Shown here one piece after another: positions 1 through 64,000 of a stretch of DNA of 64,000 nucleotides. Each line of letters begins with the position of its first letter. Position 1 is the stretch's first letter. The notes beneath the pieces are model-generated. The model worked only from the letters and a program-made list of their open reading frames with translations. It was not told where the DNA came from and made no database searches. The stretch lies in NCBI GenBank assembly GCA_002842095.1, contig PHCB01000007.1, positions 1 to 64,000 of the forward strand, in the 5' to 3' direction. Made by a program: the position numbers and the translations under genes. This DNA is from a candidate division BRC1 bacterium HGW-BRC1-1. GTDB taxonomy: Bacteria > Sumerlaeota > Sumerlaeia > Sumerlaeales > Sumerlaeaceae.

Positions 1-2043
1 GACCTGATCGAGCCGCGCGATAATCCCAACAAGCTGCGCGAAGTGATGAACGAACCGGGCGTGCTGGGGTTCGCAACGGATCTGGTCAAGCACGACCCTG
101 CCATCGCGCCCGCGGTGCGTTATCTGCTGGGTGGCGTGGTGGTGGTGGCCGGCATTGACAAGGCTGTGGAACTGCAACGGCGCGGGTACCGCACGCTGTA
201 CGCCAGCGTGGATGGCGACATCCTGAACCCCCACGGAGCGATGACGGGCGGCAGCACGAAGGTTGCGGGCCTGCTTCATCGCACGCGCGAAGTGAAGGAA
301 CTGGCCGAGCAACTCAAGACGCTGCGCGCCGATGAGTCGCGTCTGGCGGCGCAGGTGGAGACGCTGCGGGCGGAGATTGCCCGTCTGCGCACGACCCACG
401 AAAAGATGTCGAGCAGCGCGCAATCGCAGGAGATTGAGTCAGCTCGCACGCGCAAGGATTTCGAGGTTCTTGAGCGGTCGCTGGGCGAGAAGAGCAACCA
501 GTTGACGAACCTCAAATCGCGCCGGGGTGGCATGGAGGCCGAGGTTGCGGGGCACCGCACCACGCAGGAACGCAACATGGCGCTGCTGGCGGAACTCAAC
601 GAAACGCTGCGCAACATGGAATTGGATCTGGCGGCAGCGGAAAGTCGCGCGGGTACGAAACAACGCGAGTTGGCGGAGTTCTCCCGCGAGTTGAATGATC
701 TGATGATTCGCATGAGCACGGCCCGTGAGCGCCAGAGTTCGCGGCGCGAGCGTGTGGAGCAACTCAAGCGCGAGAAGGTTCGACTGACACAGATTCAAAC
801 CGAGCGTCAGGGGCAGATAGAGCGCGCCAAGGAGCAGCAGGAAACCGCCCGCACCGAGATGGAAGGTTTGCGTCGCCGCGCCGAGCAGTTGGCCGAACAG
901 GCCCGCGAACTGGATCAGCGCATCACCCACGAGACGCAGAAGAAGGAAACCATCCAACTCGACCTGCGTAAACTGGGCGAGCATGCGCAGCTTCTTCAGC
1001 GCGATTTCAACCAGGCGCAGAATCAACTGCACGAGGTGGAACTGCGTCGCACCGAAATGCGCACCCAACTCGACAACATCGCCCAGCAGGCGGGCGAGAA
1101 ATTCGGGCGCGGCATGGATGACATCATCCTGCGTGTGTTGAACCGTGCGCGGGGCGAAGAAACCGACGATGATGATCTGGTGATAAAAGATCCCGTGCAG
1201 AGTGACAGTTCAACGGAGTCCACCGAGGACCGTGAGCACTTTGACGGCGAGGGCGAATTCGAAGATGTTCCCCCCCTTGGGGTGGACGTGCACACGATGG
1301 AGCTTCCGCACTCGGCCGAGGAGATCGCCGAGGCGCTTGCGAACCTGCGCGAACCGGAAGAAATCGCAGGCCGCATCAGCGAGTTGCGCGCAAACATCGA
1401 CGCCATCGGCCCGGTGCACGTGGGCGCCATCGACGAGTACAACGAGCAGAACCAGCGTTACGAGTTCCTCGTGGCGCAGGAAACCGACCTGCAGTCGGCC
1501 AAGACGCAACTGGCCGAGACGATCCGCAAGATCGACGACACCACGGTGGACTTGTTCAGCAAGGCCTTCGCCGAAATCCGCGAGAACTTCTCGCAGGTGT
1601 ACCGGCGCTTGTTCGGTGGTGGCCGGGCGGATCTCGTGCTGACCGACGACAACGGTGTGCTCGACAGTGGCGTGGACATCATCGCCCAGCCGCCGGGCAA
1701 GAAGCCCCAGCACATCTCGCTGCTCTCGGGTGGCGAGAAGGCGCTCACGGCCATCTCGCTCTTGTTCGCCATCTTCCTGCGCAAGCCCAGCCCGTTCTGC
1801 ATCCTCGACGAGGTTGACGCGCCGCTTGATGATAAGAACATCGAGCGCTTCAAAGACCTCGTGCGCGAGTTCGCCCAAACCACGCAGTTCGTCATCATCA
1901 CCCACAACAAGCAAACCATGGCGCTGGCCGATACGATCTATGGCATAACCATGCAAGAGCAGGGCGTCAGCCGCGTGGTGAGCCTGCGACTGGATGAAAT
2001 TGACGACGCGGAATACACGCCGCGGGAAGCCGTGCCGGCGTGA
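1..2043 (+). CDS. smc: Chromosome segregation protein SMC, C-terminal part (cut by window edge)
   Basis: Condensin-type ATPase that organises and segregates the chromosome. The frame is open from base 1, so the N-terminal ATPase lobe and first coiled-coil arm lie outside the window. Visible in order: the end of the hinge with the typical GDILNPHGAMTGGS motif (about base 200-255); a long Glu/Arg/Gln-rich coiled coil (to about base 1130); then the C-terminal ATPase lobe with signature LLSGGEKAL (about 1720-1745) and Walker B FCILDEVDAPLDD (about 1795-1830). An unusual acidic low-complexity segment (about bases 1155-1265, rich in Asp, Glu and Ser) interrupts the end of the coiled coil. Family assignment is certain. 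Confidence 0.96.
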   Translation, partial: DLIEPRDNPNKLREVMNEPGVLGFATDLVKHDPAIAPAVRYLLGGVVVVAGIDKAVELQRRGYRTLYASVDGDILNPHGAMTGGSTKVAGLLHRTREVKELAEQLKTLRADESRLAAQVETLRAEIARLRTTHEKMSSSAQSQEIESARTRKDFEVLERSLGEKSNQLTNLKSRRGGMEAEVAGHRTTQERNMALLAELNETLRNMELDLAAAESRAGTKQRELAEFSRELNDLMIRMSTARERQSSRRERVEQLKREKVRLTQIQTERQGQIERAKEQQETARTEMEGLRRRAEQLAEQARELDQRITHETQKKETIQLDLRKLGEHAQLLQRDFNQAQNQLHEVELRRTEMRTQLDNIAQQAGEKFGRGMDDIILRVLNRARGEETDDDDLVIKDPVQSDSSTESTEDREHFDGEGEFEDVPPLGVDVHTMELPHSAEEIAEALANLREPEEIAGRISELRANIDAIGPVHVGAIDEYNEQNQRYEFLVAQETDLQSAKTQLAETIRKIDDTTVDLFSKAFAEIRENFSQVYRRLFGGGRADLVLTDDNGVLDSGVDIIAQPPGKKPQHISLLSGGEKALTAISLLFAIFLRKPSPFCILDEVDAPLDDKNIERFKDLVREFAQTTQFVIITHNKQTMALADTIYGITMQEQGVSRVVSLRLDEIDDAEYTPREAVPA

Positions 2044-2107
2044 CTTGGTCCGAAATTCATGAGTCTAATACTTGAGGCCAACGTAACCGCCTGCGGATTC
2101 AGGCCGA

Positions 2108-2190
2108 TATGGCAAGGCGCAAGCATGGCTTGCGCAGTCCAAGGAGAATATACGCATTTGGACTGCGGCAGCCATGCTGCCGCCTTTGAA
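2108..2190. repeat. REP-like palindromes left of transposase (elements A and B)
   Basis: Two near-perfect 19-bp palindromes: A, gcgcaagcatggcttgcgc (2117-2135), followed by agtccaa; and B, gcggcagccatgctgccgc (2165-2183), preceded by ttggact. Both have an 8-bp stem and a 3-nt loop. The same pair recurs right of the transposase and again near 36 kb, which marks a mobilised REP family. Seen directly. Confidence 0.85.
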
Positions 2191-2207
2191 CCCATGAGGC
2201 ATCCCGA

Positions 2208-2792
2208 ATGACAGAGCCCCCCACGCCAGACGCCTCCGCGCCAGACCCCGCCACCACCGGATCCTGCCGCTGGCATCACCGGCCCGAACACCTCTTCGTG
2301 CCGGGGGCCACTTACATCGTAACGGCGCGCACGCTCAACAAGGCGCACTTCTTCGCGGGCGACGAGCGCCTGCGGCTTCTGACGGATGCGCTGTCGGGCG
2401 TGGCCGCCGATTACGGCTGGCTGCTCCATGCATGGGCGGTGTTTGCTAACCACTACCACTTCATCGCTCGCGCGCCGGAGGATGGCCCCGACGTGGGCAC
2501 GCTGGCGCAGCGCCTGCACTCACAGACGGCGCGGGCGGTGAACGCTCTCGACGGCACGCCGGGGCGGCATGTCTGGTTTCAGTATCGCGACACCTGTCTT
2601 ACGTTCGAGAAGAGCTATCTGGCGCGGTTGAACTATGTGATGAACAACCCCGTGCATCACCGGGTGGCACCGGTGGCGGATCTGTATCCGTATTGCTCGG
2701 CCGCATGGTTCGCTGCCGAGGCCGATCCGGCCTTCCGGCGCAAAGTGGAGTCGTTCCGGTACGACCGCTTAAACTTGGAGGACGACTTCTGA
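2208..2792 (+). CDS. REP-associated tyrosine transposase (RAYT, Y1_Tnp/IS200-like)
   Basis: Single-strand HUH-type transposase family that acts on REP palindromes rather than a classical IS end. The 194-aa protein has the Y1_Tnp layout: an N-terminal strand with a TYIVTART-like segment, the metal-binding HUH triad in NHYHFI (about residue 83), and a C-terminal helix SYLARLNYVMNNPV carrying the likely catalytic Tyr, followed by the RAYT-typical YxxSAAWF segment. Length fits the family. The gene is flanked on each side, within about 25 bp, by the A and B palindromes, the arrangement expected for a RAYT with its own REP substrates. No other IS features, such as target duplications, were found. 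Activity is not shown. Confidence 0.85.
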   Translation: MTEPPTPDASAPDPATTGSCRWHHRPEHLFVPGATYIVTARTLNKAHFFAGDERLRLLTDALSGVAADYGWLLHAWAVFANHYHFIARAPEDGPDVGTLAQRLHSQTARAVNALDGTPGRHVWFQYRDTCLTFEKSYLARLNYVMNNPVHHRVAPVADLYPYCSAAWFAAEADPAFRRKVESFRYDRLNLEDDF

Positions 2793-2800
2793 TGGGTGCA

Positions 2801-2925
2801 TTCTTTGGACTGCGGCAGCCATGCTGCCGCTTTTGCACCGCTGCCTCCGAGAACGCCGCTTGAATGGCGGAGCGCGCGGCTCAGGTTGATTCGGCAAGGC
2901 GCAAGCATCGCTTGCGCAGTCCAAA
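2801..2925. repeat. REP-like palindromes right of transposase (B then A)
   Basis: Copy of element B at 2813-2831 (identical core gcggcagccatgctgccgc) and of element A at 2899-2917 (gcgcaagcatcgcttgcgc, one loop change), separated by a third imperfect hairpin around 2855-2875. The order is B-A, against A-B on the left, so each transposase edge abuts element B. Seen directly. Confidence 0.85.
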
Positions 2926-2979
2926 GCCAGGTTGAAGGTCTGACGAATTACAGACACCCCGCCAGCCTGTGGAAAAAGT

Positions 2980-3009
2980 TTGACAGATAGGCCCCAATCA
3001 CCGGTTAAA
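2980..3009 (+). promoter_or_regulatory. Candidate sigma-70 promoter of nrdR
   Basis: A perfect TTGACA (2980-2985) is followed after 18 bp by the weak -10 candidate GTTAAA (3004-3009), about 40 bp before the nrdR start. The -35 match is good, the -10 poor. Confidence 0.3.
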
Positions 3010-3047
3010 CAACCCTATCTTGTATCCTGACAGGCGCACAGACCAAT

Positions 3048-3506
3048 ATGTTGTGTCCCTTCTGTAGCCACCTTGAAAGCAAAGTCGTCAATTCGCGACA
3101 AAGCCCGAAGGGTGAATCCATCCGCCGCCGGCGCGAGTGCCTGAAATGCGGTCATCGCTTCACCACGTTTGAAATGGTGGAGAAGGTTCCCATCATGGTC
3201 ATCAAACGCGACGGCCGCCGCGAAGCCTTCGATCGCCAGAAGATGGCGGGCGGAATCATCCGCGCCTGCGAGAAACGCCCGGTGACCTTGGAAGAGGTGG
3301 AGCGCGTGGTGTTGTTCGTGGAGAAGAGTCTTCACAACAACATGGAGAAGGAAGTCAGTTCGCTGAAGATCGGCGAGATCGTGCTGAAGAAACTGCGCGA
3401 GATCGACGAGGTAGCGTACGTCCGCTTCGCCAGCGTGTACCGCCAGTTCCGCGACATCAGCGAATTCAGCCACGAAGTGAAGGTGCTGTTGCAGTCGGAA
3501 GGGTGA
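3048..3506 (+). CDS. nrdR: Transcriptional repressor NrdR
   Basis: ATP/dATP-sensing repressor of ribonucleotide reductase genes. At 152 aa it is the usual length. The N-terminal zinc ribbon has two CxxC pairs (MLCPFCSH and CLKCGHRF), and the RRRECLKCGHRFTTFE stretch is family-typical. An ATP-cone domain follows (VIKRDGRREAFDRQK through VAYVRFASVYRQFRDI). The ATG gives the canonical MxCPFC start. No ribonucleotide reductase gene is in the window, so its targets lie elsewhere. Confidence 0.97.
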   Translation: MLCPFCSHLESKVVNSRQSPKGESIRRRRECLKCGHRFTTFEMVEKVPIMVIKRDGRREAFDRQKMAGGIIRACEKRPVTLEEVERVVLFVEKSLHNNMEKEVSSLKIGEIVLKKLREIDEVAYVRFASVYRQFRDISEFSHEVKVLLQSEG

Positions 3507-3527
3507 CCCGGGGTTTGCCTGCTGCCG

Positions 3528-4379
3528 TTAAAACGGAGTTGATGTGATGATGACCGGTAGCTTTTCTGCAAACGCGAGGAAGACGTAGAACGCTGCGAAG
3601 CTGAACAGCACCGAATCCATGCGGTCGAGCACGCCGCCGTGTCCGCCGAACGCCACGCCGGAATCTTTCACGCCCGCATCGCGCTTGATGAGTGATTCGG
3701 CCAGATCGCCCGCCTGACCCAACACACCGATGAGCGCGCCCACGAAGATGATCTCGCCCCAGGTGAGCCCGAGGTCGGCACCGAGCGCATCCATGCCAAT
3801 CTTAAATATAATTCCGATAAGGATACATCCGGCGAATCCGCCGGCGGCGCCTTCCCAGCTTTTCTTGGGACTGATCTCGGGTGACATCTTGTGGCGTCCG
3901 AAGCGGCTCCCTACGAAAAAAGCGGCGGAGTCGAGCATCCATATGGACATCAGCACGAGGAGGAAATACATCCGGTCGATCTGCAACACCTGCAGGCCGA
4001 GGGCCAGGGGCAGGCCCACATAGAGCGGGATGAAGACGTTCATGGGAATGGCGAGCAGCGCATTGTCGAGCCGGGCGAGGAACACTTTCACGCAGAAGAC
4101 TGCGAGGAGCAGGACGACGATGAAGGGGAGTATCCAGCGGATGAAGTCGTGGGGGCCCATGGCCCAGCCCGCGAGGATGAAGATGGCGGTAGCCGACAGA
4201 GTGACCGCGAGGGAACTGCGCACGTTCTTCTGCAGCGCCATCATGTGCATTTCGCGGGCGGCAGCCACGCCGGTGATCAACACGAACAGAGGCAACACCC
4301 AGGCGAGAGCGGCGAAGCGCAGACTCAGCATGATGATGAGGGCGAGGATGAGGGCTATTCGGGTGCGCGATTTTGCCAA
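3528..4379 (-). CDS. cdsA: Phosphatidate cytidylyltransferase
   Basis: Integral membrane enzyme that makes CDP-diacylglycerol from phosphatidate and CTP for phospholipid synthesis. It is a roughly 283-aa polytopic protein with many hydrophobic segments. The C-terminal CdsA signature is intact: SxKKSWEGAAGG, GDLAESLIKRDAGVKDSG and GHGGVLDRMDS. The open frame extends upstream into uppS, but a TTG at 4379 with a GGAGAG-type ribosome site just before it gives a normal-length protein beginning MAKSRTRIALILAL. I chose that start on length and ribosome-site grounds. It lies 82 bp downstream of uppS, in the common bacterial uppS-cdsA order. Confidence 0.93.
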   Translation of the reverse strand: MAKSRTRIALILALIIMLSLRFAALAWVLPLFVLITGVAAAREMHMMALQKNVRSSLAVTLSATAIFILAGWAMGPHDFIRWILPFIVVLLLAVFCVKVFLARLDNALLAIPMNVFIPLYVGLPLALGLQVLQIDRMYFLLVLMSIWMLDSAAFFVGSRFGRHKMSPEISPKKSWEGAAGGFAGCILIGIIFKIGMDALGADLGLTWGEIIFVGALIGVLGQAGDLAESLIKRDAGVKDSGVAFGGHGGVLDRMDSVLFSFAAFYVFLAFAEKLPVIITSTPF

Positions 4380-4461
4380 GACTCTCTCCAGTGAATCGTG
4401 ATGTCGCCCGGCTTCGCCACGGGGCGGAAAACTTTGTGCGACTGGCGCAAGGGGACGCGCC

Positions 4462-5304
4462 TTACACGCGGCCGAATCGCCTTTCGCGTTTCTCGTAGTC
4501 CAGCACCGCCTCGTACAATTCGCGACGACGGAAGTCCGGCCAGAGAACCGGTGTAACGTAAATCTCGGTGTAGGCAATTTGCCACAACAGAAAGTTGGAC
4601 ACGCGCAATTCGCCGCTGGTGCGAATTAAAAGATCCGGGTCGCCCAATTCCGGGTGGTACAAATGCGCGGCGATGGTTTCCTCGGTGATGGCTTCGGGCG
4701 CAAGCTTGCCATCGGCCACCTCTTTTGCGATGGTCTGAACGGCGGACAGCAGTTCCGTGCGGCCACCGTAACTGAGCGCGAGGTTGAGCACCATGCCCGT
4801 GTTGCCAGCGGTGGCGGCCATGGACTTGGCGAGCTGGTCGCGTACGTCGGCGCTTAAATCTTCCAACCGGCCCGACGCCTGAAGGCGCACATTGTTGGTG
4901 TTCAACTCGTCGATTTCATTGAGCAGAAATTTTTTGAGCATGTGCATGAGTGCAGAAACTTCGGGCCCGGGGCGCTGCCAGTTTTCCACGCTGAAGGCGT
5001 AGAGGGTAAGGACAGCGACACCCAGCTCACCGCAAGCGCGCACAGCGGTGCGCACCGAATCAATGCCGGCCTCGTGGCCCCGCACGCGATCGAGAAAACC
5101 CTGGCGTCGCGCCCAGCGCCCGTTGCCATCCATAATGATGGCGATGTGTCGCGGGATTCGTTCGGGCGTGATCTGCGCAAGAATCTGATCTTCCTCGGGC
5201 GTCAGGGTTTCACGCACTTTGGATGCGAGGGAAGTATGAAGATTAGATGAGGTCATTGACGGTTCGAAGCAAGTTGGCAACGGGTGGCGGTAGCTTGTCA
5301 ACAT
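4462..5304 (-). CDS. uppS: Isoprenyl (undecaprenyl) diphosphate synthase
   Basis: Cis-prenyltransferase that makes the undecaprenyl diphosphate carrier for cell-wall glycans. The family start motif HIAIIMDGNGRWA is present with its catalytic Asp. Also present are LYAFSVENWQRP, SYGGRTELL and the C-terminal DPDLLIRTSGELRVSNFLLWQIAYTE segment. The 280 aa include about 30 residues before the domain. A second ATG (5256) would remove 16 residues, and neither start has a clear ribosome site. It is first gene of the uppS-cdsA pair. The 196 bp upstream, toward the divergent acyltransferase gene, must hold both promoters, but no clear boxes were recognised. Confidence 0.96.
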   Translation of the reverse strand: MLTSYRHPLPTCFEPSMTSSNLHTSLASKVRETLTPEEDQILAQITPERIPRHIAIIMDGNGRWARRQGFLDRVRGHEAGIDSVRTAVRACGELGVAVLTLYAFSVENWQRPGPEVSALMHMLKKFLLNEIDELNTNNVRLQASGRLEDLSADVRDQLAKSMAATAGNTGMVLNLALSYGGRTELLSAVQTIAKEVADGKLAPEAITEETIAAHLYHPELGDPDLLIRTSGELRVSNFLLWQIAYTEIYVTPVLWPDFRRRELYEAVLDYEKRERRFGRV

Positions 5305-5500
5305 CCACGCGATTCATAAATGCCTTCGCTGCCGCAGACTTAATCGCGTGATAGATTCTCACCTCTTGATTTTCCAAAAGTCTGTGTGTCTTGTCGTGTG
5401 TGTGGCTGTGCCCTGCTGCGCCGACGATTAACTTCCATTTCCCGTCCGCATGTCCAGCGCACCCGCCGTGACATTTTTATAAGCCCGTTGGAGGCGCAAG

Positions 5501-6883
5501 ATGGAGCAAACGGCAGTTCGCAGCGAACGTCTGGTTTCGCTCGATGTTTTTCGGGGTCTGACAATCATCGGGATGATCCTCGTCAACAATCCCGGTTCGT
5601 GGTCTTACATGTACTGGCCCCTGGGCCATGCGCCCTGGCACGGGTGGACGCCCACGGATTGGATTTTCCCCTTCTTCCTGTTCATCGTCGGCGTGGCGAT
5701 GACCTTCTCCTTCGACAAACGTCTGTCGCGCGGAGCCAACCGGGCCGACCTGATGGCCCACGTGGTGGGGCGCGCTGCGGTGCTTTATCTGCTGGGAATG
5801 ATTCTCGGTGGGTTCCCTAATTTCCGGCTCATTACGCCCTACATCCTGGGCATCGCAGGCATAGAATTCTGGCTGGCAACGCGGGAACATCCGGATTCGC
5901 CCAATGTGCAACGTAACCGTATTGTCGGCTATGTGCTCATGGCCGTGGCAGCGCTGTGGTTCATTGTGGATTTTCGATATTTCAACGGGCCGACGCAGCG
6001 CGGAAGTTGGAGCAATTTCTTCCCGCTGACATCAAACGGCGAGGGCAGCGTGATTCGCGTCGTTGGCGTGTTACAGCGCATTGCGATGGTTTACGTGGTG
6101 GCGGCGGCCATCATGATGATGACCCGTGGGGCCTGGGCGCGGCTGGCCTGGGTCGTCGGGATTATCGGCGCTTACTGGCTGATCATGGCGTTCGTGAACG
6201 CTCCGGACGGCTACGTATTGGGTAATGGTCTGGAGGGAGCGAAAGCGGACCCGGCGGACGATGTAACTTTCCGGGGATTACTGAATGACTGGATTGATGT
6301 GAAGCTGTTGGGCGCTCACCTCTACAGCCACCGTCCTGATCCGGAGGGTCTGCTGAGCACGATTCCGGCCGTGGGAACGACGCTGTTGGGTATCGTGTCG
6401 GGCATGTGGTTGCGGCGCACCGATGTGCCGCCCATGCGCCGGGCCATGGGGTTGATGGCCATGGGGCTGGGAATGCTGGCCATCGGGCAGTTGATGCACT
6501 ACGGGTTCCCCATCAATAAGAAGATCTGGACCAGTAGTTACGTGGTGTTTATGGCTGGCTGGGCCAACCTGTTCCTGGGGCTTTGTTACCTGATCATTGA
6601 TGTGAAAGGTTTTAAAAGCTGGACGCCGCCGGTGTTGGTATTTGGCACCAATGCCATCGTGGCGTTCTTCGCGTCGGGTTTGATGTCACGCATGTTCCAG
6701 CTTTTCAAATGGACGGGTGCGGATGGCAAGGACATGAACATTAAGAGTTGGTCGTGGAACATCGCCAATGGCATGTTCACCGACCACCGCAACGCCTCGC
6801 TGGCGTGGGCGGTAACGTTCATCCTGCTGTGGATGCTGTTGCTGACACCGCTGTACAGGAAGCGGATTTTTATCAAGGTGTGA
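5501..6883 (+). CDS. NagX-like membrane acyltransferase (heparan-alpha-glucosaminide N-acetyltransferase family, DUF5009)
   Basis: Polytopic membrane protein of 460 aa related to lysosomal HGSNAT and bacterial NagX, which are thought to acetylate amino sugars across a membrane. The N-terminus carries the family hallmark SLDVFRGLTIIGMILVNNPG, followed by WHGWTPTDWIFPFFLFIVG. About ten further hydrophobic segments follow, including the VLQRIAMVYVVAA stretch. It ends in PLYRKRIFIKV, which fits a cytosolic basic tail. The ATG follows a GAGGCG ribosome site. The substrate cannot be read from sequence; a role in chitin, heparin or N-acetylglucosamine uptake is an inference from the family. Confidence 0.88.
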   Translation: MEQTAVRSERLVSLDVFRGLTIIGMILVNNPGSWSYMYWPLGHAPWHGWTPTDWIFPFFLFIVGVAMTFSFDKRLSRGANRADLMAHVVGRAAVLYLLGMILGGFPNFRLITPYILGIAGIEFWLATREHPDSPNVQRNRIVGYVLMAVAALWFIVDFRYFNGPTQRGSWSNFFPLTSNGEGSVIRVVGVLQRIAMVYVVAAAIMMMTRGAWARLAWVVGIIGAYWLIMAFVNAPDGYVLGNGLEGAKADPADDVTFRGLLNDWIDVKLLGAHLYSHRPDPEGLLSTIPAVGTTLLGIVSGMWLRRTDVPPMRRAMGLMAMGLGMLAIGQLMHYGFPINKKIWTSSYVVFMAGWANLFLGLCYLIIDVKGFKSWTPPVLVFGTNAIVAFFASGLMSRMFQLFKWTGADGKDMNIKSWSWNIANGMFTDHRNASLAWAVTFILLWMLLLTPLYRKRIFIKV

Positions 6884-6919
6884 GGTGGGGCTCGGATTGG
6901 GGCGGGATGATCTGGTTTG

Positions 6920-6966
6920 CTGGTCCTCTGTAGGGCGATTCTTGAGTCGTCCTACAGAGGGACCAG
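6920..6966. repeat. Long hairpin between convergent genes
   Basis: Arms ctggtcctctgtagg (6920-6934) and cctacagagggaccag (6951-6966) pair over 15 bp with one bulge around a 16-nt loop. The loop-side segment (gtagggcgattc) resembles the small palindrome at 7210-7231. It lies 37 bp after the acyltransferase stop and could act in 3'-end formation, but there is no T-tract. Confidence 0.6.
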
Positions 6967-6998
6967 CCGACGCGTGAATGTTGTGTTCAGATTTGCTG

Positions 6999-7106
6999 TT
7001 CCGCCGCCCCGCTGGGGCGGGATATTTTTTTGGTGCTTTTACGGGGGTTCCGGTCGCTGTGCGACCTCCACCGCCCGCCTACTCGCCCTGCCCGCTCTGC
7101 GGGCAT
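6999..7106 (+). repeat. Palindrome-rich intergenic repeat, family 2, copy 1
   Basis: Composite unit: ccgccccgctggggcgg palindrome (7004-7020); AT-rich gap; gggttccggtcgctgtgcgacc; and a gcccgctctgcgggc palindrome (7090-7104). The same order of parts occurs at 31337-31447, and inverted at 7290-7400 and 31158-31272. Confidence 0.8.
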
Positions 7107-7209
7107 GAAAAGAGAGACACGCTTAATGGATGGCTTTTGGGTCGGTTTCGCAATGGCGATCGGGCAAGACCTGATTGATTGAGGCCGCAACGGATCAACG
7201 GGCCTTTGT

Positions 7210-7231
7210 AGGGACGATTCACGAATCGCCC
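7210..7231. repeat. Small palindrome agggacgattcacgaatcgccct
   Basis: Near-perfect palindrome around gattc-gaatc, sharing gtagggNcgattc with the loop of the 6920-6966 hairpin. It sits between the two inverted family-2 copies. A short dispersed repeat is likely; function unknown. Confidence 0.5.
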
Positions 7232-7289
7232 TGAGGTTTGGGGTGCAAAGACATTCTGGGAAACAGTATCTCTGTCGCCTAAAATGGTT

Positions 7290-7400
7290 CTTTTGCCCAC
7301 GGAGTGGGCAACGGCAAGTAGCCGGGGGTGGAGGTCGCGCAGCGACCGGAACCCCCGGTACCGGCGCACAAAGAATAAGCCCCGGAGGGGCGGCGGAATC
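7290..7400 (-). repeat. Palindrome-rich intergenic repeat, family 2, copy 2 (inverted)
   Basis: Reverse-oriented copy: gcccacggagtgggc palindrome (7295-7309), then ggaggtcgcgcagcgaccggaaccccc, then gccccggaggggcggcgg (about 7380-7395). With copy 1 it forms an inverted pair about 185 bp apart. The whole 6884-7431 interval lies between convergent genes and contains only these repeats; the open frames in it are not genes. Confidence 0.8.
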
Positions 7401-7431
7401 GATTCCCGCGCACCCCAAGCCTCGTTCCCGC

Positions 7432-9021
7432 TTACTTATCTTTCGGAAACAGGTTCTCGCCGCGGGCTACTTTGGTGTTTTTCAGGTAGCCCCATTGGGT
7501 CAGCTCTTCCAACGGTACCTCGGTCATCTCGGCCGTGCAGCCGAGCTGCTGCCAGATTTTCTGGCTCGTTGCGGGGATGAACGGCGACAGCAACACTGCG
7601 GCCACGCGCAACCCCTCGCACAGCACGTACAGCACCGTGGTCAGGCGGTCGGCGTTGGTGGGGTCCTTGGCCAGCGCCCAGGGTTGTTGCGTTGTGATGT
7701 AGCCGTTCAGTGCGCTGATTCCCTCGAAGATATCCTGCAACATACCATTGAAGTTGAACGCATCGATTTCCGCCTCGTACGCGGTTTTTTCACCGTCGCC
7801 CTTCAGGGGTTGGAACAGCACCGTCATGGCGGAAATCACCGCGCGGTCTTCGTCGGTGTACTTGCCGGGCGCACGCACTTCGCTGTCCTGATACTTGCCC
7901 ACCATGGTCAGGCTGCGCGCCACGAGGTTGCCCAGTTTGTCTGCCAGATCCGCGCTGTAGCGGGCCATGAGGGCGTCCTCGGTGAAGAGGCCGTCCTGCC
8001 CATAGCTTATCTCGGCCATCAGAAAATAGCGCAATGGGTCGGGGTTCCCGCCGAAGAGGGTCAGCACGTCGCGGGGGTTCACCACGTTGCCTTTGCTCTT
8101 CGACATCTTTTCCAATTGTCCGTCCACAACGCGGGTGCTTACGAACCCATGTCCGAAGACCCGTTTGGGCGGCTCCACTCCGGCGGCCATGAGCATGGCC
8201 GGCCACAGCAGGGTGTGGAATTTGAGGATGTCCTTGCCGACCACGTGCATGTCGGCGGGCCACCACTTGGCAAACTTTTCGGGGTCGCTGCCGTAGCCGA
8301 CGCCGGTGATGTAATTGAGCAGCGCATCGAACCAGACGTAGATCACGTGGCCCGGGTCGTCGGGCACGGGGATGCCCCAGGAGATGCTGGCGCGGGAGAT
8401 GCTGATGTCCTGCAAGCCGCCCTGCTTGAGGAAGGTGTTCACCATCTCGTTGCAGCGAAAGGTTGGCTGGATGAAGTCCGGGTGGTCCTCAATCCATTTC
8501 AACATCGCGTCGGTGTAATTCGAGAGCTTGAAAAAGTAGCTTTCCTCGGTGCGCCAGATCAGCTCGTGGCCGCTGTCGAAGGAGAAGCGCTTGCCGTCGC
8601 GTTCCACGGTCTGGTTCTCCAGATAAAACGCTTCGTCGGTTACCGAGTACCACCCCTCGTACTTGCCGAGATAGATGTCGCCACGGTCGCGCACGGCCTT
8701 CCAGAAGGCTACGACGCCCAGACCGTGGGCCTCGTCGGTGCTGCGGATGAAGATGTCGTGGCTGATGTTGAGGTCGCGCCAGAGTTCTTCGAATCGAGGG
8801 GAAATTTTGTCTGCATAATCACGGGGCGACATGCCGGCCTTCTCGGCCGAGTCGAGCATTTTCTGTCCGTGTTCGTCGGTGCCCGTTTGGAATATAACGT
8901 CGTAGCCCAGCAGGCGTTTGGCGCGGGCGACAACGTCGGTGCCAATCAGTTCAAAGGTGTGGCCGAGGTGGGGTTCGGCATTGGCGTAGGGAATGGCGGT
9001 GGTTATGTAGTAACGTTTCAT
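7432..9021 (-). CDS. metG: Methionyl-tRNA synthetase
   Basis: Class I synthetase that charges tRNA-Met. About 529 aa from the chosen ATG (MKRYYITTAIPY), the family-typical first residues; a longer TTG-started form (to 9054) adds 11 unlikely residues. The ATP-binding HIGH equivalent is PHLGHT (about residues 17-22), and KMSKSKGN is at about 305-312. The connective peptide has GWYSVTDEAFYLENQ without the CxxC pairs, so it is the zinc-less subtype, and it lacks the C-terminal EMAP tRNA-binding domain. The anticodon-binding helical domain is complete. It is alone, convergent with the acyltransferase gene. Confidence 0.97.
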   Translation of the reverse strand: MKRYYITTAIPYANAEPHLGHTFELIGTDVVARAKRLLGYDVIFQTGTDEHGQKMLDSAEKAGMSPRDYADKISPRFEELWRDLNISHDIFIRSTDEAHGLGVVAFWKAVRDRGDIYLGKYEGWYSVTDEAFYLENQTVERDGKRFSFDSGHELIWRTEESYFFKLSNYTDAMLKWIEDHPDFIQPTFRCNEMVNTFLKQGGLQDISISRASISWGIPVPDDPGHVIYVWFDALLNYITGVGYGSDPEKFAKWWPADMHVVGKDILKFHTLLWPAMLMAAGVEPPKRVFGHGFVSTRVVDGQLEKMSKSKGNVVNPRDVLTLFGGNPDPLRYFLMAEISYGQDGLFTEDALMARYSADLADKLGNLVARSLTMVGKYQDSEVRAPGKYTDEDRAVISAMTVLFQPLKGDGEKTAYEAEIDAFNFNGMLQDIFEGISALNGYITTQQPWALAKDPTNADRLTTVLYVLCEGLRVAAVLLSPFIPATSQKIWQQLGCTAEMTEVPLEELTQWGYLKNTKVARGENLFPKDK

Positions 9022-9236
9022 GGGTGAGATTGTGGGGGGGTGTTGTCCGGGCAAGGCAAAGGAAATTGCATGGGGGCAATCCGGGCTTTTAACGGCGCAT
9101 TGGATAGCTATTGACCATTTGAGTCTTCAAACGGATTCGTTTCTCTGGTTCAACGCTAAGGAACGGGCTGGATTTTGACCACTCACCAACAACTCAGAGA
9201 ACAGCATGACTCCGACGGCAGCGAGGGAGCGCCGCA

Positions 9237-12200
9237 TTGAACCTGCGAACTCCAGCCATGTGGTGGTCTTACGTCAAGTCACGGCATTTCCTTTCGATAA
9301 CCCTCCCGATCCTTTTGGTACTGGGTATCGCGGGGGCCGTGGCCACAACCATTGCAGCACGCAACGAACATGCGACCCTGCGGGCGAATCTCGAACGCCG
9401 GGTATTGATGGCGGTGCTGGCGTTCGATTCGAGTGCCTGGTACCGATTCACTTCGGTGGATTTCGATTCTGAGGATCCTCATTATGACATTCTGCTGACG
9501 AAGTTACGCTCCCTCACGGACGTCAGCGCGGGTATCAACGAGGCGGGTCTGTACATGTTACAGGAGGCGGGAAGTGATACGATTCTTCTCGTGGGCGACT
9601 CTAATTCTTCCGAGAATGACGGTTCCCCACCCTCCAGTCATGTGGTTCTTCAGCCGTCGCAAATGCTGCTGAATACTTTTGAGGGACGCACCAGCGAGCC
9701 CGGACGGGTGAATTCCGAAGGGCCGGTGTCGGATTCCAGCAGGACCTGGTATGTCGGCTACACTCCGGTTACTTATCCCGGCACCTTTGATGTGATTGGC
9801 GTTCTGGCTTTGAAGGCCGATGCCCGGGCCTGGCACATGCGGGTGATGGAGGTGGCGGCCTCCTACCTGCTTACCACGGTACTGCTCTGTGCGCTGGTGC
9901 TCTTTTTCAGCGCGCACACTTTTTACATTCGCCGGTCGAGCCAGAGACTTGCGGAGTCCGAACAGCGATTCCGCGACATGGCGTTGAGTTGTTCCGACTG
10001 GTTGTGGGAAATCGACGAGATCAATCATTATGTTTATTGCTCGGAGGGCGTGGAGAAAGTTGCCGGAATTCATCCGGATCGTTTGATTGGCCGGACACCC
10101 TTCGATTTCATGGAACCGGCGGAGGGGGACGCTTTTCGCAATCGTCTCGCTGAACTGAGAGCCACCGGTGGGAGTCTTTTCGAGTATGAACGTCGGATTA
10201 TAAAAAAGCCGGACAGGCCGCTGATGGTGCTGACCAGTTGCGTGCCGACGTTTTATGAAGATGGGAAGGCTCGTGGCTTTCGTGGCGTGAACATCGACAT
10301 CACCAAGCGACGCGCGCAAAGTGACCAACTAAGGCGTTTGCGACGGGCGGTGGAGTCAACCGTTGAATCGATCATCCTTATAAATGCCATGGGCATTATC
10401 GTGGATGTGAATCATGCCACTTCGAACCAGATCGGTTTAAGCCGTGAGGAATTAATCGGTCAACCCATCCAGATTTTGCGGTTCGATAAGATCGATCCCG
10501 AGGCCGGTCGCGCCATGCTGAAAGGTCTGCGGGAAGGCATACCCTGGCAGGGGATTCTTTGGTTCACAAACTCTCAGGGGCGCATAATGGAAATGTCGGG
10601 CACATTGTCGCCCATCATTGATGACCGGGTTTCTGAGGGCTCTGTGATGGTTCTGCACGATATCACCGAGGCCGGTGAAGCTCAACGTGAGATCGAGCGG
10701 CAGAATCGCGAGTTGGAAGTGGCCCGTCGCGAGGCTGAGGGGGCGTTGAAGGTGAAGGACGAATTTCTCGCCAACATCAGCCATGAGATTCGGACACCCT
10801 TGAATGCCGTCATCGGCATGTCCAACCTGCTGCTGGAAACGGAACTGGAACCGCTGCAGCACGAATACGCCGAAATCGGACGCAGTGCTGGGGAACAGCT
10901 TCTGGCCCTCGTCAATGATTTCCTCGATATTTCAAAAATCGAGTCGGGAAATCTGACGCTTGAATCCATCGATTTCGACCTTCGGACATGTCTTGAGGAG
11001 GTCGTGGATCTCCTTGGGATGCGTGCCAACGAGAAGAACATCGAACTGGCATTGCTCGTGCGATCCACTGTTCCTGAACGGGTGGTGGGCGACCCGACAC
11101 GTTTGCGGCAGATTGTGCTAAACCTTGTTTCAAATGCCGTGAAATTCACTGATTTGGGTCATGTGGCCATAGAGGCTGAAGCGCGGGTCATGGGTGAGGG
11201 GAAGATCCGGCTTTATATTTCCGTCAGCGACACCGGGATTGGAATTCCCGAGACGGCGCTACCGGGTTTGTTTACCCTGTTTCATCAACTCGATTCTTCA
11301 ATTACGCGGCGCTATGGCGGGACCGGACTGGGATTGTCCATTTGCAAAAAGCTGGTTTCGGCCATGAACGGCAGCATTGAGGTGGAAAGCGCTGTTGGTA
11401 AAGGGTCCACCTTCCGGTTCAGTGTTGGCCTCGAAATGGCAAAGTCGCGGGTCGCCTTTGATACGGGTCGACGTCTGAAAATGAATGGCCGCAACATGCT
11501 CATCATCGACTCTCATCGTCTGAACCAATTTGTTGTGGGGGAAATGCTTAATCAGTGGCATTGTCGTCACACGGCGGCAACCAGCGCGAGTGAAGCAATC
11601 AATCGGTTATATGAAGCCATCAGCCAGAACGAGATGTTCGACATCGTTATTCTGGACAGCAGCGTACCCGATGCGGAAGGTATGAACCTGGCCACACGTA
11701 TTCGTCAGGTGCCGGGGGCGGAAAACGTGCCGCTGGTGATGTTGACCAGTACGCCCCGGGTGGGAGATGCCGCACGCATGCGCGACGCGGGCTTCATGGC
11801 TTATCTGACAAAGCCGATCAAGGCCGGCCATTTGCTCGAAGCGTTGAGTGCTGTAATGGGACGGGCGCAAGACAAACTTAGCGGTTCCCAGAATCCGGTT
11901 GGGGAATCTGGCAAGGTCGGGGAGTCGCCGCAGATCATTACGCGTCATATATTGGCGGAATCACGGCGCAGCCATTTGAAGATCCTTGTCGTTGAAGACA
12001 ACAAGGTAAACCAGATGGTGGCCATTCGTTTGCTGGAGCGGCTCGGTTACCACGCCGATGTGGCGGCCAATGGGCGGGAAGCTTTGCAGGCTTTGCGGGA
12101 GGGGAATTACAGCCTGGTTTTGATGGACTGTCAGATGCCGGAAATGGACGGGTATGCCGCCACGCGCGCATTGCGGCAGGAAGAAGCCCGAAGCGAAAGT

Positions 12201-12374
12201 CACGCTCATGTTGTCATCGTGGCGATGACCGCGGAAGCAATGAAGGGTGACAGGGAGCGCTGTCTGTCGGCGGGGATGGACGATTACATCGCAAAGCCCG
12301 TCAATCTGAAGGAACTCGAAAGCGTGCTGCTGCGTTATCTGGGCATGGATGAATCTGAAGGGGCGCCTGTGTAA
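9237..12374 (+). CDS. Membrane hybrid sensor histidine kinase with two receiver domains
   Basis: A 1045-aa signalling kinase. Order: TM helix (about residues 18-38); extracytoplasmic sensor region; second TM (about 205-228); two PAS domains (about 240-365 and 365-480); HisKA with the phosphorylatable His516 in ANISHEIRTPLN; HATPase with DTGIGIP and GGTGLGLSI; then two receivers. The last receiver is canonical (VVEDN, phospho-Asp964 in LMDCQMPEMDG, Lys in YIAKP). The first keeps Asp807 (VILDSSVPD) but its acidic pair is reduced to IIDSH, so it may be a weak or pseudo-receiver. The TTG start has an AGGGAG site 8 bp upstream; an ATG at 9258 is possible. No dedicated response regulator is adjacent; the ligand is unknown. 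Confidence 0.93.
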   Translation: MNLRTPAMWWSYVKSRHFLSITLPILLVLGIAGAVATTIAARNEHATLRANLERRVLMAVLAFDSSAWYRFTSVDFDSEDPHYDILLTKLRSLTDVSAGINEAGLYMLQEAGSDTILLVGDSNSSENDGSPPSSHVVLQPSQMLLNTFEGRTSEPGRVNSEGPVSDSSRTWYVGYTPVTYPGTFDVIGVLALKADARAWHMRVMEVAASYLLTTVLLCALVLFFSAHTFYIRRSSQRLAESEQRFRDMALSCSDWLWEIDEINHYVYCSEGVEKVAGIHPDRLIGRTPFDFMEPAEGDAFRNRLAELRATGGSLFEYERRIIKKPDRPLMVLTSCVPTFYEDGKARGFRGVNIDITKRRAQSDQLRRLRRAVESTVESIILINAMGIIVDVNHATSNQIGLSREELIGQPIQILRFDKIDPEAGRAMLKGLREGIPWQGILWFTNSQGRIMEMSGTLSPIIDDRVSEGSVMVLHDITEAGEAQREIERQNRELEVARREAEGALKVKDEFLANISHEIRTPLNAVIGMSNLLLETELEPLQHEYAEIGRSAGEQLLALVNDFLDISKIESGNLTLESIDFDLRTCLEEVVDLLGMRANEKNIELALLVRSTVPERVVGDPTRLRQIVLNLVSNAVKFTDLGHVAIEAEARVMGEGKIRLYISVSDTGIGIPETALPGLFTLFHQLDSSITRRYGGTGLGLSICKKLVSAMNGSIEVESAVGKGSTFRFSVGLEMAKSRVAFDTGRRLKMNGRNMLIIDSHRLNQFVVGEMLNQWHCRHTAATSASEAINRLYEAISQNEMFDIVILDSSVPDAEGMNLATRIRQVPGAENVPLVMLTSTPRVGDAARMRDAGFMAYLTKPIKAGHLLEALSAVMGRAQDKLSGSQNPVGESGKVGESPQIITRHILAESRRSHLKILVVEDNKVNQMVAIRLLERLGYHADVAANGREALQALREGNYSLVLMDCQMPEMDGYAATRALRQEEARSESHAHVVIVAMTAEAMKGDRERCLSAGMDDYIAKPVNLKELESVLLRYLGMDESEGAPV

Positions 12375-12418
12375 CGAAGGCAGGGGGCCGGGCCGGGGTT
12401 TTGCTTCGCAAACAGAAA

Positions 12419-12460
12419 CGCCCTGCGACAGAAGCCTTTGGGGGCCGGTGGCGCAGGGCG
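12419..12460. terminator. Possible hairpin terminator between convergent genes
   Basis: Perfect 9-bp arms cgccctgcg (12419-12427) and cgcagggcg (12452-12460) lie between the kinase gene and the facing secreted-protein gene. No T-tract follows, so a terminator role is uncertain. Confidence 0.3.
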
Positions 12461-12490
12461 ATTGGGAACTGTTCTGTTTGGTGGTGGGGG

Positions 12491-14026
12491 TTACTTGTTC
12501 TTGCCGAGGATGGAATCCATCATGCCGCCATGGGGCTGGGCGGGCTGGTTGGGTGCCGGGGTGGCGACAAGCGTGCGGAACTCGCCGGGGCGGATTCCGT
12601 TCGCAGCGGAGGGAGCCTCCACTGCGGCGTCGGGTGTCGATTGCATGGCGGAGTTGAGGGCGGCGTCATTGGAGATGCCCATGGGTGCTGTGTTCACAGG
12701 CACGGAAGAGTTCTGTGCGGGTGCGAAGGGTGGCGGAATGACCGCAGCGCCCGCCGGTTGAGACGGTTGCAATGCGCCCGTCGGCTGCATGGGTGTGCCT
12801 GTGGAAGGAACTGCGGGGGCGGCATCGGTGCGATTGCGCCCGAACAACCCGCCAAAGATACCGCGGCGGGGTGCCGCCGGGGCGCCTGATCCCTGGCCGC
12901 CGAGGGCGCGATCGGCGTCGCGCTTAAAGGTGCGGAAATCGCGAGGTACACTGACCACCCCAAGGGCGGTTGCAGGGCCGTCGGCTGCGGGGCGGGTGAT
13001 GAGGATGGTCGGCGTATTGGTGATGCCTGCCTGTTGGGCGCCACTTTTCTCAGCCATGATTTCGTCCAACCAGCGGCCGGAACGTGCTCCGGCTTCGAAC
13101 TTTGTCATGTCCAGACTCAGCGATTGGGCATAGGTGAGGATGGTTCCCTCGTTCAGATTTTGCTGATTGGACAGCAGGAGCTGGCGCATGTCCCAATAGC
13201 GACCCTGCTCACCAGCGAGGCGGGCGGCCTGCTCGGCTGCCAGAGCCTGGGGGTGGATGTCCAGCGGGAGGGCGCGAACTTCATAGCGCACGGCACCCGT
13301 GTCGATGTAGTCGCGTCGAACTTCGGGGAAGATCGTTTCGAAGTAGCGGCGTGAGTCGGGACATTGCAGATCGGTGAATTCGATCATCAGGATGGAAGCA
13401 TCTGCGTTTCCGAGAAAACGTTGTTCCTGAACTCTGGCCCTGAGGGAAGCGACCGTCTCTTTGGCTTTTTTGTCCGAGTCGTCTTTCGTGACAGTTTTTT
13501 TAGTCTCGCTGCGGGAAGTAGTCGGTTTCGTCGTTTTGCGGACCGGTGCCTTCTCTTCGTTGTCCGAGTCGGATTTTTTCGCGACGGATTTCTTCGGAGC
13601 GGGCTCGGACTCTTTCTTGGTCTGAGCGGGTTTTTCCACAGCTTTGGGTTCGGGTGTCTTGGCGGTTTCGCCGGGTCTCATGGGCAGAGCCGGGTCGTCG
13701 AGATCGGCATCCGAGGCGGCTGCCGCGGGAGCCGGGGCTTCGGGTGTGGCCGAGGCTTCAGCCGGGGCCGGTTCTTCCTTGCCGGTGAAGGCGGAGGAGG
13801 GGGTGGCCGGAGGATTAATGTCCTGAATCGGGACCGGAGCGCCCGGTGTGGCGGTGGCTTCCGCCGGGGTGGGCGTTGTTGCGGATTGGTTGACGGCTTG
13901 TATGGCAGCTTGAGCCGCCGCCTGAGCCGCCTGGCGTGTTGCCTCCTCGGCTGTTTGGGCGTTGCAGGGGGTGAGAGCGGCGGCCATGAGAGCGAGGCCG
14001 GCGAGCAGGTGTAGCAAACGATGCAT
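12491..14026 (-). CDS. Secreted DsbA/thioredoxin_4-like protein with Ala/Pro/Lys-rich linker
   Basis: A 511-aa exported protein. Signal peptide at residues 1-23 (MHRLLHLLAGLALMAAAL...CNA). A long low-complexity region rich in Ala, Pro, Glu and then Lys/Ser/Thr follows to about residue 195. A DsbA-like thioredoxin fold (about 200-390) has FTDLQCPDS at the active-site position and GITNTPTILI for the cis-Pro loop. The usual CPxC is CPDS (Cys222, Ser225), so it cannot form the normal intramolecular disulfide and may act as a one-Cys enzyme or a binding module. The C-terminal 120 residues are Pro/Ala/Gly-rich. A GGAGGA ribosome site precedes the ATG. The partner is unknown. Confidence 0.8.
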   Translation of the reverse strand: MHRLLHLLAGLALMAAALTPCNAQTAEEATRQAAQAAAQAAIQAVNQSATTPTPAEATATPGAPVPIQDINPPATPSSAFTGKEEPAPAEASATPEAPAPAAAASDADLDDPALPMRPGETAKTPEPKAVEKPAQTKKESEPAPKKSVAKKSDSDNEEKAPVRKTTKPTTSRSETKKTVTKDDSDKKAKETVASLRARVQEQRFLGNADASILMIEFTDLQCPDSRRYFETIFPEVRRDYIDTGAVRYEVRALPLDIHPQALAAEQAARLAGEQGRYWDMRQLLLSNQQNLNEGTILTYAQSLSLDMTKFEAGARSGRWLDEIMAEKSGAQQAGITNTPTILITRPAADGPATALGVVSVPRDFRTFKRDADRALGGQGSGAPAAPRRGIFGGLFGRNRTDAAPAVPSTGTPMQPTGALQPSQPAGAAVIPPPFAPAQNSSVPVNTAPMGISNDAALNSAMQSTPDAAVEAPSAANGIRPGEFRTLVATPAPNQPAQPHGGMMDSILGKNK

Positions 14027-14346
14027 CGTAAAGTTCCTCCACAGGGAGAACGGGAAATGGTGTCAATTGCGGCGATTCGACTACTCGGCCCGAGGGTGCG
14101 TCAAGGGGAGTGTGCCTTTTTTTCAAAATGTTTGGGGAGGAAAAAAGGGAGGGTATGGCCGATAACATGATAACCATGAACCGGAGGTTCGGCCGGCGAA
14201 GATAGAGTTGTCTCTTCTTTCAATGAGCGAGAGGGTTCCTTGGTTAATCAATTATCCCCCAGAAATTTGATCGAACGGGTTGTTTTTCCGGGGTTGGTAA
14301 TATTTCGCTTTACGACGCCGGTGTCGGACCGCAATCTCCGCGCCGA
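14027..14346. other. Divergent intergenic region (320 bp)
   Basis: Lies between the divergent DsbA-like and HAD genes, so it must hold both promoters. It contains AT-rich patches (for example ggttaatcaattatcc near 14240) but no convincing -35/-10 pair, palindrome or RNA gene was recognised. Confidence 0.4.
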
Positions 14347-15129
14347 ATGATGTCAGACACCCCCCATATCGAGATTCTGTTTTTTGACGTCGGCAACGTG
14401 CTCGTTTCCGATGATCCTTCGGCGCTGTTTATTTATCGCCGCCTCTTCGACCATCTGCATGCGTCTCAGGATGGTGATGCTCCCACTGCGGAGAAGTTTT
14501 TTGAGTATCGCACGACCTTCACCCAGAAGGGCGGCATGTTGTGGGACTTTGTATCCCACGTGCTGGGGGAAGGCCTTGCGCGTCGTTTTCAGATGGCAAC
14601 CCGCCGCGACCTTTATCATGAGTGGGAGAAGTACTCACCTGCCATTCCCTCCATGGAACAGGCAGTTCAGACCCTCTACAAGGAAGGGTGGCGCCTTGGT
14701 ATTCTGGCCAATCAACCTCCTGAAGTGGAGCGCCTGCTGAGGGCGCGCAAACTGTGGGACCTGTTCGAGGTTCACGCCGTGAGTGATGTGCTGGGCTTTT
14801 CGAAACCCGATCCCCGCCTGTTTCAGCGGGCCTTGGAAAAGGCGGGAGTTGCCGCGGCTCGGTCGTTGATGATTGGTGATCGCGTGGACAACGACGTGGC
14901 TCCGGCCAAGGCGCTGGGCATGCGCACCATGCAGATTTGTCTGGATGCGAAAACGCGAGGATGGGAACCGGATGATGATTTTGCCCGGGCGTACTTCGAG
15001 AGTGTTTCGAAGTGCAATGTGTCGGGCCGCGCTCCGGCCAATGCGGACGAAACGCCTGATTATGTGGTGCGGTCGGCGGACGAACTGGTTTCGGTTATCC
15101 GCGGATTGCGGCCCCCCGACTCGAATTAA
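14347..15129 (+). CDS. HAD-superfamily hydrolase (subfamily IA)
   Basis: Predicted cytosolic phosphatase of 260 aa; substrate unknown. HAD motif I is FFDVGNVLV (the nucleophile Asp is in the DxGN form seen in YihX-like members), motif II LANQPPE, motif III Lys in FSKPDPRLF and motif IV MIGDRVDNDV. The helical cap lies between motifs I and II. After the core there is a 50-residue tail with a VVRSADELVSVI helix, common in this group. Its TAA stop overlaps the lpxK TAA stop on the other strand (shared ttaa at 15126-15129). Two ATGs in tandem mark the start, without a clear ribosome site. Confidence 0.85.
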   Translation: MMSDTPHIEILFFDVGNVLVSDDPSALFIYRRLFDHLHASQDGDAPTAEKFFEYRTTFTQKGGMLWDFVSHVLGEGLARRFQMATRRDLYHEWEKYSPAIPSMEQAVQTLYKEGWRLGILANQPPEVERLLRARKLWDLFEVHAVSDVLGFSKPDPRLFQRALEKAGVAAARSLMIGDRVDNDVAPAKALGMRTMQICLDAKTRGWEPDDDFARAYFESVSKCNVSGRAPANADETPDYVVRSADELVSVIRGLRPPDSN

Positions 15130-16190
15130 CCCGCGAGGGGCTGCCCCGGGACGGCGCGTTGCAGGAGCGAGTCGAACTCTGCGAGGGGTTCCAGTTCCAC
15201 GCGTTGCCTGAGTATCAGCAGGCGAAGCGGGGCCGGCAGCGCGTTTGCATCAATCTTCACGGCATCCTTTGCGGTTACAATGATATCATTGGTCCCGTGA
15301 CTGCGCGCTGCCTGGGCGATTTTCTCGATGGTCTGGGAGTCGTATCGGACATGGTCGCGCAGGGGGAGGGGATGGATGGTGAGTCCCAATGCGCGAAGAG
15401 AGGCGAAAAACTGATCCGGATGCGCAATGCCCGCGCACGCCACGGTTGGGCCCGTGGGCAGATCCGGCACATCGCGACCGTCGGCGGTGGTTAGCCGGTC
15501 GGACACGAACCGCGCGCGAAATTGTGGGAGGGACGGGAAAAGTTCTGACACCAGTGCCTCGTTGTCAGCGGTGTGATCGGGGGAACTTCCGACACGAGTA
15601 TGCACAACGGCCGCGGCCCGGCGCAAGGCGCTGGGCGGTTCACGCAGATCGCCGGCGGGACACACGCGTTGCCGCGCAAGATGGCGTGTCGCGTCAAGCA
15701 GCACGATGTCCGCGTTGCGGGCCATGGCCAGATGCTGGAAACCATCGTCGAGAACGATGCAATCGCAGTCACATTTTTGCATCAGTTCGGTGGCCGCTTT
15801 GATGCGATCCGCACAAACGGCCACGGGCACGCCGGGGAGTTGGCGGGCGAGGAGAGCCGGTTCGTCACCGGCGGTGCGTGCATCTGCAAGTAAGGCGGGG
15901 GGCGTTTGACCATCGCTGACCAGCACCAGTTGGGCCGGTGAGCCTTCGCGCCCGTAGCCCCGACTTACAATGCCCGGGCGGCGTCCGGCGGCTTGCAGGC
16001 GGCGAACGACGAATTCCACCATGGGCGTCTTGCCGGTCCCACCCATGGACAGGTTCCCGACGCAGACGACCGGGATGGAAATTTCCCGCGTGCGCAACAT
16101 ACCGCGGCGATAAAGAGAGCCGCGGGCCGCCATGCCCAGTTCATAGGCCCAGCCCAGGGGGGAGAGAATTTTCGACAATGCATCGCTCAT
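15126..16190 (-). CDS. lpxK: Tetraacyldisaccharide 4'-kinase
   Basis: Inner-membrane-associated kinase that phosphorylates the 4' position of the lipid A disaccharide in the Raetz pathway. Evidence for family: early RGSLYRRGML region, P-loop SMGGTGKTPMVEFV, SRGYGR, AGDEPALLARQLP, and LDDGFQHLAMARNADIVLLDA. About 354 aa from the ATG at 16190 (MSDALSKILSPLGWAYELG); an upstream ATG at 16229 adds 13 residues. It is the main evidence in the window for an LPS-bearing outer membrane. Other lipid A genes are not nearby. The 3' end overlaps the HAD gene by 4 nt tail to tail. Confidence 0.95.
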   Translation of the reverse strand: MSDALSKILSPLGWAYELGMAARGSLYRRGMLRTREISIPVVCVGNLSMGGTGKTPMVEFVVRRLQAAGRRPGIVSRGYGREGSPAQLVLVSDGQTPPALLADARTAGDEPALLARQLPGVPVAVCADRIKAATELMQKCDCDCIVLDDGFQHLAMARNADIVLLDATRHLARQRVCPAGDLREPPSALRRAAAVVHTRVGSSPDHTADNEALVSELFPSLPQFRARFVSDRLTTADGRDVPDLPTGPTVACAGIAHPDQFFASLRALGLTIHPLPLRDHVRYDSQTIEKIAQAARSHGTNDIIVTAKDAVKIDANALPAPLRLLILRQRVELEPLAEFDSLLQRAVPGQPLAG

Positions 16191-16352
16191 GGCGATCCGT
16201 ATCAGGGGCGTGCGGCACCATTGTTGCAAGTTTCATCCATCCATGGCGGATGGGCCGGTCGGTGTTTGGCTCTTGATGCCGCATAATTTCTCCAAATTGC
16301 GTTTTTCGTGGTTGCGCGAGTGCGGCGCATTCTCTTTAGACTCAAGCCCGTT

Positions 16353-18083
16353 ATGGACTCATTCTTCGGCTCGCCCGATAAAACTCCCGAGGCCCGGCCT
16401 CAAACCCGTCGCGTGGCGGCGTCGCGTGCTCCCAAGGTGCGCATCATTCCTCTCGGTGGTTTGGGCGAGATAGGGATGAACATGATCGTGGTGGAATACG
16501 GCAACGATCTGTTCGTCATCGATTGCGGCCAGATGTTCCCGGATGACGAACTCCTCGGGGTGGACATGGTCATTCCCGACCTGAGTTACGTGGTGGATAA
16601 CCGCCATCGTTTTCGGGCCATTCTGCTGACCCACGGCCATGAGGATCACATCGGCGGGCTGCCCTACCTGTTGAGTCAGGTGCGGGTTCCCATATACGGC
16701 TCCCAGTTGACGCTGGAGATCGTTCGCGAAAAATTGAAAGAGTGGGACCTCGACACGCCGACCGAGTTTAAGCCTGTGTGCGCCGGGGTGGTGGTGAGCA
16801 TCGCGGGCATTGAGGTGGAGTTCATCCACGTTACCCACAGCATCCCCGAGGCGCGGGCCATTGCCATCCGGCTGCCCTTCGGTAACATCATTTTCACGGG
16901 CGACTATAAAATCGACCCCACGCCCATTGACGGTCACCCCTTTGATTATCAGGCCTTTGCCCGTTATGGCGAGGAGGGCGTTCTCGCTCTGTTTGCAGAT
17001 TCCACCAACGTGGAGCGCGAGGGGAATTCGGGCAGCGAGCGCGAGGTGATCGAACCGATTGATCGGCTCATTCGTGATGCTCCGCGATCCATCCTGTTCT
17101 CCTGTTTTGCATCGTCGCTTCACCGCGTACAGGTGTTGTTGAATCTGGCGGAGAAACACGGCCGCACGGTGTTCGTGACGGGTTTGAACATGGTGCGCAA
17201 TATCCGCATCGCGGCGGAGGTGGGTGCCATTAAGGTGCCGGATAATCTGCTCGGTGACATCCGCGAGATGCGACATGTGCCGCCGGAAAAGCGGATCATT
17301 CTGACAACGGGCAGCCAGGCTGAGCCTCTGAGCGCATTGAGCCGCATGGCGCTGGATAGTCACAAAGACGTGAAGATCGTTTCCGGCGACACGGTGATTC
17401 TTTCATCGCGCATTATCCCCGGCAACGAGAAGAAGATTTATCGCATGATTAATCACTTCTTCCGGCGCGGGGCTGAGGTTTTTTACGACGGAATTCGTGA
17501 CGTGCACGTGTCCGGCCACGCCCATCGTGGCGAGATGCGCACGATGATCGCGCTCACGCGGCCCAAGTATCTTATCCCCGTCCATGGCGAGTTTCGCCAC
17601 TTGGTGGAGCACAAGCACCTCGGCGTGGAGATGAATATCGACCCTGAAAAAATCTTCATCATGCAGAATGGCGAAGTGCTGGAGATGGATGCCGACGGCG
17701 CTGCCCGGGGCGACAAGATTGAGGTGAGTCGCATTCTGGTGGATGGACACGAGATCGGCGAGGTGGACGATGTGGTCCTGCGCGACCGCAAGCACCTGAG
17801 CGAAGACGGCATGGTCATCGTGATGCTGGTCATTGAAGAGTCGAGTGGCGAACTGGTGACGGGGCCGGATATCGTTTCCCGGGGCTTCCTCTACATGGAT
17901 GAAAATGAGGCGTTTTTCGATGCCTGCAAGCGCGTAACTCTGGCGGCCTTTGAGGATAGCGACAAGGAAAGCAAAGAGGAGTGGGGCGTGGTGAAGGCCA
18001 CCGTCCGCCGCGCGTTGAAAAAATACATCAAGCAGGAGACGGGGCGTTTTCCTGTGATTCTGCCCGTGGTTCTGGAAATCTGA
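16353..18083 (+). CDS. rnj: Ribonuclease J
   Basis: Metallo-beta-lactamase-fold 5' exonuclease/endonuclease for mRNA decay and rRNA maturation. From ATG 16353 it is 576 aa, family-typical. Metal-binding THGHEDHIGG (His94, His96, Asp98, His99), the IPLGGLGEIGMNM start, ADSTNVEREGNSGSE, beta-CASP motifs, SGHAHRGEM and PVHGEFRHL are all present, and the C-terminal domain ends in KKYIKQETGRFPVILPVVLEI. An in-frame GTG at 16308 would extend it by 15 basic residues. It runs divergently from lpxK across about 160 bp. Confidence 0.97.
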   Translation: MDSFFGSPDKTPEARPQTRRVAASRAPKVRIIPLGGLGEIGMNMIVVEYGNDLFVIDCGQMFPDDELLGVDMVIPDLSYVVDNRHRFRAILLTHGHEDHIGGLPYLLSQVRVPIYGSQLTLEIVREKLKEWDLDTPTEFKPVCAGVVVSIAGIEVEFIHVTHSIPEARAIAIRLPFGNIIFTGDYKIDPTPIDGHPFDYQAFARYGEEGVLALFADSTNVEREGNSGSEREVIEPIDRLIRDAPRSILFSCFASSLHRVQVLLNLAEKHGRTVFVTGLNMVRNIRIAAEVGAIKVPDNLLGDIREMRHVPPEKRIILTTGSQAEPLSALSRMALDSHKDVKIVSGDTVILSSRIIPGNEKKIYRMINHFFRRGAEVFYDGIRDVHVSGHAHRGEMRTMIALTRPKYLIPVHGEFRHLVEHKHLGVEMNIDPEKIFIMQNGEVLEMDADGAARGDKIEVSRILVDGHEIGEVDDVVLRDRKHLSEDGMVIVMLVIEESSGELVTGPDIVSRGFLYMDENEAFFDACKRVTLAAFEDSDKESKEEWGVVKATVRRALKKYIKQETGRFPVILPVVLEI

Positions 18084-18266
18084 CTGCCGGGTATCGCTTG
18101 AGGCCGGGGGGCTGCTTATAGCCTTGAAAGCGACGAACCTCATTCCTCATGCTGGGATCGTGAAGTTTCAGTGTTCAGCAAAGGGCGTATGGGGCGTGTT
18201 TCTGTCAGCGCACGCCATTTGATGAATGCGGGTGTTTCACAGAGACTCGAGCGCGGGAGATAAGCA

Positions 18267-19331
18267 GTGGAAATTTCTGATCTTTTAAAGATGACAGTGG
18301 AACGCGGTGCATCGGATTTGCACATTGTGGTGGGGCGCCCACCGGTCATTCGGGTGGATGGGCGGATCATAAACGTGGAAATGGCTCCCCTCTCACCTCT
18401 GGATACCCAGCGTCTCGTTTATGGTGTGTTGAACGAATTGCAGAAGCAGAAACTCGAGAGTGAGAAGGAACTCGATTTCTCACTGAGTCTGGCATCTGTC
18501 AGCCGTTTCCGTGTGAACGTTCACTGGCAGAGGGGTACGGTCGGCGCGGCCTTCCGTGTAATCAGTAGCCGCATTCCGAACTTCGAAGAGTTGAAGCTGC
18601 CCGTGCGCATCTGCGAACGTTTCGCACGGCGTCCCGCCGGATTGATCCTCATCACGGGACCAACAGGTTCCGGCAAAAGCACCACGCTGGCGGCATTGAT
18701 CGATCTGATCAATCACGAACGTGATGTACACATTATCACGGTGGAAGACCCCATCGAGTATCTGCACTCCCACAAGAAATCGCTGATCGAGCAACGCGAA
18801 GTGCACGAGGACACCAAGTCCTTCAACAACGCGCTGAAGTACGTCCTGCGTCAGGACCCCGACGTGATCATGGTGGGTGAGATGCGCGATCTGGAAACGA
18901 TCGGCGCTGCTCTGACCGCGGCGGAAACCGGTCACCTGGTTTTCTCGACGCTTCACACGGTAGACGTGGCCCAGACCATCGACCGCATCATCGACGTTTT
19001 CCCACCCCACCAGCAGGAGCAGATTCGTGTGCAATTGGCCGGTGTGTTGGAAGGCGTTCTGTGTCAGAAGCTGCTGCCGAGCGCCACCGGTCGCGGTCGC
19101 GAGATTGCAGTGGAGGTCATGATCGGGACGGATGGAATTCGAAATCTGGTGCGCGAAGGAAAAACCCACCAGATTTACACCTCCATCGAAGCCGGCGGTG
19201 CCTTGGGCATGCAGACCATGGACAGGGCCATTGCCGAGTTGTACAAGCGCGGCAAGGTCACCAAGGAAACGGCACTGGTGAATTCTCGCAAGGCGGAGGA
19301 ACTGAAGCGCCACATGCAGGTGGTGCTGTGA
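18267..19331 (+). CDS. pilT: Type IV pilus retraction ATPase PilT
   Basis: Hexameric cytoplasmic ATPase that powers pilus retraction and twitching. The 354 aa have all T2SSE/PilT landmarks: RGASDLHIVVGRPPVIRVDG, Walker A GPTGSGKST (131-139), Asp box VEDPIEYLH, Walker B region QDPDVIMVGEMRDLETI, and the His box HLVFSTLHT typical of PilT. The GTG start follows a GGGAGA site. The stop overlaps the next gene by 4 nt (GTGA), so the two are probably coupled. No pilin or assembly gene is in the window. Confidence 0.95.
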   Translation: MEISDLLKMTVERGASDLHIVVGRPPVIRVDGRIINVEMAPLSPLDTQRLVYGVLNELQKQKLESEKELDFSLSLASVSRFRVNVHWQRGTVGAAFRVISSRIPNFEELKLPVRICERFARRPAGLILITGPTGSGKSTTLAALIDLINHERDVHIITVEDPIEYLHSHKKSLIEQREVHEDTKSFNNALKYVLRQDPDVIMVGEMRDLETIGAALTAAETGHLVFSTLHTVDVAQTIDRIIDVFPPHQQEQIRVQLAGVLEGVLCQKLLPSATGRGREIAVEVMIGTDGIRNLVREGKTHQIYTSIEAGGALGMQTMDRAIAELYKRGKVTKETALVNSRKAEELKRHMQVVL

Positions 19332-19825
19332 GCGAAAACTTTGTAGAGATGGAACTGCGGGAAATCCAGATTGTCGAGGATATGGCCCGCACTCAGGTCA
19401 TTGTGCTGGGTGAGAAGGAGGGGCGTCGCGCCTTTCCCATTTTCATCGGGTTGAACGAGGCAGTGGCGATGGACCTGGCGGTGCGGGGAGAGCATACGCC
19501 GCGTCCACTGACTCACGATCTCGCTCTGAATGTGATTACCGGCGTGGGCGCCACGCTGGAACGGGTGCTGGTTACGAAGCTGGAGAACGATACTTTTTAC
19601 GGTGCTCTGGAATTGCGTCTGCCGGATGGAACCAGCGCGCGGATCGATTCTCGACCCAGCGATGCCATCGTTCTGGCGACGAAGGTCAAGGCGAGTATCT
19701 TCGTGGAAGAACAGGTGCTCGACATGGCCGAGGGGATTCTTGAATTGGAGGAGGAGGATTCTGAGAATGATCCTGACGATGATACCTTCCTGCCCGAAGA
19801 TCCTGATGGGGAGCTTCCGTTCTGA
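19328..19825 (+). CDS. Bifunctional nuclease family protein (DUF151)
   Basis: A 165-aa member of the BFN/DUF151 family; plant members degrade DNA and RNA, while bacterial roles are unsettled. Family core seen: QVIVLGEKEGRRAFPIFIGLNEAVAM, RPLTHDLALNVI, ENDTFYGALEL and RIDSRPSDAIVLATK. A long acidic tail (Glu/Asp-rich, about the last 30 residues) follows. The start is GTG at 19328, overlapping the pilT TGA by 3 nt; an ATG seven codons in (19349) is the alternative. Location immediately behind pilT suggests one transcript but no obvious shared job. Confidence 0.9.
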   Translation: MSENFVEMELREIQIVEDMARTQVIVLGEKEGRRAFPIFIGLNEAVAMDLAVRGEHTPRPLTHDLALNVITGVGATLERVLVTKLENDTFYGALELRLPDGTSARIDSRPSDAIVLATKVKASIFVEEQVLDMAEGILELEEEDSENDPDDDTFLPEDPDGELPF

Positions 19826-19890
19826 AACGCAACGTTGTTTGTGAAAGATCGATAGCGCACGGTAGCTTCAGGAGTTGGGCATGGCTGCTC

Positions 19891-22770
19891 GTGCTCGTGA
19901 TCGGCGTGGCTTGCCGCAGTGCCGTTGCGGCCGGGGTGGAAGTGGAAATATCGGGGGAATCCACCGTGAGCATTGTGGATGCACCGGTGGCATCCGCCTC
20001 GCGGGATATTACGGACAACCTCCAAAAGGTGCGTGAAGGCGAAGATTTTCACTATGTGATCGAGGGCCTTCCCAAGCGGGAAACCCTGCAGATCGAACTG
20101 GGTTTCGCGGAAACGCGTCATGATGCCGCCGGCATGCGTGTGTTCGATGTGAGTTTGAACGGGCGCGAGGTCATCTCGGGGATGGATTTGTTTGCGGAGA
20201 CCGGTGGCATGAGACGCGCCCTGGTGAAAACGCTTCAGACCAAAACGACCGATGGAAAATTGGACCTCCATTTTCAGGCGCGCGTTGATCGCGCGTTGAT
20301 CGGTTTCATTCGTGTGCAAACGCCGGCGGGAGCCAGCGTCCTGATTAAGCCCCAGGTGGCAGGCGGGGTGGATAGCGATGCCGGATTGTACGCGCCGTGG
20401 AATCGGGACACCGGAGAAATCCTGCAGGATGCCGGACACAAACCGTGGAAGTCGGGCGTTCCCCTGGGGGGAATTGGCACGGGCAGCATGGAGATTCTGT
20501 CCAACGGTGACTTCGCCAATCTGACCATCAACAACGCCTGGGACCGTCCGTTGGGGCGGCAGCGCGGCACCTTCTTCGCCGTGGTGGCAAAGTCGCGCTC
20601 TGGGCGGGGTGAGGGGCGCATTCTCCGGGTGCCGGACGCCAGACAGCCGGCGGAATTTGTGGGCGTGAAGACGATCGATTCGGCGGTGCACCGCGGGTTG
20701 TTTCCGTTCACAGAATTGGAATTTCACGATGATACCTTCCCACTGAAAACGAAGCTGAAGGCCTGGTCACCGTTGGTGCCCGGACGGGTGGCGGATTCGT
20801 CGATGCCCGTGGCGATGTTTGAAGTGGAAGTGACGAATCCCAACAAGCATCCGGTGGCTGCCGGAGTGGCCTTCTCGTGGCAGGATGTGAGCGCGCAACT
20901 GGGCAAGGTTATGCTGCCGGGTCAGGTCGGGTTGTTGCCGCAGGTGGTGCGCAACGAGGCCGGAACATCGACCGTTCTGGGCGTGCGTCTGAGCGCGGAG
21001 CGACCCCTGGGTGCGGGGATGCTTCCCATCGCAGATTATTTTGTGGGGGCTGAAACAAGCCGTACGGTGGTGACGCAGGTCATGCACTGGGACCCTTATC
21101 AACGCGCAATTCCGTGGTGGAGTCGGTTCGAAAAGACATGCCGGTTAGAGCGGCGGGGTGGCGAAAAAGCGGTCGCGGTGAAGTCCCGTCCGGGTGCGTC
21201 GAGCGCCTCGGTGGTTTGCGCGACATTGAACCTCGGTCCGGGCGAAACACGCACCGCCGAGTTTGTGGTTGGGTGGTACGTGCCCGAGGTTGTGACGGCT
21301 TCAACCGGTCAGTTGGAGACGGTAAAGCAGGAATATACGGAGCGTTTTTCAAGCTCGGTGGGTGTGGCTACTCATGCGACTGCCCGTCGTGCGTTTTTGA
21401 AAAGAGAGACCGCGCGCTGGCACGACATGGTGATGAACTCGAATCTGCAGCGCTGGTTGCGGGTCCGACTGGTCAACGCTCTGGCGCCGCTGGTGCGAAA
21501 TTCGTTGTTCCTGCAAGGCGGACGATTCTCGCAGATTGAGAGCTTGGAAGATCGCGCTGGTCGGGTGGGCAATCTTGAGTTTGGTTTGCTCGGCGAGCCG
21601 ATGCTTTCGACCTTCTTCCCGTCGCTGGTGGTGGGCGAGCTTGATGTCTTTGCGGCGGGACAGGACCCGGAGGGACGGATTCCTGACTCCCTCGGAGCGC
21701 TGAGATCCGGTCTCATGGCGCCCCTGTTTGCTGCAATGTCCGGTCGTCAGGACGCAACTCTGGCCTTTCTGTTGCAGGCGAGGGGAGCGCGGGAAACCTC
21801 TCCCACCGCCGCGTTTGTTGCCGCCATGGACAAGGCTGCGGAGTATGTTCTGTCGGCAGCGGCACAAGCCGGCGAGACTTCCGCTTCAACGAGCACGGGT
21901 GCTCCCAACATAAGCGATGCATGGTTCATGCATGCCGCTCTGGTGGCTGCGGGAAAGACGTCGGAATCCCTGACGCTGCTTGGCCCAGCTGTGGCCGGCC
22001 AAACGCAGACGGCATCCGGGCAAGTGATTGACCCGGCCACGGGTGGCTACACATTGGCCAATGGTTTGCGCGGTGCTTGGGCGGCGAGGGCCGTGGCCAG
22101 AGGACGAGGTCTTGAACCTCGCGACGGTGTGTCTGCGTTGGCGTTGTTACTTTCACGCCACAAGGCTGAAAGGTGGCCCCTGCCTGCCATGGTGGTTGCT
22201 GCCGCAGGGGAAGTTACCACGTCGCCGGTTGCCATGGGCTCCATGGAAACTTATCTCGGCGCGCTGGCAATTGCAGCGGGATTACCCGATGACGGGTTGG
22301 ATGTGCTGCGGCGATGTTTCGAAACCGTCTGGGGCGTTAATCATGATCCGTGGAATCAGGCGCTGGCTTACGACCCTGTAACCGGGCGCGCTATCGGGTG
22401 GGGCGGTCACATGTCGGCGGTCTCTGCGTGGAACGCCCTTGATGCGTTACATGGGATGCAGATTGATTGGCCCGCCGGCACGATGGTTTTTGATCCCCGG
22501 GCGCCCAGGTCGCTCGATGGCAGGCTGCGTGTTCCGGTATTTGATCGCCGCATTTGGGGTGAGTTGGAATACGATGATCGGCTTGGCACGGCGAGTCTGC
22601 GAGTATTGCATGTGATGCCTTCTGCCGCAGGGGAAGATGCCACCACGCCAACACTCCGCACCCTGGCGAGGCGGCGGGCAGCAGACGGAACTCCGGAGAA
22701 TCCGGTGACCCTTCCGATTCCCTTCGAGGCCGTTGAGGGCAACGTATTGCACCTTGATCAAACCTGGTAA
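19891..22770 (+). CDS. Malectin-like plus GH116/GBA2-like putative glycosidase, secreted
   Basis: A 959-aa protein. About residues 15-165 resemble a malectin carbohydrate-binding domain (MRVFDVSLNGREVISGMDLF, then RVDRALIGFIRVQTP). The next part matches the GH116 beta-sandwich (PLGGIGTGSMEILSNGDFANLTINNAWDRP; AWSPLVPG; VTNPNKHPVAAGVAFSWQD). The C-terminal half is an alpha-barrel-like DUF608 region (DPEGRIPDSLG, DPWNQALAYDPVTGR), but I do not see the usual GH116 catalytic YDxW block, so activity is doubtful. Start is uncertain: GTG 19891 gives a signal peptide lacking basic residues. Reading the frame upstream to a CTG overlapping the previous stop would add a Lys/Arg-led signal sequence, and a good ribosome site (AGGAG) serves an ATG at 19881 that is out of frame. 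Confidence 0.72.
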   Translation: MLVIGVACRSAVAAGVEVEISGESTVSIVDAPVASASRDITDNLQKVREGEDFHYVIEGLPKRETLQIELGFAETRHDAAGMRVFDVSLNGREVISGMDLFAETGGMRRALVKTLQTKTTDGKLDLHFQARVDRALIGFIRVQTPAGASVLIKPQVAGGVDSDAGLYAPWNRDTGEILQDAGHKPWKSGVPLGGIGTGSMEILSNGDFANLTINNAWDRPLGRQRGTFFAVVAKSRSGRGEGRILRVPDARQPAEFVGVKTIDSAVHRGLFPFTELEFHDDTFPLKTKLKAWSPLVPGRVADSSMPVAMFEVEVTNPNKHPVAAGVAFSWQDVSAQLGKVMLPGQVGLLPQVVRNEAGTSTVLGVRLSAERPLGAGMLPIADYFVGAETSRTVVTQVMHWDPYQRAIPWWSRFEKTCRLERRGGEKAVAVKSRPGASSASVVCATLNLGPGETRTAEFVVGWYVPEVVTASTGQLETVKQEYTERFSSSVGVATHATARRAFLKRETARWHDMVMNSNLQRWLRVRLVNALAPLVRNSLFLQGGRFSQIESLEDRAGRVGNLEFGLLGEPMLSTFFPSLVVGELDVFAAGQDPEGRIPDSLGALRSGLMAPLFAAMSGRQDATLAFLLQARGARETSPTAAFVAAMDKAAEYVLSAAAQAGETSASTSTGAPNISDAWFMHAALVAAGKTSESLTLLGPAVAGQTQTASGQVIDPATGGYTLANGLRGAWAARAVARGRGLEPRDGVSALALLLSRHKAERWPLPAMVVAAAGEVTTSPVAMGSMETYLGALAIAAGLPDDGLDVLRRCFETVWGVNHDPWNQALAYDPVTGRAIGWGGHMSAVSAWNALDALHGMQIDWPAGTMVFDPRAPRSLDGRLRVPVFDRRIWGELEYDDRLGTASLRVLHVMPSAAGEDATTPTLRTLARRRAADGTPENPVTLPIPFEAVEGNVLHLDQTW

Positions 22771-22804
22771 CAGTCGGGTGAATATGGTTTCTTCGCGGAA
22801 ATAA

Positions 22805-22818
22805 TTAACCCCGGTTAA
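22805..22818. promoter_or_regulatory. Inverted repeat TTAACC-CC-GGTTAA before marR
   Basis: Perfect 6-bp half-sites with a 2-bp spacer lie 5 bp before the marR ATG, where an autoregulatory operator would sit. A related GGTT-AACTA-AACC occurs at 24772-24784 before leuD. The operator role is inferred from position and symmetry only. Confidence 0.45.
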
Positions 22819-22822
22819 CATT

Positions 22823-23323
22823 ATGAATCCGCAAACCTCCAGCACGGTTTCAAACCCCGCCAGCCGCGATGCGGTGGTGCTGGATGCCATTGCGTCGCTG
22901 CAGCGTTTGACGGGTTTGTTCCAGGTGCGGCTGGATCAACTGGCCCACGAGGCGGGCGTGACCCCCCAGCAGTGGCGGGTGTTGGAAGAAATTTGCGGCG
23001 AGCATTTCATGCCCTCCATGTTTGCGAGGGAATGCGAGAGCAGCCCGGCGGCCGTGTCGAAGATTTTGCGCCAGTTGATCGACAAGGGCATCGTGCGCGC
23101 AGGCGTCAGTGAGCACGACGGAAGGCAGCGCACGTACACGCCAACCGCGGCGGGACGCCGTGTGATGAGCCGCCTGACGGCAGCCCGCGAGCATGCCATC
23201 GAGGCCGTGTGGAGCGATCTGCCGCGGAAAGAATTACAAAGTTTCAAGTCGTTCAGTAACGACCTGATCAGTCGCCTTGAGGCTTATGCCAGGGCAAAGG
23301 AGCAGCGGGATAATCATGGGTAA
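22823..23323 (+). CDS. MarR-family transcriptional regulator
   Basis: A 166-aa winged-helix regulator. Seen: the helix-turn-helix core ([13 protein letters not shown]...[28 protein letters not shown]) and the wing with the MarR-typical [19 protein letters not shown], then the C-terminal dimerisation helices. Its end overlaps leuC by 8 nt, so it is probably cotranscribed with the leucine genes, and it starts directly after a perfect inverted repeat that may be its operator. The ligand and regulon are unknown; regulation of leuCD is an inference from the overlap. Confidence 0.9.
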
Positions 23324-24740
23324 GAGTCTTTATGAAAAGGTGTTTGAGCGGCACACCGTGCGGCGCATGGAGAGCGGACAGTACCAGTTGTTCATGGGCC
23401 TGCAATTGCTGCACGAGGTAACATCGCCGCAGGCTTTCAGCATGTTGCGCGAGCGCGGCTGGAAGGTGAAGTATCCCGAGCGCAACTTTGCGACGGTGGA
23501 TCACATCATCCCGACCCACACGCAGGTGCGTCCGCTGGCCGACGAAATGGCGGAAGAAATGCTTCAGGCCATGGAAGCCAACACGACCGAGTTCGGGATC
23601 ACCTATCTGTCGCCCGAGAGCGGACGGCAGGGCGTGGTGCACATCATCGGGCCCGAGGAAGGGTTGACCCAGCCGGGCATGACAATCTGCTGCGGCGACA
23701 GCCACACGAGCACCCACGGCGCTTTTGGTGCGCTGGCCTTCGGCATCGGGACCAGCCAGGTGCGCGACGTTCTGGCCACGCAAACGCTGGCCATGGGCAA
23801 GCTGAAGGTTCGCCGCATCGAGGTGAACGGCAAGCTGCCGCCGGGCGTTTATGCCAAGGATGTGATTCTGGCAATCATCAACAAGTTGGGCGTGAACGGT
23901 GGTGTGGGCTTCGCTTACGAATACGCCGGCGAGGTGTTCGATGGGTTCTCCATGGAAGAGCGCATGACGGTCTGCAACATGAGCATCGAAGGCGGCGCCC
24001 GCTGCGGTTATGTGAATCCGGATCAGAAGACCTACGATTATCTGAAGGGTCGCCGCTATGCGCCCAAGGCTGACGCCTGGGATCGCGCGGTGGCGTATTG
24101 GGATTCGATGCGCTCTGACCCCGACACGGTATACGACGACGTGGTGGTAATGCGCGGAGAAGACATTGAGCCGATGGTTACCTGGGGCATTACTCCGGCG
24201 CAGAGTGTGGCCGTGAATCAGGCAATCCCAACCGCCGAAAGCGTGAGCGAGAACGACCGCCCGTTGATCGAGGAAGCCTATGCGTACATGAGCCTCGAAG
24301 GCGGACAGCCGATCAAGGGTGTGAAGATCGACGTGGCCTTTATCGGTTCGTGCACGAACGGACGCATGTCCGACTTCGAAGAGGTTGTTCGCATGATCCA
24401 GGGGCAGGACCGCAAGGTTGCGCCTTCGGTGCGGGCGATCATCGTGCCGGGTTCCATGACGGTGCGCATGGAGATGATCCGGCGTGGTTACGACAAAATC
24501 TTCCGTGACTACGGTTTCGATTTCCGCGAGGCTGGCTGCAGCATGTGTCTCGCCATGAACCCGGATAAACTGGTCGGGCGCGAGGTTTGCGCATCGAGCA
24601 GCAACCGCAACTTCAAGGGCCGCCAGGGCAGCCCGACCGGTCGCACGCTACTGATGAGCCCCGTGATGGTTGCGGCGGCAGCATTGGCGGGCGAGGTTGT
24701 GGACGCCCGCGAGTTCTTCGCCATTCCGGCGGGTGTGTGA
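23316..24740 (+). CDS. leuC: 3-isopropylmalate dehydratase large subunit
   Basis: Aconitase-family subunit that isomerises 2- to 3-isopropylmalate in leucine synthesis. About 474 aa from ATG 23316 ([15 protein letters not shown]), which follows an AAGGAG site inside marR. The 4Fe-4S cysteines are present: Cys346 in GSCTNGR and Cys408/Cys411 in [36 protein letters not shown] and the [13 protein letters not shown] tail are typical of bacterial LeuC. It pairs with leuD 71 bp downstream. Confidence 0.97.
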
Positions 24741-24811
24741 CGCTTGCTCTCAACGGCATCTCAGCAATATTGGTTAACTAAACCCGTTTCAAATAACAGG
24801 GACGAAACACG

Positions 24812-25426
24812 ATGAATGACATGAAACGAATTCGGGTGGCAGGCACGGCGATTCCCGTGCGCGGCAACGACATCGATACCGACCGCATCATCCCGGCGCG
24901 ATACCTGCGGTGTGTGGTGTTTGACGGCTTGGGTGAATTTGCGTTTGAGGATGACCGCCTCCAGTTGAAGGCAGCGGGCAAGGTTCATACGTTTGATGAC
25001 CCGCGCTTTTCACAGGCGGAGGTACTCTTCGTGAACAAGAACTTCGGTTGCGGCAGCTCACGCGAGCACGCACCCCAGGCGATCATGCGCTGGGGTCGTG
25101 GCATCAAGGCGATCGTGGGCGAGAGCTTCGCGGAGATTTTCTTCGGCAACTGCATCGCCCTGGGCGTCCCCTGCCTCACGGCGGACGAGGCCACGGCGCA
25201 AGCGTTGCAGACCGCCGTGGAGGAGAACCCCGCCGCAGGGGTGGTGGTTGATCTGGAGAAATCCGAGGTGACGGTGGACGGTCGCACATGGGCTGTCAGT
25301 CTGGCCGACGGACCTCGTCAGTCATTCTTAAAAGGCCGCTGGGATTCGACGGCGGAGTTGATGCAGGACCAGAAGGCAATCGCAGAAACGGCAGGGAATC
25401 TGCCATATTTCGACGGCTGGAAATAA
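24812..25426 (+). CDS. leuD: 3-isopropylmalate dehydratase small subunit
   Basis: Swivel subunit partner of LeuC. 204 aa with [17 protein letters not shown] at the start, [17 protein letters not shown] and [18 protein letters not shown], all hallmarks of LeuD. The last residues LPYFDGWK are also typical. A terminator hairpin begins 11 bp after the stop, so marR-leuC-leuD is the likely transcript. leuA and leuB are not in the window. Confidence 0.96.
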
Positions 25427-25437
25427 CCTAAGAACTG

Positions 25438-25481
25438 GAAGCGTGGGCATCGCGATGGATTGCGGCGTTCACGCTTTTTTA
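25438..25481 (+). terminator. Rho-independent terminator after leuD
   Basis: Arms aagcgtg (25439-25445 region) and cacgctt (25470-25476) are followed by a run of six T, ending just at the stop codon of the facing Sua5 gene. Confidence 0.6.
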
Positions 25482-26522
25482 TTGGGCAGCGCGTAGAAGT
25501 CGATCGCGCACGGCATGCCAGGCGGGGTCGTCGCTGGGGGGGGCGTCGACAAATATCTGATCGAGGTTCGCCTGATCGAGTTCATGTAAGATATCGTAAA
25601 TTTTCGCCGCATACGCACGGGGCGTGGTGGGCATCTCCACAATGATCAGTTGATCCGTCGATAACGGCGGCGGCGGTCTGTCATTGGTTTGAATGCGAAG
25701 CCATCCGATGCGTTGAGTTGGGTTTTTGTCAGCGAGGCTCAGGATTGTATCCAGAGTTTGGTCGCTGGGAAGCATGGTGAGTGGGGCGTGGGGGGCGTAG
25801 TGACGGCGCATGAGGCCGGGAGATGGCAGGGGTGCTGGGGTCACGTCATTCTCCACATGGGCAATGTGACTTGGCATGGAGACAGGCCCGATGACCGCTT
25901 CGATCTCCTCGCGGGAAATCAAACCGGGGCGGAGAATCGCGGGTTGGATGCCGGACAAATCGAGGACGGTGGATTCGATGCCCCCTTTGGCGGGTCCACC
26001 GTCTAATATCAACGGGATGCGGCCCTGAAGATGTTTCATCACGTGTTCGGCCCGGGTGGGGCTGGTAAGATTGGACGTGTTCGCGCTGGGCGCGGCGACG
26101 GGAATGTCGGCCGCCTGGATAAGCGCCAGCGCTATGGGAGAGTCGGGGACCCGCAGCGCGACTGTGGGGCTTCCAGCCGTGACAATGTCAGGTAACTTGC
26201 CGGGAGCGCGCACAAGAACGATGGTCAGCGGACCCGGCCAGAAGTGGCGGGCCAACATATCCGCTTGTGACGACCAATGCGTGACCAATTCGCGGGCCTG
26301 ACTGATGTCCGCCACATGGACAATGAGGGGATTGTGGGAGGGGCGGCCCTTGGCGGTGTAAATCGCAGCGACGGCGGTCGCATCGAGAGCATTGGCGCCC
26401 AGTCCATACACGGTTTCAGTCGGAAAAGCGACGAGTTGCCCGGATCGAAGCAGGCGAACGGCCTCATCCATGGCAACGGGATCAGGGTTTTGGGGGTCGA
26501 GGCGGAGAATGCGTGTTTGCAT
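25479..26522 (-). CDS. Threonylcarbamoyl-AMP synthase (Sua5/YrdC family)
   Basis: Makes threonylcarbamoyl-adenylate for the t6A37 modification of ANN-decoding tRNAs. The YrdC domain (about residues 10-200) shows GQLVAFPTETVYGLGANA, IYTAKGRPSHNPLIVH, FWPGPLTIVL, VALRVPD and VAAPSANTSN. The Sua5 linker SPGLMRRHYAPHAPL and a C-terminal Sua5 domain follow, so it is the long Sua5 form (347 aa), not the short TsaC form. It faces leuD. The ATG (MQTRILRLDP) is a standard start. Confidence 0.95.
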   Translation of the reverse strand: MQTRILRLDPQNPDPVAMDEAVRLLRSGQLVAFPTETVYGLGANALDATAVAAIYTAKGRPSHNPLIVHVADISQARELVTHWSSQADMLARHFWPGPLTIVLVRAPGKLPDIVTAGSPTVALRVPDSPIALALIQAADIPVAAPSANTSNLTSPTRAEHVMKHLQGRIPLILDGGPAKGGIESTVLDLSGIQPAILRPGLISREEIEAVIGPVSMPSHIAHVENDVTPAPLPSPGLMRRHYAPHAPLTMLPSDQTLDTILSLADKNPTQRIGWLRIQTNDRPPPPLSTDQLIIVEMPTTPRAYAAKIYDILHELDQANLDQIFVDAPPSDDPAWHAVRDRLLRAAQ

Positions 26523-26587
26523 GGCGTGGATGAATGTTACCGTTCAGTGGGGGAATTCGTCGGGGGTGATGGGTATTAGCAGACAGT

Positions 26588-26629
26588 AAAAAAAAGAGCC
26601 CCTGAATGGGCAGATGCCGATTCAGGGGC
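26588..26629 (-). terminator. Rho-independent terminator of the Cys-rich peptide gene
   Basis: Perfect 10-bp arms gcccctgaat (26598-26607) and attcaggggc (26620-26629), with eight consecutive A on the plus strand at 26588-26595, that is a T-run after the hairpin on the minus strand. Confidence 0.85.
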
Positions 26630-26684
26630 CATACGTCATTTCAGTTGGTTCATCTGGCGGTCAGAGACCACCGATGGTTTTTAA

Positions 26685-26939
26685 TTAGTTGCAGGGGGAG
26701 CAGGTGAAGATGCCGGCGATGCCATTGGCGACGCCAACAACCAAGCCACCAACGCCCTGAACGACGCCAACAACAGGCGCGAGGGGGTTAAAGCATGCGG
26801 TCTGGCAGGGAGCCGGAGCACAAACCGGTGCACAGGGAGCAGGTACTGCGCAGGGTGCGGCTTTGTATCCACCTGCGGTGGCTGCCAAGGGAGCGGCCAA
26901 AAAAGCGGCTGCAACTACGAGTGTCGTGATATGTTTCAT
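26685..26939 (-). CDS. Small secreted Cys-rich peptide (hypothetical)
   Basis: An 84-aa protein of unknown function. It has a clear signal peptide (MKHITTLVVAAAFLAAPLAATA, cut before GG). A short Cys/Pro/Ala repeat region follows (five Cys spaced 5, 3, 4 and 4 apart: PCAVPAPCAPVCAPAPCQTAC). A hydrophobic glycine-rich helix (VVGVVQGVGGLVVGVANGIAGIF) comes next and it ends CSPCN. A strong AGGAGG ribosome site precedes the ATG, and its own terminator follows, so it is a real, probably well-expressed, single gene. The C-terminal helix could insert in a membrane. I recognise no family. Confidence 0.8.
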   Translation of the reverse strand: MKHITTLVVAAAFLAAPLAATAGGYKAAPCAVPAPCAPVCAPAPCQTACFNPLAPVVGVVQGVGGLVVGVANGIAGIFTCSPCN

Positions 26940-27207
26940 ATTTCCATTCCTCCTGATGAGAACTTGTGGTCATGTTGCATGGTATAAACTTAGCCATCCA
27001 ACAGTTATAACATTCAGGATTTCAGTAGATTGTGCAATGAAAAAAATTGACGGCCCAGATTTTGGTTTTGTGGTTTTTGAACGTCATAATATGGGGCGAT
27101 TATTTGATGGCCGGCAAATTTCGGATTCTGCCGCTTGACTCGGTGTTGCGGGATACTGAGATTAATCAGTTCTGTTATCGTAAATTTTATCTTGGAGCCA
27201 ACCAATA

Positions 27208-28410
27208 ATGAACCCCGCCGACATTCGTGCCGCCGCCGAAAAAGACCGTGATGCAGTAACGAAGTTTTTGCAGGATATCATCCGGATCAAAAGCCTGAGT
27301 TGCGGTGAGAAAGAAGTGGCGCAGCGCATAGGTGAAGAAATGCGCGCGGTGGGTTTCGACGAAGTGCGCTTCGATGGTCTCGGCAACGTGATCGGGCGGA
27401 TCGGCAGCGGTCCCCGGGTGATCGCCATGGACGCTCATATCGACACGGTGGACGTGGGCAACCCTGATAACTGGGAGATCGACCCGTTTTCCGCGCCAGT
27501 TAAGGACGGCATGGTGTACGGTCGCGGCACCTGCGACATGAAGGGCGCCATGGCCAGCCTGGTTTACGGGGCGAAACTGGTGAAGGAATTGGACCTGGGT
27601 GACGAAGTCTCGCTCTATGTGACGGGCACGGTGATGGAGGAAGACTGCGACGGATTGTGCTGGCAGTACATCCTGCGCGAGAAGGTGATTGATCCTCCTC
27701 CGGAGGTCGTCATCATCGCCGAGCCGACGAACATGAACATTTACCGCGGGCATCGTGGTCGCATGGAGATGGAAGTCTTCGTGCCCGGTTTGTCGGCCCA
27801 CGGTTCCGCCCCCGAGCGTGGCGTGAACGCAGTGTATAAGATGGCACCGCTGATTCTCGAGATCGAGCAGTTGAACGAGCGACTGCGCGACGATGCGTTT
27901 CTGGGCAAGGGGACGGTGACAATCTCTGAAATTCGCAGCACAACGCCATCGCTTTGCGCCGTGGCGGATTCCTGCACCATTCACCTCGACCGACGTTTGA
28001 CGGCCGGCGAGACCATCGAGACGGCTGTGGCCGAGATCGAGGCGTTGCCATCCTTCGTTGCGGCGAAGGCGAAGGTTACGGTGCTCGAGTATGCTGAAAA
28101 GGCTTATACGGGTTTGGTTTATCCGACCCAGAAATATTACCCGACCTGGGTAATGAATGAGGATCACCCCGCGCTGAAGGTGGCGGTGAAGGCCTATGCA
28201 GAGGCGCTGGGCCGGGCCCCCAAGGTGGATAAGTGGACCTTCTCAACCAACGGTGTGGCCACCATGGGCATGTTCGGCGTACCCAGTTTTGGACTGGGGC
28301 CGGGCAACGAACAATTCGCCCACGCGCCCACAGAGCATTGCCCCGTGGAGCATCTGGTTGAGGCCTCCGCGTTTTACGCGGCCTTCGTTCAAGGCTACGG
28401 AAAAAGCTGA
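27208..28410 (+). CDS. M20-family metallohydrolase (YgeY-like)
   Basis: Zinc-dependent amidohydrolase/peptidase fold, 400 aa. Metal and catalytic motifs seen: DAHIDTVD, GRGTCDMKGAMAS, the catalytic Glu pair in TVMEEDCDG, and GHRGRMEMEV with AHGS for the lid domain. A late His in the FAHAPTEHCPVEHL segment completes the site. It most resembles the YgeY group (IGSGPRVIAMDAHIDTVDVG), which in some genomes sits with selenium-dependent purine or hydantoin catabolism; no such genes are here, so the substrate stays open. The ATG is preceded by a CTTGGAG site. Confidence 0.88.
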   Translation: MNPADIRAAAEKDRDAVTKFLQDIIRIKSLSCGEKEVAQRIGEEMRAVGFDEVRFDGLGNVIGRIGSGPRVIAMDAHIDTVDVGNPDNWEIDPFSAPVKDGMVYGRGTCDMKGAMASLVYGAKLVKELDLGDEVSLYVTGTVMEEDCDGLCWQYILREKVIDPPPEVVIIAEPTNMNIYRGHRGRMEMEVFVPGLSAHGSAPERGVNAVYKMAPLILEIEQLNERLRDDAFLGKGTVTISEIRSTTPSLCAVADSCTIHLDRRLTAGETIETAVAEIEALPSFVAAKAKVTVLEYAEKAYTGLVYPTQKYYPTWVMNEDHPALKVAVKAYAEALGRAPKVDKWTFSTNGVATMGMFGVPSFGLGPGNEQFAHAPTEHCPVEHLVEASAFYAAFVQGYGKS

Positions 28411-28562
28411 TAGGGTTTCCCCCCTCACAGACAGCGGGCTGACCGCGCTCTTTGAACCTTGCAAGGTACGGACCTTTCTGCCATGCCTTGGGTGCAGTGG
28501 TTATGCCCGGATGTTGTGGATGGAGGCTGCCACCAAGTAATCCAGTGTGGAGGCCCTGACCC

Positions 28563-31079
28563 ATGACGCAGCGTCGCGATAAAAAGAATCTTCCAATAAC
28601 TTCGACCGTTGGCTTGCCCAGGCGATTGTTTTTGAAACAGTTCACCTTTGGGGCAGCAGCCCTTGCTGCGGGCATGCCGTCGCTGGCGCGGGCCCTGGCG
28701 GTGTCGTTTGATTCCGTGGAAGATGGTATCGAACTGACTGCGGGCGACACCGAGATTCGCCGTCGCGTGATGCGTGAAGTTTCCTCGGGGGCATACAGCA
28801 CCCATCCGGCGTTGACGTTGGATAACTCACAGAACCCGTGGGTGGTGTGGTGCGAGGAGTCGCCGGAGAAATGTGTTGTCCGGGCTCAGGCGTTTTCGTC
28901 GGAGGATGGGTCCGACGGTCTGTCGCAGATTTTGAGTGATGAAAACGATGCCGAGTGGCAGGCGTTTCAGCCGGCCATCGCTGCCGCGGGAGCCTGGGTG
29001 GCGGCGGCGTGGACCGAGGTCGCATCGGGAGGGCGCTGGCGCATTCGGGTTCGTTTTCGTGGCGATGACGGAGCCTGGCGCGATGCGCGCGTGGTGGCCG
29101 AAGCCTCGGGCGGTGGGTATGTCTGGCGTCCGGTGATTGCCGCTCTGAATGAAGAGGGCAGTTTTGCTCTGGCGTGGGAGGAGCGCGGCGCGCAGGGCGC
29201 GACGATGGTATCGCTCACGAAGACCGTGCCGGAGGGGACCGTCGACGCAGCGCAGGTTTTGCACGTGGCTCGCGAGGGGCATGATTGCTGTCGCCCGGCG
29301 CTGGCCGTTTGGACCGGGGCAGACCCGGTAACGGCCCTTACCTTCGACGAGTATCGCGGGGGAGGCACCACCACGGCGGAGTTGGCTTTTGTCAATTGGA
29401 GCAAGCCGGTCGCGGACTGGAAAACCGTCACGGTGTCGGATAACCCGGCGACCAACCTGGCCCCTGCCGCGGCGTTTGCGCCCGATGGGAAATCGGTCTG
29501 GGTGGGTTGGCATACAAATACTGATGGCGAGAACGGTTGGGACATTCCGCGCTGGTATCGCGTTGCGTCGGTGACCCGAAATGGTCGCGTATCACGCCCT
29601 TCGTGGCCGCCTCCCATGATGGACCTCAAGAAAACCGGCACGGATCAGGGCATCGAATTTGTGCGTCTGGCTGTGGCGGGCGATGGAACGCTGGCTGTCG
29701 TGGGTCGCGCATCGCACCGGTTTGTCATGCAAACCTATCGCGGCAAGGAATGGTCGCCTCTGTATCGCTTCCCGAAGGACGGATGGGGCGGACGCGGTCA
29801 GCACGCGCACATTCAGTTCGACACCGACGGTCAATTGTGGGTGGCGCGACGTGACGTGGGGGCCAACATTCTCGCTTCCATCGAAGGGCTTGTGGGCGAG
29901 AAGCCGGTGGTGCCGGTGCTCGTGGCGGATGAAAAATCCGAGGCCGAGAAACTTCCTGCGCTCGAAGGAGTGACACCCCATCTGGAATTTCCACTTGTTC
30001 CACCGACAGTACCGGGACCGCGGGAAAATATAACGGAGGGGATGAACGTCTATTTCGGAGACATCCACGGTCACACCTGGACGAGTGACGGAATGGGCGA
30101 TGTGGACGAGCATTACCGCCGCGCCCGCGATATTTTTCATGACGATTTCAGCGCCGTGACGGACCACGACAATTTCGTGCAGCGCAAGTTGCTGCGGTCC
30201 GAGTTCGAAATGCACAAGGCCATCGCGGACCAGTTCGACGATGAGGGTCACTTCGTCACCTTCCGGGGGCAGGAGTGGACAACGGCCCGTGTGGGCGCCG
30301 GGCCTCATGCGTTCGGACATAAAAATGTGTATGGTGTAACGGGGGAAACGCCCCACTTCGACCACAAGGACGCGCGCTATCAGGACGCGAAAGATTTGTA
30401 CGAGGCGATGCGTCCCCACGACATGATCTGCATTCCGCACCACGTGGGATGGACCGGGGTCGACTGGGAAGCGGTGGGCAGCGATGTTCAGCCTCTTTGC
30501 GAAATCTGCTCGGTGCACGGCGTGTTTGAGCACGCCGGAAATCAGCCGATTCCGCATCGGGGCAACCTCAAGGGGATGTTCGTGCAGGATGGACTGGCGG
30601 CGGGGCGGCGGTTCGGTTTCACGGGCGGCAGCGACCAGCATGGGTTGCTGTGGCAGCATGGTACCTGTTGGAAACGGAATGTGTATCGGGCAGGATTGAC
30701 GGGTATTCTCGCGCCCGAATTGACCCGCCCGGCGCTGTTCGAAGCCATGCGCAAACGCCGCACGTTCGCCACCACGGGAGTCAAAATGCGGTTGGCGTTC
30801 TACGTGAACGATCTCGTGATGGGCGAGGAAGGAACGACCTCGGGTCCGCCAAAGGTTCATGTGGATGTGCTGGCGCTGGAACCGGTGAAGTGGGTCACGC
30901 TGGTGCGTAACAACGAGGAGATTTTGCGCTACGGCGGCGAAGGCCCCCGCACGCGGGTGACGTTCACCGATGAAAAAATTCCCGAGGGGCGTGCGTCGTG
31001 GTACTACCCGCGCGTGGAACTGATGGACGGCAACATGGCATGGGCCAGCCCCATCTGGGTGACACCAAGCACGGCGTGA
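28563..31079 (+). CDS. Tat-exported PHP-type hydrolase (DUF3604) with N-terminal beta-propeller
   Basis: An 838-aa protein. The N-terminus has a twin-arginine signal (LPRRLFLKQFTFGAAALAAG), so it is exported folded, likely with its metals. About residues 60-460 form a repetitive beta-rich region with Trp/Asp motifs, probably a propeller. The PHP-like catalytic region follows: YFGDIHGHTWTSDG, SAVTDHDNF, PHHVGWTG and GGSDQHG supply the His/Asp metal ligands of DUF3604 proteins. The C-terminal part is beta-rich. The reaction is unknown; family members are often near sugar or sulfatase genes. ATG follows GGAGG at a loose spacing. Confidence 0.82.
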   Translation: MTQRRDKKNLPITSTVGLPRRLFLKQFTFGAAALAAGMPSLARALAVSFDSVEDGIELTAGDTEIRRRVMREVSSGAYSTHPALTLDNSQNPWVVWCEESPEKCVVRAQAFSSEDGSDGLSQILSDENDAEWQAFQPAIAAAGAWVAAAWTEVASGGRWRIRVRFRGDDGAWRDARVVAEASGGGYVWRPVIAALNEEGSFALAWEERGAQGATMVSLTKTVPEGTVDAAQVLHVAREGHDCCRPALAVWTGADPVTALTFDEYRGGGTTTAELAFVNWSKPVADWKTVTVSDNPATNLAPAAAFAPDGKSVWVGWHTNTDGENGWDIPRWYRVASVTRNGRVSRPSWPPPMMDLKKTGTDQGIEFVRLAVAGDGTLAVVGRASHRFVMQTYRGKEWSPLYRFPKDGWGGRGQHAHIQFDTDGQLWVARRDVGANILASIEGLVGEKPVVPVLVADEKSEAEKLPALEGVTPHLEFPLVPPTVPGPRENITEGMNVYFGDIHGHTWTSDGMGDVDEHYRRARDIFHDDFSAVTDHDNFVQRKLLRSEFEMHKAIADQFDDEGHFVTFRGQEWTTARVGAGPHAFGHKNVYGVTGETPHFDHKDARYQDAKDLYEAMRPHDMICIPHHVGWTGVDWEAVGSDVQPLCEICSVHGVFEHAGNQPIPHRGNLKGMFVQDGLAAGRRFGFTGGSDQHGLLWQHGTCWKRNVYRAGLTGILAPELTRPALFEAMRKRRTFATTGVKMRLAFYVNDLVMGEEGTTSGPPKVHVDVLALEPVKWVTLVRNNEEILRYGGEGPRTRVTFTDEKIPEGRASWYYPRVELMDGNMAWASPIWVTPSTA

Positions 31080-31157
31080 TTCGACAGATGGTCGAATGTG
31101 GGATCGACGAAGGTTGTCAGTGATGGTCTTTGGATTATTAGAAATGGAGCATGATTT

Positions 31158-31272
31158 GTTTTTGCCCGCGGAGCGGGCGAGGGGAGTAGCCGGGCGGTGC
31201 AGGGAGCGCAGCGAACGGAACCCCCGGAACAATCCAACCTGACATTCCGCTCCAGAGGAGCGGCGGAATCTG
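31158..31272 (-). repeat. Palindrome-rich intergenic repeat, family 2, copy 3
   Basis: Order matches copy 2: gcccgcggagcgggc palindrome (31164-31178), gagcgcagcgaacggaaccccc, then the gctccagaggagcggcgg end. About 80 bp after the PHP hydrolase stop. Confidence 0.8.
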
Positions 31273-31336
31273 ACAACTGAAACGGTCATAAATAATCCAC
31301 CAGAGAATCCTATTAAGGGTGGATCTAATTGGATTG

Positions 31337-31447
31337 TTCCTCCGCCCCGCTGGGGCGGAACGTTGTTTTTTCGAGATACGGGGGTTCCGGTCGCTGCGCT
31401 CCCTACACCGCCCGCCTACTCGCCGTAGCCCCATCCGGGGCAAAAAA
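31337..31447 (+). repeat. Palindrome-rich intergenic repeat, family 2, copy 4 (inverted to copy 3)
   Basis: Opposite orientation: tccgccccgctggggcgga (31341-31359), gggttccggtcgctgcgctcc, and agccccatccggggca at the end (31427-31442). Copies 3 and 4 form an inverted pair about 65 bp apart between convergent genes. The 31080-31524 interval otherwise holds nothing recognisable. Confidence 0.8.
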
Positions 31448-31504
31448 TCGGGGGTGGGATTTTCGCCGGAAAAACAGACTCACCTGCAGGTGGACGACAT
31501 GCCT

Positions 31505-31531
31505 GCCAATCAGGAGATCGGCGTTTACCGG
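31505..31531 (-). repeat. Short palindrome family 3, copy overlapping SRAP gene end
   Basis: gccaatcaggagatcggc (31505-31522) followed by gtttaccgg. Read on the minus strand it matches the AACGCCAATCTCC unit near 41.16 and 41.42 kb. It supplies the last codons and stop of the SRAP gene. Confidence 0.6.
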
Positions 31532-32244
31532 AAAAGATCTCCCTCGCCACCATCTGGCTCGACCAGCGGCGCTATGCAATCCGGTCCATCGTTGCGGGGA
31601 TTGTTGACCATCGTGCTAACCGGCGTCGCCTGGAAAAAATCGTCGGGTGCGGGGCGCATCAGATGCTGAACCTTCGCCGTGTTATCGACCAGCGGGTCGA
31701 GCCACAGCGCGAAATCCTTCGGCTCGATAATGACCGGCATTCGGTCGTGGATGGACTTCATCAGCGCGTTCGGACCGGTGGTCAAAATCGCCGCGCTGTC
31801 GATTTCTCCATCGCCGGGGCCCTTCCACGTTTCCCAAATACCCGCCATGGCAAATGGAGCGCCATCTTTGCGATGCATGACAAAAGGCTGTTTGGTTCCT
31901 CCGGGGTTTTTGCGCCATTCATAAAAACCCGTGGCTGGAACCAGACAACGCCGCCTGCGCAGTGGGGTGCGGAATGACGGTTTTTCCGCTGCGGTTTCGC
32001 TGCGGGCATTTATCATGCGCGCACCCATGGTTGGGTCCTTGCTCCAGGGCGGAATCAACCCCCAGACGACATGCGCCACCTCGCGCTCGCCCGGGCGTGT
32101 AGAGGTCCGCACGATGAGGATGGGTTGCGTGGGGGCGATGTTATAGCGAGCTGCAGGCGGCGGCATGTCCGGCGGCAGCTCGCCGATGTCAAACAAGCTG
32201 AGAAGATATTCGGGAGGGATTTTTAAGGTGTAACGTCCGCACAT
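31525..32244 (-). CDS. SOS response-associated peptidase (SRAP/YedK, HMCES family)
   Basis: Abasic-site shield that forms a thiazolidine crosslink to single-stranded DNA through its second residue. Translation must start at ATG 32244 to give MCGRYTL, with Cys2 as the catalytic nucleophile; the open frame continues upstream but that part is not coding. Other conserved parts: [46 protein letters not shown] with the catalytic Glu, and DRMPVII. 239 aa, normal length. Its C-terminal codons lie in a dispersed palindrome. It runs divergently from the rhodanese gene 130 bp away. Confidence 0.95.
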
Positions 32245-32374
32245 GTTGCTTGAGAAAACCGTTAAGTCGGGCAAAAGCTTCAAATACAACCGGTGGGTTC
32301 GCGGAGCGTTTGCGCATGAAATTGTCGGGGAGGGTGTAGGAAACAGAAATTCACGACTTGGGAGGTATACAATT

Positions 32375-33238
32375 ATGAGCAAGGCAATCGACAAAGGATA
32401 TGCGCACCCCGAGGTGCTGGTGAGCACGGAGTGGGTGGCGCAACACATGGATGATGCCGATGTGCGTTTGGTGGAATCCAACGAGGATCCGCTGCTGTAT
32501 CCGTCGGGCCATATTCCCGGGGCTGTGGAGATCGACTGGACCCGCGACCTCAACGATCCGGTGCGCCGCGATTATCTGACGCGTGAGGCTTTCTCGGCGC
32601 TCATGAAACGAAGCGGCATCGGCCCCGAAACGACGGTTGTTTTTTACGGCGATCGCAACAACTGGTGGGCGGCTTATGCTTTTTGGGTATTCCAGTTGTT
32701 CGGCCACAAGAACGTAAAGCTGATGGATGGCGGGCGCATCAAGTGGGTGAAGGAAAACCGACCGGTGACCGAGGACGTGCCAGCCTACGAGCCCACGGAA
32801 TACGTGGCGCCGCATCGCGATGATAAAACCGAGCGGGCGTTTCGCGATCAGGTTCTGGAACACGTGAGCAAAGGCGGTCGCCTGGTGGACGTGCGCAGCC
32901 TCGAGGAATTCACGGGCGAGCGTCTGCACATGCCGGACTACCCCAACGAGGGCGCCCTGCGCGGCGGCCACATCCCCGGAGCGGTGAGCGTGCCATGGGC
33001 ACGGGCCATCAACCCCGAGGATGGCACGTTCAAGACCGCTGATGAATTGCAGAAAATTTATGCGGACGAAAAAGGACTGTCGCCTGAGACCAAGGTCATT
33101 GCCTATTGCCGCATCGGCGAGCGTAGCAGCCACACCTGGTTTGTGCTGAAGTATCTGCTCGGGTTCAACTCCGTGCGCAATTACGATGGTAGCTGGACCG
33201 AGTGGGGCAATCTGGTGGGGATGCCCGTGGAGCGATGA
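32375..33238 (+). CDS. Thiosulfate sulfurtransferase (tandem rhodanese)
   Basis: Two rhodanese domains, 287 aa. The first (to about residue 135) lacks the catalytic Cys, as usual in this family. The second has the active loop with Cys245 in [12 protein letters not shown], the CysA/SseA-like CRIGERS type that moves sulfur from thiosulfate to thiophilic acceptors. Other motifs: [14 protein letters not shown] and [19 protein letters not shown] 32375 follows a GGGAGG site; the frame's upstream extension is not coding. The stop overlaps the next start (ATGA), tying it to sufE. Confidence 0.93.
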
Positions 33239-33705
33239 GCGAATCGACCGCGCGCATACCGCAAAAATTGCAGGATACGCTGGACCTGTTCGCCACCATT
33301 ACGGACCGCCAGGAGCGCATCCAGACGCTCATTGAGATTGCGAAGGGCTACAAAGAGGTGCCGGCGGATATCGCCGTGCGTCCTTTTCCGGCGGAACATC
33401 GTGTGCCCCATTGCGAAAGTGACGCGTACGTTTGGGGCGAGCCGCAGGCCGACGGGTCGTTGAAATTCCACTTCGCCGTGGAAAATCCGCAGGGCATAGC
33501 AGCACGAGCCGGGGCGGTGATTCTCGGCAAGGGGTTGAACGGCGCGGCACCGGAAGACGTGGTGGTTGTTCCTCCCGACATCATGTACGATATTTTCGGA
33601 CGTGAGCTTTCCATGGGAAAAAACATGGGGCTCACGGCCATGGTCAACATGGTGCGGTCCATCGCTGCGCGGGAAATTGCCCGCCGGTCGGGTGCGACAG
33701 AATAA
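33235..33705 (+). CDS. sufE: SufE-family sulfur acceptor protein
   Basis: SufE-like carrier that accepts persulfide sulfur for Fe-S cluster assembly, 156 aa. The active Cys is Cys60 in [12 protein letters not shown], matching the VxxCxSxVW motif of the family. Downstream, [20 protein letters not shown] and ISxxRxxG-like helices follow the usual fold. ATG overlaps the rhodanese stop by 4 nt. No sufS cysteine desulfurase is nearby, so the coupled rhodanese may be its sulfur donor (inference). Confidence 0.9.
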
Positions 33706-33794
33706 CAGAAGCCTCTGGAAAGTTCGCTCTTGCAGGCGGCGTCATACCGCCCGACATTTGCCCCCTTGTAGGTTGAAACGAAAGGAAGATGTTC

Positions 33795-34925
33795 ATGTTT
33801 AAGCGCGTGCTGGTTACTGGAGGAGCAGGTTTCATCGGGTCGCACATGGTGGACCTTTTGCTGGAGAAGGGCTACGAGGTGCGGGTGTTCGACAACCTGG
33901 AGCCACAGGTGCACGGCAACGTGAGCGAACCGCCGGCCTACCTCAACCGCGGGGCGGAGTTCATCCAGGGCGACGTGCTCGATCGTGACGCGCTGTTGTC
34001 TGCCATGAAGGGGTGCGACGCTGTGATTCACGATGCGGCCATGGTGGGCGTGGGGCAGTCGCAGTACCAGATTTATCGCTACACCCACGTGAACACCAGC
34101 GGCACGGCGAACCTGCTGGATATTCTGGTTAACGATAAGACCGGCGTGGAGCGTTTGCTGGTGGCCAGCAGCATGAGCATTTATGGCGAGGGTGCCTATC
34201 TGCGCCCCAGCGATGGCCAAATGATTTTCCCGGTGCTGCGCCCGGAAGAGCAAATGCAGCGTCATGATTTTGAAATGCGCGACCCCGAAACGGGTGAGGG
34301 GCTGGAGCCTGCCCCCACACCCGAGAGCAAGCCGTTGTATTGCACGTCGGTGTATGCGCTGTCGAAGAAGGACCAGGAAGAATACACACTGATCGTGGGC
34401 CGTTCGCACAACATTCCCACGGTGGCCTGCCGCTATTTCAACGTGTACGGCACGCGCCAGTCGCTGTCGAACCCCTACACGGGCGCCGCCGCGATTTTCC
34501 TTTCGCGCATCAAGAACGACAACGCCCCGCTGCTTTACGAAGACGGCAAGCAGATGCGCGATTTCATCAGCGTGCGCGACATCGTGGAGGCCAAGCTTTT
34601 CCTGCTGGAGAACCCCAAGGCCAACAACGAGCCGTATAACATCTGCACCGGAACTCCGACATCGATTACCGACATCGCCGAGACGCTGGCCGCCCTGAAT
34701 GGCAAGCCTCAGTTGAAGCCCGAAGTGGTCCACAAGTTCCGCACCGGTGACATCCGCCATTGCTACGGCGATCCGTCGCGGCTTGCGGCGCTGGGTTGGA
34801 CCTCGCGCATCAAGCTGGAAGACGGCATGCGCCAACTGGTGGAATGGTCAGCCGAGCAGGAAGCGGTGGATCAGGTGGAGCAGGCCCACAACGAACTGAT
34901 CAACCGGGGTCTCATCCGCGGCTGA
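33795..34925 (+). CDS. NAD-dependent nucleotide-sugar epimerase (dTDP-L-rhamnose 4-epimerase-like)
   Basis: Extended short-chain dehydrogenase, about 376 aa. NAD-binding GGAGFIGSHMVD at the start; catalytic triad with Ser in VASSMSIYGEG and the YxxxK pair in SVYALSKKDQEEY. AVxHDAAMVGVGQSQYQIYRYTHVN and CRYFNVYGTRQSLSNPYTGAAAIFLSR resemble dTDP-L-rhamnose 4-epimerases more than GalE, but the exact substrate is a family-level inference. ATG 33795 has AAGGAAG six bases upstream; the ATG at 33789 is too close to that site. No other nucleotide-sugar genes adjoin it. Confidence 0.85.
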   Translation: MFKRVLVTGGAGFIGSHMVDLLLEKGYEVRVFDNLEPQVHGNVSEPPAYLNRGAEFIQGDVLDRDALLSAMKGCDAVIHDAAMVGVGQSQYQIYRYTHVNTSGTANLLDILVNDKTGVERLLVASSMSIYGEGAYLRPSDGQMIFPVLRPEEQMQRHDFEMRDPETGEGLEPAPTPESKPLYCTSVYALSKKDQEEYTLIVGRSHNIPTVACRYFNVYGTRQSLSNPYTGAAAIFLSRIKNDNAPLLYEDGKQMRDFISVRDIVEAKLFLLENPKANNEPYNICTGTPTSITDIAETLAALNGKPQLKPEVVHKFRTGDIRHCYGDPSRLAALGWTSRIKLEDGMRQLVEWSAEQEAVDQVEQAHNELINRGLIRG

Positions 34926-34929
34926 TCCT

Positions 34930-35163
34930 TCAAGGCTGCTTATTGCGCTCGAGAAGCGATTTGAGGGCGCACCAACCAACGGCGCCTTCATAAATCATAA
35001 ACAGTCCGGCAAGGATGAAGAACGCCTGAAAGAGGCGCGAACCGATGTCCGAGCTCGGCACATTTGTCACGGCCATGAACACGCCGTCGCCTACAAAGAA
35101 AAGGCCCGCGATGAGGCGCAGGGTGCGTCCGCCGCGGCAGATATTGCATTGAGGGTGTTTCAT
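34930..35163 (-). CDS. Small inner-membrane protein (DUF2892/YgaP-like)
   Basis: 77 aa. It begins MKHPQCNICRGGRTLRLIAG, with a CxxC pair ahead of two hydrophobic helices (LIAGLFFVGDGVFMAVTNV and LFQAFFILAGLFMIYEGAVG). The arrangement fits the two-helix DUF2892 domain. A GGGAGA site precedes the ATG at a slightly long spacing. It lies tail to tail with the epimerase gene (4 bp gap). Function unknown; in other bacteria the domain is fused to rhodanese in YgaP, and a rhodanese gene lies nearby. Confidence 0.7.
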   Translation of the reverse strand: MKHPQCNICRGGRTLRLIAGLFFVGDGVFMAVTNVPSSDIGSRLFQAFFILAGLFMIYEGAVGWCALKSLLERNKQP

Positions 35164-35293
35164 GGTGGTGGTCTCCCGGTGGTGGTTGCTCATTTTGCCA
35201 TCGAGTAACCTTGTTCGGTTACAACAGCGGAATAAGGCGCTCATTCGTGAGCTAACCCTTGGAGGGCGTCCGCTGGGCGCTCACCTCCCCAAC

Positions 35294-35950
35294 ATGAATC
35301 ATCAGGACGTGTTTGCGCTCATGACGAAAATCCCGGCTACCGTTACAGAATTCATCCTGGTCCGCCACGGCCAGACCATCTGGAATTCACAAGGCCGCTG
35401 GCAGGGATGGCTCAACAGCCCGTTGAGCGAGTTGGGGGTGCAACAGGCGCAGGTGGCCCGCGATGCTCTGCGCGAGGTGCCTCTGGAAGCCGCCTATTGC
35501 AGCGACACCGGTCGCGCCAAACAAACCGCAGAGATTATTCTGGAGCCCCACGGTCTGGCGCTGATCGAGGTGGAGGGATTGCGCGAGAAGTATTACGGGA
35601 AATGGGAAGGTTTGAATGTCGCGGAAATCGATGCCAATTATCCCGGCACACGCTTTGACGATAGCCGCGACCAGCGCGCAACGCACCGTCCGCCAGACGG
35701 TGAAACCATGGTGGAGGTGAGGGCGCGCGTGAAAGATTTCTTAACGGATCTGGCGGGCAAGGAACGCGGGCGGCGGGTTTTGCTGGTGGCCCATTCGGGC
35801 GTGGTGCGTGCCGTGGATAGCCTGTGCAGCGATCAAAGGTTCGACGACATCTGGCACCGCACACCACCCAATGCCTGCATGATGATCTTCCAGGTGGACG
35901 ACGCGGGGCGGTTCCACATGGTGAAGGACTTCATCGCGCCGGAAGGGTGA
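35294..35950 (+). CDS. Histidine phosphatase (phosphoglycerate mutase-like)
   Basis: 218 aa of the cofactor-independent-looking PhoE/GpmB-type branch. Phosphohistidine motif FILVRHGQTIWNSQGRWQGWLNSPLSELG, YCSDTGRAKQTAEII, LREKYYGKWEGLN, and the second His in LLVAHSGVVRAV. These residues are complete, so activity as a phosphatase or sugar-phosphate hydrolase is likely, substrate unknown. The start is chosen at ATG 35294; MTKIP (35321) would drop nine residues, and neither has a good ribosome site. Confidence 0.88.
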   Translation: MNHQDVFALMTKIPATVTEFILVRHGQTIWNSQGRWQGWLNSPLSELGVQQAQVARDALREVPLEAAYCSDTGRAKQTAEIILEPHGLALIEVEGLREKYYGKWEGLNVAEIDANYPGTRFDDSRDQRATHRPPDGETMVEVRARVKDFLTDLAGKERGRRVLLVAHSGVVRAVDSLCSDQRFDDIWHRTPPNACMMIFQVDDAGRFHMVKDFIAPEG

Positions 35951-36004
35951 GGCGCACAAGGTCACCTGACTATATCCATTCCCCTTGGGGTTCATCTGTG
36001 GAGT

Positions 36005-36124
36005 GCTGGAGCCATGCTCCAGCCTTGTACAGCGGGTATCTGCGCGAGCCGGGGAAGGCGCGAGCATGGCTCGCGCAGTCCAAGGTGAGCACCCATATTT
36101 GGAGTGCGGCAGCCATGCTGCCGC
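36005..36124. repeat. REP-like palindromes, distant copy of transposase family
   Basis: Three hairpins: gctggagccatgctccagc (36005-36023, a B variant), gcgcgagcatggctcgcgc (36058-36076, element A with agtccaa after it), and gcggcagccatgctgccgc (36106-36124, element B, identical to those flanking the transposase). No transposase gene here, so these are mobilised repeats. They fill the 35951-36186 gap after the phosphatase and before the damaged pyrF. Confidence 0.85.
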
Positions 36125-36186
36125 CTTTGCGCCGCACACATCCCTTGACCATCCCCCGGTGGGCGTCTCTCAAGGGAGTTGTTACT

Positions 36187-36935
36187 TCACGCCAGAGCTG
36201 CGTTAATCTCATCGCGCAATGCGGTTGCCACACGTTTACAGGCGTCCGGTTGGGTTTCATCCCCCTCGCGTTTTGCGAACATGATGCTGCGGGATGCGTT
36301 GATGATGAAGCGGCGGTTGATGCCAGCGGTAGTTCCGGCGCAACCTCACGCACGCGGGCAGCTTGTTCGGGCCGTGTGGCCCCCACCACCAGACCCACGT
36401 TCCCGTGGCGATTCCACGCTGCCGCCTTTTCCGCGATGTAAAGATAGAGATCGTTTATCAGCAGAAAATCATCCGCGCCGGGGTTCGACGTCAGGCACAG
36501 CAAAAACGCCCCGCGGTCGGGATGGCGCAGAAACGGCTCCACCGCATCATAGCCCATGAGGGGGTTTACTGTCACCGCGTCGTAGCCTTGTTTTACCAAA
36601 ATAGACTCGGCGTACGCTTCGCTGGTGTTGCCGATGTCCCCCCGCTTGGCGTCGCAAAGGGTGATGATATGTTTATCAGTTTCACGGATTTTTTCAGGAA
36701 TCCAACCGGTTCCCCCAGCCATGGTTTCAAAAAAAGCGGCGTTGGGTTTGAAAACGGAAGCGACCCCGGCGACGGCATCAATCACCATTTCTGTCTGCCA
36801 GCGTTTCAGGTCACGCGAATCCCTTGCAACCAACTCGCCATCTGCAAAGTTCAAGACGGGGTCGAGCCCCACGCACAGGTGAGACTCTCTGACAATCACA
36901 AGGCGTTCGAGTCGTGCGTTGAAACTTTTCGTCAT
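36187..36935 (-). pseudogene. pyrF: Orotidine 5'-phosphate decarboxylase (type 2), frameshifted and internally deleted
   Basis: Makes UMP from OMP. The N-terminal part is normal: LCVGLDPVL, SVFKPNAAFFE, catalytic LCDAKRGDIGNTS, VNPLMGYDA, CLTSNPGADDF and VGLVVGATRPEQ. After the residues APELPLA (about 36330) the frame jumps. The true C-terminus INRRFIINASRSIMFAKREGDE...LRDEINAALA lies in another frame and ends at 36187. The LIPGxGAQGGD phosphate-loop segment that should lie between (about 19 residues) is absent. The total span, 749 nt, is not a multiple of three. The undisrupted frame runs on to 35970 through repeat DNA. Either a real deletion or an assembly error. Its catalytic loop is lost, so no normal activity is expected from this version. 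Confidence 0.85.
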
Positions 36936-37002
36936 GGCGCGGCTATCCCTCGGGGCGTGCTGCGTTGCAAACTCAGTCGTGTTGTGGGTGGGCGGTGACG
37001 CG

Positions 37003-37671
37003 TCAGAACGCCGATGGAGGGCCTTGTGGCTCCAATTTGTCGGGTGCTGCTTCGTCGTCCGTCGAGGGTGCTTCTTCCTCTGCCAGAGGAGTCATTTCAT
37101 CGGGCGTGAGCGGCTCGGGTGTTTCCGAAGGCTCAGGCGTGTAAGTGGAACCCTCGTCCGCTGCATCGCCTCCGGGGCGGCGGTGCCACAGCGAATAACC
37201 GATGGCCAGCACCGCGGCGATGAAGAGGATAATGATCAGCGTGCTGAGGATGGGATTCTCTGCTTCGTCGCGACGCTTGCTGGCATCCCGGGCCTTGTCT
37301 GCATTCGAGTAAGTGGCGGGGTCGGGAGAAGCGGCGGGGTCCCCTTCGGCGGCGGCGATGACGTTAGCATCCGGTGTGGGACGATAGGTCAGGCCCAGTT
37401 CGTTCAGCGTCTGGCGTGCTGCTGAAATATCTGCCTGTACGGCGGCCACGCGCGACTGTTGCGCGTCCACCTCCTGCTTCATGCGCGCGAGAGATTCGTC
37501 GAGTTGGCGCAGTTGGGTGGCGAGGGCTTTCACCCGGGCGTAGTCTTTTTTCTCCGTGCGGGGCTGATCTTTTTCTTCTTTGCGGTCGTTGCCGCAGCCG
37601 GTGGTGAGGGCAAGTATGCCGGCCATGACGGCCAGCAGCAAGAGGCGTGTGAAGGTGCGTGCAGTTTTCAT
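37003..37671 (-). CDS. Lipoprotein with coiled coil and single TM (hypothetical)
   Basis: 222 aa. Lipoprotein signal with lipobox LTTGC near residue 26. A coiled coil (about 45-90, DYARVKALATQLRQLDESLARMKQEV) follows. A Pro/Ala/Asp region and a strong hydrophobic helix (about 143-165, LSTLIIILFIAAVLAIGY) come next, and an acidic Glu/Pro/Thr-rich tail ends it. Both a lipid anchor and a TM in one protein is odd. It precedes pyrF on the same strand by 67 bp. I recognise no family. Confidence 0.65.
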   Translation of the reverse strand: MKTARTFTRLLLLAVMAGILALTTGCGNDRKEEKDQPRTEKKDYARVKALATQLRQLDESLARMKQEVDAQQSRVAAVQADISAARQTLNELGLTYRPTPDANVIAAAEGDPAASPDPATYSNADKARDASKRRDEAENPILSTLIIILFIAAVLAIGYSLWHRRPGGDAADEGSTYTPEPSETPEPLTPDEMTPLAEEEAPSTDDEAAPDKLEPQGPPSAF

Positions 37672-37996
37672 GATACAGTAACCTGAACGGTTGGGGGGGC
37701 GAAGTCAAGTGCCCCTATCGGGAATTTCTGTTTCGGTGTCAGGTGGCTCTGTTTCGAAAAAGTGGCTCTGAGGATGCGGTCAACTTTCTGCACCGTGACA
37801 GAATGCTTTTGTCTTTGACATGCCCCCGCCACGCCCCAAGCCTCACGTTACTTGGTGGCAGGCGTTTGCTTGCGCTACCCGTTATTTTCCATGAAATGCG
37901 GGTGATTTCGGGGGCCCCGAACACTTAAGTTTGGTGGCGCACAGGCTGTTGTTTCTGGCTTGTGTAAGGCCCCCACAATACACGGAGGAATTCCGA
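37672..37996. other. Divergent intergenic region (325 bp)
   Basis: Lies between the divergent lipoprotein gene and ppdK. A TTGACA at about 37816 has no good -10. The reading frame open here in the ppdK frame (37931-37996) is not coding. No palindrome, RNA or other feature seen. Confidence 0.35.
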
Positions 37997-40849
37997 ATGG
38001 CCAAGAAGTATGTGTACTTTTTCGGTGGTGGTAAAGCCGATGGCAAAGAAAGCATGAAGAATCTGCTGGGCGGCAAGGGCGCGAACCTTGCCGAGATGGC
38101 GGGTCACCCCGAACTGAAATTGCCCGTACCACCCGGTTTCACGCTCACGACAGATGTGTGTACGTATTACTACGCCCACAAGCACACCTACCCTGCAGAG
38201 TTAAAGGGTCAGGTTGCGGCTGCCATGGCGAAGGTCGAGAAGCTGATGGGCAAAAAGTTTGGCGATCCGAAGAACCCGCTGCTGATGTCGGTTCGTTCCG
38301 GCGCGCGCCGCTCCATGCCCGGCATGATGGACACCGTCCTTAACGTCGGTCTCAACGAGACGACCATTCAGGGCGTCATCGCAAAAACCGGCAACCCCCG
38401 TTTCGCTTACGACGCTTACCGCCGCCTCATCATGATGTATTCCGACGTGGTGATGGAAAAGGCCATGGGCATCGAGCCCAAGGGTGGCAAGGGTATCCGC
38501 AAGGTTCTCGATGAGCGCCTCGAAGAAATGAAGAAGAAGCGCGGCGTGGAGTCAGACGCAGATCTTTCGGCCGATGATCTCAAGACGCTGGCCGGCGAGT
38601 TTAAGAAGATTGTGAAGGACGTGCTTGGCAAGCCCTTCCCCGAGGATCCCCTGGAGCAGATTTGGGGCGGCATTGGCGCCGTGTTCGCAAGCTGGAATGG
38701 CAAGCGCGCGGTCGACTATCGCCGCATCGAGCGCATTCCCGCCGAGTGGGGAACCGCTGTCAACGTGCAGGCCATGGTGTTCGGCAACATGGGCGACTCC
38801 TCAGCCACGGGCGTGGCTTTCAGCCGCAACCCCGGCATTGGCGAGAACAAGTTCTACGGCGAGTATCTCGTGAACGCCCAGGGCGAAGACGTGGTTGCGG
38901 GAACCCGCACCCCGGCACCCATTAACGAAGCATCGAAGAACGACCAAAGCCGCGACCTCCCCTCGTTGGAGAAGTTGATGCCCAAGCTCTACAAGGAGCT
39001 GGCGGGTTATCGTGCCCGTTTGGAGAAGCACTACAAGGACATGCAGGACATCGAGTTCACCATCGAAGACGGCACACTGTACATGCTGCAGTGCCGCGTC
39101 GGCAAGCGTAACGGCATTTCCGCCGTGCGTATGGCCACGGAGATGTTGAAGGAAGGCCTCATCAACGAAGAAACCGCGTTGATGCGCGTTGCCCCGAACC
39201 AGTTGTTCGAACTGCTCCTGCCCATGCTCGACCCCAAGGTTGAGAAGTCCTCGCCGGTCATCGCGAAGGGTCTGCCGGCCGGACCGGGTGGTGCCAAGGG
39301 TCGCGTGGTCTTCACCAGTGAAGACGCCGTGAAGTGGGCCGCCAAGGGCAACAAGGTCATCCTCGTTCGCGAAGAGACCTCCCCCGAAGACGTCGACGGC
39401 ATGCACAAGTCCGAAGCCATTCTGACCAGCAAGGGCGGCATGACCTCCCACGCGGCCCTCGTGGCGCGCGGCTGGGGCAAGTGCTGCATCGTCGGTTGCG
39501 GCGATCTGCAGATTGCCTCCGATCACAAGTCCTTCAAAACCAAGAAGGGCGGCACGATCAAGGAAGGCGATTGGATCAGCCTGAACGGCAGCACGGGTCT
39601 CGTGTACGAGGGTCAGTTGCCGCTGGTGGACGTGGACCTCGACAGCAACAAGTCCTTCAAGGACCTGATGAAGATCGCCGACAAGGTTCGCCGCTTGAAA
39701 ATCCGTACCAACGCCGACACGCCGAAGGATGCAGGCGTGGCCGTGAAGTTTGGCGCGGAGGGCATCGGCCTGTTCCGCACCGAGCACATGTTCTACGGTG
39801 AAGACAGCGACAAGCCCCTCTTCCTGCTGCGCAAGATGATCATGAGCAACACGGTGGAAGAGCGCCGCAAGGCCCTGAACGAACTGTTCCCGTTCGTGAA
39901 GAAGGACATGAAGGCCACCATGGAAGCCATGAAGGGGATGCCCGTTACGATCCGCCTTCTGGATCCGCCCCTGCACGAGTTCGTGCCCCATGCCGAGGAC
40001 AAGCTGAAGGCCCTCGCCAAGGAACTGGGTGTGGATATGGCCGAGCTGAGCCGTCGCGCCCATGGCCTGAACGAAAACAACCCCATGCTGGGTCACCGTG
40101 GTGTGCGTCTGGGTGTCACTTATCCCGAGGTCACCGAAATGCAGATTCGCGCGATTCTCGAATCAGCCGCTGAGCTGGCCAAGGCCGGCAAGAAGGCCTT
40201 CCCCGAGATCATGATTCCCGTGACCTGCACCGAAGAAGAGCTGAAGGACCAGAAGGCGATCGTCGACCGCGTTGCCGACGAGACCATGAAGAAGTTCAAG
40301 CTCAAGAAACTCGACTACATGTTCGGTACGATGATTGAAATTCCCCGCGCCTGCCTGACCGCCGGTAAAATGGCCCAGACGGCGGAGTTCTTCTCCTTCG
40401 GAACGAACGACCTCACGCAGATGGGTTTCGGCTTCAGCCGCGACGACATCGGTGGGTTCCTGCCCGACTACCTCGAGCGCAAGATTCTGGCCGACGATCC
40501 GTTCCTGACAATCGACCAGGAAGGCATCGGCGAGTTGATCCGCATGGGTGTCGACCGTGGCCGTGCGGCGCGTCCGGGCATGAAGATCGGCATCTGCGGT
40601 GAGCACGGTGGCGATCCTGTGTCGGTGGTCTTCTGCCACGACATCGGCATGGACTACGTGAGCTGCTCGCCCTTCCGTGTGCCGGTCGCCCGCCTCGCAG
40701 CGGCGCAGGCAGCACTGGCCGACAAGCAGAAGGCTGCAGCAGCCAAGAAGGGCGCAGCGAAGAAGCCTGCCGCCAAGAAGGCCGCTGCAAAGAAGCCTGT
40801 GGCGAAGAAGGCTGTCGCTAAGAAGCCTGTGGCCAAGAAGAAGAAATAA
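37997..40849 (+). CDS. ppdK: Pyruvate, phosphate dikinase with histone-like C-terminal tail
   Basis: Interconverts pyruvate, ATP and Pi with PEP, AMP and PPi; 950 aa. ATG 37997 follows a strong GGAGG. Domains: ATP-grasp (KYVYFFGGGKADGKESMKNLLGGKGANLAEM at the start, SVRSGARRSMPGMMDTVLNVGL); central phosphohistidine domain with the catalytic His in GGMTSHAALVARGWGK; and the C-terminal PEP-binding TIM barrel with GLFRTEHMF, MLGHRGVRLG and FSFGTNDLTQ. Cys in GICGEHGGDP is the conserved acid/base. The last 40 residues are Lys/Ala/Pro repeats (AAKKPxAKK pattern), absent from ordinary PPDK. Strong terminators follow. Confidence 0.96.
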   Translation: MAKKYVYFFGGGKADGKESMKNLLGGKGANLAEMAGHPELKLPVPPGFTLTTDVCTYYYAHKHTYPAELKGQVAAAMAKVEKLMGKKFGDPKNPLLMSVRSGARRSMPGMMDTVLNVGLNETTIQGVIAKTGNPRFAYDAYRRLIMMYSDVVMEKAMGIEPKGGKGIRKVLDERLEEMKKKRGVESDADLSADDLKTLAGEFKKIVKDVLGKPFPEDPLEQIWGGIGAVFASWNGKRAVDYRRIERIPAEWGTAVNVQAMVFGNMGDSSATGVAFSRNPGIGENKFYGEYLVNAQGEDVVAGTRTPAPINEASKNDQSRDLPSLEKLMPKLYKELAGYRARLEKHYKDMQDIEFTIEDGTLYMLQCRVGKRNGISAVRMATEMLKEGLINEETALMRVAPNQLFELLLPMLDPKVEKSSPVIAKGLPAGPGGAKGRVVFTSEDAVKWAAKGNKVILVREETSPEDVDGMHKSEAILTSKGGMTSHAALVARGWGKCCIVGCGDLQIASDHKSFKTKKGGTIKEGDWISLNGSTGLVYEGQLPLVDVDLDSNKSFKDLMKIADKVRRLKIRTNADTPKDAGVAVKFGAEGIGLFRTEHMFYGEDSDKPLFLLRKMIMSNTVEERRKALNELFPFVKKDMKATMEAMKGMPVTIRLLDPPLHEFVPHAEDKLKALAKELGVDMAELSRRAHGLNENNPMLGHRGVRLGVTYPEVTEMQIRAILESAAELAKAGKKAFPEIMIPVTCTEEELKDQKAIVDRVADETMKKFKLKKLDYMFGTMIEIPRACLTAGKMAQTAEFFSFGTNDLTQMGFGFSRDDIGGFLPDYLERKILADDPFLTIDQEGIGELIRMGVDRGRAARPGMKIGICGEHGGDPVSVVFCHDIGMDYVSCSPFRVPVARLAAAQAALADKQKAAAAKKGAAKKPAAKKAAAKKPVAKKAVAKKPVAKKKK

Positions 40850-40862
40850 CCCGATTCCCCAA

Positions 40863-40948
40863 GCCGACCGCTGGAGTTAAAACCAGCGGTCGGCGATAGA
40901 AGTTCAAGCCGCCGCCCTGGAGAAATTTCCAGGGCGGCGGCTTTTTTT
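40863..40948 (+). terminator. Double hairpin terminator after ppdK
   Basis: First hairpin gccgaccgctgg/ccagcggtcggc (40863-40874, 40883-40894). Second, agccgccgccctgg/ccagggcggcggct (40907-40920, 40929-40942), ends in a T-run (40942-40948). The second is a clear Rho-independent terminator. Confidence 0.85.
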
Positions 40949-41156
40949 GTTTCGATGGTGCGGCAGGCATTTCTGTCAGCCGGTGGTTTGCGGTGGGCCG
41001 ATTGACGGAGCGCCCTTCGGTTCGCCTCGTATGGTCGCCATCCATTGCCTGATCTTTTTAATGGCCCCAACAAGCCTGATGTGGGACCGGCGCCCCCTCC
41101 GGTCTCCGCCACGCGCTCTCCCGCCACAAAACCGTTTCTCCGGCAGAACGCTTCTC

Positions 41157-41435
41157 CCGGGAACGCCAATCTCCCGATTGGCACGCACAACACGTATCTC
41201 CGCTATTGAGGCCGTTTCTCAGGTGGAATCCTCCCGTCTTTGGTTTTACCCCGGAGGGCGGCTCAGGCACTTAGCCGAGGAAGGAGGGTGCGCAGCGAAC
41301 GGGATACCCGGACAGTTCACGCGCGGCAAAGGCTGTTCGACAATCGCCCCACCACAAGCAAGAGAGGCGGGCATTTGGGTCGAACATCTCCCTGTTCGGT
41401 TTAGAAGCGCCATTCAGGAGAATGGCGTTCCCGGG
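41157..41435. repeat. Inverted pair of short palindromes around a degenerate family-2 repeat
   Basis: Left unit cccgggaacgccaatctcc with gattggc closing its stem (41157-41184); the matching unit on the minus strand at 41405-41435 (cgccattcaggagaatggcg core, 41408-41427). Between them lies an eroded family-2-like segment (about 41250-41310, containing gcgcagcgaacgggatacccgg). The stretch 40949-41471 has an open frame but no protein likeness; I read it as repeat remnants. Confidence 0.55.
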
Positions 41436-41471
41436 GAAGAAGAAGCAATCAGGGCGACGAGACTCCTCTCG

Positions 41472-41516
41472 AAAACAAAAAAACGGTCGTGGGAGAAGGA
41501 CTCTCTCCCACGACCG
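41472..41516 (-). terminator. Rho-independent terminator for the secreted beta-sandwich gene
   Basis: Perfect 13-bp arms cggtcgtgggaga (41484-41496) and tctcccacgaccg (41504-41516), with an A-rich run (aaaacaaaaaaa) at 41472-41483 that reads as T-run on the minus strand. Confidence 0.85.
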
Positions 41517-41579
41517 CAGATTTTGCTACTGTACCGATCCGGTTATTGCCCGAGGGCTAAACCGTAGATCAGGTTTGAT

Positions 41580-42785
41580 TTAGTAAAGTACCCAGTCGTT
41601 GACAGAGGCTGGCGTCGTGTCGTCGCCAATCACGATGTTGTCGAAGATGGTCGACGTGGTCAGCGGGTACACTGCGGGTGCGCCGGCTTGCGGAGACAAT
41701 TGGAGTCGGATGGCAGTAATGTTGGCCAAGTTGCACAGGCCAGCTGCGCCGCCGGCGTCCCATTGAGTCTCCACCCAGCAGCCCCACGTACCCGTGGCTC
41801 CTGCGGAGTTCAAGAATGGCATATAGAAAGTTGCCCACTCGCTGTTCTCGCCCCACAGCCAGGTATGTCCAATAAGCTGGTTACCGGTGCCGTCAATGAG
41901 GATGATGTCCACGGCCGGATTGTAACCGGCCATATTGGCGTTGCCATGGGCTGACATCTTGAAATACTTGGCCGTGCTTACGTCGATGGCCGAGGGCAGT
42001 GTGTAGGTCGCCTTGATGGTGTACCACTGGCCAGGGAAAGTTCCCTCCATCTTAAGGGCTTTTGCACCCGCGTACGGATTCGCCGTATCCAGCGCGACGC
42101 TGACGCCCGTTGCCTCGGTGCCACCGGTACCGAACGGATAAGCAGCATTCAGAGCGGTGCTGTCGGCATAGCTCTCGAAATTTTCAAGGATCGTTTCGTT
42201 GAGCAGACCGAGGCCATGGACGAGCTTTACGTTGTCGATGGAGAATACGAAAGTACCCGCAGTCACAGCACCCTGATTCGGGAAGTTGAAGGAGATCGAC
42301 TTAATCTTATGCATGTTCACTGCGCGGCCACTGGCTTTCCATTGGTTCTTCACAAAGGTGCTCAGGGGTGCGCTGAAGGTCTGGAAGCCGGTGGTGGGGG
42401 CGGAGAAGGCCGTATAGAAATTCGTGCTTGCGATGTAGCCCTTATCGTCGGTGACCATCATGATAAACATGAAGCCTGCGTTGGCAACGGGCACGTTCAG
42501 GTCGAATTCCAGTGCTTCCATCGCGCTGATATCGATGGGCGTGGCGTATGTTTTTGTGACGGTTCCATTCTTGAACCACGCGGCCTCGGCCGTATGGGTA
42601 TAGCTGATCTGGAGAGCGTTGGTGCCCTCGCTACCTGGTACGCTGGCCAAAGCCACTGACTCGGCAGCGGCTACGGAACTGGTGTATACCGTGTCCTCGG
42701 CTGAATCGATGATGGTCGTGGCTGCACCAGCAACCCCGGCCGTCAGAATCAGTGCGGCACACATGGCTGAAAAAAGTGTTTTCAT
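41580..42785 (-). CDS. Secreted tandem beta-sandwich (carbohydrate-binding-like) protein
   Basis: About 401 aa from ATG 42785, which has GGAGG upstream; an earlier in-frame ATG (42803) overlaps that site. Signal peptide MKTLFSAMCAALILTAGVAGA. Two similar beta-rich modules follow, roughly 22-190 and 195-400, each with an IDISAMEALEFDLNVP or IDVSTAKYFKMSAHG-like strand and ending in an IDNVKL or FDNIVIGDDT strand, as in jelly-roll carbohydrate-binding domains. No catalytic motif. It is divergent from the GH4 gene, suggesting a shared sugar-handling theme. The family is not identified. Confidence 0.65.
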   Translation of the reverse strand: MKTLFSAMCAALILTAGVAGAATTIIDSAEDTVYTSSVAAAESVALASVPGSEGTNALQISYTHTAEAAWFKNGTVTKTYATPIDISAMEALEFDLNVPVANAGFMFIMMVTDDKGYIASTNFYTAFSAPTTGFQTFSAPLSTFVKNQWKASGRAVNMHKIKSISFNFPNQGAVTAGTFVFSIDNVKLVHGLGLLNETILENFESYADSTALNAAYPFGTGGTEATGVSVALDTANPYAGAKALKMEGTFPGQWYTIKATYTLPSAIDVSTAKYFKMSAHGNANMAGYNPAVDIILIDGTGNQLIGHTWLWGENSEWATFYMPFLNSAGATGTWGCWVETQWDAGGAAGLCNLANITAIRLQLSPQAGAPAVYPLTTSTIFDNIVIGDDTTPASVNDWVLY

Positions 42786-43177
42786 AATGCATGTTACCTC
42801 CATTATTTATAGGTTATCCGTAACCGGATTATCGGTGGATAAACCCTTAAAACATTACGAAACTATGATCGGCTTCGCTTTCTACAACGATGACGCTTAC
42901 CCTCAAAATAGAGAAGGCGAGAGATTATCGCTGAAGCTGAAAAAAAGCCTTTCTTTGACTTCGTATAAATATGCCAGCGTCTGAAAGCGGCAAAAGCAAG
43001 ACTTTCTCATCACCGTTGCGTATTTTTCTCATCAGTCATTGGGAAGCTTTCCGGGGCTGATATCGCCGGTGAAAAAGCTACCAGTATAAAAAATCCCCCG
43101 ACCTCTGTTTTCCCTTGTATCGGCGTTTAGTGCATCCTAACGGTCCAACTGCAGCATCAATTCAAGCGAGAAAATAC
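42786..43177. other. Divergent intergenic region (392 bp)
   Basis: Between the secreted protein gene and GH4; AT-richer than the neighbours. Holds a possible hairpin (ggttatcc near 42813 with ggataaacc near 42838) that could be an operator, and AT boxes such as tataaa near 43086. No -35/-10 pair good enough to call was found. Confidence 0.4.
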
Positions 43178-44506
43178 ATGCCAAAAATTACTTATATCGG
43201 TGCAGGAAGCACAGTCTTTGCGCGTCAACTGCTGATCGACGTTCTTTCCTTCGAGGAGTTAAAGGGCAGCGACATCTGGCTGTTTGATATCGACCCGGAG
43301 CGCCTTGCGACTTCCGAAACGGTGGCCCGCCAGGTGGCCAAGCAGCTTGGGGCAAAACCCACGATTCATGCCACGTTGGACCGGCGCGCCGCGCTGGAGG
43401 GTGCCGACTATGTGATCAACATGATCCAGGTGGGTCTTTACAAACCCGGCACGGTCACAGATTTTGAAGTGCCGAAAAAGTTTGGTCTGAAGCAGACCAT
43501 CGCCGACACGCTGGGCATCGGCGGCATCATGCGCGCGCTGCGCACCATTCCGGTGATGGTGTCTTACTGCCGCGATATGGAAGAGCTTTGCCCCAACACG
43601 ATGTTCCTCAATTATACCAACCCGATGGCCATGAACATGATGGGCGTTTTCCGGGCCACGAAGATCAAAAGTGTGGGACTATGCCACAGTGTGTTTGGCA
43701 CGGCCCACGCCCTTTGTGGCGACATCGGGGTGCCCTATGAGGAGATTAACTACGTCTGCGCGGGCATCAACCACATGGCGTTTTATCTGCGCTTCGAGCG
43801 CAACGGCGAAGACCTTTATCCGCTGATCCGCAAGGTGGTGGAGGAGGGCCGCGTGCCCGACTGGAACCGTTCGCGCTATGAGATGTTTATGCGCCTTGGT
43901 TACTTCGTCACGGAGTCGAGCGAGCATCTGGCGGAGTACACGCCACACTTCATCCGCCGCGACCGCCCCGACCTGCTGGAGCGTTACAACGTGCCGATCG
44001 ACGAGTACATCACGCGGTGCGAGAACCAGATTGCCGGCTGGCACAAGATGAAGGCGCAGCTTGAGACCGGCGAGGATATGGAGATCAAGCGCAGCGAGGA
44101 ATACGGATCGTACATCATTCACAGCATGGAGACCAACATTCCCCGCGTGGTTTATTGCAACGTGGAGAACAAGGGTCTGATAACCAACCTGCCCGGCGAT
44201 TGCGTGGTTGAGGTGCCGTGTCTGGTGGATGGCAGCGGCGTGCAGCCGACCGTGATCGGCGATCTTCCGCCGCAGTTGGCAGCCATTTGCCGCACGAACA
44301 TCAACGTGCAGGACCTGGCCGCGCGGGCCGCGGTGGAGAACGTGCGCCAGTATGTGTATCAGGCGGCGATGTTCGATCCGCACACGGCAGCCGAACTGAC
44401 CCTCGACGAAATCTGGGAGATGGTGGACGACCTGCTGGTGGCCCACAAAGGCTGGGTAGACGACGCCTTGCAACCGGATGGCAAGGGACTGCCGAAGGTC
44501 TGCTAA
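43178..44506 (+). CDS. Glycoside hydrolase family 4 (alpha-galactosidase/alpha-glucosidase type)
   Basis: NAD+- and Mn2+-dependent glycosidase that works by redox/elimination chemistry; 442 aa. NAD site KITYIGAGSTVFARQLLIDVL; substrate/metal motifs NYTNPMAMNMMG, Cys169 in GLCHSVFG and His199 in AGINHMAFYL, the two Mn ligands of the family. The set GAGS...NYTNPM...CHS...NHM is close to MelA/AglA, but alpha-galactosidase versus alpha-glucosidase or glucuronidase is not settled by sequence alone. ATG 43178 has an AAGCGAG site; the frame extending to 43115 is not coding. The enzyme is cytosolic, so its sugar must be imported. Confidence 0.92.
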   Translation: MPKITYIGAGSTVFARQLLIDVLSFEELKGSDIWLFDIDPERLATSETVARQVAKQLGAKPTIHATLDRRAALEGADYVINMIQVGLYKPGTVTDFEVPKKFGLKQTIADTLGIGGIMRALRTIPVMVSYCRDMEELCPNTMFLNYTNPMAMNMMGVFRATKIKSVGLCHSVFGTAHALCGDIGVPYEEINYVCAGINHMAFYLRFERNGEDLYPLIRKVVEEGRVPDWNRSRYEMFMRLGYFVTESSEHLAEYTPHFIRRDRPDLLERYNVPIDEYITRCENQIAGWHKMKAQLETGEDMEIKRSEEYGSYIIHSMETNIPRVVYCNVENKGLITNLPGDCVVEVPCLVDGSGVQPTVIGDLPPQLAAICRTNINVQDLAARAAVENVRQYVYQAAMFDPHTAAELTLDEIWEMVDDLLVAHKGWVDDALQPDGKGLPKVC

Positions 44507-44536
44507 GCGGGATCGGCCGCATTAAAGTTTTACGAT

Positions 44537-44575
44537 GACCCTCCGAGGGGATGATTCCCCTTGGAGGGTCTTTTT
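44537..44575 (+). terminator. Rho-independent terminator after GH4
   Basis: Arms gaccctcc (44537-44544) and ggagggtc (44563-44570), extended inward by aggggat/attcccct, followed by five T. Confidence 0.85.
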
Positions 44576-44734
44576 CATTAGATCTATTTTGACGTAAGTG
44601 TTGACAGATCCTGTAATCTCGAAATAGCTGGAGCATTGGACTCGGGGCGGCTGCGCGTGTAGGGCAAACTGGAGGCCGAGTGGAGGCCTGAGGCAGACCG
44701 CTGGACGGATAATGGCTTGCCGATTGCGCGCCAG

Positions 44735-44822
44735 TTGCACCGCTTGCACACCGCTTGCACACCGCTTGCACACCGCTTGCACACCGGTTGCACACCGGTT
44801 GCACGCCGGTCGCACCGGGGTT
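44735..44822. repeat. 11-bp tandem repeat (ttgcacaccgc)
   Basis: About seven units of an 11-mer: three identical ttgcacaccgc (44744-44776), then ttgcacaccgg twice and a drifting ttgcacgccgg and tcgcaccgg. The spacing is close to one DNA helical turn. It lies in the 44576-45141 gap between GH4 and thiE, which also holds a gccccc/gggggc hairpin (44974-44992), a TTGACA at 44601-44606 and a TTGGT-tactg-ACCAA repeat (45100-45114). No gene is evident there. Confidence 0.85.
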
Positions 44823-45141
44823 GCAATCCGCCAGCAAGTGGGCAAGTGGGAGGCGGTAGCATCGGGTGTCCGGGCGAGGCCGTGGTGGCCACCTACGCCA
44901 TGGATGGGCGGTCACAATTCGACATCCCAGTGCACCAAGACTCTGTAATCATTTGAATCGAAAATGCTCTAGTGCCCCCTTGGACAGGGGGCTGCAATCG
45001 GGTGGAGCATGTGGCACAATCATTCGGCGCAAATTCCGTGTGCGTTTCCCCCCGAGGGTTTTTCTGTTGATGCAGCCGCTTGCCCCGGCATGAAGTGGGT
45101 TGGTTACTGACCAATCGATAATTGCAACGAGGTGAGGGCGG

Positions 45142-45801
45142 ATGACCGACGGAATGGCGGGGAAGAACAGTTCGCGGTGTGTGTGGGGGATTTATGTCAT
45201 TCTGGACAAAGCCATCGGTGGCGGTCGGTCACATTTGGAATTGGCGCGAGAAGCCCTGTTGGGGGGGGCGCGGGTCATTCAGTTGCGGGATAAAACATCG
45301 CCCTTTGAGGAACTTGTCGAGGTGGGCCATGCGTTGCGGGCGTTGATCCACGAGCATGAGGCCACGTTTATCGTGAACGATAATCCCTATCTGGCGGCAG
45401 AGGTTAAGGCCGATGGCGTGCATCTGGGTCAGAGCGATTTCCCTGCGGCCATTGCTCGCGAAATTGTGGGGACGGAGTGTATCATCGGGTTGTCCACCCA
45501 CACGAAAATCCAGGCTCTGGAGGCCACGCGCCAGCCGGTGGATTACATCGGAGTGGGCCCGATTTATCCGACGACTTCCAAGCAAAGCGAATGGAACCCG
45601 CTGGGTATTCCTCACATCCGATGGGTGCGCGAAAATATCAGCTTGCCCATGGTGGCTATCGGGGGGATTACGACGGAGACTCTTGCGGATTGCGCCGCAG
45701 CAGGAGCGGATAATGTGGCGATGATCGCGGAGATCATGGGTGCAGAGGATATTACCGGGCGGATGCAAAATTTGGCGGCGCAATTCAAACAGGTTTCATA
45801 A
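45142..45801 (+). CDS. thiE: Thiamine-phosphate synthase
   Basis: Condenses HMP-PP with thiazole phosphate to thiamine phosphate. TIM barrel, 219 aa. Seen: GIYVILDKAIGG, GGARVIQLRDKT, ATFIVNDNPYLAAEVKADGVHLGQSDFP, DYIGVGPIYPTTSK and MVAIGGITTETL, which carry the phosphate and pyrophosphate sites. It is followed after 21 bp by thiL, so the pair forms a short thiamine operon. I looked for a TPP riboswitch upstream and saw none. Confidence 0.95.
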   Translation: MTDGMAGKNSSRCVWGIYVILDKAIGGGRSHLELAREALLGGARVIQLRDKTSPFEELVEVGHALRALIHEHEATFIVNDNPYLAAEVKADGVHLGQSDFPAAIAREIVGTECIIGLSTHTKIQALEATRQPVDYIGVGPIYPTTSKQSEWNPLGIPHIRWVRENISLPMVAIGGITTETLADCAAAGADNVAMIAEIMGAEDITGRMQNLAAQFKQVS

Positions 45802-45822
45802 CCGGACAAAGGCGGGGAGGGA

Positions 45823-46887
45823 ATGACGATGCCGATTAAGCGCAATGCGTTGGTGGGTGAAGTGGGTGAACGGGGAGTGTTGAGGGCAATCGCTTCGTAT
45901 TTGAGCGAGGGCGGCGGTCGCGTGCTGGTGGGCGTGGGCGACGACGCTGCGGTGACGGCGGCAACTCCCGGCACGGCAATGCAGACGGTGCTGACCACGG
46001 ACATGCTGGTGGAGGGGACCCACTTCCTGCGCAATGATGCAACGGATTGGAAATCTCTGGGACGCAAAGCCATGGCGAGTAATGTGAGCGATGTGGCGGC
46101 CATGTCGGGCAATCCGCGGTTTGCGTTGGTATCCCTGGGACTTCCCGCAGATTTGACGGTTGGTTGCCTGCTGGAATTGTACGCAGGTCTCGCGCATGAG
46201 GCACGCTTGTGGGGGGCCGAGTTGGTGGGGGGCGACACGACCATGTCTCCGGTGATGGTGATCAACATCGCATTGACGGGTGAACTGGCGGAGGGGCGTC
46301 CGGTGCCTCTGAGGTCGCGGTGTCGCCCGGGGCAGAATGTGTACCTGACGGGCGATGTGGGACGCAGCCGGGCCGGGCTGGAGTTGCTGACGGATCCGGC
46401 GGCCGCGAGCTTGCGAGGGGAACCGTGGACGGAAACCCTGCTGGAGCGGCATCTCTGCCCGCAACCTCGCGTGAAGGGTGGCAGCGCACTGGGTGCGGCT
46501 CTTGACGATCTCGCCATGATCGACATCAGCGACTCGGTGTTGAATGAGCTGCAATTGCTGGCGAATGCCTCGGCGGTGAAGTTGGTTATTTCGCCGGGGA
46601 GACTTCCCGTGACCCTGGAGATTCGTCGTTACTGCGCGTTGCGCGGCTATGACGTGGCAACCTTCGCCATGTCGAGCGGTGAGGAGTACGAACTGATGTT
46701 TGCCACCAGTGCGCCTCAGGAGAAGGTGGACGCCATTTTGAAGCAGGCCAACGCCGATGCCGGAGCCACGCTCATCGGCGAGGTTCAGGCGGGGCCTGCC
46801 ATGCTGACATGGCTGGATAGCGAGGGAGCGGAGATGCACGTGAAGAATGAAACGTTCGCGCACTTCTCGGGAAAAAACAAAGCATAG
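45823..46887 (+). CDS. thiL: Thiamine-monophosphate kinase
   Basis: Phosphorylates thiamine monophosphate to the active cofactor, 354 aa, PurM-like fold. Motifs: VLVGVGDDAAV at the N-terminus, TTDMLVEGTHFL, RKAMASNVSDVAAMSGNPRFAL, WGAELVGGDTTMSP, and the C-terminal SGEEYELMFATS. ALDDLAMIDISDSV differs from the usual ALxDxSDGL only in detail. ATG follows GGGAGG. Directly after thiE in the same orientation. Confidence 0.95.
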   Translation: MTMPIKRNALVGEVGERGVLRAIASYLSEGGGRVLVGVGDDAAVTAATPGTAMQTVLTTDMLVEGTHFLRNDATDWKSLGRKAMASNVSDVAAMSGNPRFALVSLGLPADLTVGCLLELYAGLAHEARLWGAELVGGDTTMSPVMVINIALTGELAEGRPVPLRSRCRPGQNVYLTGDVGRSRAGLELLTDPAAASLRGEPWTETLLERHLCPQPRVKGGSALGAALDDLAMIDISDSVLNELQLLANASAVKLVISPGRLPVTLEIRRYCALRGYDVATFAMSSGEEYELMFATSAPQEKVDAILKQANADAGATLIGEVQAGPAMLTWLDSEGAEMHVKNETFAHFSGKNKA

Positions 46888-46991
46888 CAGGGCCGCCCCG
46901 ACCGGGGGCGAATCCGCTTTGTTGCCAGCGATATAGCCTGTATTTGGTCTTCTTTCTTGCATAAGGCGCGACCTGCGTGGTTAGGGCCATT

Positions 46992-49094
46992 ATGGACAAT
47001 TCATCCGCTTCAGAACGCGGTCCGTGTACCGCCAACCGGCTGATTCACGAGACCTCGCCCTACCTGCTGCAACACGCTCACAACCCGGTGGATTGGCATC
47101 CGTGGGGTGCGGAAGCGTTCGAAAAAGCGCGGCGCGAGGACAAGCCGCTGCTCATTTCCATCGGGTACTCGGCGTGCCACTGGTGCCACGTGATGGAGCG
47201 GGAGTCGTTTGAGAATCCACAGATGGCGGCGCTGATCAACGAAACCGTAGTGCCGGTGAAGGTGGATCGCGAGGAACGTCCGGATGTGGACGCAATTTAT
47301 ATGAACGCATGTCAGGCGATGACCGGACAGGGGGGCTGGCCGCTGAATGCGTTTGTGACGCCGGAAGGGAAACCTTTTTTCGTGGGGACCTATTTTCCGC
47401 CGGATGATCGTTATGGTCGGGCCAGCTTTGCGACGGTGCTGCAGCGGGTGCGGGAGGTGTGGACCGAAGACCGCGAGCATCTGACCGAGCAGGCGGAGAA
47501 GCTGCACAAAGATTTGGCGCGGGGAACGGGCGGGGATCGCCAGGAGGCGTTGTCGCCAGAAATTCTGACGGACGCCGTGGGTGAGGCGGCGCAGCATTTC
47601 GATGTGCGCCATGGGGGATTCGGAAGCGCCCCGAAGTTTCCGCCGGATCAGCGGCTGGCGCTGCTGTTGGTTGCTCACCACGCCACGGGCAGCGAGCCGG
47701 CTTTGCAGATGGTCACGCGGACGTTGGAGGAAATGGCGTGGGGCGGGATGTACGACCAACTGGCCGGCGGGTTCGCGCGCTATTCGGTGGATGCCCGATG
47801 GCTGATTCCGCACTTCGAGAAGATGCTCTATAATCAGGCGTTGCTGGTGCCGGTGTATCTGGATGCGTTTCTCGCCACGCGAAACCCGTTGTTCCGTGCC
47901 GTGGGAAAGGAAACGCTGGACTGGGTGTTGCGCGATCTGCGTTCGCCCGAGGGCGGCTTCTTTGCGGCCTACGATGCCGACAGTGAGGGCGAGGAGGGGA
48001 AGTATTACGTCTGGACGCCGACCGAGGTGCACGAAATCTTGGGCGAGGAGGACGGGACCCTTTTCTGCGAGTATTACGACGTGACCCCCGATGGAAATTT
48101 CGAGCACGGAACAAGTGTCCTGAACATGCCGGTGTCCGCGCAAGAATTCGCCGAGGCCCACGGGATGGTGCGCGCAGAGTGGCTGTTGAGGCTTGAGGAA
48201 ATGCGACAGAAGATGTTGCACGAGCGCGCAAAGCGCATCGCTCCGGGGCTGGACGACAAGATCATTACCGGCTGGAACGGGCTGATGATCTCGGCTTTCG
48301 CGCGGGGAATGCAGGTGCTGGGCGACAAGCGGTTTGTGGACGCCGGAGTGGCTGCGGCGGAGTTCATCCTGAAGCGGTTGCGCGACGATCGCGGCGGGCT
48401 GTTGCGGATTTTCTGCAAGGGTCAGGCGCGGGTTGCGGGAATGTTGGAGGATTACGCGTATTTTACAGCGGCGCTGGTTGATTTGTATGAAACGACGCTG
48501 GATCCGAAATGGTTAAAAGAGGCGCGTCAACTGGCCGCGGAGATGTGGCTGCGGTTTGGCGATATGGAATCGGGTGGATTTTTCACGACCGATGGGGCGG
48601 ATGTCACGCTGATTTCGCGCGGCAAGGAAACCCACGACGGAGCGCTCCCGGCGGCGTCATCGGTGGCGGCGCAGGCGTGCTTCCGGTTGGCTTCACTGCT
48701 CGCCGATGAGGAATTGCGCAACGCAGCCGAGGGAACGGTGAAGGCCAGTGGTGCCCGGGTGAACATGATGCCGTCGGTGTTTGCATCGCTGGTGCTGGCG
48801 TCGCGCTACGGCGCCGCCGCGCTTCCTCAAATCGTGATCACGGGCGAGCCGACACGCGACGACACACGCGCAATGGTGGATGCCGCGTGGCGCACGTTTC
48901 TGCCGGTGCGGGTGATTGCCGGTGTGAGGCCGGGTGAGGATGCGCTGCCGGTGGGGCGTGGCAAGGAGCCTGCGGCGGATGGGTCGGCGCGCGCATACGT
49001 TTGCGCGAATTATGCATGTCAGGCTCCGGTTGATTCGCCGGAGGCATTGACGGAACAATTGCAGGCAATGCAGACGCAGACCCCGCGGGATTAG
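46992..49094 (+). CDS. Thioredoxin-domain protein of the YyaL/SPATA20 family (DUF255)
   Basis: About 700 aa. N-terminal DUF255 thioredoxin-like domain with [25 protein letters not shown], the CxxC motif CHWC in [18 protein letters not shown], and [25 protein letters not shown]. The rest is an alpha/alpha-barrel ([26 protein letters not shown]) resembling cellobiose epimerases/N-acyl-glucosamine epimerases. The biochemical role is unsettled across the family. ATG 46992 was preferred over the GTG at 46977, since [10 protein letters not shown] is a common lead. No neighbour hints at function. Confidence 0.93.
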
Positions 49095-49205
49095 CTGTTT
49101 TTTCTTGCGGCGAAGTGCGCTGGCGGCTGGTCAATGGATGACGAAAGCGTGCGTTGGAATTACGCAAACGCACAAGAGCATGAGAGACACACGGCGAGGG
49201 ATGCG

Positions 49206-50600
49206 ATGAAAGCCAACGAGCTGGACGGGTTCACGTATGCGGTTCTGGGAGCAGCGCGCAGTGGGATTGCGGCGGCGATGTTGTTGAAGGATTTGGGCCA
49301 TGACGTGGCGGTTTACGACGAAAAGCCAGCTGACAGGGCCACAGATCTGAAAGCGGAGCTTGATGCCAGGGGTATTGAATCGCACTGGGGGGCGGGGGCG
49401 TTTGGGGAACTTGCTTCGCGCCAGGTTATCGTTCTGAGTCCGGGAATTCCCCGCGAGCATCCCGTGGTGGCGGAAGCGTTGGGGCGCGGCGTGCGGGTCA
49501 TCGGCGAGGTGGAACTGGCGGCGGCCGTGAGCGACCCCGCGGCGCGCATTATGGCGATTACCGGCACCAATGGCAAGACGACAACCACGGCGTGGATCGC
49601 GCACCTGCTGCAAGCCTCCGGGCTGAATGCAGTGCTGGTGGGCAACATCGGCGAGGCGTGGTCGAAACATGCAGCGCGACCGGAAAACCGTGGGGCGCAG
49701 ACCGTGTTTGTGGCCGAGTTGAGCAGCTTCCAGTTGGAGTCCATCGAAGACCTGCGGCCGACCGTGGCCGTACTCACGAACCTCGCTCCGGACCATCTGG
49801 ATCGCTACGGCACCTTCGATAAGTATGTGGCGGCTAAGCGCCATCTGCTGCGCAACATGGGCGAGAAGGACTGTCTGGTTTTCAATGGTGGCAACGAAGC
49901 CAGCAGGGAATTTGTCGCGGATTTGAACGTGAGACAGGTGCCATTCCATCTGGGCGAGGATGAGGGGGAGTCCAGTGCGTTTCTTCGCAGTGGCTTGTTG
50001 ATGGTGCGGGGACTGGACGGTGTCGAGGTAGCCCTGATTGAAGTTGAAGAGATGCCACTTCCGGGTCGCCACAATCTGGAGAATGCGCTGGCGGCGGCCA
50101 TGGCGGCGATGCTGATTGGTGCATCACCCGAGGCGGTATGTGCAGGTTTGCGCAGTTTCGCGGGGGTGGAGCATCGTATCGAATTGTGCGGCACCCGCGA
50201 GCGCGATGGCGTGCGATTCTTCAACGACAGCAAGGCGACAAACCTCGACTCGCTGGAAAAGGCGCTGGCCAGTTTCGACGAACCGATCGTGTTGATCGCC
50301 GGCGGGCGTGATAAGAACAGCGACTACGATACGCTGCGGCCCTTGGTGAAGGAGCGCGTGGCGCACCTCGTGACAGTGGGTGAGGCGGCTCCGCTCATCG
50401 AAAAAAGCTGGGGCGGGACGGTGCCGTTCGAGCGGGCGTCGAGCATGGATGAGGCCGTGCGTCGGGGAGCAGCAGCGGCGGGCGAAGGCCACGTGGTTTT
50501 GCTCTCACCGGCCTGCACGAGTTACGATATGTACGCTAATTTTGAGGAGCGCGGCCGCGACTTCAAAGCATGCGTGAAACGGTTACTCGCAACAGACTGA
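49206..50600 (+). CDS. murD: UDP-N-acetylmuramoylalanine--D-glutamate ligase
   Basis: Adds D-Glu to UDP-MurNAc-L-Ala in peptidoglycan synthesis. About 464 aa from ATG 49206 (GCGAGG upstream); an ATG at 49134 would add 24 residues. Rossmann start FTYAVLGAARSGIAAAMLL, SPGIPREHPVV, P-loop MAITGTNGKTTTTAW, AELSSFQLE, LTNLAPDHLDRY, and LPGRHNLENALAA, then HRIELC, FFNDSKATN and LIAGGRDK. It is isolated from the division/cell-wall cluster in which murD usually lies, an unusual placement. Confidence 0.96.
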   Translation: MKANELDGFTYAVLGAARSGIAAAMLLKDLGHDVAVYDEKPADRATDLKAELDARGIESHWGAGAFGELASRQVIVLSPGIPREHPVVAEALGRGVRVIGEVELAAAVSDPAARIMAITGTNGKTTTTAWIAHLLQASGLNAVLVGNIGEAWSKHAARPENRGAQTVFVAELSSFQLESIEDLRPTVAVLTNLAPDHLDRYGTFDKYVAAKRHLLRNMGEKDCLVFNGGNEASREFVADLNVRQVPFHLGEDEGESSAFLRSGLLMVRGLDGVEVALIEVEEMPLPGRHNLENALAAAMAAMLIGASPEAVCAGLRSFAGVEHRIELCGTRERDGVRFFNDSKATNLDSLEKALASFDEPIVLIAGGRDKNSDYDTLRPLVKERVAHLVTVGEAAPLIEKSWGGTVPFERASSMDEAVRRGAAAAGEGHVVLLSPACTSYDMYANFEERGRDFKACVKRLLATD

Positions 50601-50602
50601 GC

Positions 50603-50654
50603 AAAAAAATGCCGACGGCGCGGAGAGAACCCAGCAGCCGTCGGCTGTATTTTT
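50603..50654. terminator. Bidirectional terminator between murD and purH
   Basis: Perfect 9-bp arms gccgacggc (50611-50619) and gccgtcggc (50637-50645) with seven A before and a T-rich run after. Both converging genes can use it. Confidence 0.8.
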
Positions 50655-50668
50655 GAAAGCCGTTTGGC

Positions 50669-52366
50669 TCAGTGGCGGAAGTGGCGCATCCCCGTGAACA
50701 CCAGGATCAGCCCTTTTTCATCCGCCGCCTGAATGACTTCCTCGTCGCGCATGCTGCCGCCGGGCTGGATGATGGCCTTGATGCCGATGTCCGCCGCGCG
50801 GTCCACGTTGTCGCGGAAGGGGAAGAACGCATCGCTGGCCATGTACGCGCCCCTCACGGGGTTGCATGCCTTCACGGCGGCGATGTTGGTTGAGTCGATG
50901 CGGCTCATCTGTCCGGCGCCGATGCCGATGGTGGCGTTGAGGCCCGTGTAAACGATGGCGTTGCTCTTCACGAACTTGGCAACGGTCCAGGCAAACATCA
51001 GTCCGTCGAGATCCTCGTCGGTGGGTTTGACCTTCGACACGATCTTCAGGTCTGCGCGCTCCACCATGCCGAGGTCGCGGTCCTGCACGAGCAACCCGCC
51101 CACAACGCTCTTCAGCATCTTCTGCGGCAAACGGGGGGTGAAGGCACCGGTGGCCATCAGGCGGACGTTCTTTTTGGCCGAGAAGGCTTCCTGCGCTTCG
51201 AGGCTGAAGGAGGGCGCGATGACCGCTTCCACGAACAATTCGAGGATGGCGTCGGCGGTTTCTTTGTCCACTTCGCAGTTAAACCCGATCACGCCCCCGA
51301 AGGAACTGACTGGGTCGCAGGAACGGGCGGCCACGTAGGCCTCTTTGAGTGTGTCGGCCTTCGCCACACCGCAGGGGTTGCTGTGCTTGATGACGCAACA
51401 AACGGGCTTGTCGTCGAAAGCGCGCACGATTTCTAGGGCGGCGTCGAGATCGACGATGTTGTTGTAGGAAAGTTCCTTGCCCTGCAATTGATCCGCGCGG
51501 GCCACACAAATTTCCTCGGTGTCGAGCTGCGCGTAAAAGGCCGCGGTCTGGTGCGGGTTCTCGCCGTAGCGAAGCTCCTGCAATTTGCCGAAGGAGGGGG
51601 CGAAGTCGTCCTCGTCCTCTTCGTCGCCGTGGCAGCAGTCATCGCCGCATTCTTCGCCGCACTCATCGTGATCATGACCGCAACCGCATTCGTGCTGTTC
51701 GGCTTCATCTGCGTCGTCGTCGAATTCGGGGTCTTCCATATCGTCGTCGTCGTCATCGAAGATGTCGTCGGGCACCTGCTCGGAGAAGTACGTGGCGATG
51801 GCCATGTCGTAGGCGGAGGTCTGGGCGAAGGCGTTCACCGCCAGCACGCGGGTGAGGTGGGGATCGTCGTCGTCGGGATCCTCAAGCATGTCAATAAAGG
51901 CGGGGTAAAACTCGGGGGAACTGAGCGTGATAACGTCCCGGTGGTTTTTCGATCCGGCGCGCAGAAGGGCGACTCCACCGATGTCGACCTGCTCCACGGC
52001 CTCTTCGAGAGAAGTCTCTTCATCGGCCACGGTTTCTTCGAACGGGTAGAGGTTCACCACGACGAGATCGATGGGTTTGATGCCGGATGATTTTAAGGTT
52101 TTCATGTCGTCCGAGTTGTTGCGGCGGGCCAGAATGCCGGCGAAGATTTTCGGGTGCAGGGTTTTCACTCGCCCGCCGAGAATCTCCTCCTGTTGCGTGT
52201 AGTCGGAGACGGAGGTCGCCTCGAACCCGTTTTTGCGCAGGTAGTCGAGGGTGCCGCCCGTGGAAAGTATCTCCACATTGTGGGCTTTGAGGGCGCGGGC
52301 CAGAACGTCGAGACCCGATTTGTCGTAAACGCTGATAAGCGCAGTTTTAATTGTTTGAGTGTCCAT
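50669..52366 (-). CDS. purH: Bifunctional AICAR transformylase/IMP cyclohydrolase with acidic Cys/His insert
   Basis: Last two steps of purine synthesis. About 565 aa from ATG 52366, longer than the usual 510-530. The N-terminal MGS domain has ALISVYDKSGLDVLARAL, STGGTLDYLR and GRVKTLHPKIFAGIL. The AICARFT domain has LRYGENPHQTAAFY, KELSYNNIVDLDAAL, CVIKHSNPCGVA and GIGAGQMSRIDST. Between them (about residues 200-259) lies an insert of Asp/Glu plus HDHDECGEECGDDCCH, with six Cys and four His. It follows the BMC and flavoprotein-like genes on the same strand (79 bp gap), so all three may share the BMC promoter. Confidence 0.95.
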   Translation of the reverse strand: MDTQTIKTALISVYDKSGLDVLARALKAHNVEILSTGGTLDYLRKNGFEATSVSDYTQQEEILGGRVKTLHPKIFAGILARRNNSDDMKTLKSSGIKPIDLVVVNLYPFEETVADEETSLEEAVEQVDIGGVALLRAGSKNHRDVITLSSPEFYPAFIDMLEDPDDDDPHLTRVLAVNAFAQTSAYDMAIATYFSEQVPDDIFDDDDDDMEDPEFDDDADEAEQHECGCGHDHDECGEECGDDCCHGDEEDEDDFAPSFGKLQELRYGENPHQTAAFYAQLDTEEICVARADQLQGKELSYNNIVDLDAALEIVRAFDDKPVCCVIKHSNPCGVAKADTLKEAYVAARSCDPVSSFGGVIGFNCEVDKETADAILELFVEAVIAPSFSLEAQEAFSAKKNVRLMATGAFTPRLPQKMLKSVVGGLLVQDRDLGMVERADLKIVSKVKPTDEDLDGLMFAWTVAKFVKSNAIVYTGLNATIGIGAGQMSRIDSTNIAAVKACNPVRGAYMASDAFFPFRDNVDRAADIGIKAIIQPGGSMRDEEVIQAADEKGLILVFTGMRHFRH

Positions 52367-52444
52367 TGTGCGCCCATCTCCACGCGGGCGGAGGAGGGGA
52401 TGCAAAGGGAATTTTCAGCTGCGAGACCGGAGAAATGCGGGTGC

Positions 52445-53290
52445 TCAGTCTGGGTGCAGCTCGATGCCCTTCATGGCGGCCTGATCGCGGGCCTGATCGG
52501 TGATGATGGCGTCGCGGGCGTGATTGAGTACTTTGCCGCCGTGGGACGCAACGCGCCAGACGTCTTCGGCGGTCACGAACTCGCGCTTCTGCGTGGGACG
52601 GGTGCGGGCCAGGCGGGCCGGGGTTTCGTTGACCACTGGTGTGAAGTGAGCCTGTACGATGCGGGCAAGCGACGCGGTGTCGATAAATTGAATGCCGATC
52701 TGCTGCAACTTGCGCAAATGATCCTCGGCGGTGCGAAGGACCGGCGGGGGAGCGGCGGCAAGTTGGTCCGCGAGGTCGCGACTCAAGGCGGCGATGTCAG
52801 TGCCAACAAAAATAGGTTTGTCTGCGGCGAGGCATGAAGCGACCAGTCGCGTCGGGGCGGAATCGGCAATGCCCAGGGCGATCTTTGCGGTGGTGTTGGT
52901 GCTGAAATGGGGCGCAATGACAGCTGTGAAATGAGCGCACAGGGCCGCGAAATCCACCTCGTTTTCAGGTGATATCAGCCGCGTGCCCGCTGGCAATAAT
53001 TTCAAGGTGGCAGCCGGGTCATGAAATTGCGCGTAAGTGTGGCTAAGCAGAAGCGCGAAGGACCGGCCTGCCGCAGCGAGGTTGGATAACTCTTTCATGA
53101 AATCAGCCGACGGAGGTTGAGAACCGGTAAAGAGAATCGCCGTTTCCGAAACTGGGATCGGTGGCTGGGTCGGTGCGGTTGCCGCGTTGGGAGTGTTGCT
53201 TGGAGGAGAAACCGCGGCAGAGTTTTCGAGGGCTTGCAACGCGGCTATAACCTCGGCGCGCACACGGTCGCGCAGATTTTCCATGTCCAT
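52445..53290 (-). CDS. Flavoprotein-like protein with putative microcompartment encapsulation peptide
   Basis: 281 aa. The first 20 residues (ENLRDRVRAEVIAALQAL) form an amphipathic helix. A Pro/Ala/Ser/Thr-rich linker (about 25-50) follows, the pattern of N-terminal encapsulation peptides on BMC cargo. The core (about 55-230) has flavoprotein-like strands and loops (ILFTGSQPPSADFMKEL, AVIAPHFSTNTTAKIALGIADSAP, ADKPIFVGTDI). The C-terminal EDVWRVASHGGKVLNHARDAIITDQARDQA resembles ends of BMC-linked proteins. The BMC-H gene lies 107 bp upstream. The family call is tentative and the ligand unknown. The ATG at 53284 is an alternative start. Confidence 0.6.
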   Translation of the reverse strand: MDMENLRDRVRAEVIAALQALENSAAVSPPSNTPNAATAPTQPPIPVSETAILFTGSQPPSADFMKELSNLAAAGRSFALLLSHTYAQFHDPAATLKLLPAGTRLISPENEVDFAALCAHFTAVIAPHFSTNTTAKIALGIADSAPTRLVASCLAADKPIFVGTDIAALSRDLADQLAAAPPPVLRTAEDHLRKLQQIGIQFIDTASLARIVQAHFTPVVNETPARLARTRPTQKREFVTAEDVWRVASHGGKVLNHARDAIITDQARDQAAMKGIELHPD

Positions 53291-53397
53291 TGCGGCGCTA
53301 TGGTGGGGGGGTGTGGTCACGTTTGAGCAAAGCACCGAACCCACGCTTTGTGGGCGCGGGTCCGGCGTCTTTCACAAATCTTCGTGATGAGTTTTCG

Positions 53398-53685
53398 TCA
53401 GCCCTGCGGAAGGATTTTTTCGAGATCGTTGTGGGGGCGGGCGATGACATGCACGCTGATGAGTTCTCCCACACGGCGTGCTGCCGCAGCTCCGGCGTCG
53501 GTGGCTGCTTTCACAGCGCCCACGTCACCGCGCACCATCACGGTTACCAGGCCGCCGCCCACGTGTTCCTTGCCGAGCAGTCGCACGTTGGCTGCTTTCA
53601 CCATGGCGTCAGCCGCCTCGATGGATCCCACCAAGCCACGGGTCTCAATCAGGCCCAGCGCGTTTCCGTAAATTTCGTCCGCCAT
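53398..53685 (-). CDS. Bacterial microcompartment shell protein (BMC-H, PduA/EutM type)
   Basis: Small hexameric shell protein, 95 aa. Nearly all of it matches the canonical fold: [56 protein letters not shown], and the ending [16 protein letters not shown]. At the pore position HVGGGLV replaces the PduA-type KIGSGLV, so the pore lining is Gly-Gly-Gly. An AGAGGA site precedes the ATG. It is the only shell gene in the window: a complete compartment needs pentamers (BMC-P) and cargo enzymes that must lie elsewhere. Confidence 0.95.
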
Positions 53686-53735
53686 CGGTAATTCCTCTCG
53701 CTCGTGTTAAATGACAATTTTGAATGAACCGTCCA

Positions 53736-53764
53736 AAAGTATGGTGCTTGTCGGGCGGTGTCAA
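53736..53764 (-). promoter_or_regulatory. Candidate sigma-70 promoter of the BMC-H operon
   Basis: On the minus strand, a perfect TTGACA (53764-53759) is separated by 17 bp from TACTTT (53741-53736), about 50 bp before the BMC-H ATG. Spacing and -35 are ideal, the -10 moderate. Confidence 0.5.
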
Positions 53765-53892
53765 GGTCAACGCTTTAGAATGGGGCGGGTGTTTCATGTG
53801 GACACAACCCGTCGTTGCGCGCAGAGATTGTAACTTTTGTGCACAGAGAAAAATGACCGTGAGCGGTGAAGGGTCGGCAGGGTAGTCAGGCA

Positions 53893-54915
53893 ATGATCGA
53901 CAGTGTGATACAGAGATTGATGGCAGGCGAGACGCTGGACGCCACCGAGATTGAGGCGGTGGCAGACCGCATGATGGCCGGCGAGGCGACGCCTGTGCAG
54001 ATGGCCGCGTTCCTGACGGTGCTGCGCATGCGCGGCGAGCGTATTTCGGATGTGGTTGCCTTTGCCCGGGTGCTGCGCGAGCGGGCCCGGCCGTTCAAAC
54101 GTCCGGCGGGGGTGGTGATAGACACCTGCGGCACTGGCGGCGATCACCTTGGCACGTTCAACATTTCCACCGCGGCCGCAATGGTTACAGCCGGAGCCGG
54201 GGTGCGCGTGGCGAAGCACGGCAACCGCAGCTCGACCAGCAAATGCGGCAGCGCCGACGTGTTGCAAGAACTGGGCGTGTGGCTGGATGCGACACCCGAG
54301 GTGATGGAACGCTCGCTGGAGGAGGCGAACATCTGCTTCCTGTTTGCCCAGCATTACCACCAGAGCATGCGCCACGTTGCACCGGTGCGCCGCGAGTTGC
54401 CCTTCCGCACGGTTTTCAATCTCGTCGGCCCGTTGTCCAACCCAGCGCGCACGATGCACCAGTTGATCGGCGTGTTCGACAAGGACCTCGTGGAGGTTTA
54501 CGCCAGCGCGCTGGCAGAGTTGGGGTGCGAAATGGGAATGGTGGTGCATGGGGAGGATGGGCTGGACGAAATCTCCATCACCTCGCCCACAACTTTCGCC
54601 GAGGTGCGGGGCGGGCAGTTGAAAATGGGCCGCCTGTCGCCGGAAGATTTTGGCATGAAGCGGGGCACCATGGACGAACTGCGCGGGGGCGACGCGGCGT
54701 TAAACGCACAGATCATCTTGCGCGTGCTGGAAGGCGAGGCCGGACCCCGAGGCGACATCGTTCTGCTCAACGCGGGGGCCGCATTGTATGTGGCCGGAGC
54801 CGCGGCGGATTTAGCTGCGGGTGTGGAAAAGGCGCGGCAATCCATCGCGTCCGGAGCGGCGCTGAAGGCGCTCAACCATCTGCGCGACATTACCAATCAA
54901 TCGGGAGGCGCCTGA
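53893..54915 (+). CDS. trpD: Anthranilate phosphoribosyltransferase
   Basis: Transfers phosphoribosyl from PRPP to anthranilate in tryptophan synthesis. 340 aa. Family features: VIDTCGTGGDHLGTFNISTAAAMVTAGAGVRVAKHGNRSSTSKCGSAD with the PRPP loop, FLFAQHYHQSMRHVAPVRRELPFRTVFNLVGPLSNP, and GEDGLDEISI. Start: ATG 53893, as an upstream GTG (53866) lacks family support. The gap to trpC is 5 bp. Confidence 0.96.
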   Translation: MIDSVIQRLMAGETLDATEIEAVADRMMAGEATPVQMAAFLTVLRMRGERISDVVAFARVLRERARPFKRPAGVVIDTCGTGGDHLGTFNISTAAAMVTAGAGVRVAKHGNRSSTSKCGSADVLQELGVWLDATPEVMERSLEEANICFLFAQHYHQSMRHVAPVRRELPFRTVFNLVGPLSNPARTMHQLIGVFDKDLVEVYASALAELGCEMGMVVHGEDGLDEISITSPTTFAEVRGGQLKMGRLSPEDFGMKRGTMDELRGGDAALNAQIILRVLEGEAGPRGDIVLLNAGAALYVAGAAADLAAGVEKARQSIASGAALKALNHLRDITNQSGGA

Positions 54916-54920
54916 AACCG

Positions 54921-55739
54921 ATGGTCGTGGCTGACATCCTGCAACAGATCGTTGCGTATAAATATGAGTTCATCGCGGCATCCAAGCGAAAGAGGTCTGC
55001 ATCGGACTTGAAGGCGCGCTTGGCAGATATGCCCCTGCCCGCAGATTTTGCTGCGGCCTTAAAGCGCCCGGCTGATGGTGAACTCCGCGTGATAGCCGAG
55101 GTAAAAAAGGCTTCACCTTCGAAGGGTGTCATCCGCGAGAATTTTGATCCGCTGGCTATCGCTGAAGATTACGCAGAGCACGGGGCGGCGGCCGTGAGCG
55201 TGCTCACCGACGAGCAATATTTTCAGGGCCATCTCGATTATCTGCGACAAATCCACACGGCGCTGCCCGCGCTTCCCTTGCTCCGCAAAGATTTCGTGGT
55301 GGATGAGTACCAGATTTATGAAGCGCGCGAGGCAGGTGCTTCGGCGATTCTGCTCATCTGCTCGATCCTTGATGGGGCTCAGTTGAAAGGTTTTCGTGAG
55401 ATTGCAAATGGCTTGGGGATGGATGCGCTGACGGAAGTTCATGAAGAATCCGAGGCTGAGATTGCCGTGGATTCAGGCGCGAAAATCCTCGGCGTGAACA
55501 ACCGCGATCTGCGCACGTTTGCGGTGGACTTGAACCAGACCGAGCGCGTGATGCGTTCGTTGGGTTCTGCACGTTCGGCACTGACGTTTGTCTCGGAGAG
55601 CGGAATTTCCACCCCGGCCGACGTCGCTGCCGTGCGCCGCATTGGAGCCGACGCGATCCTTGTGGGCGAGAGTTTCATGCGCTGCGAAAGTCCGGGCGAG
55701 GCTCTGTCTGCGCTGATGGCAATCCATGACGACAAATAA
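54921..55739 (+). CDS. trpC: Indole-3-glycerol phosphate synthase
   Basis: Fourth tryptophan step: ring closure of CdRP to indole-glycerol phosphate. 272 aa TIM barrel. ATG 54921 follows GGGAGG. Key motifs: VIAEVKKASPSKGVIRENFDP with catalytic Lys, AAVSVLTDEQYFQGHLDYL, LLRKDFVVDEYQIYEAREAGASAILLI, DALTEVHEESE, ILGVNNRDLRTFAVDL and FVSESGI. It overlaps hisH by 14 nt if that gene starts at 55726. No trpF follows. Confidence 0.96.
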   Translation: MVVADILQQIVAYKYEFIAASKRKRSASDLKARLADMPLPADFAAALKRPADGELRVIAEVKKASPSKGVIRENFDPLAIAEDYAEHGAAAVSVLTDEQYFQGHLDYLRQIHTALPALPLLRKDFVVDEYQIYEAREAGASAILLICSILDGAQLKGFREIANGLGMDALTEVHEESEAEIAVDSGAKILGVNNRDLRTFAVDLNQTERVMRSLGSARSALTFVSESGISTPADVAAVRRIGADAILVGESFMRCESPGEALSALMAIHDDK

Positions 55740-56403
55740 TAGCGAGCCCGGCCCCGTAATTCCGAGCATGATTTCAATTGTGGATTATGGTATGGGTAAC
55801 TTGCGCAGCGTGGAAAAGGCGCTGGAAAAACTTGGCTGCGCCACGCAGTTCGTGACGACGCCCGAAGCCATCGACGCGGCTGACAGTGTGATTCTGCCTG
55901 GAGTTGGCGCATTCGGCGATGCCATGGCCGAGTTGCGGCGGCATGGTTTGGTGGAGCCCCTTTGTCGCTACGCCACAGGCGGCAAGCCCATGCTGGGCAT
56001 CTGTCTCGGGATGCAGGTTTTTTTTGAATCGAGCGATGAAGCGCCCGGTGTTGCCGGGCTGGGAGTCATGCCCGGCACGGTGCGACGCATGACGCCCCAC
56101 GAGGGATTGAAGATTCCGCACATGGGCTGGAGCGGTTTGTCCGTCAAACCGGGATCTCGGCTTCTGGAATCGGTGGAGGATGGGACCCACGTCTATTTCG
56201 TCCACTCGTATCACGTTTGCCCGTCTGACGAAAACGTGATTGCCGCTGACTGTCAGCATGGTTGCCGGGTGGTGGCAGCCGTGGAGCGCGGTGCATTGTG
56301 GGGCACGCAATTCCACCCCGAAAAAAGTCAGGCAGCGGGTCTGGCCATACTGGGAAATTTCGCCCGGGCGGCCGGTGCCGTGAGTACTCTCACTTTTCCA
56401 TAA
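55726..56403 (+). CDS. hisH: Imidazole glycerol phosphate synthase, glutamine amidotransferase subunit
   Basis: Supplies ammonia from Gln to HisF in histidine synthesis. 225 aa from ATG 55726; an internal ATG (55768, MISIVDYGMGNLRSVEKAL) gives the canonical family start and may be correct. Catalytic triad: Cys93 in LGICLGMQVFFESSDE, plus His and Glu in WGTQFHPEKSQ. Also VILPGVGAFGDAM. HisF is not in the window. Its 3' end overlaps the facing TPR gene by 14 nt. Confidence 0.93.
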   Translation: MTTNNSEPGPVIPSMISIVDYGMGNLRSVEKALEKLGCATQFVTTPEAIDAADSVILPGVGAFGDAMAELRRHGLVEPLCRYATGGKPMLGICLGMQVFFESSDEAPGVAGLGVMPGTVRRMTPHEGLKIPHMGWSGLSVKPGSRLLESVEDGTHVYFVHSYHVCPSDENVIAADCQHGCRVVAAVERGALWGTQFHPEKSQAAGLAILGNFARAAGAVSTLTFP

Positions 56404-57427
56404 CGCGTTTGCGCAGAGATGGGTCCAGGGTCAGGGCGCGCTGAAGCGCATCATTGTGGCGGGCGGTCTGGCCCAGACGCAGGAGGGCTTGTGCGAGACT
56501 CCATTGCACTGATGCGCTGTTTGGCTCCAGTTTGGCCGCCTCACCTAAAGCTTTGGAAGCCTCTTCGTTTTGGTCCGTTGCCAGAAGGGCCTCCCCAAGC
56601 CGGTGCATGTAGTTGCCGTCTTCCGCGCCACCGGTGGCTTCTCCCTCTTTCAGGATCTTTACGGCATCTGCCGGTCGCTCTGCGGTAGTCAGCATTTCCG
56701 CGAGAATTTTGCGTCCCGTGGAGTTGTCAGGATTGGCATTCAACGATGCTTCCATTTCCCGAATGGCGGTATCGTTTTCGCCCTTCGAGCGAGCGAGCCC
56801 TGACCGCAGTTCATGGATAACAGCCACATCACCCCCGGTGGTTTCGTAGCGCGAAATGGCATTTTGTGCCTCAATAAGTCTGCCGGCGCGAAGCCGAATT
56901 TGTGCCAGCACTTTCCAGGTCGTGGCGTCGGATGGATCGCGAATGATGAGCGTGCTGGCGTAGGAATCGGCGTTGTTAATGTCGTCGGCGGCCAAAAAAG
57001 CCAGGGCGCTTGTGCGCACGGCTTTGCGTTCTTCGCCGCCCGCCTCATAAAGGCTCGATAGTCGCTCATAGTGCGGACGCATGTCGGATCCGTACGGGTC
57101 GCCCGGGTACATGGCGAAGGCGCGGGTGTAGAGTTCAGTGGCGGCGGCGTAGTCGGGATCACTGGTTGGGAGAAGCTTGCGGTCGGCGGCTTTGTTAAGT
57201 TCCTCCGATTTTTTCAGAGCGAAGGTCGCACGTTTTTCTGCCTCGCGAAACAACACCTGAGACCGCGAATACCGCCCGGCCTTCACATAGGTGATGTGGT
57301 CGATTATGCGCACAGCGTTGGCGTTCAACGCCCACAGGGCCAACCCCGCCACCGACAGCAGCAACAGCCACAGAATGAAAACCTGGCGTAATTCGCGGCG
57401 CGACGCTTTAAACAAAACAGGTGTCAT
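56390..57427 (-). CDS. Membrane-anchored TPR-repeat protein
   Basis: 345 aa. N-terminal TM helix (about residues 15-36, FILWLLLLSVAGLALWALNA). The rest is helical with TPR units (YAAATELYTRAFAMYPGDP, HYERLSSLYEAGGEERKAV, DAVKILKEGEATGG, ASKALGEAAKLEPNSASVQWSLAQALLRLG and a final copy). A binding scaffold with no enzymatic motif. Its ATG overlaps the stop of the large C25 peptidase gene by 4 nt (ATGA), so translation is coupled and the two probably work together at the envelope, perhaps in export or surface display (inference). Confidence 0.8.
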   Translation of the reverse strand: MTPVLFKASRRELRQVFILWLLLLSVAGLALWALNANAVRIIDHITYVKAGRYSRSQVLFREAEKRATFALKKSEELNKAADRKLLPTSDPDYAAATELYTRAFAMYPGDPYGSDMRPHYERLSSLYEAGGEERKAVRTSALAFLAADDINNADSYASTLIIRDPSDATTWKVLAQIRLRAGRLIEAQNAISRYETTGGDVAVIHELRSGLARSKGENDTAIREMEASLNANPDNSTGRKILAEMLTTAERPADAVKILKEGEATGGAEDGNYMHRLGEALLATDQNEEASKALGEAAKLEPNSASVQWSLAQALLRLGQTARHNDALQRALTLDPSLRKRVMEK

Positions 57428-60400
57428 TTTATCGTCAGTTCCACTTTAGAGATAACCGGCATTACGGCATTGCCCGGTGCCGGTATGGCGACCAACTTCC
57501 ATTGCAGAAGGTCATCGAGAGGTTCGGTTTCAGCTTCGTTGGGTTGCAAGGCCGACCACGCAGACCACTCGATGTCATGGTCACCCTGCCACTTCCCTGT
57601 CCTCCACGCAACCAGCACCTTCGTTTCCGACGGGAAATCTCCGACGGCTGATAAGAGGGCGGTCCTTCCGTGATCGCGTTCAGGCACCTCCCACAGCGGC
57701 GATTCGATCACGCCCGCTGCAAGGCGGTACTGGAACGCTGCCAGCCTCACGCCCACCGTGGGCGGTTGGCGCAGCGCCACGGCAACGCTGGTCGTGGCCC
57801 AGGTATCCGTCGCCAGGGGAATGAATTGGTCCGACTCGACATTCACGCCGGCGGGCACATCCACACGCCTGAAAGCTGAGGCGGAAGTGTCCTCGTCGGA
57901 AATCTCCGCACCCACGGCCACATCCATGGCGCCGATGCGGCCACCCTGATAGTTGGGTGAGAACTGTGTGACGCCCAGAAGGGTCAGCGGGATGTCGGCC
58001 TCATGCCCGACAGGCAGCGGCAGTTGCAGAAGTATGGGCGTGGTGCGTTCTTCCCGCTGAGCTGCGAGAAGATACGGGAGGATGGTCCAGCGCTGGTCTT
58101 TGGTCGGTTCCTCCGCCGGTTCCGGCGCGAGGGGATAATCCACAACCCAATCCGGGTCGAAAGGCATGTACCCGGCCACGTGGCTGAAACGGTCGTCGGG
58201 ACGCAGAACTCCACCGGGCAACATCTGCATGTTGGTGACGGTGCATTCGCCCAGAATGGTGGTGAAATCGTAGCGGTTTCCAACGCGAGGCACCTTGTCC
58301 AAAGCCCGCACAACCTGAAGCGCGGTTTGGGTGGTGTTGTCGCCACCGTCGAGTTCTTCCAACTCGCGGGATGCATTGATGTTCGCGAATGCCACGGGCA
58401 TGCGTGCATGCAGGGCCAGTGTGGTGTTGAAGTCAGCGGGTGTGTTGGGTTCCATCAGCGGGAATTTGTGGCGAACCTTGCGGGATTCTCCATCCAGCGG
58501 GTTCTGGAAACCGGTCTCCAGTTCAACGGGGCCGTCAGCAAATGATCCCGATGACATGGCCGACACATGCAGGGTTGCGCTGGTGCCTTCACGTCCCACA
58601 AGGGGCGTCACGTTGAAGGAGGAGATGGTGTAATTCGTGATTGCATTGAGGTCAAACGGCGGCACCGCGATGGCATTGTTTTCGGTGCTCGTTTCGCGGA
58701 CGCTTCCGGTGCGATTGATGGTCAGCCACAAGTTGGGCTGGCCTCCGGCTGTGCGCGCATTTTCCCAACGGAAGGTGACGGGCACGGTTTCGTCGGGCGC
58801 GATGCTTGCGATGATGGTCTGATTGGTGTCGTTGATCGTTTGCATCTCTTTGCCGGTTTTTGGATCATCACCGAGCAGTTGCAACGCAACGCTTCGCGCC
58901 TCCACGCGGCCCGCATTGTGCAGTTGGGCGTGGATGTATACCGTGCTCTGGGCCGTGAGGCGACCCTGGGATCCTGTCACACGCACGGAATCAGGCTGAA
59001 ACATGAGGTCAGGGCCAGCCAGAACGTTGAGCACCACCGTGTGCGAAGTGCCGACGTTCGCCGCCCGTTGGCTGGGCGAGGTGTCTTCGTCGCGGGGGCG
59101 GATGAACAGTTCAAAATCATGGCGACCCTCGGCCAGAGGCGCACGAAGCGCCAGCGTGCCATCCCGCCATCCGAGGGGGGGAATTCCGGAGACGGTTCCC
59201 TCCTCGGTCAGCATGGAGCCCTTCTCCCAAAGCGACGTGCGCAGGTTGTTCAGGGTGCCGGTGGTGGTGTTGAACAGTCGGAAGTTTATGGTGGGTGTAT
59301 CGGCGGATGAGACCACTTCCGGTGTCCATCGCATGGCGCTGGGCGGCAGTTGCACGGGGGGAGTGGTAAGGGAATCGGCCAGTATGACCGGGGCAAGCGT
59401 GGTGGTTGTGCGGAGGGAGTTGTCGCCCGATGCGGCTCTCACCCACAAGTCGTCACCCATTGTCGAGTTCCATGGGAATTCAGCGTTCAGAGATTCCAAC
59501 GGAGCCAGATCGGCATGGGTGTCGAAGAGCACGCGGGGCGAGGTGGTGGACTCGACATCGGCCGGCGCCTTGGCCGTGATGCGAATGTTGTTCATGGCCA
59601 CATTCGTCGGATTGAACACCTTGATCGTTACGGTGGTGTAGTCGTCCGGGTCTTCGCCATTCAGCATCATGGGCGTCGTGGTGGCCGTGTCGATGGCGGG
59701 CAAAGGTACGGCGGCACTCAGACGCGAGGCAACCAGCAGCGGAGGCGTCCGGTCCAGCGACCGCACCACCGCGGCATATTCGCCCACAGGCAGATGAACT
59801 GCGACGTGGGTGAAGAGTTTGCCCTCTTCGAAAAGGACTTGCTGACTTGTCAGATCGTCACCGGATTCCAGCGAGCGAATTGCCAGAACAGCCGTGAAAG
59901 TTTCTGACGAACCTGTATCCAACGAAGCGGTGGTGGTGATGGATTTGTTTGCCGGAACGCTGGTCGGTTCAATGGACAACCCGCCATGGATTGGCGGAAT
60001 GATGAGCCGCGTACCGGGGTCGCCCACGAGGACGAATTGCTCGGGCAGGCTTGTCGACATGGTTTCGGCGAGATAGAAATTCTTGGCGTGGACGGTTATG
60101 TCACCCTGCACACGCACATTGCGCCGATAGATGGCGTCCATCATGTGGCTGACAAGTGTCTGATGCTCGAAGGGGCTGGCCCCGGCAACGGGGGCAAAGA
60201 TCCCGATGGCGCCGCCGTTGGGGTTTTTCAGGAATAGCTCACCCATGGAAACGGTGACGGGAGGCACGGGGTAATCCAGCCAGGCGTTGTCGCAACTGGC
60301 GCAAGTGAGTAGCGGAAGCCGCAGCGAGTTCTGGAGATGGGGGAGTTCCACAGCCACGTGGAACAGCCGTTCGTGGGTCCAGAGGTTCGGCCCCCCGTGA

Positions 60401-62826
60401 CCAAAGAAGGTCATCGTTCCCACGCCTTCGTTCCAGGCCTCCAACAACGCCGAGGTGGCGGTGCGGCTGCGGCGTCTGGCGCTCACCTTTGTGTTGGGTT
60501 CATACGGGTAATCGGATTGTTTGAAGCGCACAGCCTGCAGATAAGGCGTGGCCGCGCGGGCGATGACGTTGTCCACCACGCGCGGAAACTCTTCGTTGTC
60601 GTCCATCACAAATTTTGCGGCCATTGCCCATTCCGGATCGGGGTTCTTCTCGTAGGCGATGATCTTCTCGATGGTGGAAGTCAGTTCGTCGGGAGTGGCG
60701 ACGGAGATGCGGCCGACGGCGAGGTCGACAAAGCCATCGGTGCCGGCCGCCAGGGCGTACCAGTGATCGCCGTGGGGCGTGTCGACTCGCGCGTTTCCAA
60801 ACACCGGGACCATATCCGCCTGCCCTCCGCGGGGCATGGCGGCGGGGTCGGCTTTGTAGTCGCTCGCCTCGCCCACCAACAGGACTTTTTGCAGGACGGA
60901 TGCGGGCCATGTGGCGAAGGCGTAGGCGAAGAAATCCTTCAAGCCGGCCGGATCGCGAAGGCCGTAGCTGAAATGATCGAAAACGGTATCCACGTCCACT
61001 GCCGCCACGGTGTGACCCAACGAGGCGCGGTAATCGAGGAGCGGCTTCAGCCTGTCCATGAGCGAACGGTGGGCCACGGCGAGATAATCGCCGTGAAAAT
61101 TTGCCTCGGTGAAAAGGTTGAACGGTTGCGCCAATTCAACGTGAGGAAGCAACGGCTGGTCGGGTCGCACCAGGCGATAGCTTTGGCGCGCACCACCCGG
61201 ATCGCTGAAGCGGAGCATCCCGTCATTCTCCAACCGGGGCGACAGAACAACTTCGTCGTCGCGTCCCTCAATGAACATCAGCGGCTGCGGCGCGCCGGGC
61301 GAAGGAGCGGCTACGGCAAAGCTTGCTGGCTCGGTCGTCAGGCCGTCCACGGTGAACACCGTTTGCCCGTCAATCGGCGAGGCGGCGGGGGAACCGTATG
61401 TCAGATCAAGACGATGGATGCTGATTTCACTGTGCTGAACCGCCGAAGCGGGATACCGCAACCGCAGACCGAAAGCATTGCTGCCGGAGGTCACGGCATC
61501 GGAGGGAATCGAGAATTCGACTTTCCCCTGAGTGCCCTGGACACCAACCAGACCCATGCTTATCCCGTTTGCGATGAGCTCCATTTCTGGCGCGCCATTG
61601 ATGGGGTTTAAGATCGAGAAATACGCGCGCAGTTGCACGCTGGTGGCGGCATCGGCGGAGTACGTTGCAGGCAGCGCCACGTCGAACTCACCCACTTCGC
61701 CATCGCCCATGCTTTTCCAAATCCAGCGGGAAATGCCTTCGGCCGCTCTCACGCGATTATTATACTGCTCGCGCTCCTGGCTGCGAACGAGAGTCTTTAT
61801 GTTCCGAACGGACGTTGCGCTGGTCATGGCTTCGGAAACGGTCTCGGTGGCCACGGGTTTTATGCGCAAGGGAGGCGTGGTGTCAGCGTCCGTGCCGCCG
61901 TTGATGAGGAGCCAGTAGACATCCGCGCCTTTGAGTTCCACGTCGAAATCAGGCACGGAGAAAAGAGCCGCCGACGGGGAAGTCAAACCATCCGTCACCA
62001 GAGGAACCTCCTGCCCACCGTGAAAGAGCCGCCAGGCCGATGGATCGTCCGCCGACGGAGGGAGGTGCAATGTTGCGGCATCGAGACCGTACACACCGGG
62101 TTCGTACACCGATAATTTCAGCACCGGCCCGTGGGCCAGGGCGGTGTTCACTCTGGCCGCCCATTCGCGTTGTGGCTCCCAGCGCTCGGGTTTCTCGGGA
62201 GGCAGCAGATACGCCCCATCGATTTGCGGATTCAGCAAGTTCGGCGAAACCATCGGATCGAAACTATCGGTTGTTGATGCGGCGGTGGTGGGCGGCGGCC
62301 CCAGGTCGATTTCCGTGTCTGCCCAGTCCAGCATCCAATATCCGGCTGTCCCCAGATTGCGTGTGGCGGCTACTTCTCGCGTGAGGCTTAAGCCGTAAAC
62401 CTGATGGTTGCGGAAACGCCCTGCTGCGGTGATGCGGAACCATTGTGGCGGAGCAGGACCATCCACCGTGGAGGGTATCACCGAGGTCTCTGCGGTGATA
62501 CGTCCGTTCTCCACGTAATAATAATGACCCCGGGTGATTGTCACGTTGGGTTGCTTGCCGGTGGCCCCCGCGATCATGAAAACCGCCGGCCAGGTGCGCG
62601 GAGCCGGGCGCGTAGCCTGCGATAAGTTTTCGAATCGAACGCGCAGCACTCCGGAAGTGGCACCGTCTGTGGCAACCCGCACGTCCTGCGACGGGAAATC
62701 CGGCGCACCTGCCCCCACTACCTGAAGGGGCAACGGGGCGGGCGAATCAGTTGCCCCGGCGGGCGATCCGCAAAGAGCAATGGCGGCGGCGGCCAGCAAA
62801 CCGAAAGTTTTAATGAGGCACGCCAT
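57424..62826 (-). CDS. Very large secreted C25 (gingipain-like) cysteine peptidase
   Basis: About 1800 aa. Signal peptide MACLIKTFGLLAAAAIALCGSPAGA, from the ATG at 62826; a GTG ten codons earlier overlaps deoB. Residues about 30-560 hold beta-rich domains. The C25 catalytic domain (about 600-990) has the catalytic His810 in TFFGHGGPNLW and Cys842 in LLTCASCDNAW, the usual dyad. LVGDPGTRLIIPP ends the domain. Beyond 1000 the sequence is a chain of CARDB-like beta-sandwich repeats. I saw no short type IX-secretion sorting domain. Between deoB and the TPR gene, overlapping the latter by 4 nt. Confidence 0.85.
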   Translation of the reverse strand: MACLIKTFGLLAAAAIALCGSPAGATDSPAPLPLQVVGAGAPDFPSQDVRVATDGATSGVLRVRFENLSQATRPAPRTWPAVFMIAGATGKQPNVTITRGHYYYVENGRITAETSVIPSTVDGPAPPQWFRITAAGRFRNHQVYGLSLTREVAATRNLGTAGYWMLDWADTEIDLGPPPTTAASTTDSFDPMVSPNLLNPQIDGAYLLPPEKPERWEPQREWAARVNTALAHGPVLKLSVYEPGVYGLDAATLHLPPSADDPSAWRLFHGGQEVPLVTDGLTSPSAALFSVPDFDVELKGADVYWLLINGGTDADTTPPLRIKPVATETVSEAMTSATSVRNIKTLVRSQEREQYNNRVRAAEGISRWIWKSMGDGEVGEFDVALPATYSADAATSVQLRAYFSILNPINGAPEMELIANGISMGLVGVQGTQGKVEFSIPSDAVTSGSNAFGLRLRYPASAVQHSEISIHRLDLTYGSPAASPIDGQTVFTVDGLTTEPASFAVAAPSPGAPQPLMFIEGRDDEVVLSPRLENDGMLRFSDPGGARQSYRLVRPDQPLLPHVELAQPFNLFTEANFHGDYLAVAHRSLMDRLKPLLDYRASLGHTVAAVDVDTVFDHFSYGLRDPAGLKDFFAYAFATWPASVLQKVLLVGEASDYKADPAAMPRGGQADMVPVFGNARVDTPHGDHWYALAAGTDGFVDLAVGRISVATPDELTSTIEKIIAYEKNPDPEWAMAAKFVMDDNEEFPRVVDNVIARAATPYLQAVRFKQSDYPYEPNTKVSARRRSRTATSALLEAWNEGVGTMTFFGHGGPNLWTHERLFHVAVELPHLQNSLRLPLLTCASCDNAWLDYPVPPVTVSMGELFLKNPNGGAIGIFAPVAGASPFEHQTLVSHMMDAIYRRNVRVQGDITVHAKNFYLAETMSTSLPEQFVLVGDPGTRLIIPPIHGGLSIEPTSVPANKSITTTASLDTGSSETFTAVLAIRSLESGDDLTSQQVLFEEGKLFTHVAVHLPVGEYAAVVRSLDRTPPLLVASRLSAAVPLPAIDTATTTPMMLNGEDPDDYTTVTIKVFNPTNVAMNNIRITAKAPADVESTTSPRVLFDTHADLAPLESLNAEFPWNSTMGDDLWVRAASGDNSLRTTTTLAPVILADSLTTPPVQLPPSAMRWTPEVVSSADTPTINFRLFNTTTGTLNNLRTSLWEKGSMLTEEGTVSGIPPLGWRDGTLALRAPLAEGRHDFELFIRPRDEDTSPSQRAANVGTSHTVVLNVLAGPDLMFQPDSVRVTGSQGRLTAQSTVYIHAQLHNAGRVEARSVALQLLGDDPKTGKEMQTINDTNQTIIASIAPDETVPVTFRWENARTAGGQPNLWLTINRTGSVRETSTENNAIAVPPFDLNAITNYTISSFNVTPLVGREGTSATLHVSAMSSGSFADGPVELETGFQNPLDGESRKVRHKFPLMEPNTPADFNTTLALHARMPVAFANINASRELEELDGGDNTTQTALQVVRALDKVPRVGNRYDFTTILGECTVTNMQMLPGGVLRPDDRFSHVAGYMPFDPDWVVDYPLAPEPAEEPTKDQRWTILPYLLAAQREERTTPILLQLPLPVGHEADIPLTLLGVTQFSPNYQGGRIGAMDVAVGAEISDEDTSASAFRRVDVPAGVNVESDQFIPLATDTWATTSVAVALRQPPTVGVRLAAFQYRLAAGVIESPLWEVPERDHGRTALLSAVGDFPSETKVLVAWRTGKWQGDHDIEWSAWSALQPNEAETEPLDDLLQWKLVAIPAPGNAVMPVISKVELTIK

Positions 62827-62846
62827 CAATTGACGGTCGCCGGTGA

Positions 62847-64000
62847 TTACTTCCACAACAGCTCCTTCAAAAAGCTTCGCCCCGCTTCGGTGGGTGCGAC
62901 ACCAAGAAAATCGGCGCAGGTTGCCCCGATGTCGGCGAAGGTTTTTCGTGTGCCCAGATTCACGCCTGATTTAAAAGCGTGGCTGTACACCAGCAGCGGC
63001 GTGTATTCGCGCGAGTGATCTGAACTGGGCGTGGTCGGGTCGCAGCCGTGGTCCGCTGTGATGATCAGCAGATCCGAGGGCGACAGCGCCTTGATAATCT
63101 TTGGCAGGAACGCATCGAACGTTTCCAGTGCGCGCCGATATCCCACCGTGTCATTGCGGTGGCCGTATAACATGTCCGTATCCACCAGGTTCGTGAAAAT
63201 GAGCCCATCGATGGCTTCGTTGATCTGCAGCAGGGTTGCCACCACGCCGTCATCGTTCGACTTCGTGGGCACTTCTTTCGTCAGGCCCTGATGGGCAAAG
63301 ATGTCGCCGATCTTTCCAACGCCGATAACTTCCAGCCCCGCTTCTTTTACATTATCGAGCAACGTGGGTGCGCCCGGAACCACGCTGTAGTCGTGGCGGT
63401 TGCGCGTGCGTTCATAGGCCCCGCTTGTGCCGATGAACGGGCGCGCGATGACCCGGCCCACCCGGTGTGGCCCGTCCAGAATTTCGCGCGCAATGCGGCA
63501 CATCTCGTACAGCCGTTCCAGTGGCACCACCTCTTCGTGGGCGGCGATCTGGAAGACGCTATCGGCCGACGTATAGACGATGGGGAAACCGGTCGCCACA
63601 TGCTCATCGCCAAGACGTTCGATGATCTCCGTGCCGCTGGCCGTGCAATTGCCCAGCGTGCCCATGCCGATGGCCGCCTCGAAGGCGTTCATCACCTCCG
63701 GCGGAAAACCCTCCGGATAAGTGGGAAACGCCACCGGCGTCACCACCCCGGCAATTTCCCAATGGCCCAGTGTGGTGTCCTTTGCGGGAGACATCTCGGT
63801 GCATTTGCCGAAGCCCCCGGTGGGGTGCGCCTCGGGCGGCGTTCCACGAATTTCAACGATGTTACCCAACCCCAGAGCGCCCATGTTCGGCAGGCGCAGA
63901 CCGTCGTCAAAGGCTCGCGAAAGATTGCCAAGGGTATTGCTACCCTCGTCGCCGAAGTCCGCCGCATCGGGCATCTCGCCCGCGCCCACGCTGTCCAGCA
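62847..64000 (-). CDS. deoB: Phosphopentomutase, nearly complete (N-terminus cut by window edge)
   Basis: Interconverts ribose-1- and ribose-5-phosphate (or deoxy forms) in nucleoside salvage; alkaline phosphatase-superfamily fold. The frame is open to the window edge and begins within [25 protein letters not shown], so only about ten residues are missing. Seen: metal ligands in [26 protein letters not shown], the [19 protein letters not shown] segment with the active Thr, and [16 protein letters not shown]. The end KELLWK lies 20 bp from the C25 peptidase ATG, so the genes are likely cotranscribed. Confidence 0.95.

Follow-up and report, generated by a model that had tools for sequence, protein, structure and literature searches.

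A lengthened, acidic Cys/His-rich linker between the two domains of a bacterial PurH: a plausible metal-binding tether

The window analysed here is a stretch of 64,000 nucleotides in which purH, the gene for bifunctional AICAR formyltransferase/IMP cyclohydrolase, carries between its two domains a segment dense in acidic residues, cysteine and histidine. This raises the question of how such a segment came to lie within a central purine enzyme, and whether it might hold metal.

The purH gene and its product

The gene is encoded on the minus strand, with the following features:

50669..52363 (-), purH, bifunctional AICAR formyltransferase/IMP cyclohydrolase, 564 aa from ATG
51788..52363 (-), IMP cyclohydrolase (MGS-like) domain, about residues 1-192; Pfam MGS, E 1e-20
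51602..51769 (-), expanded acidic Cys/His-rich inter-domain linker, residues 199-254, predicted to be disordered
51629..51694 (-), Cys/His block HECGCGHDHDECGEECGDDCCH, 6 Cys and 4 His in 22 residues
50672..51589 (-), AICAR transformylase domain; Pfam AICARFT_IMPCHas, E 2e-106; alignment A1

The reading frame runs without stops from a TTG at 52405 down to 50669, and the ATG at 52363 (MDTQTIKTAL) is more likely to be the start than the TTG. The initial annotation had described the frame as intact, and we likewise find neither a stop nor a frame break through the insert. Two profiles identify the product as an equivalog PurH (NF002049, E 4e-205; TIGR00355, E 9e-191), full-length and with both domains, the scores being 635 bits against a cut-off of 528 for TIGR00355 and 682 against 402 for NF002049. 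The IMP cyclohydrolase domain is matched by phmmer to PurH structures, while the AICAR transformylase domain keeps its LRYGENPHQ start and the KHSNPCG catalytic motif. In alignment A1, which comprises 42 sequences (the PurH studied here and 41 from other phyla), the motifs RVKTLHP, NLYPF, IGG, KHxNPCG, VKSNAIV and RHFRH are invariant or nearly so. The flanking motifs had been called normal, which agrees with two equivalog-grade domains and conserved catalytic motifs. Because these motifs are invariant, the enzyme would be expected to work normally.

Length and composition of the linker

The linker was taken as the stretch from the last IMPCH helix to RYGEN, and was measured in 186 PurH, namely the one studied here, others of its class, 80 named-genome loci (mostly Proteobacteria, and none from the family of this genome) and about 80 genomes across other bacterial families. 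Here it spans 72 residues, whereas the 185 other bacterial PurH have a median of 26 and a maximum of 47; of the 72, 34 are Asp/Glu, 6 are Cys and 4 are His. The truly extra residues therefore number about 46, which is fewer than the 60 or so first reported; the Cys/His block itself had been quoted correctly. None of the 185 other linkers contains two or more Cys, and the earlier view that ordinary PurH lacks such an insertion is thereby borne out, as is the likeness of its composition to that of a metal-binding segment. Certain other PurH open frames reach up to 997 aa; those that were read proved to have N-terminal extensions and normal linkers.

The chance expectation for such a Cys/His block is approximately 6e-4 per genome, a value based on independent draws at genome composition which, given low-complexity clustering, serves as a guide only. 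Among 403 ORFs in 464 kb sampled from this genome (the window and 400 kb beyond it), the PurH linker is the sole segment that is rich in Cys, His and acidic residues together. Segments of the sample with similar Cys and His counts are mostly found in frames that look non-coding, and one is the His-rich tail of a hydrogenase. This tail, GHYHGGDQEPGHAHPHGQAHDHTHEH, follows DPCLDCAVH in a [NiFe]-hydrogenase large subunit at L212:9536-11050 (-), outside the window, where it occupies the place of the peptide that is normally removed in maturation.

No Pfam zinc-binding domain was found over the insert; at E values up to 1, just MGS and AICARFT_IMPCHas were matched in PurH, and the dense Cys/His region sits outside the folded core. 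A hydrophobic antisense ORF of 200 aa (51488-52090, plus strand), which faces the insert, has no Pfam match and was dismissed as a by-product of the complemented Asp/Glu codons.

Predicted structure

An AlphaFold2 model built with the 42-sequence alignment has a mean pLDDT of 88, with values mostly above 90 in both domains, 45-66 around residues 200-260 and about 45-60 in the insert itself, from which the linker is predicted to be disordered between well-folded domains. The top solved match of the model is the PurH of Mycobacterium tuberculosis (TM 0.85/0.92). This enzyme (3zzm/4a1o) and human and avian ATIC have the same two domains, catalytic motifs and fold as the protein studied here. The M. 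tuberculosis linker, however, is short, with about 13 residues between the two matched segments, and the acidic Cys/His stretch is without counterpart in the aligned structures shown.

Variability of the site among relatives

The PurH proteins of seven family members, all from other genera, are 55-62% identical to this one over their whole length. The acidic, Cys-rich form of the linker is absent from all seven and from every other PurH examined, so that the clade conservation which the initial annotation had proposed to look for fails for this form. Five of the seven have ordinary linkers. The remaining two have the second and third longest of the 186, both including His-x-His: 47 residues with THTRESGHDHD in G003 (L004), and 41 residues with HTHAHA in G002 (L008). 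What the clade shares is thus a tendency, visible in these two shorter linkers with His-x-His at this position, and not the sequence itself. His-x-His occurs in three of eight family linkers versus one of 178 outside the family (Fisher p 2e-4, for a motif picked after seeing the data), and the bias persists when this genome is left out (p 0.004, equally post hoc).

In a PurH tree, the three family genomes with His-x-His linkers fail to group as a clade; G002, G003 and this genome are successive branches below four family members with short linkers, with moderate support at the last forks. Repeated gain of a His-rich linker would fit this topology, as would an older His-rich linker that has since been lost. 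Since the next-longest linkers, both with His-x-His, fall in the same family, the site is a hypervariable linker which in this family tends to grow longer and to acquire His, and which has become acidic and Cys/His-rich in the present case. The expansion is probably recent, because the same stretch is found in no relative examined, and it was possibly passive, taking place on an already variable tether. For the same reason, selection on the Cys-rich form is not demonstrable.

Matches resembling a split PurH were observed in several families of the class (G011, G012, G014, G020 and G025), each with an AICARFT-like frame of 375-460 aa. In G012, G020 and G025 the IMP cyclohydrolase also has a frame of its own (215-275 aa), which gives the impression of a PurH divided at the linker.

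Origin and possible role of the linker

On balance, we favour a lineage-specific expansion of a disordered linker which probably chelates Zn, Ni or Cu. In an otherwise normal PurH, a fast-changing tether between the domains would have grown, in this lineage, into an acidic loop rich in Cys and His, leaving both active sites untouched. Judged by its composition, the loop is likely to bind a small number of soft or borderline transition-metal ions (Zn, Ni, Cu), in which case it would act as a passive cytosolic chelator. The expansion itself is established by the outlying length; the intact frame, the conserved catalytic motifs, the predicted disorder and the bias of the family to longer His-x-His linkers are likewise observed. 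Fresh repeat slippage was rejected as its origin because there is no tandem repeat and the codons of the insert are mixed (GAC 15/GAT 6, GAA 8/GAG 3). Metal binding is plausible, in that the linker looks able to hold metal ions, and it is again from the residue content that passive buffering is surmised. The genome has [NiFe]-hydrogenase genes and hence a use for nickel, though this does not identify the ligand of the linker. Acidic runs dominate the segment, and solubility alone could be their role.

Two Helicobacter pylori proteins provide the closest parallels. HspA (GroES) has a Cys/His-rich, nickel-binding C-terminal extension (PMC4671568, PMC7840056), and the C-terminal metal-binding region of SlyD has five each of His and Cys (PMC7840056). 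Both show that nickel can be bound by His/Cys appendages of housekeeping proteins. With HspA, PurH shares the pattern of a housekeeping protein bearing a lineage-restricted His/Cys-rich appendage outside the core fold. The HspA appendage, however, lies at the C terminus, is a conserved feature in Helicobacter and has been demonstrated to bind nickel, whereas that of PurH is internal, strongly acidic and known from the sequence of one genome. SlyD likewise carries its His/Cys-rich segment outside the folded domains, but the host protein is a different one, PurH is without an FKBP domain, and the likeness is not one of established sequence homology. Conservation within a clade is not seen for the PurH linker, to which the seven family members from other genera offer nothing closer than the shorter His-x-His linkers of two of them. 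We found no literature on metal-binding PurH/ATIC linkers.

Given this absence of conservation, neutral drift is a serious rival, to which we assign a real though clearly smaller likelihood. The site would then place hardly any constraint on its sequence, and the acidic run of Cys and His would have neither bound metal in the cell nor a function. Such a reading is in keeping with the predicted disorder, with the lack of any linker motif conserved across genera, and with the free variation of linker length and sequence among all relatives, in contrast to domains that remain 55-62% identical. Yet in a proteome of 1.3% Cys and 2.55% His, simple drift would not easily bring ten Cys/His together in 22 residues, and two relatives have His-x-His at the same site. 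If instead the segment had been selected as a metal store or metal-responsive device, bound metal would buffer the cytosol or alter the coupling of the two PurH activities. The composition is comparable to that of the H. pylori HspA and SlyD nickel-binding tails (PMC7840056, PMC4671568), and nickel enzymes are encoded in the genome; the linker is not conserved, however, and the neighbours of purH (a microcompartment shell protein, a flavoprotein and murD) are not metal genes, so that we regard this as unlikely. The known link between zinc and ZMP/ZTP received no support here, the genome having no ZTP riboswitch and a single marginal CobW-type match over 37 residues. It is highly improbable that the linker is a metal sensor tuning purine synthesis, in which metal would stiffen or cross-link the tether and alter transfer, AICAR (ZMP) levels then reporting metal status.

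An assembly error or chimaera in the draft contig could explain why the insert is absent from all relatives examined, but several features speak against it. The frame is unbroken through the insert, the GC content of the latter (58%) is close to that of the remaining gene (60%), codon use is similar, and gene order near purH agrees with that of relatives. A protein search of the genome revealed no second copy of the insert that could have been the source of a chimaera; four other DNA matches coding for CGCGH were discarded as donors, their frames not being gene-like. We therefore consider such an artefact very improbable indeed.

Should the preferred reading of a chelating loop hold, the few housekeeping proteins known to have acquired a metal-holding appendage would come to include a central purine enzyme, and an inter-domain tether would be shown as a possible site for one. 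If the loop does not bind metal, it is a clear case of how freely the PurH linker changes.

Gene neighbourhood

Two genes lie upstream of purH:

52445-53344 (-), flavoprotein-like gene
53398-53685 (-), BMC-H shell gene

The order shell gene, flavoprotein gene, purH is kept in four other genera (G003, G005, G001 and G004), where identity is 95-98% for the shell protein and about 60% for PurH; the pair was not found beside purH in G002 or G006. This arrangement does not track the linker, since it is present in G005, G001 and G004, whose linkers are ordinary, and was not found in G002, whose linker has His-x-His. Another BMC-H gene is located at G000:C3:300163, adjoining lpxI, and three EutN-type genes are present elsewhere. 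The shell genes of this genome are thus scattered among housekeeping genes.

Follow-up and report, generated by a model that had tools for sequence, protein, structure and literature searches.

A shell gene and its neighbour

We analysed a stretch of 64,000 nucleotides, referred to here as the window, from the candidate division BRC1 bacterium HGW-BRC1-1, a member of Candidatus Sumerlaeota (contig PHCB01000007.1, positions 1 to 64,000). On the minus strand of the window lies a gene for a BMC-H shell protein of bacterial microcompartments (53398–53685), EutM-like and 95 amino acids long, with an intact reading frame. The protein scores 100.2 bits against PF00936 (cut-off 24.5) and 133.6 bits against the NCBIfam EutM model NF012018, just over the cut-off of 133, which bears out an earlier inspection of the letters alone (hereafter the sequence-only reading) that had described a complete PduA/EutM-like shell protein at this place. 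A Shine-Dalgarno-like GAGAGGAA precedes the start codon (53692–53699, minus strand). The same reading had reported a partner gene downstream, in the same orientation and 107 bp away, and coordinates, gap and strand were all right: the partner (52445–53290, minus strand) encodes a protein of 281 residues, here called P0001. The Gly-Gly-Gly pore motif of the shell protein had also been read correctly, though it is ordinary. Indeed, it is the commonest pore state in the phylum, among 25 distinct BMC segments, and is also found in one EutM from Cetobacterium; the idea of an unusual pore was therefore dropped. The second BMC-H of the genome (L006, 9098–9403, minus strand) has Asp-Ala-Gly in its pore segment instead of Gly-Gly-Gly, and Asp-Gly-Gly occurs in G035. 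Because the pore segments of the two BMC-H proteins differ, their hexamers may differ in what passes their pores.

A sigma-70-like promoter had been proposed ahead of the shell gene. A TTGACA hexamer (53759–53764), a 17-nt spacer and the hexamer TACTTT (53736–53741) are present on the minus strand (53736–53764 as a whole), and the proposal stands as far as these elements go; a strict sigma-70 scan of the upstream region returned nothing, since just three of six positions match in the second hexamer. The conclusion drawn from that scan, that there is no promoter, was revised after comparison of seven genomes of the family. TTGACA is kept upstream of BMC-H in all seven, at a similar distance and with flanks that are not conserved, and it is followed after 17–18 nt by a hexamer starting with TA (for example TACTTT, TACAGT or TAGCGT). 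Such a conserved box suggests a vegetative promoter.

Domain architecture of P0001

P0001 is a candidate shell–cargo adaptor made of four parts, all given here on the minus strand: an N-terminal helix resembling an encapsulation peptide (EP), assigned from AlphaFold2 and from homologues (residues 3–26; 53213–53284); a Pro/Ala/Ser/Thr-rich linker predicted to be disordered from pLDDT and composition (residues 27–47; 53150–53212); a domain of the HFCD (UbiX/EpiD/Hal3/DmrB) fold, recognised with VIA-align and Foldseek (residues 48–218; 52637–53149); and a C-terminal module resembling the N-terminus of EutQ, detected with hhalign and hmmsearch and proposed to bind the shell (residues 236–281; 52448–52585). 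The AlphaFold2 model, built from a 15-row alignment, has a mean pLDDT of 88 and a pTM of 0.63. It predicts a helix at residues 3–26 (pLDDT about 90), an unstructured stretch at 28–42 (pLDDT below 50), a compact body at 46–218, and two helices in the C-terminal unit (241–249 and 265–274). Given the low confidence of the linker together with the pTM, the model suggests that the N-terminal helix stands free of the core.

Scored with a matrix derived from BMC aldehyde dehydrogenases, the helix of P0001 ranks within the top 9.6% of a control set of 334 N-termini. Its hydrophobic moment does not stand out, and the helix alone is not exceptional. By composition, the linker ranks within the top 1.2% among 323 proteins. 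Since the EP statistics of a single protein are weak, the argument rests on the family, and nearly all 15 homologues of P0001 begin with the same kind of helix. The EP-like amphipathic helix and linker described in the sequence-only reading were thus confirmed, modestly for P0001 itself and strongly through its homologues.

The sole Pfam domain found in P0001 is PF02441 (Flavoprotein), at 24.4 bits and thus narrowly over the cut-off of 22.7. The best structural match is DmrB (4mwg; VIA-align Z 15.8, rmsd 3.0, 156 residues aligned; Foldseek E 1e-6), and residues 46–218 also align with Hal3 and EpiD (Z 15.4) and with UbiX (Z 13–14). P0001 therefore shares the fold of the HFCD flavoproteins over this span (Z 13–16); it differs from them in having an additional putative targeting helix and shell module, and in that the flavin-site residues are not strictly kept. 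We considered whether P0001 might be an encapsulated redox or decarboxylating flavoenzyme. It would then be an HFCD/DmrB-type FMN protein active in the compartment lumen, where it might, for instance, cooperate with a PduS-like protein in the transfer of cofactors or electrons. The resemblance to DmrB, an FMN cage, and the Pfam match would fit such a role, and so would the S-x-N-T-x-A-K segment retained in most homologues and the gene next downstream in G013, which by eye looks PduS/RnfC-like. However, no neighbour of the window gene was noted as PduS-like, and the PxSANT motif retains its asparagine (N132 in P0001) in 11 of the 15 aligned rows but not in the other 4. Nor was a conserved FMN phosphate-binding (GSIA-type) loop seen after the first strand in the 15-row alignment. 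Moreover, seven residues are identical throughout the 15 rows, namely G199, R236, T240, D243, T264, A267 and A271; all but G199, hence six of seven, belong to the C-terminal unit, and none lies in the flavin site. We consequently judge the flavoenzyme rather improbable, although it is the best of the alternatives weighed here. The earlier description of P0001 as flavoprotein-like holds for the fold, and flavin use is doubtful.

A C-terminal module related to EutQ

The C-terminal unit, missed in the earlier reading, offers a different view of the protein. Residues 3–48 of E. coli EutQ align with residues 237–281 of P0001 (hhalign E 1.6e-7), and in hmmsearch EutQ reaches 38 bits against a profile built from the unit, compared with 8.0 bits for the best of 5,000 EutQ shuffles. 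In Salmonella EutQ, helices H1/H2 (9–41) attach the protein to the shell and helices H3/H4 bind the encapsulation peptides of the cargo (PMC12487888). Because its last 46 residues match the EutQ segment published as shell-binding, P0001 probably links the shell to the enzyme core. It counts against this view that the homology covers a segment of 45 residues and that shell binding is known for Salmonella EutQ only. The sequence-only reading came close in proposing 'cargo or an assembly factor'; the EutQ-like module favours an adaptor over ordinary cargo.

Three known proteins invite comparison. With EutQ of ethanolamine compartments, P0001 shares the 45-residue module matching the shell-binding end, and a role in joining shell and cargo is proposed for it. 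Unlike in EutQ, the module is C-terminal, there is no cupin/acetate kinase domain, and the part that would bind the core is the N-terminal EP-like helix, in place of H3/H4. NCBIfam models matched 15 homologues of P0001 as follows: EutQ in 8, and TIGR02536 ('ethanolamine utilization protein') in 14, weakly and consistently. Proteins of the latter type share an N-terminal signal-like helix and PduL as a neighbour, whereas P0001 itself scores 24.2 bits, far under the cut-off of 152.6, and its best homologue 64.4 bits. The third protein, PduM, also a structural protein, has a signal sequence and helps to connect core and shell (PMC12108088, PMC9132943). Its similarity to P0001 is at most weak and C-terminal, and direct homology was rejected.

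When the module profile was run on a panel of 388 proteins, it matched the N-termini of PVM class II aldolases (23 bits in G021, 19 bits in G006) and the C-terminus of a Cetobacterium TIGR02536 protein (16 bits); PduM (9.5 bits) and EutT (6.7 bits) were not significant. A short open frame in G039 (L062; G039:C382:11312–11467), 94 residues long and adjacent to the second BMC-H of that genome, likewise contains the module (22 bits). The PVM-type class II aldolase of L112 (4781–5860, minus strand) has an N-terminal EutQ-like module and a C-terminal EP-like helix, the mirror image of P0001. We entertain, with somewhat more doubt than belief, the idea that the 45-residue module is a general metabolosome shell-docking domain, mobile between proteins and between termini. 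It would be N-terminal in EutQ and in PVM class II aldolases, whose C-terminus looks EP-like, and C-terminal in TIGR02536 proteins and in the Sumerlaeota adaptor, whose N-terminus is EP-like; the 94-residue frame of G039 would be a further instance. If this were true, a docking module at one end and an EP at the other would be a common way of attaching core to shell, and a short motif that recurs in several otherwise unrelated BMC proteins would be explained.

Distribution and gene order in the phylum

We then compared 40 genomes of the phylum, 26 with shell genes and 14 without. A profile search recovered P0001 homologues in 21 of the 26 and in none of the 14 (Fisher p 5e-7, uncorrected for ancestry), and acylating aldehyde dehydrogenase (AldDH) is present in 25 and none, respectively. 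Weak matches to the profile in other genomes (19–27 bits) were left out; several of them lie in frames of 405–466 aa, as expected for CoaBC-like proteins. A seven-row P0001 alignment run on the genome collection gave six loci. One homologue (L210, G022:C14:94139–94957) was reported with one in-frame TGA.

The homologue adjoins BMC-H in 16 of the 21 genomes. G013 and G012 both have BMC-H, then PduL, then the adaptor, followed in G013 by the PduS-like gene; in one eut locus from Cetobacterium, a weak TIGR02536 relative stands between PduL and EutN; and in one plasmid-borne pdu/GRM locus from Kosakonia the order is PduL-PduM-BMC-P, with PduM in the slot of the Cetobacterium protein. This agreement in gene order between Kosakonia, Cetobacterium and two Sumerlaeota supports an adaptor role. 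In G039, a single open frame joins a P0001-type domain, complete with an N-terminal helix of its own, to the deoxyribose-phosphate aldolase DeoC (hhalign E 3e-11), a Rosetta-stone fusion that also supports an adaptor role. The fusion belongs to a compact locus of the sugar phosphate utilization (SPU) type (L114, 1–6876, minus strand), which comprises the fusion gene, RpiB, BMC-T, a PduS-like gene, AldDH, three BMC-P, BMC-H and PduL.

The structure of the loci varies in the phylum, from compact loci, of the PVM type in G006 and G021 and of the SPU type in G039, through partial clusters such as that of G013, to complete dispersal. Compact PVM-type loci were observed in two Sumerlaeota genomes at L112 (3342–11554) and L113 (6593–12829), with a class II aldolase, a lactate/malate dehydrogenase-like gene, AldDH, PduL and three BMC-P; L112 additionally has acetate kinase and a DeoR regulator. 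The family of the window is fully dispersed: in the single-contig genome G035, the shell genes, AldDH, adaptor and DeoC occupy eight sites.

A compartment without a main locus

The assembly containing the window (3.77 Mb, 34 contigs, 94.8% complete) holds five shell genes, two for BMC-H and three for BMC-P, spread over five sites and three contigs, each single among unrelated genes. The second BMC-H is at C3:300163 and the BMC-P genes are at C3:329758, C2:193887 and C11:72165. Had the window gene been the only shell gene of the genome, the sequence-only reading would have lost its ground; one more BMC-H and three BMC-P were found. That reading had called the pair a 'satellite microcompartment module'. 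Membership of a microcompartment and a single BMC-H at the site both stand, but by definition a satellite presupposes at least one further BMC locus, itself not a satellite, in the same genome (Axen et al., PMC4207490), and there is no main locus elsewhere. With all five shell genes single in an assembly that is 94.8% complete, the satellite was rejected; since each shell gene stands alone, it is the whole compartment that is dispersed.

No BMC-T was found in the genome. A two-domain BMC-T was not found in G000 and G032 but is present in five other family members, so the shell of G000 and G032 would be built of BMC-H and BMC-P alone. Among seven dispersed genes, no common upstream motif rose above shuffles, which counts against the explanation preferred below. 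Altogether, the compartment resembles the FRAG types of Sutter et al. (2021, PMC8217296), with which it shares shell genes at many sites and no main locus, three BMC-P, an AldDH, and the location of most genes far from known enzymes. The published FRAG types have no assigned function, whereas here an EP-bearing AldDH and DeoC and the adaptor suggest one. We use 'FRAG-like' as a descriptive fit, based on the number and placement of the shell genes; the published classes are defined by shell-protein HMMs.

Enzymes and probable pathway

The signature enzymes, which the sequence-only reading had suggested may lie outside the window, were indeed found at unlinked sites. The acylating AldDH is of the BMC type (C31:113986–115437; PRK15398, 611 bits) and starts MDDRTISQIVDEVTRRLQSGAPTPAPTAG. 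DeoC (C24:43509–44405; TIGR00126, 278 bits) is the sole PF01791 match in the genome; its core starts at about residue 79, and its first 35 residues are MKSGLMDNLRPDQIEQIVRAVVERVSASMAQGASA. Against the BMC-AldDH matrix, the EP-like N-termini score 19 bits for AldDH (leave-one-out) and 16 bits for DeoC. Other AldDH matches were set aside, one on C2 with no EP-like start seen in its frame and one on C25 that reads as ProA. The gene for RpiB (PF02502, 160 bits) is a common one; here it is 3.6 kb away from the second BMC-H, and its product lacks a targeting helix. Finally, the phosphopentomutase gene deoB, whose product supplies deoxyribose-5-phosphate, is cut by the window end (62847–63998, minus strand; PRK05362, 518 bits; TIGR01696, 458 bits). 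Its distance to the window BMC-H is 9 kb, and it is a possible pathway partner. Three loci of relatives (L118, L191, L192) also have deoB less than 10 kb from the pair of BMC-H and adaptor genes. Between the BMC-H pair and deoB, a secreted-looking protein of 1810 aa is encoded (57424–62856, minus strand), segments of which resemble, on visual inspection alone, a peptidase of the gingipain type (C25).

The likely pathway leads from deoxyribose-5-phosphate through acetaldehyde to acetyl-CoA, and deoB to AldDH together would cover the steps from deoxyribose-1-phosphate to acetyl-CoA. The probable role of the compartment is to degrade deoxyribose, the sugar of DNA. The same pathway has been proposed for the SPU BMC, with which this genome shares a DeoC-type PF01791 protein and an acylating AldDH; an RpiB of PF02502 is encoded as well, although the gene is a common one, and a relative, G039, has the compact SPU-type locus described above. 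The window genome differs in that its genes are unlinked and form no locus, its RpiB lacks a targeting helix and no PduL was found in it. The absence of PduL extends to two relatives, one of them a single-contig genome; it counts against our preferred explanation, since coenzyme A recycling is thereby left unexplained.

A further point against it is that an EP-like N-terminus of DeoC also occurs in G024 and G017, where no shell genes were found (assemblies 84–85% complete), and in the PVM-type genome G021. In G024 and G017 (L158, L159) either contigs are missing or the EP-like DeoC is a relic of a lost compartment. These three genomes made the rule that DeoC has no EP in PVM or BMC-free genomes too simple, and we abandoned it. 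The dispersed compartment might instead serve a PVM-like pathway, from fuculose or rhamnulose phosphate to lactaldehyde, the EP-like helix of DeoC being incidental. The compact PVM-type loci with class II aldolase in two relatives are consistent with this, as is the EP-like start of DeoC in G021. The AldDH tree does not group the enzyme of the window genome with that of the SPU-type G039 and is compatible with PVM kinship; its base is poorly resolved, and it does not decide between SPU and PVM kinship. The window genome itself, however, has no PVM-type locus and no class II aldolase (PF00596), the signature enzyme of PVM, beside any shell gene, its DeoC carries an EP-like N-terminus, and DeoC is fused to the adaptor in G039; a PVM-like pathway is therefore unlikely. 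As for a decaying, non-functional remnant, which the scattered genes and the missing PduL and BMC-T might evoke, it is very improbable, as every shell and enzyme frame is intact and the same set persists in seven family genomes, where the promoter box is conserved and the AldDH proteins are 63–66% identical.

Proposed mechanism and significance

We think it fairly likely, on balance, that the pair in the window represents one of the sites of a FRAG-like, dispersed metabolosome and that P0001 is a shell–core adaptor with an HFCD spacer. According to this model, the N-terminal helix of P0001 would join the core of EP-bearing enzymes through helix–helix contacts, and the C-terminal EutQ-like module would dock on the EutM-like hexamer encoded by the gene just upstream. 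The HFCD domain would serve as an oligomeric spacer, its flavin chemistry being probably lost or no longer needed. The model builds on observed genes, predicted folds, homology, co-occurrence, adjacency, the fusion and the conserved promoter; from these, the substrate, the localisation, the binding partners and the loss of flavin chemistry are inferred. The elements of this scenario are already known singly, namely dispersed BMCs, SPU chemistry, encapsulation peptides and EutQ-type adaptors. In the open-licence papers searched, we did not find their combination: an HFCD-fold adaptor, bearing an EP-like helix and a EutQ-like shell module at opposite ends, within a fully dispersed compartment that can be read from its tags.

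FRAG compartments have been catalogued without a function or a locus, and the tags on unlinked enzymes allow the pathway to be read from the genome. If P0001 is indeed an adaptor, it would give a handle on how shell and core meet in metabolosomes lacking both PduB and EutQ.
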